This document shows positions 1 to 64,000 of a stretch of DNA of 64,000 nucleotides, one piece after another; position 1 is the stretch's first letter, and the number at the start of each line of letters is the position of its first letter. Position numbers and translations under genes: made by a program. The notes under the pieces were generated by a model that was given only the letters and a program-made list of their open reading frames with translations, was not told the origin of the DNA and did no database searches. The stretch covers positions 70,176,659 through 70,240,658 of the forward strand of contig CM049313.1 in the NCBI GenBank assembly GCA_026874595.1, written 5' to 3'. The DNA comes from Sipunculus nudus (Eukaryota; Annelida; Sipuncula; Golfingiida; Sipunculidae).

Positions 1-754
1 GCTTTCAAGAATCAAATTACAAATTTGTTTAACACATATTATATTTATATATGCCTATACTTGATATAATTAATTAATTTCACTCTACAATAACGTGCAT
101 ATGTTTGCTAAAACTTCAGACATTATAATTCATAAAATGTTTAAGAATTGGCACGTGACGTTTTACGTCCCTTTTGTATCTCTGAATGATATACCGGAAT
201 ATTTGAATCCGTTCCTTAGCAAAAAGATATGGTGGGCGTGGCTTGATTACATGAAGGACAGGTATAAAATCAAGAAATCAGCTAGATGGAGGGCATATTA
301 AAAAATACCTAACCACATGAAAATAGTAAAGCCATGAAACAGATCATAAGGCTGAGTATATATTAAATATTATTACTGATTACCTCATTACATAACTGAC
401 TGATCAGTCTTCCGTCATATCTATACATTGGAGTCTTAGCGCTACTACAATAGAGCATTGTATGCGACAATAACAAAGCCCGGTACAGATTTAATGACGT
501 GTATCGGAAAGCATTTAGGCAAATCAATAAAAATAACTGAGGCAGTTAAAATGGCAGGCTCTTACCTGAGGCAGCTATATGTATATCTAATTGTACACCT
601 GTCAAATAACTCAAGTTTTGTTCAATAAAAATAACATAACTGGTATTTTCCTTCCGACAATTAACAGAGGTCGTCTTTGGAAACTTAGTTAATGGGGCTC
701 TCAATCATGTACAATTATAGAGCTATATTTTACTCATATTACACATATTTATTC

Positions 755-759
<5 letters not shown>
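1..759. other. AT-rich non-coding sequence, nothing recognised
   Basis: No splice-flanked coding segment, RNA gene or repeat boundary is visible. The longest open frame (68 codons from 95) has no recognisable motif and lies in AT-rich sequence, so it is treated as chance. Confidence 0.6.

Positions 760-821
<62 letters not shown>
760..821. repeat. (AT)n microsatellite
   Basis: An uninterrupted run of alternating A and T of about 60 bp. It creates an artificial YIYIYI frame that is not a gene. Confidence 0.95.
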
Positions 822-826
<5 letters not shown>

Positions 827-1610
827 TTTTTTTTTAACTTTGTAATTGCTTCAAGGCAAAAAGCACATATGTAAAAAATACCCAAATATGTATGTCTATA
901 TGTCTATAAATACATATATATACCAACCATGCTATTATGTGTGTTGTGTTTCGTATGTTGTGATTACATTTATACAGGTATTAATGTAAACCAACAGGTA
1001 AGGTGATTGACAGCTAAGTCGCGCGAGGCGCATATAATGACGGTCATAAGGATTTACACTTTATAGTTTGTACATTCACATGTATTCCTTTCTGTTATTT
1101 CTCACTCGTATTCCAGTTCAAGATACATTTAATTAAAGTAGCTTTACACAGTCATATCGTTGAACTTGGATGGTTGGTCATTGCACTGCAGTTTCAAATT
1201 GACTGACTTCACGACTCGAAGTAATGCCTACTGAGTCATAAATGCATGCATGTTTGTAAATATAATATAAATTCCATATCGACAAAAAAGTAAATGCAAC
1301 ATTGACAATACTAAAGGCCTATATAGTATTTGATATGTTGAAAATTTTAAAAAGAAACAAATAGAAAGCATCATATGGTAAAATGTTTTCTCACTGCGAT
1401 CATATAATTAAAATATACTTGGCATGCAGCCACTTCGCAAACCGCTTGGTCGGGCATCGTTCTGTACATATAGAGTAGTATAACATTGTTAACATAAGTC
1501 GATTACACACTGGCTAATAACTGAATAAGACTGGATTATCAACACATACAGGTAATTGTGCCCATTTCCTGGAAATCAGAATATGCATTAATTAGAAAAA
1601 TGCATTCTAA

Positions 1611-1965
1611 TGAATGCAAGCCTCCGCCATGTGGGGTTCCCTATTGTGGCATGCCCCCCAACCCTTGTTTGCGTTCACTTATTCGGCCCGTATTCCCAGG
1701 TTCATGGATAAGGGACTACATTTGTGAATAATTCTTGATGATGTCCCTGAATCCGGATCATGTGCCGCGCGCACACCAAAATCTAATCCTGGCCATTCCC
1801 GAAATGCCCTGAAACTTTCATGAGATTCCGTTAATGACTACATGCGTGAGTTATGTTGTAAATAAACACAAAATCACACAAACGAAGTTGAACGCACACT
1901 CTTCTGGGGAAGCAACATACAAAGACCAGTCAGTGCTTTCTTCAACCATCCTTTGTTAGTTTATA
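1611..1965 (+). repeat. Dispersed repeat, CCTCCGCC family, copy 1
   Basis: The stretch starts with GAATGCAAGCCTCCGCCATG and later reads CGGATCATG...CACACCAAAATCTAATC, then CTGAAACTTTCATGAGAT. The same blocks occur in the same order at 16350-16850, and a related CCTCCGCC start lies at 9721. Order and spacing are shared but identity is low, so these are old copies. The element class is not resolved; no open frame is present. Confidence 0.55.
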
Positions 1966-2628
1966 GAGAAGGCAAAATAACACGTATATGCAACATAAAC
2001 AACCAAAAAAGCTTATAGACAGCTATAAGGCTTTGCTTCCTATCTCTTTCATCACCAGGAGACATTGTGGTCTCAATGTAAAGCTTAATGTGACATTTCT
2101 CTGATTTATGTGACAATGGATTTTAGCGTGAGAACGAAGCTCGGCGCGGTCACGCTTCACGGCACGCATTGTCACACCGTCACACCGTCCAGACACATTG
2201 TGTCAGACAATATGTGTTTATTTATTCATAAAGAAAAAATCTTTTCTTAAATTATGATATGAAATTGTACAGATTTCTGCTGTTTTGCCTACATATATCC
2301 GTATATAAGATAATATCTACTAGCACAGGTCAGCAGAGGTCAATATTGATGCTGGATCCGGGATCTTCTCTCTATACGTCAAGAGCTTAAGAATTAAAAA
2401 CATGCTTTGCTTTTGGCTGAAGGTGGATTAATTTTTGTATTAGACTCAGGCACACAACCACAAAATTCTTCTATAAAAATTCCCAATAAAATAAATAATG
2501 TACGTGATTATTTTATCTACACTAATTACAACAATACTGATATATTACGGTTTTTAATGCAAAGCATTGCATTGATTGTGTTTATTCATTTTTTAACTGA
2601 CACATTCCACGTTGACAGAAAACTAGTA

Positions 2629-3352
2629 CAGGGATGCGTTATATATTATATCGATATATCGCGTTACGGTGAATCATATTGCGTATCGCGATACAGTTTT
2701 CAAATATCGATATTTTTCGATATTTTGTGAATGTGCTAAAACTGATTATTTAAAAAAAAACAATGTTTTTATAACAAATTTAGACATATAAATGGGTTAT
2801 GATTAGTGGCAGGCCTAAAGTGACAGCCGTTACAGCGTCTTTAGACATTGAGTATAGGATATGTTTAAGTAGGCATGATATATACCATAGCTCAAAGGTC
2901 CGCCTAAAGGGAATTTGCATGTCTGCTCGATGACTTGGGGTATATACGCGAAACATTTTGATAGGTAAAAGAAAAAAGTGCTGAATACGGTCAAAATAGT
3001 CAATACTTCATTAATATTCTCTCCTCACATCTTATGATAACTGTATGCGGAAAATCAAGTGTCCACATAACAGGATTATTGTTGTAAAACAGCAGTCTTA
3101 CGATGTGGTAAACATGACTGTATTTATGCGTACCATCTATCCCTCCTAATCAAGGTACAGAATTCTCTAATTGCCAAGTTATTTGCTCAGGCAAGACTCA
3201 AGGAAAACTGAGATTTTTAATGTTTCTTTCGGCCCCGTCAATCGTACATTATTAAGTGATGTTGTTACATATATCGTGTTTGAAATAACCGATCTGCATA
3301 AACTTTTACTTTGTCATTTTATCTAATATGATAAAGAATTAACATTATATAT

Positions 3353-3400
<48 letters not shown>

Positions 3401-3513
3401 GTTTAATTCCTTTTAATTTAATACGATGAAAATATCGCATTCGTATCGCAATACGGTAACAAATATCGCAATAATTTTGCGATCCGAAATTTGTAGGCGA
3501 TACCCAGCCCTAT
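2629..3513. mobile_element. Possible non-autonomous hAT-type element with TATCG-rich ends
   Basis: The left end reads CAGGGATGCGTTATAT. The right end, read on the minus strand, gives TAGGGCTGGGTATCGCC, the CAGGGCTGGG-like start typical of many hAT termini. Both subterminal regions (2640-2730 and 3420-3505) are dense in TATCG/CGATA words in opposite orientation, as expected for transposase-binding subterminal repeats. The flanks AACTAGTA and AAACTATA make only an imperfect 8-bp target duplication. There is no transposase frame. An AT microsatellite (about 3347-3399) lies inside. Confidence 0.45.
3347..3399. repeat. (AT)n microsatellite
   Basis: Alternating AT with one interruption, lying inside the candidate hAT-type element. 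Confidence 0.9.
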
Positions 3514-3600
3514 AAACTATAGTGTCTGAATTATCTTATACCACCCACATCAATGTATTTTTTTTTTTCAGATATATATTACATGCATGCTTCATCATCA

Positions 3601-3619
3601 TCCCCCCCCCCCCCCCCCC
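3601..3619. repeat. poly(C) tract
   Basis: A run of about 17 C residues after ATCATCATCC. Homopolymer length is prone to sequencing error. Confidence 0.85.
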
Positions 3620-3772
3620 ACATCTCTTTCTCTCACTCCGTTGTTTCACTAAATGCAACTGAGGTATTATACCATCAATTTATCAGTTAATGTGACGATT
3701 TAATTTATGATTCACACCTGTGCTTTCAGGTGTATAACAAAAGCAAACAACATGAACCTGTATGCCATTATC

Positions 3773-3773
<1 letters not shown>

Positions 3774-3821
<48 letters not shown>

Positions 3822-3822
3822 T
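3774..3822. repeat. (AT)n(AC)n microsatellite
   Basis: An AT run passing directly into ACACACACAC. No other structure was seen in the surrounding 3.6-4.37 kb. Confidence 0.9.
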
Positions 3823-4369
3823 ATATAAATGTGTTTCAGAGACCACCCAGAAGGCTCAAGGTAATTATGCTTAAAAAACAAATGTATTATCAGATTTCCT
3901 ATACTGCAGCAAATAAATTTTAGAGCATGGACAGGTTGACATATAATAAAATAGAAACAGCACACATGATAAAGTTGTTGTTTTCTCGGAAAAAAATGGA
4001 AATTAACCGGAGAAATTACACACATATATAGGCATTTTAGTCATGCACTTACAGGAACTTTCATGCATTAATAAAGTTATACCATATAATATTATTGGGG
4101 AGAATTATATAAACACCGCATATTGTTATCCTGGTAAAAATTAGAAATTCTTGGAAGAACCACATTCACGGATCTAAAAATATGCAGGTCATGGGACATT
4201 AAAGTTCTAAATAGAAAGTCTGACATGCAATTATTAATAAATATAGACCTACACATTTGTTCACTTGCGTGTCTTGTATGTGAGGAAATGAAAGAAATGT
4301 TTTTATGTATATGTATAACTGTGACTTCAAAAGACTTTAATAAACAGACCACCCACACTGAGCTCTTTC

Positions 4370-4370
<1 letters not shown>

Positions 4371-4406
<36 letters not shown>

Positions 4407-4972
4407 GCACACAAGACATTGAAGTAACCTGACATGAATTGTCTTTTCCGATTCTTTTCGTGTACTTACCCATTCCTCTTTTTTTTTCCTAATATTTCTT
4501 CTCGAAAATGCTTGCACGGCAAAATGCAAAAAAAAAATATATTAAATATACATTTATATATTATATATATATAAGTTTCGTATGCTGATATTTTGAGGTT
4601 GTCGCTAAACAGAAGTGGTCGCGAGGCGAAGTTTTACTGCACATATAAAGAACGTGATGGCGGCAACAGTCCAGTCACACTGAATACATGAACGACCGGG
4701 AGAACACTGACGTGTATGTTAATAATTAGATTAAATTTAACCCACCCAGGAGTGGGGAAGATCGTCCATCCCACATTTGGGATCAGCATTACAACAAAAG
4801 TGCATGCATGATCATGACATCGTCGTATATATATATATATATATATATGCATGTGAAAGGTAATGATCATATCCACAGTCCCCCACCATGCACACGTGAT
4901 ATTTGACGCCTAGAAAATGTAGTAAGTAATAATTAATGCAGACGTAGTTACCATACAAAGCATAATATATGG

Positions 4973-5010
<38 letters not shown>
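4371..5010. repeat. Cluster of (AT)n microsatellites (4371-4400, 4827-4848, 4975-5010)
   Basis: Three separate AT runs lie within 640 bp. The sequence between them shows no coding or RNA features. A pair of short similar segments near the first and third runs (GACATTGAAGTAACCTGACA at about 4414 and its rough reverse complement at about 5025) suggests a small inverted repeat around this cluster. Confidence 0.7.
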
Positions 5011-5013
<3 letters not shown>

Positions 5014-5349
5014 TATACAATTCATGTCAGGTTACTTTAATGTCTTGTTTGCAAATATTATTTTAATATATATACATATACATATGTACATATATTATTC
5101 GAATGTTTTATAGATGACGCTGAAGATGTAGGAGAGAACCTTTTTCTTTGTTATTATTTTATATGTACATAACTATAGAATACGGGTAGTCGACAAGCGA
5201 AATCAGAGCGGGACGGGTGAAGTGAGGCATGGATGAGGCAAGTGGCAAGGGAAAATAGAGTGAGGTGTGTTGCATATTAGCATGGATGTCTGCAGCCGAA
5301 ATGTGTATGTAGGTTGCGCCACCTACCACAAAATCCAGAAAGCTGTCCA

Positions 5350-6115
5350 AGTTGTATACATATGCAAATTTTAGGCAGATAAGTCAAACCACTACTTGTA
5401 TATGAGTGATTTAATCCCAAAGCAGACAAACAGAAGGACACTGTGCAAAAAAAATTGTGGCAGGTGGCGCCACCAATTTTGCGTATGATAAAGAGCTATA
5501 TGAGATCTATACCTAGGCTAAGTTTGGCCCAATTGGTCAAACGGTTCCCGAGATATGAACTGGGATGTCTGCAGCGTAAACGTGAATGTAGGTGGCTCCA
5601 ACTGTCATAAAATCATGAAAGCTGTCCAGAATGTATAAACCTCCAAAATTTCAGGTGGATAAGTCAAACCACTGCCGAGATATGAGTGATTTTATCCAAA
5701 GGCAGATAGACAGATGGACGATGTGCAAAAATGGTTGCAGTTGGCGCCACCAGTTTTGTCTATGATAAAGAGCTATGTGAGATCTATGCACATGCAAAAT
5801 TTTGGCCTAATCGGTCAAACGGTTCCCGAGATATGAGCTTGGATGTCTGCAGCGTTAACGTGAATGTAGGTAGCGCCACCTGTCATAAAATCAAGAAAGC
5901 TGTCCAGGATGTATACACATGCAAAATTTCAGGTGGATAAGTCTAACCAATGCAGAGATATGAGTGATTTTATCCCAATGCAGATGAACAGACAGACGCT
6001 GTGCAAAAATTGTTGCAGGTGGCGCCACCATTTTAGTGTATGTTATAAAACTTTCCAAGGGCTACATTTGTGCAAATTTTTTAGCCTGATCAGTCAAACG
6101 GTTCCCGGGATATAT
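5350..6115. repeat. Three-unit tandem array, about 277-bp period, with GGTGGCGCCACC palindromes
   Basis: The block containing GGCGCCACC, GATAAAGAGCTAT, CAAACGGTTCCCGAGATATG, GTCTGCAGCG and AAAATTTCAGGTGGATAAGT recurs with a spacing of about 277 bp (GGCGCCACC near 5466, 5742 and 6022). The CCGAGATATGAG...ATTTT block is the reverse complement of a block in the 54.3-55.6 kb element, so this looks like an inverted, boundary-less relative of that family. Short open frames here are by-products of the repeat. Confidence 0.8.
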
Positions 6116-7167
6116 ATTACAGTGTTCCAATTGCTCATATCAAATTGTCCTTGTAATATTCCGTCATTATTTTGTACATGCAGGTCTGGTTTGTTTCTTA
6201 CTTTAACGAATAAATTTAGGGTCAAATTACGTATCCTGTAGAAAAGAAATGGTCCTGCATCACTTCCGAGTCCGAGTATATAAGTCCGAGTCAATGACCA
6301 TCAGGTCGGAAATGAGTACCGGAAAAAAGTGGAGACAAGTCCGAATAGAGTTCAGCTCGGGAATCGAGTGCTATATACATCATTAATACGCATCCTACAA
6401 AGAAACCTGAGAACAGTGCTTTTAAACAGATATCTCCTTGAATGGCATAAAACTTCAGTATTTTGGAGTTTCTTTTATCTAAATAGTTTATATTGTTACA
6501 TAATATTTTAGGTTGTCCGTGTAGTATGATAGTGGAATGCCTACGAGAATAAGGATTCCATTCATGAGGGAAAGTATATAAATTGGACATTAAACGTTTG
6601 TTTTGCTCGGGAGCCTGGGACAGTATTTGTTATCATTTGAGATCCACATCACTTATGCACGCTATAATGAGGGTTATATCGCTCAGCTGTAAGAGACATA
6701 AACCCTTCATTGTACTTGGCTTACAATGGGATATATAAAATAAAGACCGCTCGAACAATGAGGGAAGAGGCCAACTATATGATCGATATATACCGCCACA
6801 ATACAACCTGCAATTACCGCTCAGGTGCAAACTAATTTAGTTATTATACCTTCCGTTTCAGGTGGGCCATGTCTTCGTCACCTATAATTAACATTTCCAA
6901 ACATCAGCTTGAATATAGGGTCCCCTCTGTTGAGCTCTTGTGCGTGTTACAAAAGAGAATGTAAAAAAGCAAACTCTGCATACGGCCCTCACAATTGAAA
7001 TGAAATAAACTGTGTCCGCCTTATTGTGTTTAAGTGAGCCAATATATTCCCACAAGGGTTACGTCGGTTCACTTTCTCCAATCATTGCTTGTGTAGTAAG
7101 TATACGGTCGATCAAAACGGCAGTTTTAGGATTATTTATTATATACTGTAGTGTTTATCTTCAGGTG

Positions 7168-7177
7168 GTCACGTGAC
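7168..7177. promoter_or_regulatory. Perfect GTCACGTGAC E-box (CLEAR-like)
   Basis: It lies in the 12-bp palindrome GGTCACGTGACC. GTCACGTGAC is the established site for bHLH-zipper factors of the MITF/TFE and USF type. It is one of five perfect copies in the window. No promoter is recognised next to it. Confidence 0.3.
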
Positions 7178-8953
7178 CCGATGGACCCGGTGTGTGGTCT
7201 ATACTCTCCGCTCGAGTGGTCTGTTCATTTCAATATGGTAATACTTCAGAAAAGTACTTGTTATTGTGCGGGAAACCACAAAACAAATTACAGGTATTCG
7301 GAATAGATTATATCAATGTGGCTTTCATGATTATGGTTTTAATGTCTATTAATATACCAATATTAACTCACTCATAAAAATAATACATGTTCTGTATATA
7401 TACAGTGCGTAATATACTTTAGACCCGCATTAGATTAATACTTTCAAACGATATGACTTACATGTAAATTATTTATGCCTGAGGGTGAATGAGACAGGGC
7501 AGAATAATGCAGTATGACGCTTAGGTCTAGCGGCAGCCTGCCATGCACCAAAACGTCGAAGTTTAATTAACTGAAGACGTTGGGGTGCAAGACAGTACAA
7601 GCTATTCGGTTCGCATCAATTCTAGTACATGCAGATGTGCACGCCATTTCTACCAGTACCTTTTCATTTTCATCTGCTTGTCGAACTGTCATTTTTCCGA
7701 AGCAGACATAAAGTGGCGTTTTTCTGTTGGGACAAATAATAAATATTACATTCGCGGTTGACTGCAGCAGTTATTAATAACGAGGCTGGTTTTCTCGGAA
7801 AGTTTGTCTCTGCGTCATGGTGGCGTGACAGCTTTGTGTGAATCGGTGTCATATGGAAGAAAAGAGGTACCTTACGTAATAAATGTTGTGTAACAACGTT
7901 TTCCTTCATTATTAAAGCAAATATAACACAAACAAACAAGCCTCTGATGATAAACACTACCGCACAACAAATATTTTGATCCGACCCTTAAAATGGATGT
8001 TCTATTATGACTTGCATCATGACTCACAGGCCCCTGTCAGTTTATTTTATAATAGTATTAATGTAATGTTGTCATGGCTAACTTAGGTCGAGAACTGCAA
8101 GTAAGACATAAAGTTAACTTATAAAAGAAATTGTATCCTGATAATATGGTACTGAACCCAAAAGACTCTAAAAGGGCCGGAAATTTCGACCAGCCTTTTA
8201 AAAATAAAGTAACGATTTTAAAAAGAACTTTCGTTCCATACAGGATTGTCCAATCCTGAATGCAGAGACTTATATAGAAATACAAGCAAAGTAATATAAA
8301 GAAAATTAATATTTCTCCATTGTACCTCCGTTAAAATGTCTTTCGCGAATACAAGTTCCATCAAAGCCCATCACTATAACATAATTGCACTTCATAATTT
8401 CAGGTGCCTTTTCCATCTCAGAAATAATAAAGCGTTCCATTGAAAGCAGGATAATAATGTATTCTTTGCTTTCTGTGTATTGTTCAGCATGATTCATTGT
8501 CAATCAATTTATGAAGGACGCCAAATGCAAATACCGAGACATGTAATACCTATAATGTAGTTTCTTTTACTTTTAAAGTTTATAACTTTATTTGACTGCA
8601 ACGACGTCTGTTCGTCTGTCTGTCTGTCTTAGGACGGAAACCACAAATCTAAACAGTACATACAAAAAAAATCATTTACGATGTACCACGTCGATACTTG
8701 AAAAAAAGGTTCATAAGTCATTCTTATCAGTCCCTGCTTTAAACTTGTGGTTTCAATGTGTGTGTCCCATTGATAAATCGTATCATTTTGTTATAAGACA
8801 AATAAGACATAAAAAATCGGCAAGGCGATGTGCCACTACGTTTGCCTCTCTGGCTTGGAGGCCTGGAAATCCTAAAATACTTGTTGTACAAGTCTATCAG
8901 CTGTCAGCCAATCAGCGCCCCTGTAAAAGCCCCTGTGGTACGAAACGAGGCTT

Positions 8954-8963
8954 GTCACGTGAC
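8954..8963. promoter_or_regulatory. Perfect GTCACGTGAC E-box (CLEAR-like)
   Basis: It lies in the 12-bp palindrome TGTCACGTGACA, in locally GC-richer sequence (8820-9130). No gene is recognised nearby. Confidence 0.3.
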
Positions 8964-9365
8964 ACCTTATCAGTGCCCTAGGTCATGTGTCTTGTATAAG
9001 ATGATACGTATTTATATGACTAACCAGTGGCTAATCAGAGAGTTGATAACGCATCACTTTTGCTGTAGCTGCCTCATCAGTGCACTCAGTGACGTCATCA
9101 AGACAGAAGCGCCGGAGGAAAAAATCGTGTCAATTATAGTAGGTTATCAAAGTCGTTCGGGCTGTATCTACAATCAGACAGTCCTGATGTGGTTACGGGA
9201 AAATAAATATTTAGACACTCTGTAAACAAAGAGTCAAAGCATGCTCCCTCATGCTGATATATATATTGGTAGTTAGAGTTGATGCAGTTCGTCTGTCAGC
9301 GCTATCATCACATAAAGAGAAGCTCTCCCTGGACTTATCAACTTCTTGTTATGCATGTCTGTCCA

Positions 9366-9640
9366 CAGAAAGTACCGAAACATCCCGGAAATATTTAACA
9401 GTTTGCAGTTTCCTTCCTTCCTTGTTACTTTTCTGTTTCCGTTAGAAATATAAGTAGTCCCATAATAAGGCAAAGGTCAAGTATATATAAGGATCCTCAT
9501 CACTCAGAAAGTACCGAAACATCCGAGGAATATTTAACAGTTTGCAATTTGCTTTCATCCTTTCTTTCCGTTTCCTTTAGAAATATAAATGTCCGATAAA
9601 AAGACAAAGATCAAATGGAGATCCTTATCACTCATCACAT
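9366..9640. repeat. Two-copy tandem duplication, about 138 bp
   Basis: CAGAAAGTACCGAAACATCC...TATTTAACAGTTTGCA...CCGTTAGAAATATAA...AAGGATCCTCATCACTCA is followed at once by a second diverged copy starting at about 9506. Each carries the same blocks in the same order. Confidence 0.75.
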
Positions 9641-9720
9641 ACCATCGTCATTAACACAGTGATCAGGTCATTTGTCCCCCATGTAAAACTTCGGGTCTTA
9701 CAACGCTTTATTTGACTAAA

Positions 9721-10048
9721 CCTCCGCCAGAAGGCGGAGTATTATATATTACCCCTTGTCAAATTTACGCATAAAGTACTGAGCATATTTGAGTGAAACT
9801 TGATTTAAAAGTCAGGATCACACCCAAGGAAAAATCAATTAAATTAATCAGGATCACAAAACAATTTTTCAAATTAAAGTGCTTGTACACTACTTTGACA
9901 CAGGTCGATTCAAGGAAAACCGCTCCATTTATGGCTATAAGGGCCAGTATTTGTTGACAAATGACCAAGTGAACCCGTTTTACTAAAGCGTGACATTGTG
10001 CAGGAACACAGGTTCATCAGGGACTATGGATCTTGGCGGGGGAATCAG
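9721..10048 (+). repeat. Dispersed repeat, CCTCCGCC family, copy 2
   Basis: It opens with the hairpin CTCCGCC-AGAA-GGCGGAG (9722-9739) and ends near GGATCTTGGCGGGGGAATC. Similar CCTCCGCC starts and GGATC...GGCGG ends characterise a dispersed repeat type in molluscan DNA, a recollection not a search. No open frame is present. Confidence 0.45.
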
Positions 10049-10625
10049 GTGGTCCTACGTCTATAAACACACATCTATAGTTATTAATTAAGGTAATGAT
10101 TGCTTGTCAGCGAAATTGAGTGTTGATCTTGTGAACTACAGTAAATAAAAGAAACTGTTAAAGCTAGAAATGCTGAATATTATAGAAGAATAGCTTATCA
10201 AAAGTGAAACCCTTAGATTTAAAATGGACCTTTTCCAAAATCTGAGTCTATATTAACTGATGTTAATCTCTTGTACTTTTTTCCTATAGTATTGGTCAGA
10301 AAACGCCGATCCCCCCCACACAGGGCTCGCAAATAAAATAAAAAAATTCATCAAGGACATCTTGCTGCATGCATGTCAATCCAACAAGCGTTTTTTAAGG
10401 GCGTTTTGCAACTGTTTACCTTTCAGCTTTCGAAAATATGCAACAGCCACCTTATAGTTTACATATAGTTTAACTTTTTTTTTCAAAATAGGCGTGTTCA
10501 TTTATTAACTTTAACAGCTTGTAGATAAACAAGTTAACAGGGGCGTGAAAAAAACTGTTGCAACTAGAATTACATATATTTCTTTAATACAGGAATCACA
10601 AAAAAAAATCTTTACATAATAGTAC

Positions 10626-10681
<56 letters not shown>

Positions 10682-10976
10682 TGCATGTAGTTGAAAGGCT
10701 GGCTTTAATTTACACTGTTCTCCACGCCAAGGCCCCTGCCCAAGGCCTTTACTTAAATGTGTCCTATTCCCCCATGAATAAATGGGTGCTGATCTTGGGC
10801 TGATAGCACCTGAATTCTGAGTAACCTTTAAGCCATTTTAATAACGTGGTTTGGAGTATATTATCCAAATGGGGATGAAGAAAGATATAAAAATGAACTG
10901 GCCGAAAAGACAAGGACGGCTGAGTGTAAAAGTAGATGGCACTGACTTCGGTGAAAAATAGACCAAAGCCTAAGTC
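10049..10976. other. Non-coding sequence with one (AT)n run (10633-10679)
   Basis: Nothing recognisable apart from a 47-bp AT microsatellite. Confidence 0.6.
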
Positions 10977-10985
10977 ACTTTACCT
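10977..10985. repeat. Left 9-bp target site duplication, ACTTTACCT
   Basis: Identical to ACTTTACCT at 12953-12961 directly outside the other inverted repeat. A perfect 9-bp duplication is the hallmark of Mutator-like insertion. Confidence 0.85.
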
Positions 10986-11594
10986 ACGGTGGCTCGTATA
11001 GGACATGCACAAAATTATTTTTATCTCGTTCCCACGAGATAGTATCTCGTTCCCACGCGTTAGTATCTCGTGCCCACGCGATAATTATCTCGTTCCCACG
11101 CGTTAGTATCTCGTGGCCACGCGATAATTATCTCGTTCCCACGCGTTAGTATCTCGTTCCCACGCGTTAGTATCTCGTGCCCACGCGTTAGTATCTCGTT
11201 CCCACGCGTTAGTATCTCGTTCCCACGCGATAATATCGCGTGGCCACGCGATAATTATCGCGTGGGAACGAGATAAATGTAGATAGTTAATACAGTAAGA
11301 CCTACATCTTAAATCCTTGAGGCATGCTTCTATACACTGGATGAAGACTATGGTCAATTATTTGCATGAATTTAGAGCGGACTTAATATGCTGAGAAATG
11401 AAATGATACAACGGGCACTCGTACAACACTCGTGGGCCATGTTTGTCTGGGGAATGTGTTAGTGGGGAAAGGGGGGGGGGGGGGCTAGTTCGTGTAAAAT
11501 ATTTTTCATTATATATAAATGTTCACAATATAAATTACCATTGGCAGCGAAACCAAATTTTCATTGGGAGCCCTATAGATACTATACCCAAATA

Positions 11595-11596
<2 letters not shown>

Positions 11597-11643
<47 letters not shown>

Positions 11644-11670
11644 TATTTTATATATATTATTATTTTTATA

Positions 11671-11728
<58 letters not shown>
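11597..11728. repeat. Compound (AT)n microsatellite
   Basis: Two long AT runs separated by about 40 bp of ATATTTTATATA, inside the foldback element. It gives open YIYIYI frames on both strands that are not genes. Confidence 0.95.
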
Positions 11729-11731
<3 letters not shown>

Positions 11732-11981
11732 GCCGTAGCCTGATACAAATGGCAGGGGAGGGATTTGATGGGGTAATCCCCGACGGGACGGGGGGGGGGG
11801 GGGGTGGTTGGGAGGGGGTCTCATCCTTCTAAGGTTTTGAAAATTTTGAAAAACTGTATGGGTACTACTTCATTCTGTTGCATTTTATTGGTCAATGCTT
11901 ATTAAATAAAACAGTTCCTCCTTGTAGGGAGATTATTTGTTATTTGTCTGGCAATGGATTCATTTTCACACAGAATATCAA

Positions 11982-12025
<44 letters not shown>

Positions 12026-12079
12026 TGTGAGGGTGCAAATACCCGAATAATAGAGTGGATGTTTTTATACCCATCATTA

Positions 12080-12142
12080 TGTGGGGGGGGGGGGGGGGGC
12101 TCGGCCCCCGCGACCCCCCCCCCCCCCCCCCCCCCCCCCCCC
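12080..12142. repeat. poly(G) and poly(C) tracts
   Basis: A run of about 18 G, then CTCGGCCCCCGCGA, then about 27 C residues; the two tracts can pair with each other. Shorter G runs lie at 11468-11484 and 11790-11804. All are in the interior of the foldback element. Confidence 0.9.
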
Positions 12143-12699
12143 ACGGTTTCGCCGCCTTTGAATACATAACTGAAGTTTTATTGTAGAAAGAAAAACGTGA
12201 AGGGGAAGAATGAGCACATTTCTCGTAAAAAGTTCTCCTTAACCACTCCTCCCAGTCATAATGAAGTGTCATGGCTGAGACCTTTCGTTGTAAGCTTCTC
12301 CCTTGAGACATAACACAAACCGACATGTTGTTTACCCTGTTCTGTATACCCGAAATTAAATAACCCCAACCCTAGTCCTAAAAAATAAGATTTTCTGGAA
12401 AGGTAAAATACAAACAAGTGTTTCAGTTTAATTCATGTTTGGTACACAAGGGTTTATATCACCCTTACCCCAAAACAAACTCAATACAGTTTTCCATGAA
12501 CAAATAAAAATGGGCTAGTTGAACCAACGCAATGAAATGGTGAACCAACGAAATGAAAACTGCTGAAATTTACCTCAAAGCATTCGGCGCACACACATAC
12601 AACGAAATACATACAAACAATTTAAGCTGCATCGACAATTGATATAAAACAGACCACAGACATTCTTGTCCAAATGAGGGCTTAAGCTATAGCATGGCA

Positions 12700-12952
12700 T
12701 ACTAACGCGTGGCCACGCGATACTAACGCGTGGGAACGAGAGAATTATCGCGTGGGAACGAGATACTGTCTCGTAGGAACGAGATAATTATCGCGTGGCC
12801 ACGAGATATTATCGCGTGGGAACGAGTTAATTATCGCGTGGGAACGAGATACTATCTCGTGGGAACGAGATAATTATCGCGTGGCCACGAGATACTATCG
12901 AGTGGGAACGAGATAAAAAATAATTTTGTGCATGTCCTATACGAGCCACCGT
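12700..12952 (-). repeat. Right inverted repeat of the foldback element
   Basis: Reverse-complement partner of 10986-11275. It contains several ATCGCGTGGCCACG-type subunits. Because GTGGCCAC is itself palindromic, single subunits can also fold on themselves. Confidence 0.8.
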
Positions 12953-12961
12953 ACTTTACCT

Positions 12962-14744
12962 GCCGAGCTCCGGTGGAATTTTTAAATTGGACAAGCAGCG
13001 AGTTCCTCGCCCATTTTAAAAACCGGCCGACATCCCTCGATTTTATAGAATGTGGTCACAATAGTATCGAGGTTCGACAGAGTCCAAAGATGTTTCTGCG
13101 CCTGAAACGTGAAGGGGCAACACAGGTCATCGTTGGAAGCAACTCCGAGCCTAGCCCGACTTAATCGGACTCAATGTTATAAGGCCCTGCCATATATTGA
13201 GTCCGATAGCTATACAGTGAGAGTTTCTACAATATTAGCCTCCGACTACACACCACCCAATGCCCTTGCAACCAGTGGCAACAGGTGTTCATTACCCCGT
13301 GCCAGCGCGCCATTCTTCAGTGCTGGGCCCGTTGATACAAAATGTTAAAAAATTTAGCTGTCAATCACTCGAGTCGGCGATGCTATCAGTGAGGTCATCA
13401 GGTGCGCCTATTCGACTTTTCTTCTCTGTCCCTATTAAATTCGCTGACATGCCTCTGGTAAAAAGGTCAGTAAATGTTAAAAAATGATGATCAAAGTTTA
13501 GTTTTAGTTGCTATCGGAACCATGAAACACATACTTATTATTGTTTAAATGGTGTAATCCTGTGTCTTGCTGTTTGGCAATAAACAGGCAGTCAAAGAAG
13601 ATGCAACGGATCCGTGGTGCTCGCTTGGGGCCCCGGCCATCTCTTCCCGAGCTACTATATACCGAGCAATACTCTCGCCGAAGTTTCAGCGAGTCCTCAG
13701 CGCTCTTCAACTCCGCGCTAAAGAGCGACGAGCTCTCCAACGAGCGGTTAAAATACTGTTGAAGCTCTTCCGATTAAACAATGTCCAGCCGAAGCTCGCC
13801 CGAAAAGTAGAAAAAAAAAAAAAAAACAACTCGGTAGGGTCTCGTTGACGTGATGTGGCTGGGGCTTATACAAAAGCATTAACTTTACAAAATATCTTAT
13901 TCTGTAAAAAAAAAGGGACTCGTACTATATCTCGAGGGAATTCGTGACACTGTGTTGATGAGCAGTATACATAAACTAGAACTTCCTTAAATACTTTATA
14001 TACCAAAGAACCGTCTACACAAACAAGGAAATGCCATAAAATGGTTAAACTTTCTATTTGGACAAACAAGAGTTAAGACTGGATTCGTATAAATAAGGAA
14101 GTCTCTATAATATTCAAACTGGCAAAAATGAAGATATTGCAAATGTTCATATGCGTTCTTTCACCATTTAAAAAACATGAGTTATAAAGTGGGTATCCGC
14201 GTCTTGAAAGTGAAAATCATTCGTAAGATCACTACTAATGTATATTATAACCATGGCGGGTATTTACTCCTGGGCGGGCTACGTCAACTGAAGAAAGGCA
14301 TTTTACCGGATACACTAAACAAACTTTTTAAAACAGATAATGCAGTAATGTAACCATTTTGAACCAGATGTATACGAGTGTACGTGACGGAAGGCATCAT
14401 AAATGCTGAGCAAACTCCGTATAAGAGAAGAAACGTGTTAAACAGGGGACTGTAAAGAAAGTTTTTTAAACACATATAAGACAGCAGTGCTAAACATGGT
14501 ATACAGACCTACATACATACAGACCTATACATATATATATAATATAAGGTCGTGCGTGGGTGAGGACACGCATGGTGTGCGCCTGTCTCACGTACAGGTG
14601 GGAATTATGACGGATCGTAAAAAAACAACCATTAACATAAGATTGATGACCACAAGTGTATAGTTACAACACGTTCACCAGGAAGATACAGAAACAGATA
14701 TCCCAGCTCTGTCTGTCTGTCTCAATCTCTCTCGCTCTCTCTGG

Positions 14745-14748
<4 letters not shown>
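12962..14748. other. Non-coding sequence; GC-richer stretch at about 12960-13850
   Basis: The stretch 13590-13800 is GC-rich and open in several frames on both strands, but no frame shows a known domain and none has convincing splice signals. The rest is AT-rich with nothing recognised. Confidence 0.45.
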
Positions 14749-14843
<95 letters not shown>

Positions 14844-14860
14844 CCTCACACACACACATG
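14727..14860. repeat. (CT)n(CA)n microsatellite
   Basis: About 80 bp of pure CT (14749-14831) followed by CACACACACACACC. Open frames on both strands (SLSLSL and RERERE) are artefacts. Confidence 0.95.
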
Positions 14861-15089
14861 TCGACATTGTATATATAGCGTGTATTGGCAGTGTCAACTA
14901 GAGTACAGGAGGTTTTAGGTTCGCAATCATATATAAGATTAAAGATGTCCAAGGTTGCCTTGTGTAATCATGTAGATTCTTCAGCTATAAACCCTAAGCA
15001 CTAATCATCCCGGTAATCGAAATAATTAACTGGTTAGTGGCCTGAGTATGCATGGTAACAGCAACTATTAATGTTGTGAATCCTGCTTA

Positions 15090-15325
15090 ATTCCTTTCCG
15101 CGATAATACGGACAGAGCACAGGCGTCCGACTAAATCCACGTAGATCGTGAGTTAAATTCACAGCCGAAAAGCGGTTTTCACTGTTCGTCCCATCCAGGG
15201 TGAGCGTTCTTCAGGCTTAATGGGAAGGCTGTGCCCGACATCCGCGTATCAGTCTTGAACGAGTTCGACTTTAAGGGAAAGGGGTCACCGGAGTTATGAT
15301 TACACACCCAGGACCCTTATGTGCG
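15090..15325 (+). repeat. Decayed tRNA-derived SINE (probable)
   Basis: The segment GGACAGAGCACAGGCGTCCGACTAAATCC...GATCGTGAGTTAAATTCACAGCC has tRNA layout: a D-arm-like block, an anticodon-arm-like block, and a damaged B box (GAGTTAAATTC in place of the usual GRGTTCGAATC). A non-tRNA body follows (CACTGTTCGTCCCATCCAGG...GGAAGGCTGTGCCCGACATC). The A box is badly eroded and no target duplication is seen, so this is an old copy at best. Confidence 0.45.
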
Positions 15326-15390
15326 GCAGTTATATACCATATATTATAAGTAGCAGTTTTAGTATAAAAGTAGGATTCATAGTGCTTTGC

Positions 15391-15480
15391 CTTAATATAT
15401 AATATATAATATTTAATATATAATATATAATATATAATATATAGTATATAGTATATAATATATAATATATAATATATAAT
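15391..15480. repeat. (TAATATA)n heptamer microsatellite
   Basis: About twelve 7-bp units with a few T and G variants. A short (GTAT)n run follows at 15519-15540. Confidence 0.9.
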
Positions 15481-15540
15481 TAAATAATCATCTGTATATT
15501 TGTTGTTGTTGTTGCGTGGTATGTATGTATGTATGTATGT

Positions 15541-16349
15541 AAATCTCCAATTTAAAGATATATCTGATAAATCAGATGTGAATGTATCAGGTATAATTAA
15601 CTTTTTCTTTTTAGACTTCCCTTAAAAAAAGACATTGCATTTTGTGTGGTAAATTTATTTTCGGGTTTCAAACAAGCTACGCCTGTTCAATTTTCTGTTT
15701 AATTTTAACCTTATAAATAGCGTATTCACTGTATACTTGCTGAACATAAACATGTACTATGTACAATAACTACATGTGGAAAATTACAGATCCCAGGACC
15801 ATATACACTTAATAAGGACTGTTACTGATATAACTTTATACTTCTTTATATATATATACTTCCTTTCGCTTTCCTCTACTTTGGTGAACCTTCCTGAATG
15901 TATGTAACACATTGGGCTGCTAAGTATATTTGTATATATATATACAGGACGTGTTATTTCTTGTTATTGTCACGGGGGCACAGTTTATAGGGACTTCATC
16001 ATATATGTTTTTTATATTTGTGCCTCATTTGCATCAAGGACATTCGGAAAAAAACAGTGAAGCGAATCAGTGGTCATAATCAGTCAACAAGACTCGATCA
16101 AGAACGCTGATTCAATATAATTTAACAATTTTAGATTTCTTTTAGGAATGTGCTTCACCGCAGTTTGAACCATTAATGCAACTGACACGGATTATACGTT
16201 TAATGTTACCAAAAACGAGGTCGGTCTGATGATATATATAGCTGGTGTTTGTATTTTTTCGGGTAAAAATTATGTGATGCCTTTAAAAAGACATGAGGAT
16301 TTCCATAGATATAATAACTATATCAAATTAAACAACTGGAAATATGCAT
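15541..16349. other. AT-rich non-coding sequence, nothing recognised
   Basis: No coding frame, repeat boundary or RNA-like fold was noticed. Confidence 0.55.
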
Positions 16350-16850
16350 TCTAAGGAATGCAAGCCTCCGTCGTGTCGGTGGTCCCTATTATATCGGACG
16401 CTCCCTATGACCCGTGTTTGCATACTCTTAATCGGCAGAAATTCTTATTCGTGATATGTTTTAATTCAAATTAGAAATTGTACAAGATGAATAAATAAAA
16501 AAATCATATTTGCAGGATCAAGCCTAATGAAATGTAGGATTAAGTCACAGATCTTCGGAGACAGGTGGCAGGAATATCATGATTGTGTTTTAGAAAATTT
16601 TATAATTATTATAGACAAATTAAATTTCCGGGAGGACGAGGAGAACTGGATGCGATCGAGGGGGGGGGGGGGGGCATGGCCCACTTGGCTATGGACCCGA
16701 TCATATGCCGGATCCACACCAAAATCTTATCGATGCTTCCTTGGTCCATTTCCTAAATGGCCTGAAACATTCATGAGATCCGTTCATAATTATGTTGTGA
16801 ACAAACACGCACCCAAACACGTACACAAACACACAATGTAAGCAGCATCA
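16350..16850 (+). repeat. Dispersed repeat, CCTCCGCC family, copy 3
   Basis: It shares with 1611-1965 the blocks TGCATTCTAAGGAATGCAAG, CCTCCGTCGTG, GGATCCACACCAAAATC, CCTGAAACATTCATGAGATC and TTATGTTGTGAACAAACA, in the same order. It is about 150 bp longer because of an extra middle section with a poly(G) tract (16660-16674). Confidence 0.6.
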
Positions 16851-17529
16851 CTCAAAAAGTTATAAACGGATTTTGATTAAATTTTCTGAATACCTGAGCA
16901 ATGATAGAAGGAAGAATTTACCTAAATTTTGGGGGTGTTCCGGATCCCCATCATGATCCAGGATTTTTTAAAGGAAAAATGCTGTATTTCTCTGCATTTC
17001 TGATAATGCCATATGGGGGTAATGAGCTGCTTTGGCGGAGGTCTGCGTTCTCTGAGAGCTTTCCTAATTGTTGATAGGGGTGACCTCTGGCGGGCGGTTG
17101 GAGACAAATCATATACACATAATTCACCTAAAGGACACAACAACACGATAAAAAAAAAACGAAAAAAAAAGACATGGGCTAAATTATACGCTTCAGGTAG
17201 GAAATATAATACAAATTAATTTCAAATAATTTATTTGTATTGAATTAAAATTCATTTCGCAATTTAAAAATGCATTCTATTGATAAAATGACACGTATTG
17301 ACACAAAACATTCATTAAGCAACATTGAAGTGTACATGACAACCAATAAATCTAATTTGATATAGACGCACAGAACACGGCAGTTCTACACAACGAACAG
17401 CAAGACAAGGACAAGATCTAATGAACGGTACTTCAGAAAATGTAAGAACATGAACATTTGCCAATGAAAGCAGCTCAATTTCATATGAACATGTAAACCG
17501 CTATTCCAGTTCAATGCCAATTGTTTATT
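16851..17529. other. AT-rich non-coding sequence, nothing recognised
   Basis: A poly(A)-rich patch at 17149-17170 is the only notable feature. Confidence 0.55.
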
Positions 17530-19420
17530 GCTTGCCGGAAATCTTCGATTTTGGCAAGCATGTTGGTCAGTTGTGTATGTCTGTTTGTTTGTCTGTCTCC
17601 ACCCGCAAATGCACAGTTTTGTAGCGATCGCTTTCAAACTTACACAGTTGATGTACAACCAAAACCTATTGCATTTTGTCAATATTAGTCACGGGTCAAG
17701 GTCAAGGTCATCAAAAATTTGAAAAAAAACGTTTTTTTTCTTCATATCTTTGTCACCATTAGTCGTATCTACTTCAACTGTAGCTCATTTTAATCGTCAT
17801 TCCAAGGCCTTTCTTCTCGTGTGTAGCTAACAAATTTGCTGTAACCATGGTTACATATTTCCGGGGAAAAGTCGTGAAAAATGGTCTTATTTTTCTAACT
17901 TTGTCAGTTTTAAAGCTAGAGAGGTCTAGTTTTTTTCTTGCATCAGGTAGTATTCAACTAGAGTTATTTGATTATATTAAAAGTCTCGCAATATCTCGTA
18001 CAATATCTCATTTAACGAGATATTTCGAGATATCACTTAGTTATAGACTAGAATCTACAATTATGCAGGAATCATTTTGAAACTGATATATCATATCTTA
18101 TGTCTGACATAAATATCTAGAAACAGATTTTTCATTTTCCGGATATGGCCGCTAGGGGGCGCTGCACCTGAACCTCCCGAACATAACAATTTTTGGACAT
18201 ATCTCCAAAACTATAAACCTCAGTTACAGAAACTATAGCTTGGTTTCTTCTTGATAACCTCGGAAAGTTCTCTGGTCTAAATCTTGTGTCACTTTGTCTG
18301 TATGTCTGTCTGTTTGTCAGTTGTCCTTACATTCGCCTGCTTGCTGGTTTTCGCATATATAGCATTCTACAGTCCATGGTTTTGAAAGAATTCTTTAAAA
18401 ACTGGTACATGTTATGTCTTACACAAATATCTCGAAACGAATTTTTCATTTTCCGAATATGGCCGCTGGGGTGCGCTGCCTATGACCCTCCCAAACATAT
18501 CATGTTTTTGGCCATATCTCCATAACTATAATTCTCCATTACAGAAACTATGGCTTATTTTATTTCTCTTGGTCTTCCCCATAACCTGAGTAAGTCATGT
18601 GGTCTCATTCTTGTGTTACTTTGTTAGTATGTCTGACTGTTTGTCAGTTGTCCTCAAATTCGCCTGCTTGCTATTTCTTGTGTCTTACATAGAGCATTCT
18701 AGAGGCCACAGTTGGAAAGGAATCCTTTTGAAACTTGTACATGTTATGTCTTACACAAATATCTCGAAATTAATTTTCATTTTCCGAATATGGCCGCTAG
18801 GGGGCGCTGCCCATGACCCTCCCCAACATATCATTTTTTTTTTTGGCCATATCTCCATAACTATTATTCTCAATTTCAGAAAATATTACTTATTTTCTTC
18901 CTCTTGGTCTTCCCGTAACCTGAGTATGTCATGTGGTCTCACTCTTGTGTTACTTTGATGGTATGTCTGTCTGTTTATCAGTTGTCCTCAAATTCGCCTG
19001 CTTGCTTTTTCTTGTGTCTTACATATACCATTCTTCAGGCCACAGTTTTGAAGGAATCCTTTTGTAACTGGTACATGTTATGTCTTACTCTAATATCTTG
19101 TAAAAGATTCTTTATTTTCCGGATATTGCCGCTAGGGGCGCTGAACATGACCTTCCCAAAAAATTAATTTTATTTTCTTCCTCTGAGTCTTATCCATAAC
19201 CTGGTTAAGTCATCTGGTCTAAAGCTTGTGTCACTTTGTCAGTATGTCTGTCTGTTTGTCAGTTGTTGTCAGCTATGTCTGGTTTCATGTTCTTTTGTGT
19301 GAAATATGTCGTTCAACAGGCCTAACTTTTCACCAGTCGTTCTGAAAGTCACTCAATTGTTAGAAAACCGAAAGTTTATTCTGTCTGTCCGTCTGTTTAT
19401 GATTTCAACTTCCGGCAAGC
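17530..19420. mobile_element. Inverted-repeat-bounded repeat element, 1.9 kb, with four internal tandem units
   Basis: GCTTGCCGGAA at 17530-17540 is repeated as a perfect inverted copy at 19410-19420, and GTCTGTCTGTTT-type runs lie just inside both ends. No clear target duplication was found and no transposase is encoded, so the superfamily is unresolved. The central part is a tandem array of about 335-bp units. Confidence 0.5.
18030..19290 (+). repeat. Four tandem units of about 335 bp with CTCF-like motifs
   Basis: Each unit contains ATATCT-GAAA--GATTTTTCATTTTCCG, GGCCGCTAGGGGGCGCTG (or a variant), CATATCTCCATAACTAT, GTGTTACTTTG and GTATGTCTGTCTGTTTGTCA in that order. The GCCGCTAGGGGGCGC block is at about 18148 and 18794, with altered versions at about 18460 (GGGGTGCGC) and 19126 (one G fewer). 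Confidence 0.8.
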
Positions 19421-19663
19421 GTTCGACCTATGGTCGTCTAGTTTTTTCATTCTTTTTTTTCAATTCTATTCAAATTTATATCATTATAGCTTCCATTTCA
19501 TTACAGAGTTGATCCCAGGTCTGATATATATAAACTCATGTATTCTCCAACGCAGATTCCGACTCTCTGTACTGTACAGTTATATGACTATCGAGGGATT
19601 ACACTGATATCATGTTGCAGGGGCGGACACAGGATATTCGAAAATAGGGGGGGGGGGTCTGAC

Positions 19664-19671
19664 CACCCTGG
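19664..19671. repeat. Left 8-bp target site duplication, CACCCTGG
   Basis: Identical to CACCCTGG at 20204-20211. It directly abuts the CAG that starts the element. Confidence 0.85.
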
Positions 19672-20203
19672 CAGAGATGTGGCCAGGTACTTGTACCTGT
19701 ACCTGTACTTGTACCTAGGTACACATTTCAGAGTACCTGTACCTGTACCTGTACCTGCTGGTCATGAGTAGGAAGTACCTTGTACCTGTACCTGTACCTG
19801 GAACTAAAGTACCTTACCTGGTAAAGGTACTCCAGGTACATTTTCATATTTTCATTTTTTTAAGTTTTTTCCTCTTTAAGTATTAAAATTGATTACCTGT
19901 AGTGTAAATTAATCAACAAGCCATCAGTGTGATAATATACTTTATACTTATATTTAGAATTTACTTTAGCAAACAACTTTGTTTGATATTGTTTGATAGA
20001 AAAAAAGGGCATGTTAACTTGCATATGTATGTGAATTAATGCAGCTATTATTATCTTTTAAAACGTCTTTGAAGTGGTCATAAAATAAATGACCTGTACC
20101 CAGGTACTGTGTGAAAATTAAGTACCTGTACCTATACCTGGCTAATTCACAAGTACCTGTACCTGTACCTAGGTACTTTCACTTATACCTGGTCCCAATC
20201 CTG
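19672..20203. mobile_element. hAT-type MITE, 532 bp, with TACCTG hexamer arrays near both ends
   Basis: The left end is CAGAGATGTGGCCAGGTA. The right end on the minus strand is CAGGATTGGGACCAGGTA, matching apart from a few substitutions and a length difference. A perfect 8-bp duplication flanks it. Short inverted repeats starting CAG plus an 8-bp duplication define hAT elements. Interrupted GTACCTGTACCTG runs fill 19688-19840 and 20097-20180, where hAT elements usually carry subterminal transposase-binding repeats. There is no coding capacity. Confidence 0.85.
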
Positions 20204-20211
20204 CACCCTGG

Positions 20212-22376
20212 CACAGGTGAAGAAGTGTGCTGGACCTGCCAGCAGGCAATGTACATAACTCTTACATGTAGAAATATTTGGGGATGAAAACGGCACCAGA
20301 CGTAAAACCGACGTTGGTTCTCGGTATTAAACGTGTATTATTGCTTTTCCTGGATTTGTTCTGATGGAAAAAAGAGGTTGCACGGGCCTACAGCGCCCTC
20401 ACTTAATCCGCCGAAGATTTTATCCTTTTAAAATGTACATTTAAAATACTAAAAGTTCCCGAGTATTGTAACATATAATATGTTAATAGGCTTTTTCTAC
20501 GAGCATGCGCACTGCGCGTAACTTTCGTCTGCTGAGTCAACATAGTGATTTTGGGTTTTTCTTTATAACGGAAATAACATCCAAAAACTCATTCGGGTAC
20601 CTGGTCTTAAATATGAGATACGATTTTTTACCTTTTTTTCTATTATAAGATAAAGGACCCCAACACTCAGTGTCAGTCCCACCGACAGATGGCGCTGGTG
20701 AAGTGGAAAAGGTAAATATGTGAAATTTTAGTCAGGAAACTGGAAGGTGAATATTTGAAAGTAAATGGTTTATCAAGCAAACTAACACATTTGATACTGC
20801 TCAAAAACCCGGCGGTGTGAGTAGCTAATCCGTATAAGTATATTGTACTTAATATGTTTAAGATACACAAAATTGGCGGGAAAGGATGTCAAAGGCCGAG
20901 CTGTATGAAATCCCTTTCCCACCCGCCCCGCGGACCAGGGTACAACTACCCCACTAGTAAAAGCCTGCAACACAGACCGTCACTACGGTATTCAGTGTTA
21001 ACATATAAAACCTTTCTGCTTTACAACCAAGTCGCGTGGAGCCTGTCACAGTGGGCTCTAGAGCTATCAATAAAAACAGTTCCGCTACGCGTGGACCCCA
21101 TGTAATTAATACAGGGGACCCCTGACGACACAGCGCGTACCTCTTGTTACCTTTGATCTCACCGCCATCATGAATAAAATACAAAAGCGCTTGATGAGCT
21201 CGCGTAACTGGGGTTGTTAACTCGTCCGACCTTGCGTATTCTCTTAGCAGACATCATACAGCGACTCAGACAGCTCTATCGGCGCGCGGGCATTTTTTGA
21301 CGAACGCTTGCCTGACAAAACGTTCATTGACTTAAACTCACCTCGGAGCGCCCGTGTATACATATACATACATATAAATATATATTGAGCTGGCGGCCGC
21401 GATACCCAGTTTCTATCACCCGGCCTTGCCGTTTATTGGGAATAAAGTGGAGTATATACAGTGAGCATGGCTGGTTTCCGTACCCACTGGCACACTTTGG
21501 GTTAAAACCTACGCTTGATGTTGCGGTGTAGTGAATGAGTTGGCTGCTAGGGCGTTTTGGCTTCGGGTTGCGGGGAGTCGCTGGTTGTGTGGGATGCGCT
21601 GTATGGGGTTGGCCCGTCTGATGAGGCATAGACGATTCTAAGACTACAGAAGACTCTGGGGATACTTATACTGATTATCATCAGAAACCATCCCAACCGA
21701 CGGGCCCATTTCGTCGACAGGGAGTGGACGGATTCGCCAAGTGGTGTGGTGAGCTGAGCTTGAGTTTATTGTGAATGTTGCGTACCTATAAACAGTCTCT
21801 GTATCATAAGGGTGTGTGGGTCTAGCCTTATCTCTCGGGCACTCTACAAGATCAGTCTGTACAGCTCTTCAGAGGCCCTCATCAGCTGACGATAGTCCAG
21901 CTCTGAAACCCGAGCCACCCTGGGTTCACCCCGCCCGCAGTGGTTCTCACCCAGTCTTTGCTACACTTTGGTGGCATCAACCGAAACCCCGGATAGTCAA
22001 ACAGATTTACATTGGCTGTAGAACAACACAGCTTAACTGTTTTATAAAACTTCTCACGTTTGGAGGTTACTGGCACAATGCACTCGTATGGAGGTAACAT
22101 TATAAGCTCATGTATATTTTGGTAGTTCATTCACAGTGACTGAAGCGTCTACTAGATAGCACGTGCAGGCGACCGTTGGTATGATGTACACTGCGCGGAC
22201 CTGATGTATTTATCCAATGTCTGTATGCTGGCACCATTTCCAGTCTTTCTTGTAACCTTTGTAAATTTAAGTACTTGACACCCTCGTATCAACTGTCGCA
22301 AATCTTTCTTTATATGCACAACAGACGATTTACTTCAACAGAGGAACAGAAAAACATCGCTTAATAGCGTGTATCT
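20212..22376. other. Upstream region of the ADAMTS gene, no gene recognised
   Basis: GC content rises from about 20.85 kb on. Short frames on both strands show no domain. The stretch may contain distal promoter sequence or untranslated upstream exons, which cannot be seen without transcripts. Confidence 0.4.
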
Positions 22377-22379
22377 ATT

Positions 22380-22387
22380 TATATAAA
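22380..22387 (+). promoter_or_regulatory. TATA-box candidate, TATATAAA
   Basis: It matches the TATAWAAR consensus and sits about 290 bp upstream of the start codon, giving a predicted transcript start near 22410-22420 and a leader of about 260 bases. In such an AT-rich sequence the motif is common by chance, so position is the main argument. Confidence 0.3.
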
Positions 22388-22409
22388 TTTGTATTGCATT
22401 GCGGTCTTG

Positions 22410-22676
22410 ACATTTTTAGTGGCTGCCGAACTAAGTCGGAATGTTCATCCAGAAGCAGACGACACTATCGAGCACTGGTAAACAGACGTGTGTTTAGAAG
22501 GTATGGACCTCCACGAGGTTCCAACAAGACAGACACCTGTTGCTGCTGCAACTGTTTCCAAAAGGCGAAAGTAGTCCCAGGAACAGGAGTAGTTAAATCA
22601 GTGATCCAGGGAGGTTCTCCTCTGGAGAGGTTCTCTCTGCTCGGGAGGTTCTCTGTTTGAGAGGTCTGGCACCGCG
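22410..22676 (+). other. Putative 5' untranslated leader of the ADAMTS gene
   Basis: The sequence is GC-richer than its surroundings. Its last 60 bases contain three repeats of about 17 bp built on GGAGGTTCTC (22610, 22627 and 22644). Upstream ATGs are present (for example 22503). The start codon context is CCGCGATGG, with purine at -3 and G at +4. The transcript start is inferred. Confidence 0.4.
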
Positions 22677-22773
22677 ATGGAGACGCGGGTGTACATAGTC
22701 GTAGCGGCCGTGGTCGCTGGTGTTCTTTCAGAGTTGTGCGATGCATCGTTCACATTCCACGACCACAAGCAAG
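22677..22773 (+). CDS. ADAMTS-family metalloprotease, exon 1: start codon and signal peptide
   Basis: The exon encodes 32 residues plus one base. It begins METR, continues with a hydrophobic core (VYIVVAAVVAGVL), and has a polar end with small residues around CDAS where signal peptidase could cut. The start codon has a strong Kozak context. The exon ends CAAG|GTGAGT, a near-consensus splice donor, and the frame beyond it runs into CA-repeat sequence, so it is not read through. It ends in phase 1, which fits the exon at 57647 exactly. The role as ADAMTS exon 1 rests on that phase match, on both exons being on the same strand, and on the usual ADAMTS layout of a signal-peptide exon followed by a propeptide exon. 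On its own this exon would only show a secreted protein. Confidence 0.65.
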
Positions 22774-22777
22774 GTGA

Positions 22778-23030
22778 GTCCTCACACGCACACACGCACA
22801 CACACACTGACGGACAGACGACCACACATATACATAGACCCAACACACACACAGACGGACAGACAGTCAAACATTCCGTCACACTATTCACTGACACACG
22901 TGCGTGTACGCACACACACAGACGGAAAACCTTGTTCCGTCATAACGCACGCACACCGACACATACATACACCCACACCAAAGTATACTCCAATGTACCT
23001 ACTGAGTAAACCCACACACGCACGCATGCA
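22778..23030. repeat. CA-rich simple-sequence region
   Basis: Interspersed CACACA and GACGGACAGACG blocks start directly after the exon 1 donor. They produce false open frames of TH/HT composition. Confidence 0.85.
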
Positions 23031-23156
23031 CATACTGTTTGTCTCGTTTCGTGCATAGAACAATTACGTTCAATACAGGAAATATATATTCCTCTCTCAT
23101 TGCAATCTTCTTATATTAATAGGATGTTATATGTATAGGTGAAAGAACAGGAAATT

Positions 23157-23160
<4 letters not shown>

Positions 23161-23205
<45 letters not shown>
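23161..23205. repeat. (AT)n microsatellite
   Basis: A 45-bp uninterrupted AT run. Confidence 0.95.
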
Positions 23206-23207
<2 letters not shown>

Positions 23208-24696
23208 TTAATGTAGCGTGGGCTATTATCGTACAATATATATCCATATTTCACCTCGACGGGTCCAGATTACACAGCTGATAGGCCTGGCATCACTCGT
23301 TCTGGGTCTGTTATGGTCGTGTAGCAACATGTCATCATCAGACACCACGACAGCTGAGGGACACTGAGTAACGATCTGACTCGAACAATGAGAACTAATG
23401 AGACAAGTTAGCTCTGTTCATGTTCAAGGGAATCATATACCACAGAGGTCACTGAGCGGAGGACCCTGTAAAAAACAAAAAAGTATTATATCGCTTTTAA
23501 ATAACACAAGACCTGTCAAGATTCGGTTATAAATAAATATCGTATATACACTCTCATATATATACGCCGGTAAGGTAAAAGACGAAAGCGCGCTTTTTAA
23601 ACACATTAACAGGGATTGTTCACCGCTGGGATTGGACATTCTTAGAATTACAGGTATAATAATGGAGCGACTGGTATCTGGTGCAAGAAACTGCCAAAAA
23701 CCCGGCTGAATAATACTCGGGATCGATATAGATGGCCAGAAATAGGACTGGAAATGCGATAAATAAGTACAACAATGTAAAAAAATGTTGCCGTATGTTG
23801 GCGTTATGCGAGGTAAAATCAAGCATTTCTTACACATTAAATATATATAAAAATTAAAAAAAAAACAGACCTTGGCCCATGTATATGTTTAAATCTTTAT
23901 ATTTTATGGTACATGTATATTTATCTTTTGTAAGGTTACACATTTGCGTGATCGCGAGTTTTGAAACAATGTTAATTTCCCAGTATATGCATTTGTTTAT
24001 GAAATTTAACACTAGTGTTTTAGCCGTTTATTTGTGACATCATATATCGCTAATACGGTGGTTAAATTATTATTATAGTTTATCTTTTCAGGAAGGTATA
24101 ACTAAAATGTTACAGATAAGAAGAAAAAGACTTTATTATTGTAATATAAATTACAGGGTACTCAGGGACCTTAAATACTATTGAGTTGTTAATGCCCAAA
24201 TGCTGTGTGGCTTAACATGTGTGGTGGTTATATGAAAGAGTATATTTGGAATTATATATATAGTCCTTGGTAATGGACAGACCGGAGCGTTTGACGCGCC
24301 AATTGCACTGTTATAAAACATGCAATCTGTTTTTATCGTCAATATAGAACAAAAGAATGTATTTTTATATTATGTCCCTTAAATGATCATTGTTCAGTAG
24401 GTAGTTTATACAAAAAAGTATACTTATATAACACAGGAACAAGTGCGTGTGTAAGTGCATGGGCGCATGGTTTTACGCTGACACGGGCTTTGTGGTTCCG
24501 CCTGTTTCGCCCCGTTGTGGACCACGGAGCAGAATCGTTTCAAATGTCTCAAAATACAAACAGTCTAGATTTGCATTAGGGGTAACTGCGTGTGACTTAC
24601 TGCATGTGTTGTTGACAAAACAGGAATCGAGGAAAGTGGAACAAAAGCGTATTCCTTGATAGTGGAAACTGGCCGCTTACGACCCCACAAACATGC

Positions 24697-24711
24697 ACCC
24701 CCCCCCCCCCC
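24697..24711. repeat. poly(C) tract
   Basis: A run of C residues followed by CTCCCGCCCCGC. A poly(G) tract of about 14 lies at 25199-25213. Confidence 0.8.
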
Positions 24712-27030
24712 TCCCGCCCCGCAGCTATCAGACTAGACAGGAAGGCTTGTCCCGTTAAATGCTCAATCCTCAATCCAAGTAAAGGAAAATTTTACGTCCG
24801 AATTACGAAATGTAACATGCTTTGTATTCTAGCAGCGATATAATTATTATGTTTGTCTCACGAAGAAAAATGCAACAAGTCCCATGCAGAATTTTACAGC
24901 GTATCGTAACATGTATAAGGTATACGTCGATGTATAGGCCTAAGCATCGCTTTCATGCACACTATTATAGGGAGTATTGGATATATCGTTGAGGAACAAG
25001 TATAATATTGTTGCCAGAAGGTTACACTTGTTACATTTCATAGTTCCAAATATATATTAGTAATATTTACTGTTGGGGTAACTTGGATTTAAGCAATTAG
25101 CCGGCTCAAACCTTCCAGTCTGATCTGACGGCCGGAAGAACGGAATGGGTCACTTACATGCATAACGTTGACGGACGGGGTTTTGCAGTTGGCGCTTGGG
25201 GGGGGGGGGGGGGTTGACAAATTAAATACCTGCTTCAACATTAGTATACAGAACTTGACGTTGACGGCCTCAGCCACCCTATGTTTATTAGGTTGTCATG
25301 CAGTGTCCAGTTCTAGACTACTTCAATAACATATACTATATAATATGGGGAAGAACAATTCGCCTGACAATGACCAGAATTAATTAGAATTTATGTATAC
25401 AGCCTTCCAGTTAGACTTATGTTTAAGTTGTAAAAGGCCTTTATCTTTTTAGTCTTTTCTATATTTAAGGGAAGAAAAAATCGTCTTCCTAAAATAACCA
25501 TATTTACTCTAAGTATAAAACGATCATAGTATATTTTACAAGTAAGTCACCAACAACTTCACGATTCTGCCATCACTGAAATCCCTAATTTAAAAGGTCA
25601 ACGGATAAAGACACTTAATGTGTCAAAACTAAATGAGCAATCATGTCGTATATGCATGTGAAATGTAAGTGCATGCATAGATCGGTAAATATGTTAAGAT
25701 GTTTGTATAGGCTCATAAATCATAAATCAACAAATTGACTCTTTTTCATGATTTTTGACAAAGCTACAAACACATATATCGTCACTGCATGTCACATCTA
25801 GTATAGTGTGTAAAAAGATCATCGAATCGACCACACAGACCATAATGAGCTTGTTTTCAATGGGCTGTGTGGCGGATATATACAATCAAAAATGCATTAA
25901 CAGTGGCTGATAAAACCAACATATACATATGGCTGCGCGAACACGTCGCTGATTGTGAAAATGATAATGTATTTTAATAATTTATAACTTCATTATAACA
26001 ATTTATATCCTTGTTTCTTTTCTTAAGGACCCAAAGTAATGCAGCCGATTCTTCTAAACGCACACCACTGCAAAGAGAGATGCGCGTTGTTTTTACCTAA
26101 ATATATGACTGATTTTGGGAACAAATATTTTGCGTCTTTATTTCCCGGATTAACAGCTAGTTGACCTGATTTTGAGTATAAGTATACAGACATTTCTTCC
26201 ATTTGTATCCTTCGATAACTAGCTCCTGTCAATCATATACACTGCTTGTTTGCATGCAGACGGTATAGCAATCCTATAGTGTTCCTATTTGTCTTATACT
26301 TTTTTCAGTTTTATATTTTCCCCTTATTTTCTTCAAAATACCTACATAAATTTATCCTTTTTTGTACTTTTTTTTGCAACATATAATTTAAAGAAACATT
26401 ATCTAAAATTTAAGCTTGGCTAAGGTCGTTATATACACATGCATGCGTGCTTCTATAATGCTGCATGCTTTTCCAGGCTTATCTGCTATATATGTAATTG
26501 CCTCCTTTTCCCACATATCCTAAATTTCCATTCCTACTTTTTACAAGGAACTGCTGTTGGAAAGTCTTGTGTTTTTCTGTATTGCCGTCTATATATACAT
26601 ATATCTAACTGTCTGACGCACAAAAACACGTGGTTGTAATCCCGGAGTCAATTTGCCACATGTCATGCTGGCCCTATTAGCCATGAGTCTCCTTCTCTAC
26701 TCCATAAACCATATATATATAATGTTAGTGGAAACTGTATTAAACTTCTCTATAATTTTCCGCCAAGAATAAAATCGTCAGACCAAACTTTTATTGGCAC
26801 GCGTGTTAATTTCGGAGGTTATAAGCGACTTTGGCATGACGATTAGTAACATATATATATATACATATATACATACATACATGTAACATATGCCAGTTTA
26901 AGCCTTAGCGCACTTTTTGTGTATTCTGCATGGTATTTACAAATTTTTCATATCTCGAGAATGATCGAGATACAAAGCTACCGAAGGAAGCGTTTACACT
27001 CTGCTCATACCTGTATTTACCTATATATAT

Positions 27031-27150
27031 ACGTTTATATACTATATCGTTAACACTACATTTATACTTTATCGTTAACACTCACATTTATACTACATCG
27101 TTAATACTAACGTTTATACTATCGTTAACAATATAATGTTTATACTATAA
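27031..27150. repeat. Minisatellite of about 26 bp built on ATCGTTAACACT
   Basis: Four to five degenerate units of the type TATACTATATCGTTAACACT-ACATT. GTTAAC is conserved in most of them. Confidence 0.7.
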
Positions 27151-28229
27151 CGTATATATTCAATAACTGACGCTATAAACAATCGCTTGAACGTCTTAAA
27201 TAAAGCTAAGTTTATGGATATTCTTATGGACGACCGTTACAGCTGCTAAATACCGAGCGATTCGTTTACACGTCTCAGTAAGTTTATATCATATATATAT
27301 ATATATACTTGTGCTTTCTATATTAATAATTTCTTCGTCATTATCTTCAACAAAATATAAATGCCACTCTGAGCATCATCAGAACAGTGATTATAATAGA
27401 TGGACAAAAAGATATATAAACGCATACAGTCTTATATCTTTTTAGTGATGATAACTTTATTCATGGAAATAAAAACTCAGTGCGGAATCAAGAGGCATAA
27501 TATGACTATAGAAACTGTTAGGGGAACAGTGCCTCAGCTAGTGATGCAGACAGAAATCTGCTTCTATAGTATTATGAGGATAACTAGAACATGAATGAAC
27601 AAAGAAAAATAAGCTCATGTCTGCTTACAGATTACACGCGGACTCGTATAGCCCTACAGTCAAAATAACAACAACATATGAATATCGGAGCACGCTGTAT
27701 GGACTGTCTTGTTTATTCAGGTGAAATGATAATAATAATAACATACACCCATCGGGTATATATTGCACGTGTTCGAGTCGTTTTCCTCTTTTACACACAT
27801 GCATGCACCGCAGGGATGACCTGCCTCGCTTGCACACTCGCGTGCGCTCACACACATTTTATTTTTTTTATCTACATAGATTTAGATATTATATAAGCAT
27901 TACGGTGTGTAACAGAGGTCACGCTATGAGTGAGGGTCCCGATGTTAATGGTGTATTATACGCCACCTGTAGTGTCTATCACCCGAATGAGGAATTCCCA
28001 ACGCTAACGAACACACATACTACACAGGATTTTATCGACCGATGAATGTATAATTATATGTAATCTTTATATACTTAGATTTAATTATAAGCATTTACGC
28101 AACTCTGGACAGTTAGGGTACACATTGGCACACGCGTGTATGTTAACTTGTAAATGAATATATAGCACATGCTGGACGCTATGCTCTTTCCTGCGGTCAC
28201 ATGGAAACGCACGCACACACACACAGACA

Positions 28230-28231
<2 letters not shown>

Positions 28232-28265
<34 letters not shown>
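28232..28265. repeat. (GA)n microsatellite
   Basis: A 34-bp alternating GA run after a short ACACAC stretch. Confidence 0.95.
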
Positions 28266-28268
<3 letters not shown>

Positions 28269-31213
28269 TACCTGATTATATGTAGCGGTGTGTAGTCTCA
28301 AATATTCCCCGTGTTGATGTTTCCCACGCTAACACGGGTAGGTCTGCATTTTGTTTTAAAAACGAATAACACCCGCAATGACAGACAAGCCGATCATCAT
28401 GCCATATATAAACACATAACCCTTCACGGCGAGCCAAACAAATATATTGAGCCATTAGGAGAAACCGTTCCCACGAGGAGTTCCGGTGAAATATGCCGCA
28501 TATAACAGGCGTGTTACTGTTAGACATGTTAATAGAGGCTGCATGGGTATTCAAAGTGAAGAGCTGATCTGTTCCTAAGAGAGTTAGTTAATTTATATCT
28601 TGACATAGCCTCCCCCGCCACGCCAGACTCCGTCCTGGCAGTGATGGTGGGAGTCGTGTTCAGAATTACCGGAATTGGTCACCTGGCGGTGTTACATCTT
28701 TAGTTCCATAATACTCTTAACCTAAAACCACACGATGCAACGGATCCCATCACATGATAAGGTGAATGGTCTACACTGATGGTAAAATCTTGGACCTGTC
28801 AGTATTATATCTCATATCATCTTAGCCTGGATCTCTGCTTATTTTCAAACCTGCGTGAGGGCTAAGACCCAACACAGTTGGCGGCAAAACCGCACAGCAG
28901 GTGAAATGTACCAGGGCAAAAACAGACCATCTTATGTTATGATTGGTTTGTACAAAATATACTAAACGTGGTCGGTACATCGGGGGCTGTGAATGGGAGC
29001 TTTGTTACCATGCGCCCCAGAACAACCATTAGGTATGTCACCATTTGTCGGGACACATGTTTGATGGTCCAGCGTCTTTTTAGCGGCCGTGTGTATGCTC
29101 TTAGGGTGCTTGGGACCCTTTCATAATATCAGAACAATAACTCTCTCATTTCAGTAAGCGGCCCACCCAGGAAAGGTCCGCGGTTACACGTTGTCCTAAC
29201 ATACCAGTGATACCCAGGTCAAAACTGCGTATACCATACACCCCTAAAAATGTGTATAAAGGAAAAAATTATGCGACACCATTATGCATTCATGATCGCA
29301 GATTATATTGGAAACTTCGCTCCCACGCACAACCAGTGAGGGGGTGGATTATTGGGTTGTGTATATTCGGGTCGTAGGAATAAAAATATTGACATTTACG
29401 AAAACGCAAGTGAAAAATTTACAAATTTACAACTTCAATATCGTTTACATTTCAACAGGTTCCACATTTGTATGTTTTCTTTCACAACTATTGGCAGGAA
29501 CAAAATAAATGCATATTGGTACTCAAAATAAACGTTTTAAATTCTATTCTTCATTGTTTAGGATGATACTAGACAGTTTATATACAATCTAGTGTACCCT
29601 GAATGATATACATAACCTAAATGTATGTTTTATAAGATTCATATTTGCCTGTTATAAAACGTTTCCGTAAAAAATTCATGACCCGTGCATTTTGTCCTGT
29701 TGTTTGTATGCGCTCTGTCTATAGACGGAAGTTAAACTTAATAGTGTTGTACAGAATGGTACGAAGAAAAAAGACCTGCATTGGTGGTCTTTGTACATTT
29801 TACAAAAAGATGATGTAATGTTTGTATGGTTCTCTGCGCAGGTGGCTGGCGTATATAATTTGAATTCAACATTGAAAATGCTGCATCATAAACGGTAAAA
29901 GATGATACCTGGCACACTTTGAAACAATGCGATGCCTGTTAAAAGCGTAAAAAAAGTGGAGCTCAACTTGTATACGGCTAATTTAAACAGTAACAGCAAC
30001 TGTGGTTACATACTGCTTGTTGACTATGTATTACTGGTGACGTTTAACATGCAGCTGTAGACTTTTATAAGGCTCTAAACAAGCAGAACAACTTCGTTGC
30101 TTCAGTTAACTTGGCTCAATATAAATTCCATCATGCTGTGAATGTTCACGGTTATAGGAGCTTGTAAATTGGACGTGGAGGTGTTGGACCGAACTACAAC
30201 ACGCAGCTGTCTCGGTCCGTTGTTGATACAAGCATTTCGCGGCGAGTTATAAAATCACCATGACACCCTCTTTTTAGTCTGGTACTATTCTATCTTTTTA
30301 CGCTATAGGGGGTAATACAACAGACAAGTTTATGTCGTGCGAAGATTGTATAATTTAAAACGTAATTAATGATCAGCCAAAGTGCCTGGTATTCTACGCA
30401 GGCTGATGTGAATCACCATAACACAGTAAAGGATATTTACGTTACATACCTCCCAGAAGTAATATAAATGTATATATAGTAAAAAGCGAAAGTTAAGTGT
30501 CGTACCACATACTAATATCTGTAAGTATATACCTCTATAACCTTGCCCATTCATGTGGTGATTGCTGCTTTGGTTTAAGATCCCTTTCGCTTAATAGTCG
30601 ACCGGCCAACCCCCTGAAAAGTGTCTGGCAGTGTGAAAGACTTAATAAGAGGCATCAAGACTGTCAATCACACTATAAAGTTTTCCCATGGTCCAAGGTT
30701 TCAAAATAAACATGTTGCAAAAGGGACCAAATATCAGTTTAAAGGTCATATGTGGTTCAGTCAGTTAACATAGGATCTTTTAACATTGATTCTGTCAACC
30801 CCAACGTAACAATGGATACACAACTCATCAGTAGTATTGGACTTGTAAGCCTTACATGAGTTGTGATACAAGCGGAGGATTGTACTGCAGTGGTCTTCCA
30901 TTCTGTTGCATTGATATCGTAGTATAGACAGTCGATAATCTTAACATTAGGCTACAAACGATGAATTAACACAAAATAATACATGTGAACTGACAATCCA
31001 ACTAAAAAAAGTCTCTATAGTAACGAGTCATTCCCTTTATCGCGTACAGGTTGGCTCTCGCCCAGTACTTGGGCAATACTTGTATTCATGCGTGCAGAAA
31101 TTCAACAAACATGCAGAGAGATTTGCCGATATTCTGACATAAAACGGATTTTTTTTCGCATATGGTAGGTGTTGTGAGAAAGTATATACAAAACTAACGT
31201 GGGTCTGATTAAT

Positions 31214-31223
31214 GTCACGTGAC
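31214..31223. promoter_or_regulatory. Perfect GTCACGTGAC E-box (CLEAR-like)
   Basis: It lies within the palindrome TGTCACGTGACA in intron 1. Bound factor and function are unknown. Confidence 0.3.
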
Positions 31224-31373
31224 AGGGTTATTGTAGGGCAAGAGTAGTAAAAAATGACGAAAATATTTGGATGCCTTATAGTGCGGTCCTCGTTGAAGGA
31301 TGTAAAGGCACTATATATAGCTCTGACGCTAGTACGCCGGTCGTAGACCCTCCCCCTCCCTCAACCCTCCTTT

Positions 31374-31374
<1 letters not shown>

Positions 31375-31431
<57 letters not shown>
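31375..31431. repeat. (CT)n microsatellite
   Basis: A 57-bp CT run, giving an artificial SLSLSL frame. Confidence 0.95.
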
Positions 31432-31436
<5 letters not shown>

Positions 31437-33805
31437 GTGGGACTACGTACGGGTGCGATCAGGTATGTGGACGTGTTCATAGCTGTTCTCACGTAATAGT
31501 TTTATCGTAAAAGGAAGAGATATATATGCTAATATATATTCATTAAATGTTGATATGTCAATATAATTAACTATTATTAACCGGTAGTAAACTGAAGAGT
31601 AAAATATGCGTACACCTGTATCAAATTGGCCACCAGAACGCCTCGGCAGGAAATATTAATTTGTGATGTGTGATATGTATTAGAAATCGATAATTATACG
31701 TCAGGCCTCATTATCTTGATTATAAAACCATATTATACAAAGTATAATCATCATGGGGGACCACCCATATAGTCGTGGGAAACTAAGGTACAAATGTCGA
31801 AAATTTGTTCAAAATATACACTGGGAGCAAGTGAGGCATAGTTGTGTTCCATTGGTTCCTGGCGTAAATGACTGTTGGGGTTAGTGGTGTTGGTTCGTAT
31901 ACCGTGTTGTATGAGATAGCTATAAATGATTATTCGTCACAGCACCAGGTGATGATACAGTCTTGTCCCCTAATGGTGATTTAATGTTGGGCTGTCACGT
32001 TTGATTCTGTCATCGCTTGATGTTATCATTCCGTGCTGTACATTATCTCATTGACAATCTCGTATTTTTATCACGGCTCAGCGCCTTAGACGTTTGCGTT
32101 TTATAAAACCTGGTTTTATGCGATAAATCCAACACCCAGCTTTAGTTGTTTACGGTTCTTTAATGACCGATGGTTGAATGATGTGTACACATGAGCTTAA
32201 ACCGTCCTACACCGAGCAGTTTTACGGACCATATTTTATATACCGGGTTTAAAAAAAAATGTTTTGTTGATATATATCTAATTCAGTTTTTATTTTAGTT
32301 CGTGTATTTATGGTTTATGCTGTTAATTCAACATATAGGATGGATATATTATTCTACTTTTACTTTGAGGCAGCGTACGGGATAACCCTGAAGATATAAA
32401 TATAAACTGGTTTAATTAACAATTAATAAAACAGCACACGGGCACATGAATGTGTACAGAAACGTCCTGTGTTTGGTGAATTCACGTGATGCGTTGACCT
32501 TTGACCTTCCGATGAATGACAGGAACAGGTGCTCGCTTTGGTAAAATAAATGAGACCTAGATATCTACATCGGCGATCTAGCGCTTATTCATTCATGAGA
32601 ATAGAAGCACATACTTACGCCGTGCTGTGTTTAACATTCAGTTAGACTCTATATAATTACGCACACTAACACATTTCTCCTGTAACATATACAAACATAC
32701 AATATTTATACTTACATTGTAAAACATGCTGGGTGCTAAGTAAAGGAAAGAGAGTTCGCTGTTACTAATAATGTGGAGGTTATAACACGTACCTCACACG
32801 TTTAAACGCGCTGGACTTGCATATATATATATATGCAATAATATATCTTATATCCTGTCGGTGGCTTTGATGCTGATCTTTTGCGCTTCACGTGTCAGAC
32901 CTTGCGCTTGCTGAATTCCCCTACATACATTAGGTGCAACAAAACGCCATTTAAACAAATTATTAGACAGAGGACAGTATGTCAGCGTCGGCGTGAATTC
33001 CCACTAGGTTTATTTACATTAAGTCGGTTTTTGGAGCTTCACACGCTAACGCTAATGTGCCATATGACAGACCCTTTGTCAGTCTGTGACCATGAATGAC
33101 ATGTAGTCTTGACAGTGCCATTAATAATGCAGTCACTATGTCTAATAGTAAATCACTGCATGGGATAGCTTTAAATGTAATGCTGCATGGTATACATTTT
33201 CAGGTATAAAGTTATTTTTTTTATATTTTCCCAAGGAGCCTTGTCAGCCCTATATATTTTCAATTTTAGGATGGGGTATAATATTAAAATATTTACACAT
33301 TATTATCCTACTGTAAACAGTATTAAGCCCAATAGCGAATAAAAGGGCCCATCATCTGTTTTGTTGTACAAACAATAGTCAATCGTTAGTATTTATATTT
33401 ATAAATATTATTTATTGTTCGTTATAAATGTTTTTGCACAATTCTGAACACTTTTTAAATAAAAAGACTATTAGGTTAAAATGTAAATTAACTAAACAAA
33501 ATAAATCATGGGGAAATAAAGTAAAAACGAACACCATTAAACATCCACACCATTCAACTCATAATCCTAAACTTTGATTTTGATTTAGATACCCGTATAA
33601 TGCCCCTACCACGGACATGTATCTTCATAAATACACATAACCTAAATCAAATAGCCATATCATACGTTATTTTATCCTATGTACCTTCGCCCGGTGTTTT
33701 TACTTAAGATGTTAGCTATTGTTATATGTTATCCAATAACTGTGTCAGAACAAATCGATCTGGCGTCATGTCCACATGTTTTTATTCAGCGAGGATGGTA
33801 CCGGT

Positions 33806-33815
33806 GTCACGTGAC
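33806..33815. promoter_or_regulatory. Perfect GTCACGTGAC E-box (CLEAR-like)
   Basis: It lies in GGTGTCACGTGACCGA in intron 1. Confidence 0.3.
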
Positions 33816-34256
33816 CGATAAACGTACACATATAACCCCATGTAGGTGCTTTGTAGAGCCTTCTGTTAACCCGCGCGCTGATACCTATGATCAAAGCAAC
33901 ATCGCCTCTCATTAACGAAAAATTAATTACCCCACCTTATATTCCACTGACATTTTACACTACCGTAAACAACGCGTGTTGCAACGACTTATATACCTTA
34001 TTGCCTTCATTACCGAAGAGCTCGATTGTATTATACACAGGATGTTTACGATTCCTCTTTTGCGTCAGCCATGGATTTAGGGAGATATTTTGGATGCCTT
34101 GGGGGCATCAGTGATTTTTTAGTGTATTTATATTATTTGTGATGCTTCCACAAGGTAATGAAATATTCGGAAGACCTAACTCCATTGCTTTCAGTAAAAG
34201 CCAACTTAAGGGTTATTTTGCCTGTGCCTGTCTTTAATCCTTCCAGTGATTGGGAA

Positions 34257-34259
<3 letters not shown>

Positions 34260-34323
<64 letters not shown>

Positions 34324-34347
34324 GGGAGAGAGAGAGAGAGAGAGAGG
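34260..34347. repeat. (AT)n(GA)n compound microsatellite
   Basis: About 42 bp of AT passes directly into about 46 bp of GA with a GGGG interruption. Confidence 0.95.
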
Positions 34348-35696
34348 AGCAACGTTTTCTGTAACAGTGTTCCCGGAGCTACAAACTGCAGTCATGGTCG
34401 TCTTTTAGGATAAACGAATACTCGTGCGCTCTTCTCCGTTGTGTCTGTTATACCCTTGACTTTTTTGTGATACACACTTTCATTCATTATATATATACAT
34501 ACTCTATTGTTCCAAAAGCGTACCTTACATTTTAACACTCAGTTTGTACCCTACTAATATTTGTTGATAAATAAATGCTGGGGCGCTCATCCCCAGGGTT
34601 TCTATTTAGAAGATACCCGTCTATCAAACTGTCTCAGCAAACAGAATCCCATATTGAGACCTTGTCCTCGGAGTACTTTCCTGTGGTATATCCGCGTGTC
34701 ATTATATCAACCCCTGACCTCGCAATATTATCGAAACTGCTCAATGTGACGGTCCTTTTTCGCAGGGATTAGAACCTGGATGTCACAAGTCATATGTCGT
34801 AAAGAGTAAAGTAATTTCATTTGATATATTAAGTAAAAGGCTTGATGGCGATTGTCTATCTAGTACAATCAGCAGTCAAATTTGATTTTGTTACCAGATT
34901 ATTATGGCCAGTGGTAAATTTGGCCAAAAAGATGATATCTTAAATTAAGCACCGGGGCATTTAGACACACCCGGCATATTTTTTAAAAATTTTGTAGACT
35001 TTTGTCGATTCAGAGCTCAAGCGGCTCGTACATTTCTTTCAAGAAAAAAAATTAATAAAATTTCGATAAAAATTCCCTTTAGTTATGTTTTGACCTGTTC
35101 CGCAAAACAATTCTGCATATAATTATCTCGATTGCCACTGATCAAATGATTATTTATCGAAAACCTGTGATAAACAGAACAGAATAAAATCGCCCGGTCG
35201 TACTTATCTCTAAAGTTTTGTTCTTATATTTTATAAATATATTACAAGTATAGGAGGATGTATAAAGAACTGAAAAGACGATACGCCATGCAGTCTGCTG
35301 CATGCGTTTCATTGGTTCAGTCTTCGTATATAAATGTTAAGTATATGTGCCGAGCTTATTGGAATAAAGACGAGTACGTATTGCACATATAGTTTTTATA
35401 CTCCTTTTTTTGTTCTCATGTCTACACTCAGCGTTGACTTGTCAAATGCTTTTGTTAGATCACGTCAAGGGTCTTCCTGAGCAGTTCAACCCCTATTTTT
35501 TCAGATGTCGTGTATGTCGTGAATTCAAGCCCGCCCGAGGTCGCCAGGGGTTTCATTGTTGTGCTAAACTGATGGCAGAGAACATATTGTTTGAAGCCCC
35601 AGTCACGACCGTCTGGTGTAACTTATACTCAATACCCGAGGGCGATCTGAAAGGGCTTCACGTCAAGGTCACATGGCCTGTATGACATATGCTTCA

Positions 35697-35710
35697 AGGT
35701 CACGTGACCT
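35697..35710. promoter_or_regulatory. AGGTCACGTGACCT palindrome: E-box inside inverted AGGTCA half-sites
   Basis: A perfect 14-bp palindrome that combines the GTCACGTGAC E-box with two inverted AGGTCA nuclear-receptor half-sites. A partial relative, TCAAGGTCACATGG, lies 40 bp upstream at about 35663. It is intronic and its function is unproven. Confidence 0.35.
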
Positions 35711-38103
35711 CCATGAGAAGAATAAGTCTGAAGTTCATGAGTCCTGCCGGAAGTGTAAAGTTACCGTATATATGCGTCCTAAAACGAGAACAGTGACGTG
35801 CCTCAGACCGGCGGAATAATGCTCACTAATTATAATGCTATATTATTTCCCAATTTTTTTTCACATAGTCTGTTTTCATATGTTTATTACTGGGACTTAA
35901 AAGGCCAAGTTTCTGTAAGAAACATAGCATTTACATACAACGTACAACGGTTATTGCTAAATATTGGTAGGAACCGACTATGGAATGATCATGAAGACTC
36001 TGACCTGATTAAATGTGAAGTAAGACATGTATCATAACCATGGCTCTTTTTATTCATTTGCACGATTCCCTCATCTATCTTCATATTCCTGGCAACGGAC
36101 TTCAAAGTTTCAAGCATGTGGTTATATTAGGCAGTTGTTTTACATATAGGAAACTTCTAAGTGAAACAACATACTCGACAGGGAAGGACGGTTCTGCCAT
36201 CAATTATGCGTTTCAACCATCACGAAATACTGGAACAAATTCTTACCCCGCGAATATGAAGGCAACCTTCATATACCGATGGTATAAAAAGAGAGAAATT
36301 ATCCGAGGATGATGAGCACTTTCCAAATCTTTAAAAAAAATAAATAAATAAATAAAAACTGCCAAATCTACATTGCTTAATAGAATATTTTTTTTTGGGT
36401 AACATTATCAAAAATTTATTCGAAGTGTCTTTTTCTCAAACAAACTAAAAAGGAAGTTAAACTAAGCATGTAATTAAGGTTCGTAAGTAAACTAAGATAC
36501 ATTAATTCCCGGGCATCTCGGGTGTTTATTGTTTCTGTTGAATGGAAGATACCTTTATCCTTTATTATGAATTCTGGTGTTTAGGCGGCCAGGCGGTGTG
36601 TATGAATATCTGCCGGATGTTAAACATACCGGTCTGTCTTGGGGCGCCTTGTTAGCGTGCAGGGCACAGAATTTGGACATCGCCTCTGTCATTATCACTT
36701 CGATTGTTGGATAACACATAGGGCGGTGTGTTGTTAACTACTCTCCCGCCCTTTGCCTGCAGGGCCCGAGGTAGATTTAATTATACAAGGAAGACATGAA
36801 GAGCGCTAAAAGATGCTGAGACTATATCGTTTACGGGGCATCTGGTACGTTTTAAGTGACACGAGGCTGGATGTAATAATTGCTGCCAAAAGGGCAGAGC
36901 TCCACAGGGTAACAAGGCCTTTAAGTCCCCTGTTCTCTCGAGGCGCTGAGGTTAACAATTGTCTTCTAAACTTTGGTGAAGAGGCAAGGAGGAGGTCGTT
37001 CATAAACACCTGCACTTGACTCGTGTTGTGCGAACTCGGCAGTTAAGAGAGAAACCAGTAGAAGACACAAAGGTGCCGGAGTTTATCGTATTTCCACTTC
37101 GTATTTGCGCGCACTTTGTGGGAAAATGGCCCGAATACCATGAATGGCGACACTTGGGTTTCGGCCCTCAGGGGTTTGTAGCTGCTTGAGATTCAACTGT
37201 TAGTGGGTGCTTGTCAATTTGTGACACCACATTCCATGCTTTGTTTGACCTTTTATCGCTAACGCCTATCCTTGTCGTCCCATATGATCGTGAACAAAGT
37301 GACCTGCCCCGGGACTAGGTAATAACACACCCTTTCAGCTAGAATAGCAACCATGACAATTATATATGGTAATGGATGGTGAACTTGGATGTCCAAAGAT
37401 GCCCCAAGCTCTCAGACTTGATTGACACTGTCAGGTGTCGGCACGTTGTTAAGGATCTACACGTTCCCATAGTTCTTGTGAAGGTCACTGACCGCCCCTG
37501 CACAGTATGGACAGCGTCAGCATCGTTTTATGACGTCATCTCATCGTTTCTCGATTACAAAGGACATGAAATGGTGGTAATTCTTCTTAATATTATAAGT
37601 TACTAGTACTTATTAAAATGGTACTGTTATTATCTTCACAGTTTGTTTTAGTTGATTTAATTACAGTCCCTTGTTCCAGCCAATAGTATTAGTACACAGC
37701 GGTCGGCCACGGAGTCTGCCAGACGAATTTATAGGCCTTCCAGTATATTCAGTGCAAACATTTAATTTATACTGTCGGAATGACCAGCTGCCTCGGTATC
37801 CATTTTCAGGACGCTCAGGTCCATCTCTAAACCACGCCCGATAAATCTTTCTGTATAAGGCTCTATCGATAATTGTATACCACAAGAAATATATTTTGTG
37901 GCTCATTCCACAAGGAAAAAGCCCCGTAACAGATCAGCTAATTTGTTCATAGGATATTTTTTTCTAACACAGGCCATGAACTTGTCGTACTTTTTTTCAG
38001 TGCCGCCACCTACATATGTTAAAACATAAAGCTAGTATACCTTCTGCGCGTATTATGCTTGAAAAATCGTTCATATGTACAGTTTATAACTGTGGTGTTT
38101 TTA

Positions 38104-40534
38104 GCTCAGCTGACTTTCAGTCATGCTGGGCTATAGCGATGGGTCTTTGTCCGGCGTCCTTCCGTCTGTCCGTCCGGCCGGCCGGCCGTCCGTCCGTTAG
38201 CAGGGCACAAATCGTAACCGTAGGGGCTAGGGCCATGAACCCTATGCAGTCTTAGAGGTTATAAAAAGATCTCCTTGCAAACCTGAAATTAGGTCACTGC
38301 TACCTATATTCTCGAAGTTATGGGGTGTGTTTGCACCCCCCAGAAATAACTCTTTGAGACAAAATTTTCATCCCAAACCTTCCATCTTTCACATACAGCT
38401 CATCTACCAACAGGGGAAGAACCATAATTTTTTTAGGTCAAAAGGTCAAAGGTCAAGGTCACAGGAGCCTCTTCTTTGAAAAGCCTGTGGATGCATTTTA
38501 AGCCAACCCTTTCATCCCAATTCTTTGATCTTTCACATATAGCTCACCTACTAAGTTGGAGAAGAATCCTATAGATTTTGAGGTCACAAGGTCAAAGGTC
38601 AGGGTCACAGGATCCACTTCTTTGAAAAGGTAGTGGACACATTTCAAGCTAGACTTTTCATTCCAAACCTTCCAGCACTGATATCGCTTCTCTGCCAACA
38701 GGGGAAAAGACCTGTTGATTTTGAGGTCAAAGGTCAAGTTCACAGCACCCACTTCTTGCGTGGAGTCATTTTCAGGCAAACTTTTCAATCTGTACCTTCC
38801 ATCTGTCATATATGGCTTACCTACCAATAAGGGAAGAAGCCTATTGATTTTGAGGTCAAAAAGTCAAAGGTCAAGGTCACAATATTTAATTGTTCTAAAT
38901 GCTTGTGAGCATATTTCAGGTGTAACTGTTCAACCCAAACCTTCAGTCTTTCACATATGCCACATCTATGCATCACTCAGTTTGACTCAAACTTCATATT
39001 TATGGGTCTTTTTGCTTGAATAAATAACTTATTGATTTTGGGGTCAGCTGGTCAGCAGGTTAAAGGTTGCAGGTCAGAGTTATTCACCCATTGGTTGCCA
39101 AGTAATTACACCAGATTTAAGTGGTCAGTAGTTACCCATCATTTAGAAAGAATCCAGTTGATATTTGGGCAAAAGGCCAAGGTCATAGGTCAGGGATGTT
39201 CACAATTACTTATTTTATAGACCATATCTATTTTTCTTGTATATATAACCATCCCACTCCAGCTGTTACATCTCCCTGTGTGGCTGTAATTGTGAGTGAC
39301 ACTGGTGACATATGACTCCCTTTTGTATCAGCCTATTAAGTGATAAGGTTCAGTGATAAGTACCTCGTTACTTCATAACAAAAACACTGTTGTCAGAATG
39401 CTTAAGCCAGGCATTAAGACTATGAGCGTATAGTACCAAGGTTTAGCTACTGATTTATAAGATGATGGGAACATTTTGCAGTTTATTTTATGGAATCCTA
39501 GCAATAAACTTAGTTTCCTAGATATCTGAATATTTTAATATATATCACCACATATAAAAGCAAGTGTTTGTTCTCATAATATGTGGATGTGTACCTTGAT
39601 TTAGGATGGCTTTTTGTTTTATTTCAAGACTTAGTCATGCTTTCTGCATTTCTTTTCTTTCAGGTTTGGCAGTTTACCTACCCTGCTGACCCCATTGAAA
39701 AGCAGAGTGATAATAAAAATATTGGACTTACACTTTTTACAATTGCATATCTATAAATCTTATATGAGGGCCTGGACATGCCTTTTGAATTATTTTGGGC
39801 ATTTATTACTGGATAATTTGCCCCAAGTTTGGTCTCTTATTGGAGAATGTGGGATAACAAATGTCATACTTGTCAGAAATCCATTATGTCTGCCAGTTAG
39901 CCACCTTAGAAATTCTTTCTTCAGGGCAGTTTCAGTAATTTTTCTTTAATGTTTGGTCCGATTTAGAGAATGTTTGTTGTCTGATTTCAGACTTGTCAGA
40001 AGTCCAATATGGCCACCAGGCAACCATCTTTTAATTCTTTTTGATCATATTATCTCAAGAACAGTTAAAGTGAATGCAGTTGGATGTATATTTATGTAAT
40101 CTTGTAAAGGATTGGGTCAAATATTTCTGAATAAATATTACCATCATTTATAAAAGTGCAGTACAGTTGGCTTGTATGAATAAAAATTCAAACAGAAGCA
40201 CCTGTTTCTCAATAATTCTTGCATGTATTTCCTTGATTTTTTCTATATATTTTGATCTTATATTTGCCCTTTTGTGGTGTTCCTTTTGAGACTGACAGGT
40301 TTCAAGCAAGCTGTTGGAATAGTTCCTGATAGCTTAACAATCATGCATTTTCCTCAGACCATCAATTCACTGTGTTTTAACCAGATATAGGTGATATATA
40401 TTTCTGTTGTCATAGAAAATTTTCAACAAATTGGCAAATTGGTTCTTCAAAATTTGACTGGAAGTTGTGAATCTCAGTCCATGATGTCACAGGTCATGCT
40501 TGGCAGCTGAGCGTTATGACTCATGGGTCACTTG
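38104..40534 (+). mobile_element. GCTCAGCTGAC...CACTTG repeat element, long copy (2.4 kb)
   Basis: It starts GCTCAGCTGACTTTCAGTCA and continues CTATAGCGAT...CCGTCTGTCCGTCCGGCCGG...GGGCACAAATCGTAACCG. It ends GAGCGTTATGACTCATGGGTCACTTG. The same start and end occur at 48301-48944, and both copies are flanked by TTA. No open frame for a transposase or reverse transcriptase is seen. The interior carries the AGGTCA array (38430-39195). This repeat type is familiar from bivalve DNA. Boundaries come from comparing the two copies and the empty site at 46705. Confidence 0.7.
38430..39195 (+). repeat. Tandem array, about 145 bp, with clustered AGGTCA half-sites
   Basis: Units contain AGGTCA-AAGGTCAAAGGTCA-type clusters (38435, 38580, 38723, 38851, and weaker ones near 39041 and 39170). 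These are separated by CACTTCTTTG, CATTCCAAACCTTCCA and TCTTTCACATATAGCTCA. AGGTCA spaced by one base is the classic DR1 nuclear-receptor layout, but here it is part of repeat sequence. Confidence 0.75.
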
Positions 40535-40768
40535 TTATTTGTTCATCAGCACGACCGATTTTCAGGCAAAGGGTCTGCATGAACATATCGATTCCGGATA
40601 AAAAGGCTTAACTTCTTAAAGAACTTTTGGAAGAAATGCTAAATCCACTGTGTCATAATGTGATGAAATTATGTGATGAAAGAAATTTGATTAATGCAGA
40701 GAATTAAACCTTAACCTCAGTACAACCTCAGAGATAATAAATACATGCGACCAAAATTATTTTATTTA

Positions 40769-40771
<3 letters not shown>

Positions 40772-40816
<45 letters not shown>
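40772..40816. repeat. (GA)n microsatellite
   Basis: A 45-bp GA run. Confidence 0.95.
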
Positions 40817-40817
<1 letters not shown>

Positions 40818-41161
40818 TGACCAGTTATAACAGTCTATCCTCTTCCTTCTGTTCATTCGGAGGGACCGGTGCGTCTTTAAATATGTCTGGTATGCTGGAA
40901 ACCTTGTAATAATGGAGACACAAATCAGGGCTGCCTATAGCCACAGAAACCCCCTCCCCCTCGCCAACCTCTTCTTATACTCTCTGTCTCCTCAGTACCA
41001 CTGTACTGTTATTGTACCAGTCGGCTTTGACTGGCACATGCTTGAAAGCTTTGGTGTGTTTACGGTTAGATACCATAAAGACTGGTCAGAGATGGTCATT
41101 GCGGTTCTTAGTGATTATTTAACCTGCCGATCGAAACCCATCTCGACAAGGTCGCAAATTA

Positions 41162-41558
41162 AGCTGTGTTTCCATGTATCCGCAAAAAACGTATCCGCTT
41201 AAGACCTACGTACGTTCTATAGTGCGCAATCCGCAAAAAACTGTTTCCATAATAACGTACGTCTTTCTTGCGGATACCCTTTAACGTGCCTCTTTTTAAA
41301 CTGCAAAGATGACAGGCAGGAAGATGGTCAATATGTCTCATCACATCCGGCGCCGGGGCATTGTTTGGAAATGTAGGCATTTTTGCCATCCGTAAAACGG
41401 ATGAATCGCTCACCGATCCGTTTCGATGCTGTCCATTTTTGCGCATACACATGCGGAGCACGTTAAAACGGACATATGTAAACAGTTCATCTTAAAAAGA
41501 GGGATCCGATTTTTGCGTACGAGACGTAGGAGATTTACGGATGAATGGAAACACAGCC
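41162..41558. mobile_element. PIF/Harbinger-type MITE, 397 bp
   Basis: The left end is AGCTGTGTTTCCATGTATCC. The right end on the minus strand is GGCTGTGTTTCCATTCATCC. TTA sits directly outside on both sides (41159-41161 and 41559-41561). GGCTGTGTTTCCA-like ends with a 3-bp TTA/TWA duplication are typical of PIF/Harbinger MITEs. The interior carries several TATCCGCAAAAA and ACGTACGT words and no transposase. The short frames across it are by-products. Confidence 0.8.
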
Positions 41559-43367
41559 TTAGGCACTTATATAAAGATAGAAGACTCTTCCGATTTAAAG
41601 CTTGTTATTGAGATATTGTACACACATTTTACCTGCAAAGGTGGTCAAAGTCGCATCAACAAATGCTCACTTAGAGTATACGAACTCGAAAGTATTAGTT
41701 TTGTTTTGTATGAATATATATTACATTGTCCTTTTAACTTCACATTCAGATTTAAATCTTGTGTGGTATGTCACATCAACAGACAACATCATGTTGATGC
41801 AATTGGATGTCAAAGGTGCCCTATCAGTTACCTTTTAAAAAAGAATTGATGTGATTTCTGACTTCCCCTGTGTATAATATTAATGATTTAAGGGTAATTA
41901 TGGTTATGAAAATTCCTTATACGCCTCCGTGAAGGATGTATGAACTTGTTTATCAACAACATGTTTGTAAACACAGCAATGCTGACAAACGGGAAAACAT
42001 CTAACCTAAGGTGGTATATAGGTAGCATATATGCGGAGGTAGAAAGGTCACTTGTTGCAAAACACCATTTGCAAAGCTCTGGCTTATCTGACTTGCTGCC
42101 AGATGCCCTTGCTTAATTTGTTTTGATTATTTTTGCGGGCACCCACATATTATAAACACTTTGGGATAAACAAAACAATCAACCTTTGTGCGGTGATATC
42201 CACGTTTTCTGGCCTATTTATATGAAAGCTCCAAAGGATTACCTATATAATATATAGAGGTCAGATAGGCGATTCGGCCCCTTAAACTAATAAATTCCTC
42301 ATTATGCTGAGGGAAATTTTTAAAATCATATTTTTAATGTGATTTATAAGAAAAATTTGAAACAGTGACGGGCTCAATAGAAGAGAACATCATCAAAGTC
42401 AAAGCTGGAACTGAATTTCAGTGGTTACTTTGTTTTATCTATGTAAAGAAAGGTATACCGCCTTCTTAAAGGATAAAGTCAAATTATTGCATGGTCATGA
42501 TCAAAACGGAATTTAAGATTTTAATTATGATATTGATATTCAATTAAGATGTATATCACTAGCTTTGCAATTATATAGCTCGTGCACAGGATTTAGGAAT
42601 ACACATTATTTATTTATGTATAATTATAAATTATATCCGTATAAAAACGATAGCAAAAGTTCACGAACCCGCCCATTAAACACCACGTCGGGCGGGTAAA
42701 GTCGCACCCATATATTTTGTCATTTGTCCAAATATTTGCCTAGATTCGGAACGCCCTCTGTCAGGTCAAAATGTGATAGTCCGTTTTTTCTTCATAATAA
42801 TATGATGTCAGTTAATTAACTCAAATTACTGGTTATATCCATAAAATTGAAGGTTCAGCTTCTCTTTGGCTGGGAAGGCGTGTGACAAATCAGAGAGCAT
42901 AACGCAACGGGCACGTGACGTGACGTCACACATGCTTTCGCTAATGTAAATGTTTAATGTACGGTAAGTGATATGTAGTTAATTATTCATAATAACAGAC
43001 GTTTACCGAACTCATTTCATAGACCTTAATTAACTTTTGTTAACTGAGAAAAGAAAAGGCGTAGTAATTAAGGTCACAAAATAACTGGTGTGCAGTCGTC
43101 TGTTTTTTGTTGTTGTCTTTTTCACAATGCCGTACAAACCTTCTGAAGGGCAGTCCATGGCTTGAGATTAAATGTAGCGTGTATAGCTGTGCAAGTGGGA
43201 GTTAACTTATGGGAAGATCAAGTGGATGTATTTTGTGTTAATGTCAGGTATATTGTAATTTTTTAAATTGATTGACACAGTTAATATACCAACGGGCAAT
43301 TGCACTGTCATTTTTAAAGAATAGATCTTATAATATACATTTATGCTGTACGCCTGTGAATTGCATG

Positions 43368-43840
43368 CTGAGGGTCTTCGATTCAGTTCGATTATCGATT
43401 ATTACCTTTTGAGTCGATTCTTGATTCAATTATTAGAATTTTTTTCGCATTTTTTAATGCTAAGTGAACAATATATATATAGCGTACCTATTAATGTAGA
43501 CAAATTAATGATTTATTCATAAACTGTGTTAACATCCTATGTAGTATTGAAATATTCCTTATTAACTAGTATAGTAGTCAATACATGTATTTTGTTTATC
43601 CCGACCTAATTATGAGTTAGAGATCAAACAACTCCACCGTAGTCTCGATTCAATATACAATATTGATTAATGACAGCCCTCGATTCAATATTGATTAATG
43701 ACAGCCCTCGATTCAATATTGATTAATAACAGCCCTCGATTCAATATTGATTAATGACAGCCCTCGATTCAATATTGATTAATGACAGCCCTCGATTCAG
43801 TGGTTCGATTATCGGATGCAATATTCAGCCCTTATGCATA
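43368..43840. repeat. hAT-end-like repeat with an expanded 28-bp tandem array (43650-43800)
   Basis: The array repeats CAGCCCTCGATTCAATATTG plus ATTAATGA about five times with one A/G variant. Read on the minus strand each unit contains GAATCGAGGGCTG, an end-like motif of hAT elements (CAGGGCTG in the reverse sense). The flanking sequence repeats the TTCGATTATCGATTA theme on both sides (43385 and 43805), as in hAT elements with TCGATT subterminal repeats. Confidence 0.6.
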
Positions 43841-45299
43841 TTAATACTTTACAGGGCTGATTATCAACAGTTATGCTATCATCGATTATTGGAACGGTTC
43901 GATGATCGGCTGTTGATACGATATCGATTTACCAGAAAGTCTAGTCGCAACTGACAGGGGCTTACTTTCTATCATGGTTGCCAGAAGAATCGCCACTTCA
44001 ATTCCTTTAAGTTTAATGCCAAAAACAAAAAGGCTATATGTGTAGATGTTTTAATTTAAAATTAAATAGGGATTAAGTACCCTCCGTAAATTAATAAAAG
44101 CGAGGAAAAAATTAATGATTTTCCCTTAACAGATAATATAAAAGGAACACTTGATGAATGAAACAACAAGAATGTCGGTGGCATCTTGTCCAACTTGCAT
44201 GTATACACACGTACCAGTTGTTTCAATTTCTACTCTATATACACGTGCGCAATATTTGGCTTCCCGTTTTTATGCCTCTTTGAAAGGTAATTATGTAATT
44301 ACTCTGGTGTCTGCAGGATTCATCGGGTAGCAGATGTCGTTTTATTTAGTTAATATTAAGAAGTTGTAATTGAAATCATATCTCGACTTATCTAATTGGT
44401 CTTAACATGTGAAATTGACAAACGTGATTCTTTTGTGCCCGTAATAATGTTTTAAAAATAATTAGAATTAAAATAAATTAAATGATATTTAGTGTGCCTG
44501 ATGTAATTATGTAATAAGAGGAAACAATTACACGTCTAAAACACCTTGCTCGGGTTTTTGATCTTTAAGGAATTGCTTGAGAGATTAAACATACTATACA
44601 CATGCTCCATAACGTTATAACTTCTGTTTTAGTCACTTTACTATCACTTTAGATTTTCAGACCTCAATTGGCGGGCATTTAATCCCACATTGCAGGCGGT
44701 GTCGGAACGTCAAGTCCGGCACCCGGGCTCATACATCTGACGTATATTTACCCACTAGGCGTACAAGGACTCTCATCTCTGAGAGTATTTCACGCAAGTG
44801 GTGGTCCAAAGACAGCATACAAATGCCTCATATACTAAATGAGCTATTAGGACTTGCCACGAGTGTGACACTGTCGTTTATTTGTGGCAATGAACCTAAA
44901 TACCGACATACAGTAGCAAACGATTCATGTGATCCCTTCTGTTGATACCCTCTAGGTATTTTTCTTCTTCCTAAAAGCAGAAAATGTAGTGTCCTTCAGA
45001 GCTAACGATATCAATGTATAAACATTTTGAACGGTTTGTTACTTTGTACGTTGACCTGTCTTTTGAACGGCTTGTTCAGTCAAAACGTTTACCGCACGGT
45101 GGCGGTAAAAAAGGTTTTTCGAGAGCTACTTTTTCAATCTTCATACTGCGCTGGATTTCTACTTAAGTTCTGTATACTCTGAATGATTGCTGTTGACAAT
45201 GTTGTTGATATCTGACGTTACCTACAGTCTATCTCACAGTCAGCTGCACGCTTAGTCTGACCTGTCAATCAAGCTTGACAAAGCGGAATAAAATATAGT

Positions 45300-46830
45300 T
45301 GGGTCGAGGAAGTCTAGTCTGGTAGCGTAATATTACGCATCAATGTTTCTGTACACAAATATGAAGCTAGAGTGTATAAATATATAACTGACATATGGTG
45401 ATTTATGCGTTGTTTTAAACTAGTGGTATAAACTAGTCCATACTTTCGTCATCCGATCTATGACATCCGGGTCTTAGTGTAAGTAAAATGGCAGCCCCCA
45501 TGGCACAAATTGAGAGAAATAAACCTGTCAGGATTCGATATATATATATATATATGCGGAAAGAATTTAGTGGCAAGGGCACTTGTAGAGCAAAGTTAAG
45601 AATAATGCTTTTTGTCATCCTCAGTTCTCAAATTGTAGTAGGATTTTACTAATAATTACCGCTTTAAGCTTTAAGGCAAACATTGAAATTGACCTATTAA
45701 TTACGTCTTATTCTAATCTGCCAAAAACCAAGCGTCCTGCATGCAGAATGTTAAGAACAATGTCGGTAATCATCTTGGTGCAAAATGCCCAAATATATAA
45801 GAAGTCACAATGCAAACCGTGCATAAATTAAATCTCAACACTCATAAAGAGATTTTGCCGTATCTTCATATCGTATATATATTCAATTAATCTTCCAATT
45901 TGCTTGTGGTCCGAATTTCGTTTTACCGAAATTTCTGTTCCAACTGCTAGAATACCCAGCGATCGGTACAAGAAACTCGACAATTAATTTTAAAAATTGA
46001 CACAAATTGGAGTATGTTTCATTTTGAGACTTTTAGTTGTTCCCTGAGGTCGTTTCAGAGTAATGCCATAACGTTAATTCTTTCTAAAACCACATGTCGG
46101 CTATATTTTTGGGCCAGTCATAGTCAGAGGGTGTTATTATTGTAGACATAACATAAGTGATCTTGTCAAGGTATTTGTTGCTCAATTAGCGGGGCAGTAG
46201 AATCAGAGAATATTGTCTTTTAATGTCTCCCTGCCATCTGTAACGAATCAGCATCCGTCTAGGCCAGGTTTCTTAAAATAAATGTCATGTCGTTTTTATG
46301 TTGCAACTGTCAGATAAAAAGAATATTAGGCCTAAGTCGTTCTTCATCAATCGTGGACTTCCTAAGTCCTCTTAATAACTTGGCAGTCTGCTTCAGTCTT
46401 GTATATCATATACGTAACAGATATTACCACCATCGTGGAAACCTGGAAAATGGGTTTCTTTTTATGGTTTAATATGACAAAAATTATCCTGGGTAAGGCA
46501 AAAAGAAAGAGAACTTGGTTTATCTAAAAAACCAAGGTGCATGAATGGGTTTCTATATTTTATTTTTATCTCATATTCAAACAGTGTTAAGATATAAAAT
46601 TTCACTGGATGATGGTGTAATTTTAGTCTGGATTTATATGTGCTAAATAACTCCGGGGCATGACCTTTAATCTCTAACTACAGGTCATAATACTTCTCGA
46701 ATATTTAAAAGTTCATCAGGGAAATTTCAGGGAAAAATTTCAGAATTTAGTTTTTTTATGAAATGCTAGGAATCCGGCAGATTATATCACGTTTCACTAC
46801 ATGTCCTTTGTGTGTATATATGCAAGTTTC
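45300..46830 (+). repeat. Old tandem duplication, unit A (1.5 kb)
   Basis: It shares with unit B (46837-49050) many blocks in the same order. Examples are GAGGAAGTCTAGTCTGG, AAAATGGCAGCCCCCATG, CCGAAATTTCTGTTCCAACT, TTGTTGCTCAATTAGCGGGG and CATCAGGGAAATTTCAGGGA. The offset is about 1537 bp at the left end. The copies are clearly diverged. No coding potential is seen. Unit A keeps the empty site (46705-46707, TTA) for the element present in unit B. Confidence 0.85.
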
Positions 46831-46836
46831 ATCCTC

Positions 46837-47142
46837 GGGTTTGAGGAAGTCTAGTCTGGTTACGTAATACCCGCGCATCAACGTGTCTGTACTCAATATT
46901 AAGCTTAGATAACGATGTATAAATATGTATTACTGGCGGATGAAGTATGAATATTTGTGCGTTTTCTAAAACTATAGCTATAAAGCTCTATACTTTCGTC
47001 ATGATATCTGTGACATCCGGGGTCTAGTGCATGTGTACGTAAAATGGCAGCCCCCATGAGCGATTTGAGAAAATGGGAGAAATAAACCTGCCAGGATTCG
47101 AAGAGTTCGGAATGATGCGACACGAATGTTCTCAGGATAATC

Positions 47143-47191
<49 letters not shown>

Positions 47192-49050
47192 AATATATTT
47201 TTTTACCACGCCTAAGTCATTAAATTCGTAACTAATAAGTTTGTTTTCGAGGCGAAACATGAAAGCAGACCCATGCATCGAATGCATATTTATTTCTTCC
47301 GCCAAAGGCCTTGCATGCGTTCGGCACTGCACAATTATATTGACTATCATCTATATGTGCATGCAGAACCAATAAATGCAAGATTAACATACATACAGAA
47401 ATTCCCCTCAACACCCATAAAGAGAATTTGCCCGTCAGTCTTCATGGCATGTATATATGTAAAGAGTCCTGTAATTTCCTTGTGGTCTTAGTTTCGTTTC
47501 ACCGAAATTTCTGTTCCAACTGTTCCAATACTCAGCGATCGGTACAAGAAAATCGACAATTAATATAAAAAAACGCGATACTAATCGTGATATATTTTAT
47601 TTTGAGGGTTTTAGATGTTCCCTAGATCGTTTCGCAGTTTTACCGTAGCGTTAAATCTTTTTATAACCACATGTCAGCTATATTTTTGGGCCACTCAAAG
47701 TCAGAGGGCGTTATTATGGACATAACATTAGTGATCTTGTCAAGGTATTTGTTGCTCAATTAGCGGGGCAGTAGTTTACAAGAGGATATTGTCTTTTTAT
47801 GTCTCCATACCATCTGCAACAAATCAACGCCTGTCTCGGTCAGGTTTCACAAAATAGGTGTCATGTCGCTTTATGTTGCAACCGTCAGATATACGAATAT
47901 GTAGTCGTTCTTCATTAATCACTGACTTCCTAAATCCTCTTCTTTATAACTCGGAAATCGGCTGCACTCTTAGGAATACATTATATGAATGTTCCCAGCA
48001 TCTTTGAAACCATGTAGAGGTAACCTTGGAATTAACGTTTTTACAAGGGTTATGAAAAATGGCTAATATATAAGGAAAAAGGGGAATGTTAGTTCCCCAT
48101 TTAAAAGGGTGCATGCATTGGTTTCAGTATTTTGATTTTAGTTTTCATGTTTAATTTTCATTTCATGTTCAAAAAGTGTAAGCTTGTATATTTTCACTGG
48201 ATGGTTAGTGGAATTTTAGGCGTGATATATCTGTTAGAAGGCTGTGGTGCATAACCTTTAATCTTGAACTATATGGGTCGCAATACTTCTCGAATTTTTA
48301 GCTCAGCTGACTGAAAGTCATCAGAGCTATAGCGATCACTCTTTAACCGTCGGCCGTCTGTCCGTCCGACCGTCCGTCCGTCCGTTAACCAGGCACAAAT
48401 CATAACCGCTGGACCTGGAATCTTCTCACTTTACATGCAGGGAGGGCCATGGATTCAATCCATGGAAACCTGAAATTAGGTCTCTGCAACCCATATCCTC
48501 AGAACTATGGGGCTAAGAAGTACCCCCAAGAAAAAAATTGAAAATTTGATACAAAAGCTTCATTATCTGAGCAACTAATGCATTGAACACCAATATTCTT
48601 TGCATGCATATTAATCATGGAGTGTTTCATCACTTCCGGAAGGCTAATGGCGTCACCTGGAATTTTTTCGAATTTTCTCGCATTTTTCTCTATTGTTGAG
48701 ACCTTTAAAGAGGCGGTCGTCCGTTATCACGACACAAATCGTAACCACTGGAATCTTCTTATTTGACATCCAGGGAGGTCCGTAAAAATCTCCTTGGAAA
48801 CATAAAATTAGGTCTCTGTTACCCATATCCTCCGAGCAATGCTTAAGTTGACCAATGGGAAGACCACCTACAAAATGTGTCATTCATATGATAAAATTCC
48901 TTTTGTGAATGTCTTTGTGAGCGTCATGACCCATGGGTCACTTGTTAAAGTTTCATCAGGGAAATTTCAGGGAAAAATCAAGGAATTTTGTATTCATGAA
49001 ATGCTGGGAATCCGACAGATTATACCACGTTACACTGCATGTCCTTTGCA
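46837..49050 (+). repeat. Old tandem duplication, unit B, with a 644-bp insertion
   Basis: Same order of blocks as unit A, interrupted at 48301-48944 by a GCTCAGCTGAC element. An (AT)n run at 47151-47188 sits where unit A has only a short run (45539-45555). Confidence 0.85.
48301..48944 (+). mobile_element. GCTCAGCTGAC...CACTTG repeat element, short copy (644 bp), insertion with known empty site
   Basis: Its start (GCTCAGCTGACTGAAAGTCA, then CCGTCCGTCCGTCCGTTAAC and GGCACAAATCATAACCGCTG) and end (GCGTCATGACCCATGGGTCA, then CTTG) match the copy at 38104-40534. Unit A of the surrounding duplication lacks it: CGAATATTTAAAAGTTCATC there corresponds to CGAATTTTTA...TTAAAGTTTCATC here, so TTA is duplicated at the insertion. 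It is a shortened copy without the AGGTCA array. Confidence 0.85.
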
Positions 49051-49147
49051 TGATTTCGTGCAGGTAAGTCATGGATAAAAGGATATATACTTTCTGCTGC
49101 CGGAAGATCCTGCATTATTTATTTCTGTTACAATCGTCGCAGAAGAC

Positions 49148-49440
49148 AGTCCAGTCACCATAGACTTAATTTACATTCCAGTCACCATAGACTCTATTTA
49201 CAGTCCAGTCATCATAGACTTTATTTACAGTCCAGTCATCATAGACTTTATTTACAGTCAAGTGATCATAGACTTTATTTACAGTCCAGTCACGAGACAT
49301 TATTCACAGTCACGTCACAATACAATATTTACAGTCCAGTCACAAGACATTATTCAGAGTCAAGTTACGAGACCTTATTTACAGTCTAGTCACGGACATT
49401 ATTTACAATCAAGCCACTAGACATTATTTATATACCAGAT
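49148..49440 (+). repeat. Minisatellite of 25-28 bp, about 11 units
   Basis: Units of the type CAGTCCAGTCATCATAGACT followed by TTATTTA. Later units shorten to CAGTCCAGTCACGAGACATT plus ATT. It lies directly after duplication unit B. Confidence 0.85.
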
Positions 49441-52008
49441 ATTTACAGTAATACTGTAATACGCGTTCTCAACTTCTTATGTTCTGTCCTTTGTTCAACT
49501 CCGTTCAAGACATTGTTGGAATTCGTTCATAAAATGCTACAGAAATCGTTCTTTTAAAGAAAGTACAGGAAAAAAGGAAACACAAGTAACCTCTTGTATT
49601 ATTCGTAAAAAATTAATTACCTGGACTTATTTAATAATATTCTCTCGCTTTTGTGAAGACAATTTTACTGGCCTTTATCTGTCGTTTCTCTGCTTCTCAT
49701 GTACCAAAGAGTTACGTTAGTTAAATCACAATTATAGCATTAAATGGCAAATCACCATAAATATACACATGACGCCCTTTACGGCCTGGCATCTTTATGA
49801 CGTGGTAATGACGCGTTGAATCTGCATTTAAAGACTAATATATCGCGCAGACCCTGGGTACGTTGAATCGTTTATATAGGTCAACAAGACATATTTATTT
49901 GTACAAAGTGAGACCACAGGGTGCAGGGAATTACTGTATAAGCGGACGTCGGCATTTTTGTCGGTCTTAAAATAGACATAAAGCCTTTTTTATGTCGCCA
50001 GAAAAACGATAATCTTCAGGTTTTTATCACTGTGGCTGCCACTGAGTTGATATGATTCTACATTCACTACTGTTCGGGTCATCTTAGTTTCTCTTCCAAT
50101 CAAGGCATTTATATATACATGTAAAAATATGTATATAATAATATTCAAGTGAATGATATTTAACAATATGTCGGGCTGTTGGAGACATCAAAGCCAGGAT
50201 GATCAGTGTTGTGTTGGTCTATACACACCGGCCTCGGTTCAACAGTCCATGCCAGGTCACTTCAAGAACAAAACCATCCGCTAATACCGGTCAATATATA
50301 TAGCTCTGTATTGATGAAATAACCGTACAATTGGATGTAATCCTTCGAATGGAAATTTGTATATACTGTTGTCAGGGTTCATAATACTTCAATGTTAACC
50401 TTTCCAGCGAAAAGGCATTAATCTATAGATTTGCCTTTACGCCAGAAAAATTGCCATTCCGTTATATAGATGTATCTTATCGTCATATAAAACTTTCAAT
50501 CAATCATTTCCGTTTTGAAATGTCTGTAGCACGGTTTACCTGTATTGTCCTGGTGTAGCGCCCGATTGGCTACACCCGGCAATTTTTATACTAAATACGC
50601 CGTTACTGAGAGTAGGCACGAGTAGCTAATAACGTATATTTCCTTACAAAGTAAGAATGGGGCTGGGGTTATAGACTGATTATCGACTCGGATACAAACC
50701 ACTGAGCTCAATGATTTCTTCAGTGCTGCAGAGCCCCTTATAGCGCGTGATAGTATAGTGAAACTTGGGTTTCCAAGGTATCGTACAATTTCGTTTTTGT
50801 GTATTTTTCATTATTTTTAATGTGGAAACATCTGGGAGTTCACCATTTCGCATATTGGTACAAAATGTAAAATGCCTTTCCGTCCTCATGTTTACCTGTC
50901 TGAGACAGGCGGAAAGGCGTTATTACGATCCCTGGTTATCCAAAGTACCTCAAAATTTTAATGGATTCCTCGGATATTTTCCTTACATTTAAACAAAATG
51001 TGTTCAGATTTTATTTGGCGTAAATTTGCTGACAGACATATCGAAGGTAAGGGATAAAGCCTCTCCGTACCTGGCAGTGGCGGTAAGCAAAAACTACAGG
51101 CATTACCCGGGTCTGACAAATTGTAAACGGACGCAGTCTGTCAAACGAGAAGCTATCTGGTGTATACCTTCACTGGGGATGTAAACTGAGTGGTGATAAA
51201 ACCATTTTGGAGTCTGTGGCGGACCGAAATGCTCTTATCTGTCAGACGTTAATATGTACACCACCGTTCACCCTCCGCAATCTGGCGCTGCTCGGGTTGA
51301 GCTGCAGGGACCACCAGAATCCTCTTTGTGAACGTTGTCGTTTTAAGTGTGCTCATCAGGAAGATACGTTTGCTATCCCCCGTGAGGTCACCATGGCTGT
51401 CAAAGAGACCGTATATTCCTCCCATATTCTGTTTTCCAGTGTCTCAGTTAGCTTCAGCGTCTTCCAGTTTCAACGTGACCGTCGGTTTTGGCGCTGACCG
51501 CCTCTTTAAAAGCTGTTCGATGCAGACTTTGTCTTGACATTACACGTAAATGCTCATGGACTTGAGTATAAAATCTTAAATATTTTGTAACCTCTTATAT
51601 TTAAACCTGACAAAGGATGGTATTTCAAGTGAGGTTTTAAATTTCTATAGGCCTACAGGTGAGAGGTCATTAGACTTTTTCGCCTTGATGGTTTGCTAGG
51701 AATTTGACAGATTTAATAAAGGTCATTATTATCGATTACCAGTAAAGTATCTCACCAGAGTTCGATTCAAGCCAAGTTCTGCTAATATTAATGAGGACAA
51801 AAGTTATGAGATTAACGACGGGCGTATTGTGCAATGCAGTCCCGTTTGCTTTTCTAACTCTATGCACTTTAAAACGCACGCTGTCGCACCCAGACATATA
51901 TGCACCTGCCTTACTGTCAGTTCTCGTATACAATGCTTATATAAATGAAAGCTATATATTGGTAGTTTTATCTCTGTTTAAAGCGAAAACTTATTTTATT
52001 AAATTGTA

Positions 52009-52929
52009 TCCTCAAGTCGGGATACTATGGTTTAAGCACGGTCGCGCCGCCGCCGCCGCCGCCGAGATTTCGTTTGGACGCGTTAACTCAAAAAATATTT
52101 TACGGATCTTTACCAAACTTGACATGTGCATAGATATGGGTGAGAGGACGAAGCCTATTTAAAATGAGGTCATGACCTTTACTAGGAGAATGACCTTGAC
52201 CTTGAATAGATCCATATTTGGGGAGAATCACACAAATTCTTAAATATCTAAAAAAAAATCTTTCCTGGATTGATCCAAAAACCATCTTGACCGAAGATCT
52301 AGGACAGTGTTGTCAGGTACCGGAAACTGGTGGCGCCACCTATTATCCTTTTCATGTTTTGGTGCCGTTTAATACCCCCATCATTCTCACTTTACAGTAC
52401 TGTGAGCATTATAAGTAAAAAACTAATGGACAGATTTATTTTATATTATGTATATATATAGACATGGGTTATGGGAAGATGTATATATATATTGTGGCCA
52501 TGACCTTTCCTATGAGAGTGGCCTTGACTTTGAATATTGTCATATATGGTGAAAATCACACTAAATCAGTAATATCTCAATAAGGGATTCATGGATTTGT
52601 CCAAAAATCAACTTGACCGAAGATCTTGGATAGTATTGTCATGTACCGGAAACTGGTGGCGCCACCTAGTATTTTTTACATGTTTTCGTGCCGTTTAATA
52701 CCCCATCATTGCCACCTAACAGTACTATGAGCATTATAAATAAAAAAACTAATGGACAGATTTCTTTCATATTATGCATATATGCATAGACATGGGTTAG
52801 GGGTGATGTATATTGAAATTGGGGTCATGACCTTTTCTATGAGAGTGACCTTTTCTATGAGAGTGGTCTGATATTAATGAAGATGGGGGGACTATTCTTA
52901 AAGGGGGTGGGGGATTAATTGTCTGGGGA
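52009..52929 (+). mobile_element. TCCCCAGACAA-type element, copy 1 (about 0.9 kb)
   Basis: It shares with 54270-55567 the start (GTCGGGATAC-ATGGTTTAAG), the block CTTGACATGTGCATAGATAT, the block GTACCGGAAACTGGTGGCGC and the end ATTGTCTGGGGAT. Its left end is damaged (TCCTCAAGTCGGG) and the right flank lacks TA. The interior holds two roughly 325-bp units with GGTGGCGCCACC at 52329 and 52655, and a (GCC)n run at about 52047-52063. Confidence 0.65.
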
Positions 52930-54269
52930 TCAGATCATAATGAAAAATGGAAAGCTCATGCAGTGGATGGTGATTTTAATGCTAGGAAAACTAAGTAATT
53001 AGTGTTATGTGCATACAAGATGAGCTTAAAATTAAAGAAAACGGTTGTTTATAAAATAATAACATTTATATATCGTTAAACTCGAAACCATTGGTATATT
53101 TCATATACAAAATTGACAATTACATATGCGCATAGCATGCTAATTGAGACAGATGAGTCCCATTTATTGTTTTTGACCTCGTTATCGAGCGCACCTGAAC
53201 AATTTAGTGTTACAAATCACAGTTAATCAGCGGAGAAACAGCGGGGGTGGTTCCGGTTAGCATCAATCACAGGCAAAAAGACGTCTCTTCTCTAGCTCTT
53301 ATTGACACGAGGGATAAAGAAAAATAGGTTTGTTGATTATAACTCAGCATGAAAACGGCATGTGTAGTCATAGCAAGACGTCATGTAACCATGTCTATTG
53401 GAGTTCCCATGACAGCCGTCAGCGAATGGAAATGTGCCATACTTGTCACAAGGAAGAAAGCAATAATTCAGTTTTTGTTCCAGAATACGGACGAATGTCC
53501 TGTTGCGGCATGGTACGATGTGACGTCTTAAGAAGATCCACATACTTTTGATAAGAAAACAAACGCTCATGATAGTCATTGGAATGTTTGTCATGTAATA
53601 AATTAAATATACATTCTCTGGCCCCGTTTTGTTTTAGTTGATTTTGTATAATTGAATTGTCTCTCCTTAATCTTGACATCTGCAAATATATGGCGATCCT
53701 TGACATTTGCGCCGTTTTATTATGTCATGCATGAATTCAAAATAAATTATTTCATTGGTTATTTCGTTATTAAATGTAAATCTAAGACCTAAACATGATC
53801 CCTTGCATAATAAATAAGTGCATGCATGTATTCAGCCAGTGATCGTGAGACCTATACAATAAACTTTTACATATATACCCCCCAAACAAGCCACGCTGTG
53901 TATAAGGACTGTAACAGTAATTTCTTATCTGTGAGGCCAATCAGTGTCGTGTTACCATTATCTGTATGAGCTCGGCGTGTGGTGCCGTGATCTATGACTC
54001 GCCAGGCGGACCAATCAGGGAGGCTCTTGCGGTTCCGTTTGAGTTTATTAGATAGTTTTCATTGCTTTGTACTACCGAGATTGTAGGTGTCTGGTTACAA
54101 GGTCTCAATGTTAAGTTAATATAACATATCCAGTATCCACTCAAGTGTCTTAACCGTGTTATAGTCGTTGTTTATTGTAAACATTTACACTATAGGTATG
54201 CAAAGATAGACAGTGACACCTGTCTTATAAGACCACCTGTGGAACTGATCAAAAGTGGTCTTAATTGTA

Positions 54270-55567
54270 TCCCCAGACAAAGTCGGGATACAATGGTTTA
54301 AGGATGGTCGCGGATCTTTACCACGGATCTTTACCAAACTTGACATGTGCATAGATATGGGTGAGAGGACGAAGTCTATTCGAAATGGGATCATGACCTA
54401 TACTAGGAGAGTTACCTTGATCATGAATAGGTCCATTTTTTTTTAAATCACACAAATTCTAAATTATCCTGAGTAATCTTACATGGATTTTTCCAAGAAT
54501 CAAGTTTACCGAAGATCCTGGATAGTGTTGTCATGTACCGGAAACTAGTGGCGCCACCTGTTATCCTTTTTCTTGTTTTTCGTGACGGTTAAAAACCCCA
54601 TCATGCACTTGACAGTACTGTGAGCATTATAAGTCTAAAATTAATGGATGGATTGGGCTGAAATTATGCATGTCCATAGACCTTGGATACCTCCATCTTA
54701 TATTAACGACTGGTGGCGCCATCTGCAATCGTTTTGCCGTGGCGTCCATCTGTACATGTGCTTTGGATAAAAATTGCTCATGTCTCCGGATAGGTTCAAG
54801 GTATTGGTCTGAAATTTGGCATGTCCAGCCATCTTGTAAAAGTTTCTCGTAAACCATACAGGTGGCGCAACCTACCTCCCCGTTTTTGTAGAATAAATTA
54901 CTGCCCTCTTCTAGGGAGAGATATGCTCTATGGGCCTGAAATTGTGTACAACCATAGATCTATGTCTTCCATCTTGTACTCAAGACTGGTGGCGCCATCT
55001 GCAATCGTTTTGCTGTGGCGTCCATCTGTGTATTTGCATTTGGTGAAAATTGCTCATATCTCCGGAGTGGTTTAAGGTTTTGGTCTGACTTTTGGCATGT
55101 CAACTATCTTGGAAAGTTTTCTCGTAAATCATACACGTGGCGCCCTCTACCTTCCGGTTTTTGTAGAATAAATCTGTGCATGTCCATAGATCTTGGCCAC
55201 CTCAATCTAGTATTCAAGACTGGTGGCGCCATCTGCCATTTTTTTCGTGTTGTCTCCATCCGTACATTTGTTTTAGGTGAAAATTGCTCATATCTGAGAA
55301 GTCATTTAATGTGTTGGTCTCCAATTTGACATGTCCATCCATCTTGAAGAGTTTCTTGTCAACCAGACAGGTAGCGACACATACCTTACAATTTTTACCT
55401 TACCATTTTTATTGTATATATTTATCCCCTTTTCTCAAGAGTGATTCACCGTATTTGGTGTGATAGGTGGAAAAACCCATAGTTGCTTGCAGAGTGTCAG
55501 AATATATATTCTGCTGAAGATGGGGGCCATATTCTTAGGGGGGGGGGGGATGGTAATTGTCTGGGGA
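54270..55567 (+). mobile_element. TCCCCAGACAA-type element, copy 2 (1.3 kb), TA-flanked
   Basis: TCCCCAGACAA at the left is matched by TTGTCTGGGGA at the right, an 11-bp perfect inverted repeat, with TA directly outside on both sides. Short inverted repeats plus TA suit a Tc1/mariner-like MITE, although the superfamily is inferred. The interior carries one GTACCGGAAACTAGTGGCGC unit, then three units with CTGGTGGCGCCATCTG (54712, 54988 and about 55221). No transposase is encoded. Confidence 0.7.
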
Positions 55568-55664
55568 TACTATGGCACCGATAATATGGTGCCGAGAAAT
55601 ATCTTGTTTACAGGGGCATGGTCCTTATCTACAGGTGGTTCGTGTTAGGTAGTTTTATTGTATA

Positions 55665-55809
55665 TGTAACGGGTGAAAATAGAAACCAGGCCCGAATGTG
55701 GGTTCGAACCCGTAACCTGTGACACACAAGTCAGACGTTCTACCGCTTCGCTAATAAAGCAAGCTTCACTAGCAAGGCCAGTAGGAACGCTTTTGTGTGT
55801 CCGGTTACA
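55665..55809 (-). repeat. 3' LTR of the TRIM (minus-strand sense)
   Basis: Same content as the other LTR: A box at 55753-55743, B box at 55711-55701, and a T run where the forward strand reads GGTGAAAATAG. The two differences from the 5' LTR are at base 11 (G for T) and in CTTCACTAG for CTTCGCTAG, both outside the A and B boxes. Confidence 0.8.
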
Positions 55810-55810
55810 T

Positions 55811-55825
55811 TCACCCCCTCTCCGA
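55811..55825 (-). other. Polypurine tract of the TRIM
   Basis: CGGAGAGGGGGTGAA on the minus strand directly precedes the downstream LTR. It is purine-rich as required for plus-strand priming. Confidence 0.65.
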
Positions 55826-55914
55826 GGACGTTCTGTCCCCAGAACGTGGGATCTATCCCGGGGGTCACACACGTGAACTGGGTGGGGCATCATGCCACGA
55901 CACCAACTCCCCGG

Positions 55915-55932
55915 ATCCCACCGCTGCCACCA
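55915..55932 (-). other. Primer-binding site matching tRNA-Leu(UAG)
   Basis: TGGTGGCAGCGGTGGGAT on the minus strand is complementary to the 3' end of animal tRNA-Leu(UAG) including CCA (ATCCCACCGCTGCCACCA), recalled from knowledge of that tRNA. It starts one base inside the LTR, where LTR elements place this site. Confidence 0.75.
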
Positions 55933-55933
55933 T

Positions 55934-56078
55934 TGTAACGGGTTAAAATAGAAACCAGGCCCGAATGTGGGTTCGAACCCGTAACCTGTGACACACAAGT
56001 CAGACGTTCTACCGCTTCGCTAATAAAGCAAGCTTCGCTAGCAAGGCCAGTAGGAACGCTTTTGTGTGTCCGGTTACA
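55934..56078 (-). repeat. 5' LTR of the TRIM (minus-strand sense), with A box, B box and T4 stop
   Basis: Reading the minus strand, TAGCGAAGCGG (56022-56012) fits the A-box consensus TRGYNNARNNGG, GGTTCGAACCC (55979-55969) fits the B box, and TTTT (55948-55945) follows. The A-to-B spacing of about 43 bases is that of a tRNA gene. The stretch between them (TAGAACGTCTGACTTGTGTG and on) looks tRNA-derived, but the acceptor ends do not pair, so it is not a working tRNA. Confidence 0.75.
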
Positions 56079-56814
56079 TATATATATATATATATAATAT
56101 CCATATATAGGCCTACTACCCCACCGCCAACCACAAAGTATATATTAGCGTTGTTTCAGCTATTATTAAAATTTGCAAGTAATAATTTCTTATAATGTAT
56201 AATAAAATGAAAATAATAAAACTGTTAACTGTTCACGCATGAATGCAACGCTAGAACAGAAGTCAGATCATGTTCTTGTATGGCAAATAATTAAGGAAAT
56301 ATTATGTTCGCATAATAAACATTTATATATGAATTTGGATGGGGAACACATTTTCATTATTCATGGCTGTATGGGTTTGATGCTTCAAGATAAAGAGGTA
56401 ATTGCTTCTGCAGCTGGACCTTAATTGGTGAATGAAGAGAGAGAATGTGAATATCACACAGACCCCACACCGGAGCAGATAAATCTGTCAGATCCAATAT
56501 ACACTGGGAAATTATATACAAGGAGCGATCCCTTTATAGTGTGCATGATGCCCTTGTCAGCTTGTCTTCCACGTATGGGTAGGCTTAGTGTACACATAAA
56601 AGTTTATTTCTTGGTTACTTAGACACACTTTGGATTAATTATTTATTAATGACCTTGCGATTATAAAATATATCATATTTCTGCGAGATGTTTCACAGTG
56701 GTTCTATTAATGATGTATGATATTCTGAGCCCATACATAGTATATGACATATATGGGCCTAAAAGAAGAGTTAAGGTGAGTTGCTCTGTGAATTTTTTGA
56801 AGATATATTATTTT

Positions 56815-56871
<57 letters not shown>

Positions 56872-57570
56872 TTATTTATTTATATTAAAAGGTTCCACAA
56901 ACTTGTGCCCAACTCCTCATTGAAAACATAATGCACACGTGCACATGAGAAAGATACATGAACCTTATTTCCTGCAAAGGATCAAAATATATATACACAC
57001 TCATTCATGAACATTCAAGAAATAAAATTGATAATTAGTCCTTGAAGCTTTAATTTAACCACATCCGGGCCATTAAGCTAGGTTCATTGGTCATGCACAA
57101 GTAAACAAAGAAAAAAAAAAGAAAATAAAAGAATGTACACATTTGATTTATGATGATGTCATGTATAAACATATTTTTGAAGTAACTACATACATATATA
57201 GCAAAAACAAAGATGGCGGATTTCTTTTTAAAGATGGCCGATCTTGAAAAGACATTTGATTAATAAAGAAATAGCCTATAACTTGCGAGTATATAAGAAA
57301 AGAAATAGCGTCGCACTATAGGTTATCATTCCCATGCATTTGTACTTTCTCTGATATTAACACGGGTGCATATACAAAAACTAAAGGGTGCTTGAAATCG
57401 GCAAAGGAACCTAACTATAGATAAATTAATGTAAACACCTAAATTTAAAAAGGTCTTGGTCCGCAACTTGTAACTTTTTTTATGCCGGTGAGCGTCTTTT
57501 ACAAAACATATGAGAGCGTCTTTTCATGGCATAAGCTATAGCTTGAAAATATGAATCTGATATAAATAGG

Positions 57571-57575
<5 letters not shown>
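56079..57575. other. AT-rich intronic sequence with (AT)n runs
   Basis: AT runs lie at 56079-56097 and 56826-56868. A span at 56239-56622 is open apart from one TAA at 56422 but has no recognised motif. Confidence 0.5.

Positions 57576-57620
<45 letters not shown>
57572..57620. repeat. (AT)n microsatellite just upstream of the propeptide exon
   Basis: An AT run that ends 26 bp before the splice acceptor. Confidence 0.95.
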
Positions 57621-57622
<2 letters not shown>

Positions 57623-57646
57623 ATATTTATCATCCTTTTTTTTCAG

Positions 57647-58032
57647 CTGCTTTCCTGCGTTCTTTGGATGATTACCATGTAGTGTTTCCAAGTCGCGTCA
57701 CGGAGGAGGGAAATTTTCTGTCTCACGTGATCCACCACGAGAGGACAATGGAGAGTACGAGGAGACGCCGAGATGTGTCCGAGCAAAATCGGCAATCTCC
57801 GGAGGAAAAAATTCATTATAAATTATCTGTGAAAAATATGGACCTACATTTACGTTTACAACCAAACGATCGTTTGTTGAGTCCATCAGTGATGGTAGAA
57901 AGGAGGAAAAGCCGATATCTCAATGTCTCGGATTCTAAATTACACAGGATATCACATAATCGATGTCATTTTACCGGAGACATAAAGAATCACGACCATT
58001 CCCGAGTGGCTTTGGCAACTTGCGGGGGACTG
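57647..58032 (+). CDS. ADAMTS-family metalloprotease, propeptide exon
   Basis: The exon lies between a strong acceptor (CATCCTTTTTTTTCAG) and donor (CTG|GTAAGT). It begins with two bases completing a codon, then encodes 128 residues and ends in phase 0. The protein matches the M12B/ADAMTS propeptide layout: DDYHVVFPSRV...GNFLSHV near the start, a polybasic TRRRRD (57757-57774) that could be a furin-type site, HYKLS...DLHLRLQPNDRLLSP in the middle, then RCHFTGDI and SRVALATCGGL, the paired cysteines and GL at the point where ADAMTS propeptides lead towards the furin site and catalytic domain. NVS (57922) is a possible N-glycosylation site. ADAMTS enzymes are secreted zinc proteases that process extracellular matrix. 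The zinc-binding HExxH, disintegrin-like and thrombospondin parts are outside the window. LHLRL-PN-RL...P resembles the ADAMTS2/3/14 group, but the subfamily is not resolved. Confidence 0.85.
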
Positions 58033-60727
58033 GTAAGTAAATAAATTATCAGTTTAAATTGTAGTATATTATAATATTAGTGTTGTATGTACTTTAAAAC
58101 AACAAAAAAATAGAATATCTACAGGTATTTTAAATGATATAAATATCCTAAATGATATGTTGTCTACGTGATTGGCTTAATTTGTATGAATACCTTGATA
58201 GCGTCTAACCTTGGAGTCTTTATGGTGGGTATTCCCGGTAGATGGCGCTTACCATCCACCACATCTAAACACTTTTTTAAGAGCTTCGGTGTTATCCTAA
58301 ACAGTATCAGACACATCATTATTGAGCAAGCAAACAATAATTGTTGCAGTTAAGATATTAGACCACACACCTTTTGGTGTACGCATTTGAAATTTTTGTT
58401 TGAGGGAAGGTACAAGTCTAATATCCTACAGAGCTGGATTACAAGAACCAATTTCCACACAGGAAGCGTCTCAACAAACTTGGAATAGATCAGTGTCGCG
58501 TAAGCCAAATAAGCAGTTAGTATCAAATAAGCAATTTTCTAATCACCTGAACTTGCTCAGAACCTGAAGCAGGTAAGTACCGATGTCATATCAAAGATTA
58601 ATAATCTCAATAATCCAGGCCTTTCTAGGGGCATTATTTCTGCTCTCTTCCACAATAATATATTATTAATATTTTTTCTTAATATTATTATTTAATATAT
58701 TATATTTATAAATGATATTTTTTCTAATGAAATTTCCCTTTCTAACACAATTTATAATACAGACAGTACATAACTGCCCCCTCCCATTCAAACTTTTAAT
58801 GAAAAAGTCCCCAACTCAAGCATTGGAAAAACAGTATTGTCACTTCATCTCCAACTTCCAAGTGGATATCCTTCACATTACGTCATAAGCACCAGGCTTA
58901 ATATTCAGGCCATATTTCTTGGATTATGGGTGTTACAAAAACATAAATGCACATTTAAGAATGTTTATTGATCCATTAAAATTAAATGGCTTAGATGTTC
59001 CTTACAAGTTTCCCAAATATGATGTGTACACATACATATCTTTGACATTGTCAGTTTTTGAAACCAGACGCAAATCAATGGCCAGCCCGATTCACTCTCT
59101 CACTTCATGAGTCATGGGTAACTGTTTTATTGTTTAATAATGTCACAACTAATGAAATTTTCAATTCAGTAAATTTCATGATCATTGGATGTATTACTTT
59201 GATGATTTAGGAGATCAATTGAATAATGTTCATTACAGGATGGCCTTGTTTTGTAGCAAACAGCTTGATAAAGGAACTTTGAAATTCACATGATGTATTA
59301 ACCTTTAAGTTTGAAATCATTTTGTGTACTGAATTCTTTTACTGAGAATTAAGCTGACTCTTTTAGAAATATAGGTTTCAAGGACTCTAATCTGTGACCA
59401 AGAAGTTTAATTAAGTGCATAAAAAGTCTGGAGTGCCCTTAAGGTATGAACTGGTACATGTTATAACTTACATATGTACCTAAAAATATATCAAATTACA
59501 AATTCAAAGAAATGACCATAAAAAATACCACGCTGGGTACATTCTTGTTTGCTATACTTCAGAAAATTACAAGCAAGTGAAACTACATGCTACAACTAGT
59601 TTGGTCTTTAACCTCTGTAATAAAATGGTCATTTTGTATTGTATAATACTGTTGACCTGCACTCAGTAACTCCAGGAAGGAGGGTGGCGGCTTATAAGTC
59701 CATACCACATGACAGCAATCTATCCAGCCATCAACAAAATCTGTTTTCACAGACAAGACACTTGCTTTCAGTACAAAACCCATCAATGGTCAAGCTATCT
59801 GACTGGAGCAGCTATCAGCACAGTGCAGGGGTCAATGCTGTTGTGTTACAGGCTCTGGAGAGGGTAAAGTGTTGTCAGATCATTTATGGCAGTATCAGCA
59901 ACACCCATCCCAGCCCTTCCAGTCATGAGAGTGAGCTGATGTGCTGTAACTGTCATAATCAGCAGCGCATTGACTCAGCACATGTGGTCAGAGTGTTCAC
60001 ATTGTGTAACCTTATGATAGCCTATCTGTTCCTGTAGTGGCCATTACTGGATAAAGTGTCCCGTACAAGTGCACTGAAGACTACTCAAGTGGCTTAAGCA
60101 CTGGTTATCTCAAACCTAAATTATTTAGGTGTCTAGACTTGGTAAACAAACCAGAAGTATCCAGATCCAGTAACAACAACCCCAGGTAAAAGTAACCTGT
60201 TCCAATAACAAACCTAAAGTGCACACAGGTGATTCTTTGCTCATCATCATCAAGTGGTATTTACTTAAGATTCATTGACAAAATTCCATGACTTTGTTCT
60301 TGAGGTGTTTTATTCTGCTTCACTGGTCTCCTACTGCTTGAGAATAATTGGTATGTTGAGTACTTACTTGTGTGCAGAGAAACAAAGGCAACATTTTCCA
60401 GATTAATGAGGCACTTTTTTGTTCAAAAATAGAGAAAGATAATCTCAGTTCTCATAAACATAAGCATACAATACTTGTTCGGTGTATGTATAAATATGAG
60501 AAAACCCTGTACCAGTATTATATACAGTGGCTGTAACCAGATCCAATCAGTGACAGAAAAGTAGTGAATATATCATAACCATATATGTATTAATTACAGA
60601 TGTGTCTTTAATATGGGTCCCTCTGTAAAAATATTTCGAGATAACAGGGTACCTTATACTTGGCGCAGGTACAATATTGGTACATGAGTTTTGAGTACTG
60701 ACCAACCATCCCCCCATCCTATACCAG
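58033..60727 (+). other. Intron 2 of the ADAMTS gene, proximal part
   Basis: No next ADAMTS exon (propeptide end, furin site or HExxH) was found between the donor at 58033 and the window end. The stretch is AT-rich and slightly richer in unique-looking sequence than intron 1. An open frame at 59639-60037 is described separately. Confidence 0.5.
59639..60037 (+). other. Unrecognised open frame of 132 codons
   Basis: The frame includes KLSDWSSYQHSAGVNAVVLQ and later CCNCHNQQRIDSAHVV. Possible splice signals are present (AGGAAGG near 59672 and GAGAGGGTAAAG near 59861). No family is recognised and the composition is not clearly coding. It could be a chance frame, a fragment of an old mobile-element gene, or an exon of an unknown transcript. 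Confidence 0.2.
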
Positions 60728-62486
60728 GAGAGGTGCTTTTCTTGTATTCTCCCTCCAAGACAGGTTCATCTTCATTTGTACTCTTGCCTGGACAGATTTT
60801 CTATTTGTGGTTCCCACCAGAGTAGGTTCTTCACTTTGTTTTCCTATAAGGACAGGTTCTTCTCTTTGTTTTATATCCAGGACAGGTTCTTGTCTTTGTG
60901 TTTTACAATTTGGACAGGTTCTTCTCATTATGTTTTCCCACCAGGACAGGTTCTTCTCATCACTTTTTTCCACCAGGAAAGTTTCTTCTCTTCATTTTCT
61001 AACCAGGGCAGGTTCTTCAATTTCTGTTTCCCCATGAGGATATGTTCATCTTTGTGTTTTCCCACAAGGACAGGTTCTTTTAATTATGTTTCCCACCAGG
61101 ACAGGTTCTTCTCTTTGTTTTCCTTTCAGGACAGGTTCTTATTTTAGTGTTTTTCCAACAGGACAGGTTCTGCTCTTTGTGTTTACCCAACAGGACAGGT
61201 TCTTCTTGTTATGTTTTCCCACTAGGACGGGTTCTTCTCTTTGTTTTCCCATCAGGACAAGTTCTTCTTTTAGTGTTTTTCCAACAGGACAGGTTCTCCT
61301 CTTTGTGTTTTCCCACCAGGACAGGTTCTTCTCCTTATGTTTTCCCACTAGGACGGGTTCTTCTCTTGTTTTCCCATCAGGATAGTCTCTTTTTGTTTTC
61401 AAACAGGACAGGGTCTTCTCTTTGTTTTCCTACCAAGACAGGTTCTTCTCTTTTTTTTTTCCCATCATGACAGGTTCTTTTCTTTGTTTTCTCACCTGGA
61501 CAGGTTCTTATCTTTGTGTTTTCCGGTGAGGATATGTTCTCATCTTTGTGTTTTCTCACACACACAGGTTCTTCCTATTGTGTTTCCCACCAGGACAGGT
61601 TCTTCACTTTGTTTTTTTCCCAACAGGACAGTGTCTTCTCTTTGTTTTCCCACCAGGACAGGTTCTTATCTTTGTGTTTTCGGGTGAGGATATGTTCTCT
61701 TCTTTGTGTTTTCCCACACAGATAGGTTCTTCTTCTAATTGTGTTTCCCACCAGGACAAGTTCTTCACTTTGTTTTCCATTCAGGACAGGTTCTTCTTTT
61801 GTGTTTTCCCAACAGGACAGGTTCTCCTCTTTGTGTTTTTTCCCAAAAGGACAGGTTCTTCACATTATGTTTTCCCACCAGGACAGGTTCTTCTCTTTGT
61901 GTTTTCCCACAGGATAGGTTTTTCTCATTACATTTTTCCACTAGGACAGGTTCTTCTCATCACTTTTTTCCCACCAGGACAGGTTCTTCTCTTCATTTTC
62001 TAACCAGGACAGGTTCTTCAATTTGTGTTTTCCCATAAGGATATGTTCTCTTCTTTGTGTTTTCCCACAAGGACAGGTTCTTCTAATTGTGTTTCCCACT
62101 AGGACAGGTTCTTCTTTTTGTTTTCCCTTCAGGACAGGTTCTTCTTTTTGTGTTCCCAACAGGACGGGTTTGCCTTTTTGTGTTTTCTCACCAGGACAGG
62201 TTTTTCTCTTTGTTTACTCACTAGGACAGGTTCTCCTCTTTGTGTTTTTCATTAGGACAGTTTCTCTTTGTTTTCCCACCTCGATAGGTTCTTCTCTTTT
62301 TTCCCCACAAGGATATGTTCTCCTCTTTGTGTTTCTCCATGAGGACATGTTCTCCTCTTTGTGTTTTTCCATGAGGACATTTTCTCCACTTTGTGCTTTC
62401 CCATGAGGACATTTTCTCCACTTTGTGTTTCCCACTAGGACAGGTTTTTCTCTTTTTTTTCCCTTCAGGACAAGTTCTTCTCTGTA
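60728..62486 (+). repeat. Minisatellite of about 31 bp, roughly 55 units, 1.76 kb
   Basis: Units follow TTTTCCCACCAGGACAGGTT plus CTTCTCTTTGTG, with lengths of about 24-37 bp and substitutions. The + strand is pyrimidine-rich, so few stops occur and many false frames appear on both strands (TGSSLCFPTR and KNLSWWEN types). Blocks of several units recur as larger segments (for example the region from about 60940 resembles that from about 61940), showing higher-order duplication. Confidence 0.93.
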
Positions 62487-64000
62487 TGGTTAATTCATCA
62501 ATTTGATGAACTGACATGTGTACAGTGTTTAATAGATTCATTGAAAAGATTGTATCCATGTACGCATGTTTACTTATGATGTACCTTGGGCTGTTTATGG
62601 TACTTAGTGCTAGATGGAAAAACACTATAATTCTAACAGCCACAGGAGAAGAGAACAGCTGTTTAAAGCAGGACTATCTGTATAATTGCTTGGTGTCTGT
62701 AAAAAAACCAAAACAAAGGAAATCAAAAAAGCTCACAGTGATACCTAGTGTCACAATACATCTGTCATGTATCAGTGGCTCTTTTTGGCTTACTAGAAGT
62801 ATTGCTGATGCATCTTACATGGTAAATAAGCACATGTTGAGATTCCAAGGATTTTTTTTTAGAATTTATGTCATCTTCATATATTTTTTTCTAGAAAAGG
62901 AATCTTTTGTGTATTTAAATAAGCCTTTTGTAAGTTTAGAGTTAAAGTAATAATTTAAAGTTTAAAGAAATTTCCACTTTAAATGCTCTTATTTTTTTCT
63001 TATGCTGGGAAGGGTCTTGGGGCTGGTTTTTTTTTTTTTTTTTGTTCTCAGATGTTTTTCATTGTATCTCCAGACTGAAGGTCAGGGAAACTAGTTTCAG
63101 CATAATTGCACTGACCTTAAGTGTTTGTTGGTAAGGTAACCAACAAAAAAAATTTGATTCAAATTTTCTTTTAATTGTGCATAGGCATATTTATTGGGCA
63201 GATTTCTTTCCATTGAACAAGACAAGTGGCTCCACCTATTCGGCACATCAGAAGACAGATCTATGCCAATGTGATTAGTTGGGGCAGCTGCAAATCTGCC
63301 TCACTTAAGATGTAAATTCAAACCTAACAAGACACTGCAGGTTTTGATTGAATACAGACAAGTGTCACCCCCCTGGCTCTACGTGATAACTTTACAACGG
63401 ATATATCCTATAAAACAATAGGATGGGTTAACGCTCGCCACTTGATTTCATTAATCAAGAAATTAGATCCCGGTGATTACAGGTGACATTTCCAGGTTCT
63501 TTTAAGGACGTGTATAAAAATACCAGACAATCATACACCCAGATCAATAGAAACTATGAGACATCAGGTTAAATTCACAAATATAATTCAAGACAATACT
63601 TACAAAGACGTAGATGTGAGTTTGTGTGCATTGATGTGTCAATACGACAGTCCTTCACATTAAAAATACAGGATATTTACCGAGTCCATGGTTTGTATAA
63701 AAACGATAAAGTCCAGTTCCTTCAGAGATCTCTGGTTACTGTTTTGTGTAGAATCTAGCGTATGGTTAGCACCATATAGTCTTTCTGAGTTTAGCGATCT
63801 TCAACTGATCTTGCTTGACAGCGACCCGTGTAGGATTACGTTCTCAATGTATTGCAATAGCTCTCTTTGTTTACATGAACTAGGCCGGCAGGTGACGAGC
63901 GCGCTCTCTCTATATCGCCAATACGAAGCTCTGTCGGCAGCACGGCTGAGTTCTCATGAGCTGGGTCCTTGCTTCATGTAGAAGCTTGCTTCTATGCCGT
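62487..64000. other. Intron 2 continued, nothing recognised
   Basis: AT-rich to 63.3 kb with poly(T) at 63028-63043. The last 300 bp are GC-richer, with a 97-codon frame (63688-63981) that shows no motif. No further ADAMTS exon is seen. Confidence 0.5.

Follow-up and report, generated by a model that had tools for sequence, protein, structure and literature searches.

The 414-bp element described here belongs to a kind that is already known, and what is new are apparent copies of its tRNA primer, fossilized beside it in the genome, and a recombinant joined through its primer-binding site (PBS). It lies in the window, i.e., the whole stretch of 64,000 nucleotides analyzed from Sipunculus nudus (contig CM049313.1, positions 70,176,659 to 70,240,658). 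We consider it very probable that the element, as a non-autonomous LTR retrotransposon, is of the Helenus/TRIMp3 kind; it would be transcribed by RNA polymerase III (Pol III), primed by tRNA-Leu and served in trans by the enzymes of Gypsy-type elements. Next to the element, the primer seems to have been preserved, including what is probably an editing mark and the points at which copying stopped. These fossils and the recombinant link a TRIM whose promoter is of the Pol III type to the normal reverse transcription of LTR elements, and yield helper candidates that can be tested.

Anatomy of the Element

The following features have been assigned; all positions are those of the window.

55665-56078, minus strand: whole element, LTR-interior-LTR, 414 bp
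55934-56078, minus strand: 5' LTR, 145 bp, ends TGTAAC...GTTACA
55665-55809, minus strand: 3' LTR, 145 bp, two differences from the 5' LTR
55810-55933, minus strand: interior, 124 bp, without a detected gene
55915-55932, minus strand: PBS TGGTGGCAGCGGTGGGAT, complementary at 18 of 18 positions to the 3' end of mature tRNA-Leu(AAG/TAG)
55810-55823, minus strand: polypurine tract (PPT) GGAGAGGGGGTGAA
56012-56022, minus strand: A box TAGCGAAGCGG of the 5' LTR (3' LTR counterpart at 55743-55753)
55969-55979, minus strand: B box GGTTCGAACC of the 5' LTR (3' LTR counterpart at 55700-55710)
55945-55948, minus strand: TTTT of the 5' LTR, a possible Pol III stop (3' LTR counterpart at 55676-55679)
55981-56077, minus strand: imperfect inverted repeat forming one long hairpin, in which LTR positions 2-47 mirror the tRNA-like positions 49-98
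55661-55664, no strand: left target duplication TATA, from flank comparison
56079-56082, no strand: right target duplication TATA, from flank comparison

Read along the minus strand, a single A separates the 5' LTR from the PBS, and the PPT stands directly before the 3' LTR; the two LTRs differ at LTR positions 42 and 135. Copies L003 and L010 carry an extra 5' remnant of the PPT upstream of the first LTR. The preliminary description had given 145-bp LTRs with these ends and two differences, which have been the same on remeasurement, and its PBS, PPT and gene-less 124-bp interior have likewise been confirmed in the sequence. A 124-aa stop-to-stop frame overlapping the interior has matched no Pfam family up to E 0.1, and blastn has found no second copy of the element within the 64-kb window. 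The local TATA/TATA duplication sits inside a TA repeat and is uninformative alone, so that the other copies decide.

Elsewhere in the window, an open frame at 57547-58044 (plus strand), ∼1.5 kb from the element, encodes a reprolysin-family (ADAM-type) propeptide (E 9.8e-21), to which nothing similar has been found among solved structures. Short tandem arrays at 11001-11298 and 12682-12917 form an inverted pair with units of the ATCTCGT/CACGCG type, and a tandem repeat of ∼1.7 kb at 60801-62488, with a unit of roughly 31-32 bp, holds long open frames in several phases.

A tRNA-Type Promoter Inside the LTR

The A box and B box lie 43 nt apart, with one pair per LTR, and by the patterns used neither strand of the window holds another pair; the chance expectation from 100 dinucleotide shuffles is 0.02 pairs per window for a strict A box and 0.18 for a loose one. 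As the preliminary description had stated, both boxes at tRNA spacing and a TTTT are present on the minus strand of each LTR, and its reading of a TRIM with a tRNA-type promoter is upheld in both parts by the anatomy and the boxes. Neither ARAGORN in its default setting nor Rfam at the gathering threshold has detected a tRNA in the element, and Rfam has offered no tRNA match to it up to E 10. Relaxed ARAGORN has returned a degenerate 72-nt structure (tRNA-?, Thr|His) at LTR positions 50-121 of both LTRs, and doubtful structures in the flanks as well. A functional tRNA gene has been rejected, as neither program calls one at normal thresholds, and the block is read as a tRNA-type promoter. The 19-nt stretch around the A box has had 0 matches among viral contigs.

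The LTR also folds on itself as a single long hairpin, which reaches −56.5 kcal/mol (z −5.15), a stability attained by none of 200 shuffles, and its self-complement score of 34 exceeds the maximum of 33 found in 1000 shuffles (mean 14.1); 4 of 320 window stretches of the same length fold equally well or better. The first ∼46 bases match the reverse complement of the tRNA-like block imperfectly, and the palindrome could have arisen by an inverted duplication of tRNA-like sequence.

Transcription by Pol III would begin a short distance before the A box of the 5' LTR, would sometimes pass the weak T4 of this LTR and would end with the T4 of the 3' LTR; the resulting RNA, of roughly 360 nt, would have redundant termini. 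A point against this mechanism is that the first T4 would cut most Pol III transcripts short. The same hindrance to a full-length Pol III RNA speaks for an alternative that we hold to be unlikely, namely that Pol II transcribes the element as it would any ordinary TRIM and that the tRNA-like block is carried along as a passenger. It is opposed by the presence of both boxes at the correct spacing in both LTRs, and variation among the copies bears on it from both sides. For this variation, 72 LTRs and 39 interiors of nearly full length from 39 loci have been compared, and shorter pieces have been left out. The LTR columns show 1.56 changes on average, and the A box, with 28 changes over 11 columns (2.55 per column), exceeds this mean, as a passenger might; 21 of the 28, however, are A/G exchanges at the R position, and 7 fall at other sites. 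The B box has accumulated 3 changes over its 11 columns in the 72 LTRs (0.27 per column) and LTR positions 50-118 have 0.86 per column, compared with 1.18 in positions 1-49 and 4.04 in positions 119-145, which argues weakly against a passenger, as the copies are young. All four T of the T4 are intact in 67 of the 72 LTRs, the remaining 5 having a gap at the first T, and the PBS shows 2 changes over 18 columns in the 39 interiors. Because the family is young, the variation of the boxes would be weak evidence of selection in either direction. The preliminary description had made its reading depend on box conservation among copies, which is evident for the B box and less clear for the A box. Pol III transcription of the element remains the reading that we prefer.

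Genomic Fossils of the tRNA-Leu Primer

The PBS is identical to the reverse complement of the last 18 nt of tRNA-Leu(AAG/TAG), as given in a table of PMC8698603. The host possesses tRNA-Leu genes with the anticodons AAG and TAG (L117 and L118), both without CCA. A dense tandem cluster of tRNA-Leu genes has been noticed on contig C5 (52594037-52636341), where AAG and TAG genes are interleaved and genes of like type often lie ∼1.6 kb apart. When the PBS was prolonged by TTCGAACCCA, i.e., into the tRNA-Leu, an exact-match search has yielded 3 sites in the genome, all of them at the LTR of this TRIM. On contig C3 (L010), 58 nt of mature tRNA-Leu stand at the end of a TRIM array; the copy stops just before tRNA position 26 and deviates at a single base, reading G at position 34 (nt 51 counted from the 3' end). 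Both flanks of L010 hold CCAGTC, for which a duplication or microhomology is possible. On contig C8 (L111), a 47-nt copy, altered by a single C-to-T change at nt 28, stops right before position 37, where the sequence jumps into the TRIM interior, and the element has TACA on both flanks. On contig C11 (L107), a single LTR is followed by tRNA-Leu over at least 50 nt, or 54 nt when the TAG gene is taken as reference, and a run of bases permits a TAAA duplication to be read on both sides; this copy agrees with the TAG gene and has no editing mark.

The core of tRNA-Leu has 50 exact matches in the genome. G at position 34 (TTGAGGC) occurs in the C3 copy only, and the other 49, namely the C11 copy and 48 elsewhere, have A or T (TTAAGGC or TTTAGGC); any tRNA-Leu gene whose core has diverged would escape this exact-match search. 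Inosine pairs with C, so that a copied inosine-34 becomes G. Positions 26 and 37 of tRNA-Leu presumably bear blocking methyl groups. Based on the conversion of inosine to G by reverse transcriptase and on the A or T in the other 49 matches, we think it likely that the C3 copy is a genomic fossil of a wobble-edited tRNA, in which the inosine-34 of the primer has been written into the chromosome, and that the ends before positions 26 and 37 mark modifications that block reverse transcriptase. The putative inosine mark is carried by one copy. In the review PMC13191261, tRNA-Leu(AAG) is reported to have more than 90% I34 in Vero cells and in virus produced there, and plus-strand synthesis of HIV-1 on tRNA-Lys to stop at modified positions of the tRNA, 58 and 37 among them. 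Mature tRNA-Leu would prime reverse transcription of the TRIM at the PBS, and plus-strand synthesis would copy the LTR and then the primer, normally over 18 nt and rarely further, steps that the genomic fossils support.

That the tRNA-Leu stretches beside the LTRs have arisen by genomic recombination with tRNA genes, and not from primer RNA, appears quite improbable to us. The lone G34 could be a chance mutation, albeit by our estimate a ∼1% event (a hit on this site among 58, with G as the outcome in one third to two thirds of cases), and the C11 copy equals the TAG gene without any mark. All three stretches, however, begin at the PBS and include the CCA that L117 and L118 lack, a partial argument as the CCA could derive from the PBS, and the two clear ends adjoin positions 26 and 37.

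Copying of the primer beyond the PBS has also been compared with ordinary junctions. The exact pattern GTTACA, 1-3 bases, PBS and C occurs 77 times in the genome (reversed control 0), and 66 of the occurrences, in which the spacer is A, AA or TA, have been taken as TRIM junctions. Sites at which A, G or T comes next after the PBS number 118 (reversed control 0); subtraction of the 3 fossils and of L084 leaves ∼114 other Leu PBS sites, with LTR status checked in 20 sampled ones. Over-copying has been seen 3 times beside the 66 ordinary TRIM junctions and at 0 of the ∼114 other sites (P 0.05), so that an excess in the TRIM is suggestive only. Among the listed papers on primer read-through and inosine, no such genomic fossil has come up in a title or abstract opening, which is no proof of absence. 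If the reading is true, TRIMs that over-copy their primer would be natural recorders of tRNA modification.

A Recombinant at the Shared PBS and Candidate Helpers

Locus L084 reads from a Gypsy-like LTR end through the PBS into TRIM interior and TRIM LTR, and from there through a second PBS into the leader of the same Gypsy-like family. It matches L110 over ∼700 nt upstream (91%) and L091, from the same place as L110, over 132 nt downstream (96%), in both cases to the limit compared. L084 is a TRIM copy fused to a Gypsy-like LTR element through the shared PBS; the label Gypsy-like for L110 is based on its PBS and layout, and no long open frame is present in the 1.6 kb read there.

From the 118 PBS sites, of which 100 were listed, 20 have been fetched, and 5 of these belong to one family, in which the LTR ends in GTTACA and a single T separates it from the same PBS. 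Its LTR measures ∼335 bp and starts with TGTAAT (two copies compared, start placed by eye). The family has yielded gag with a zinc knuckle (L108), protease and reverse transcriptase (L115) and integrase (L114 and L116), as pieces from different copies. At L108/L114 and at L116, the integrase follows close behind gag and apparently leaves no room for the reverse transcriptase seen in L115. Within at most 9 bases of the PBS, TTACA occurs at 8 of the 20 sites (the five family copies, L090, L091 and the TRIM copy L106) and is absent from 12. In a third LTR family, GTTACA is followed by TAT and the PBS (three nearly identical copies, L119, L120 and L123). The TRIM interior has shown no convincing similarity beyond the PBS to 25 fetched stretches, L106 among them being a TRIM copy itself. 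The preliminary description had looked to a larger element with matching LTR ends; the combination of GTTACA end and PBS is indeed shared, and gag, protease, reverse transcriptase and integrase have been recovered only in pieces from different copies. We infer that Gypsy-type elements with the same PBS and TTACA end supply the enzymes in trans.

Genomic Copies and Target Duplications

The window's own genome (1.4265 Gb) has been searched for copies, with 40 of 884 candidates scored, and 44 of the 47 matches listed span at least 407 of the 414 bases at 94-100% identity. The LTR alone has given 833 candidates and the interior 267, numbers that are not copy counts. The host genome contains dozens of near-identical dispersed copies, as well as solo LTRs (L049, L056 and L058, 1.5 kb inspected on each side) and short tandem arrays with shared LTRs (L010/L013, L023/L025 and L024), which are a minority of the fetched loci, most of them being dispersed. 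The paired LTRs are identical in 8 of 24 copies and differ on average at 2.4 positions; L121 and L124 represent older TRIM copies that have diverged. The element family is real, young and gene-less.

Target duplications have been scored in 30 copies, namely 26 of L001-L030 together with L049, L053, L056 and L058; L010, L011, L013 and L025 have been left out as cropped arrays, inverted pair or duplicate, and the fetched copies L059/L111, L064, L067, L077, L080, L084, L107, L121 and L124 are outside this set. Matching flank 4-mers are present in 20 of the 30 copies and missing in 10, compared with a mean of 11.8 and a maximum of 18 in 5000 shuffled pairings. Many of the duplications are uninformative, their targets being TATA. 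After removal of the TATA/TATA pairs, 6 of 16 copies retain a matching 4-mer (TATG, CATA, TAAA, TACA, TGAG and ATTC), where 1.95 would be expected (P 0.005). Flanks matching over 3 or 5 bp have been found in 0 of 30 copies, and those matching over 6 bp in 7, all within TA repeats. TA repeats are touched by 17 of the 30 insertions and cover 1.8% of window positions. Insertion thus produces 4-bp duplications, and TA repeats are strongly preferred as targets.

The preliminary description had expected copies in the genome, solo LTRs and target duplications, all of which have been found, and would have given way to a tandem satellite, from which the mostly dispersed copies depart. That the element is a SINE or a satellite instead is scarcely credible, for despite the tRNA-like block and the tandem arrays, PBS and PPT are in place, 4-bp duplications and tRNA-Leu copied beside the LTR are observed, the arrays are a minority, and the solo LTR L056 with its own ATTC/ATTC duplication refutes either one as the sole explanation.

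Relation to Helenus and Other TRIMs

Helenus (TRIMp3; Kojima 2024, PMC10886601) comprises TRIMs whose LTRs are tRNA-like, whose PBS is Gypsy-like and which, in animals, have duplications of 4 bp. With 51 families in pteriomorph bivalves, it runs counter to the preliminary description, in which no described molluscan example was known; the origin as a SINE/LTR hybrid is likewise a speculation already published. In Helenus, priming and helper use have been deduced from complementarity and common primer sites, and Pol III transcription is expected, not validated (PMC10886601). A full-text literature search for Helenus with retrotransposon and tRNA has returned PMC10886601 alone.

The present element shares with Helenus the short LTR-interior-LTR layout (414 bp, two LTRs, no transposition genes), an A and B box in each LTR with YGG and GGTTC present, a PBS to a tRNA 3' end, a PPT, the 4-bp target duplication seen in animals, solo LTRs, and a PBS common to a Gypsy-type element of the same genome, for which a Gypsy-type helper is proposed in both cases. 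Every feature tested has been found, and by description the element belongs with the Helenus TRIMs already published. Tandem arrays, likewise shared, are known for Helenus from one fish family. Differences lie in the A box, of which the fifth base is G here (TRGCG), whereas most, not all, Helenus A boxes are TRGCY (PMC10886601), and in the imperfect palindrome of the tRNA-like block, which is absent from the main text of PMC10886601. Helenus PBSs correspond to Lys, His, Ile, Pro, Glu and Ser in bivalves and to Leu in wasps and vertebrates; the present one corresponds to Leu.

Three further systems can be compared. Cassandra (PMC7215508), a plant TRIM, likewise has a Pol III promoter inside the LTR, no genes and tandem arrays, but differs in its 5S rRNA promoter, its plant hosts and another PBS; Rfam has matched no 5S to our LTR. 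The bivalve TRIM biv-TRIM (Satovic 2019, PMC6934838) is similar in its solo repeats and tandem copies, but has repeats of 202-218 bp and an interior of 77-80 bp in contrast to 145 and 124 bp here, and it has no clear canonical PBS and, in the description consulted, no tRNA promoter is named. Its interior motif TGATCCCAAAGGAC is absent, by eye, from the 124-bp interior. Steamer (PMC8905726) shares the LTR start TGTAAC and a PBS to a tRNA-Leu, but uses another tRNA-Leu tail (TGGTGTCAGAAG) and is an autonomous element.

COX1 Contigs in the Assembly

Apart from the element, the assembly has been found to contain nine COX1 genes of nearly equal score that are open in the standard code (contigs C60, C61, C62, C66, C72, C74, C75 and C89), and one further COX1 on C123. 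The best GTDB relatives of the C60 gene are 57-58% identical, with none above 58% among the 80 best matches listed, from which close records may be missing. These contigs possibly represent genomes of associated bacteria.
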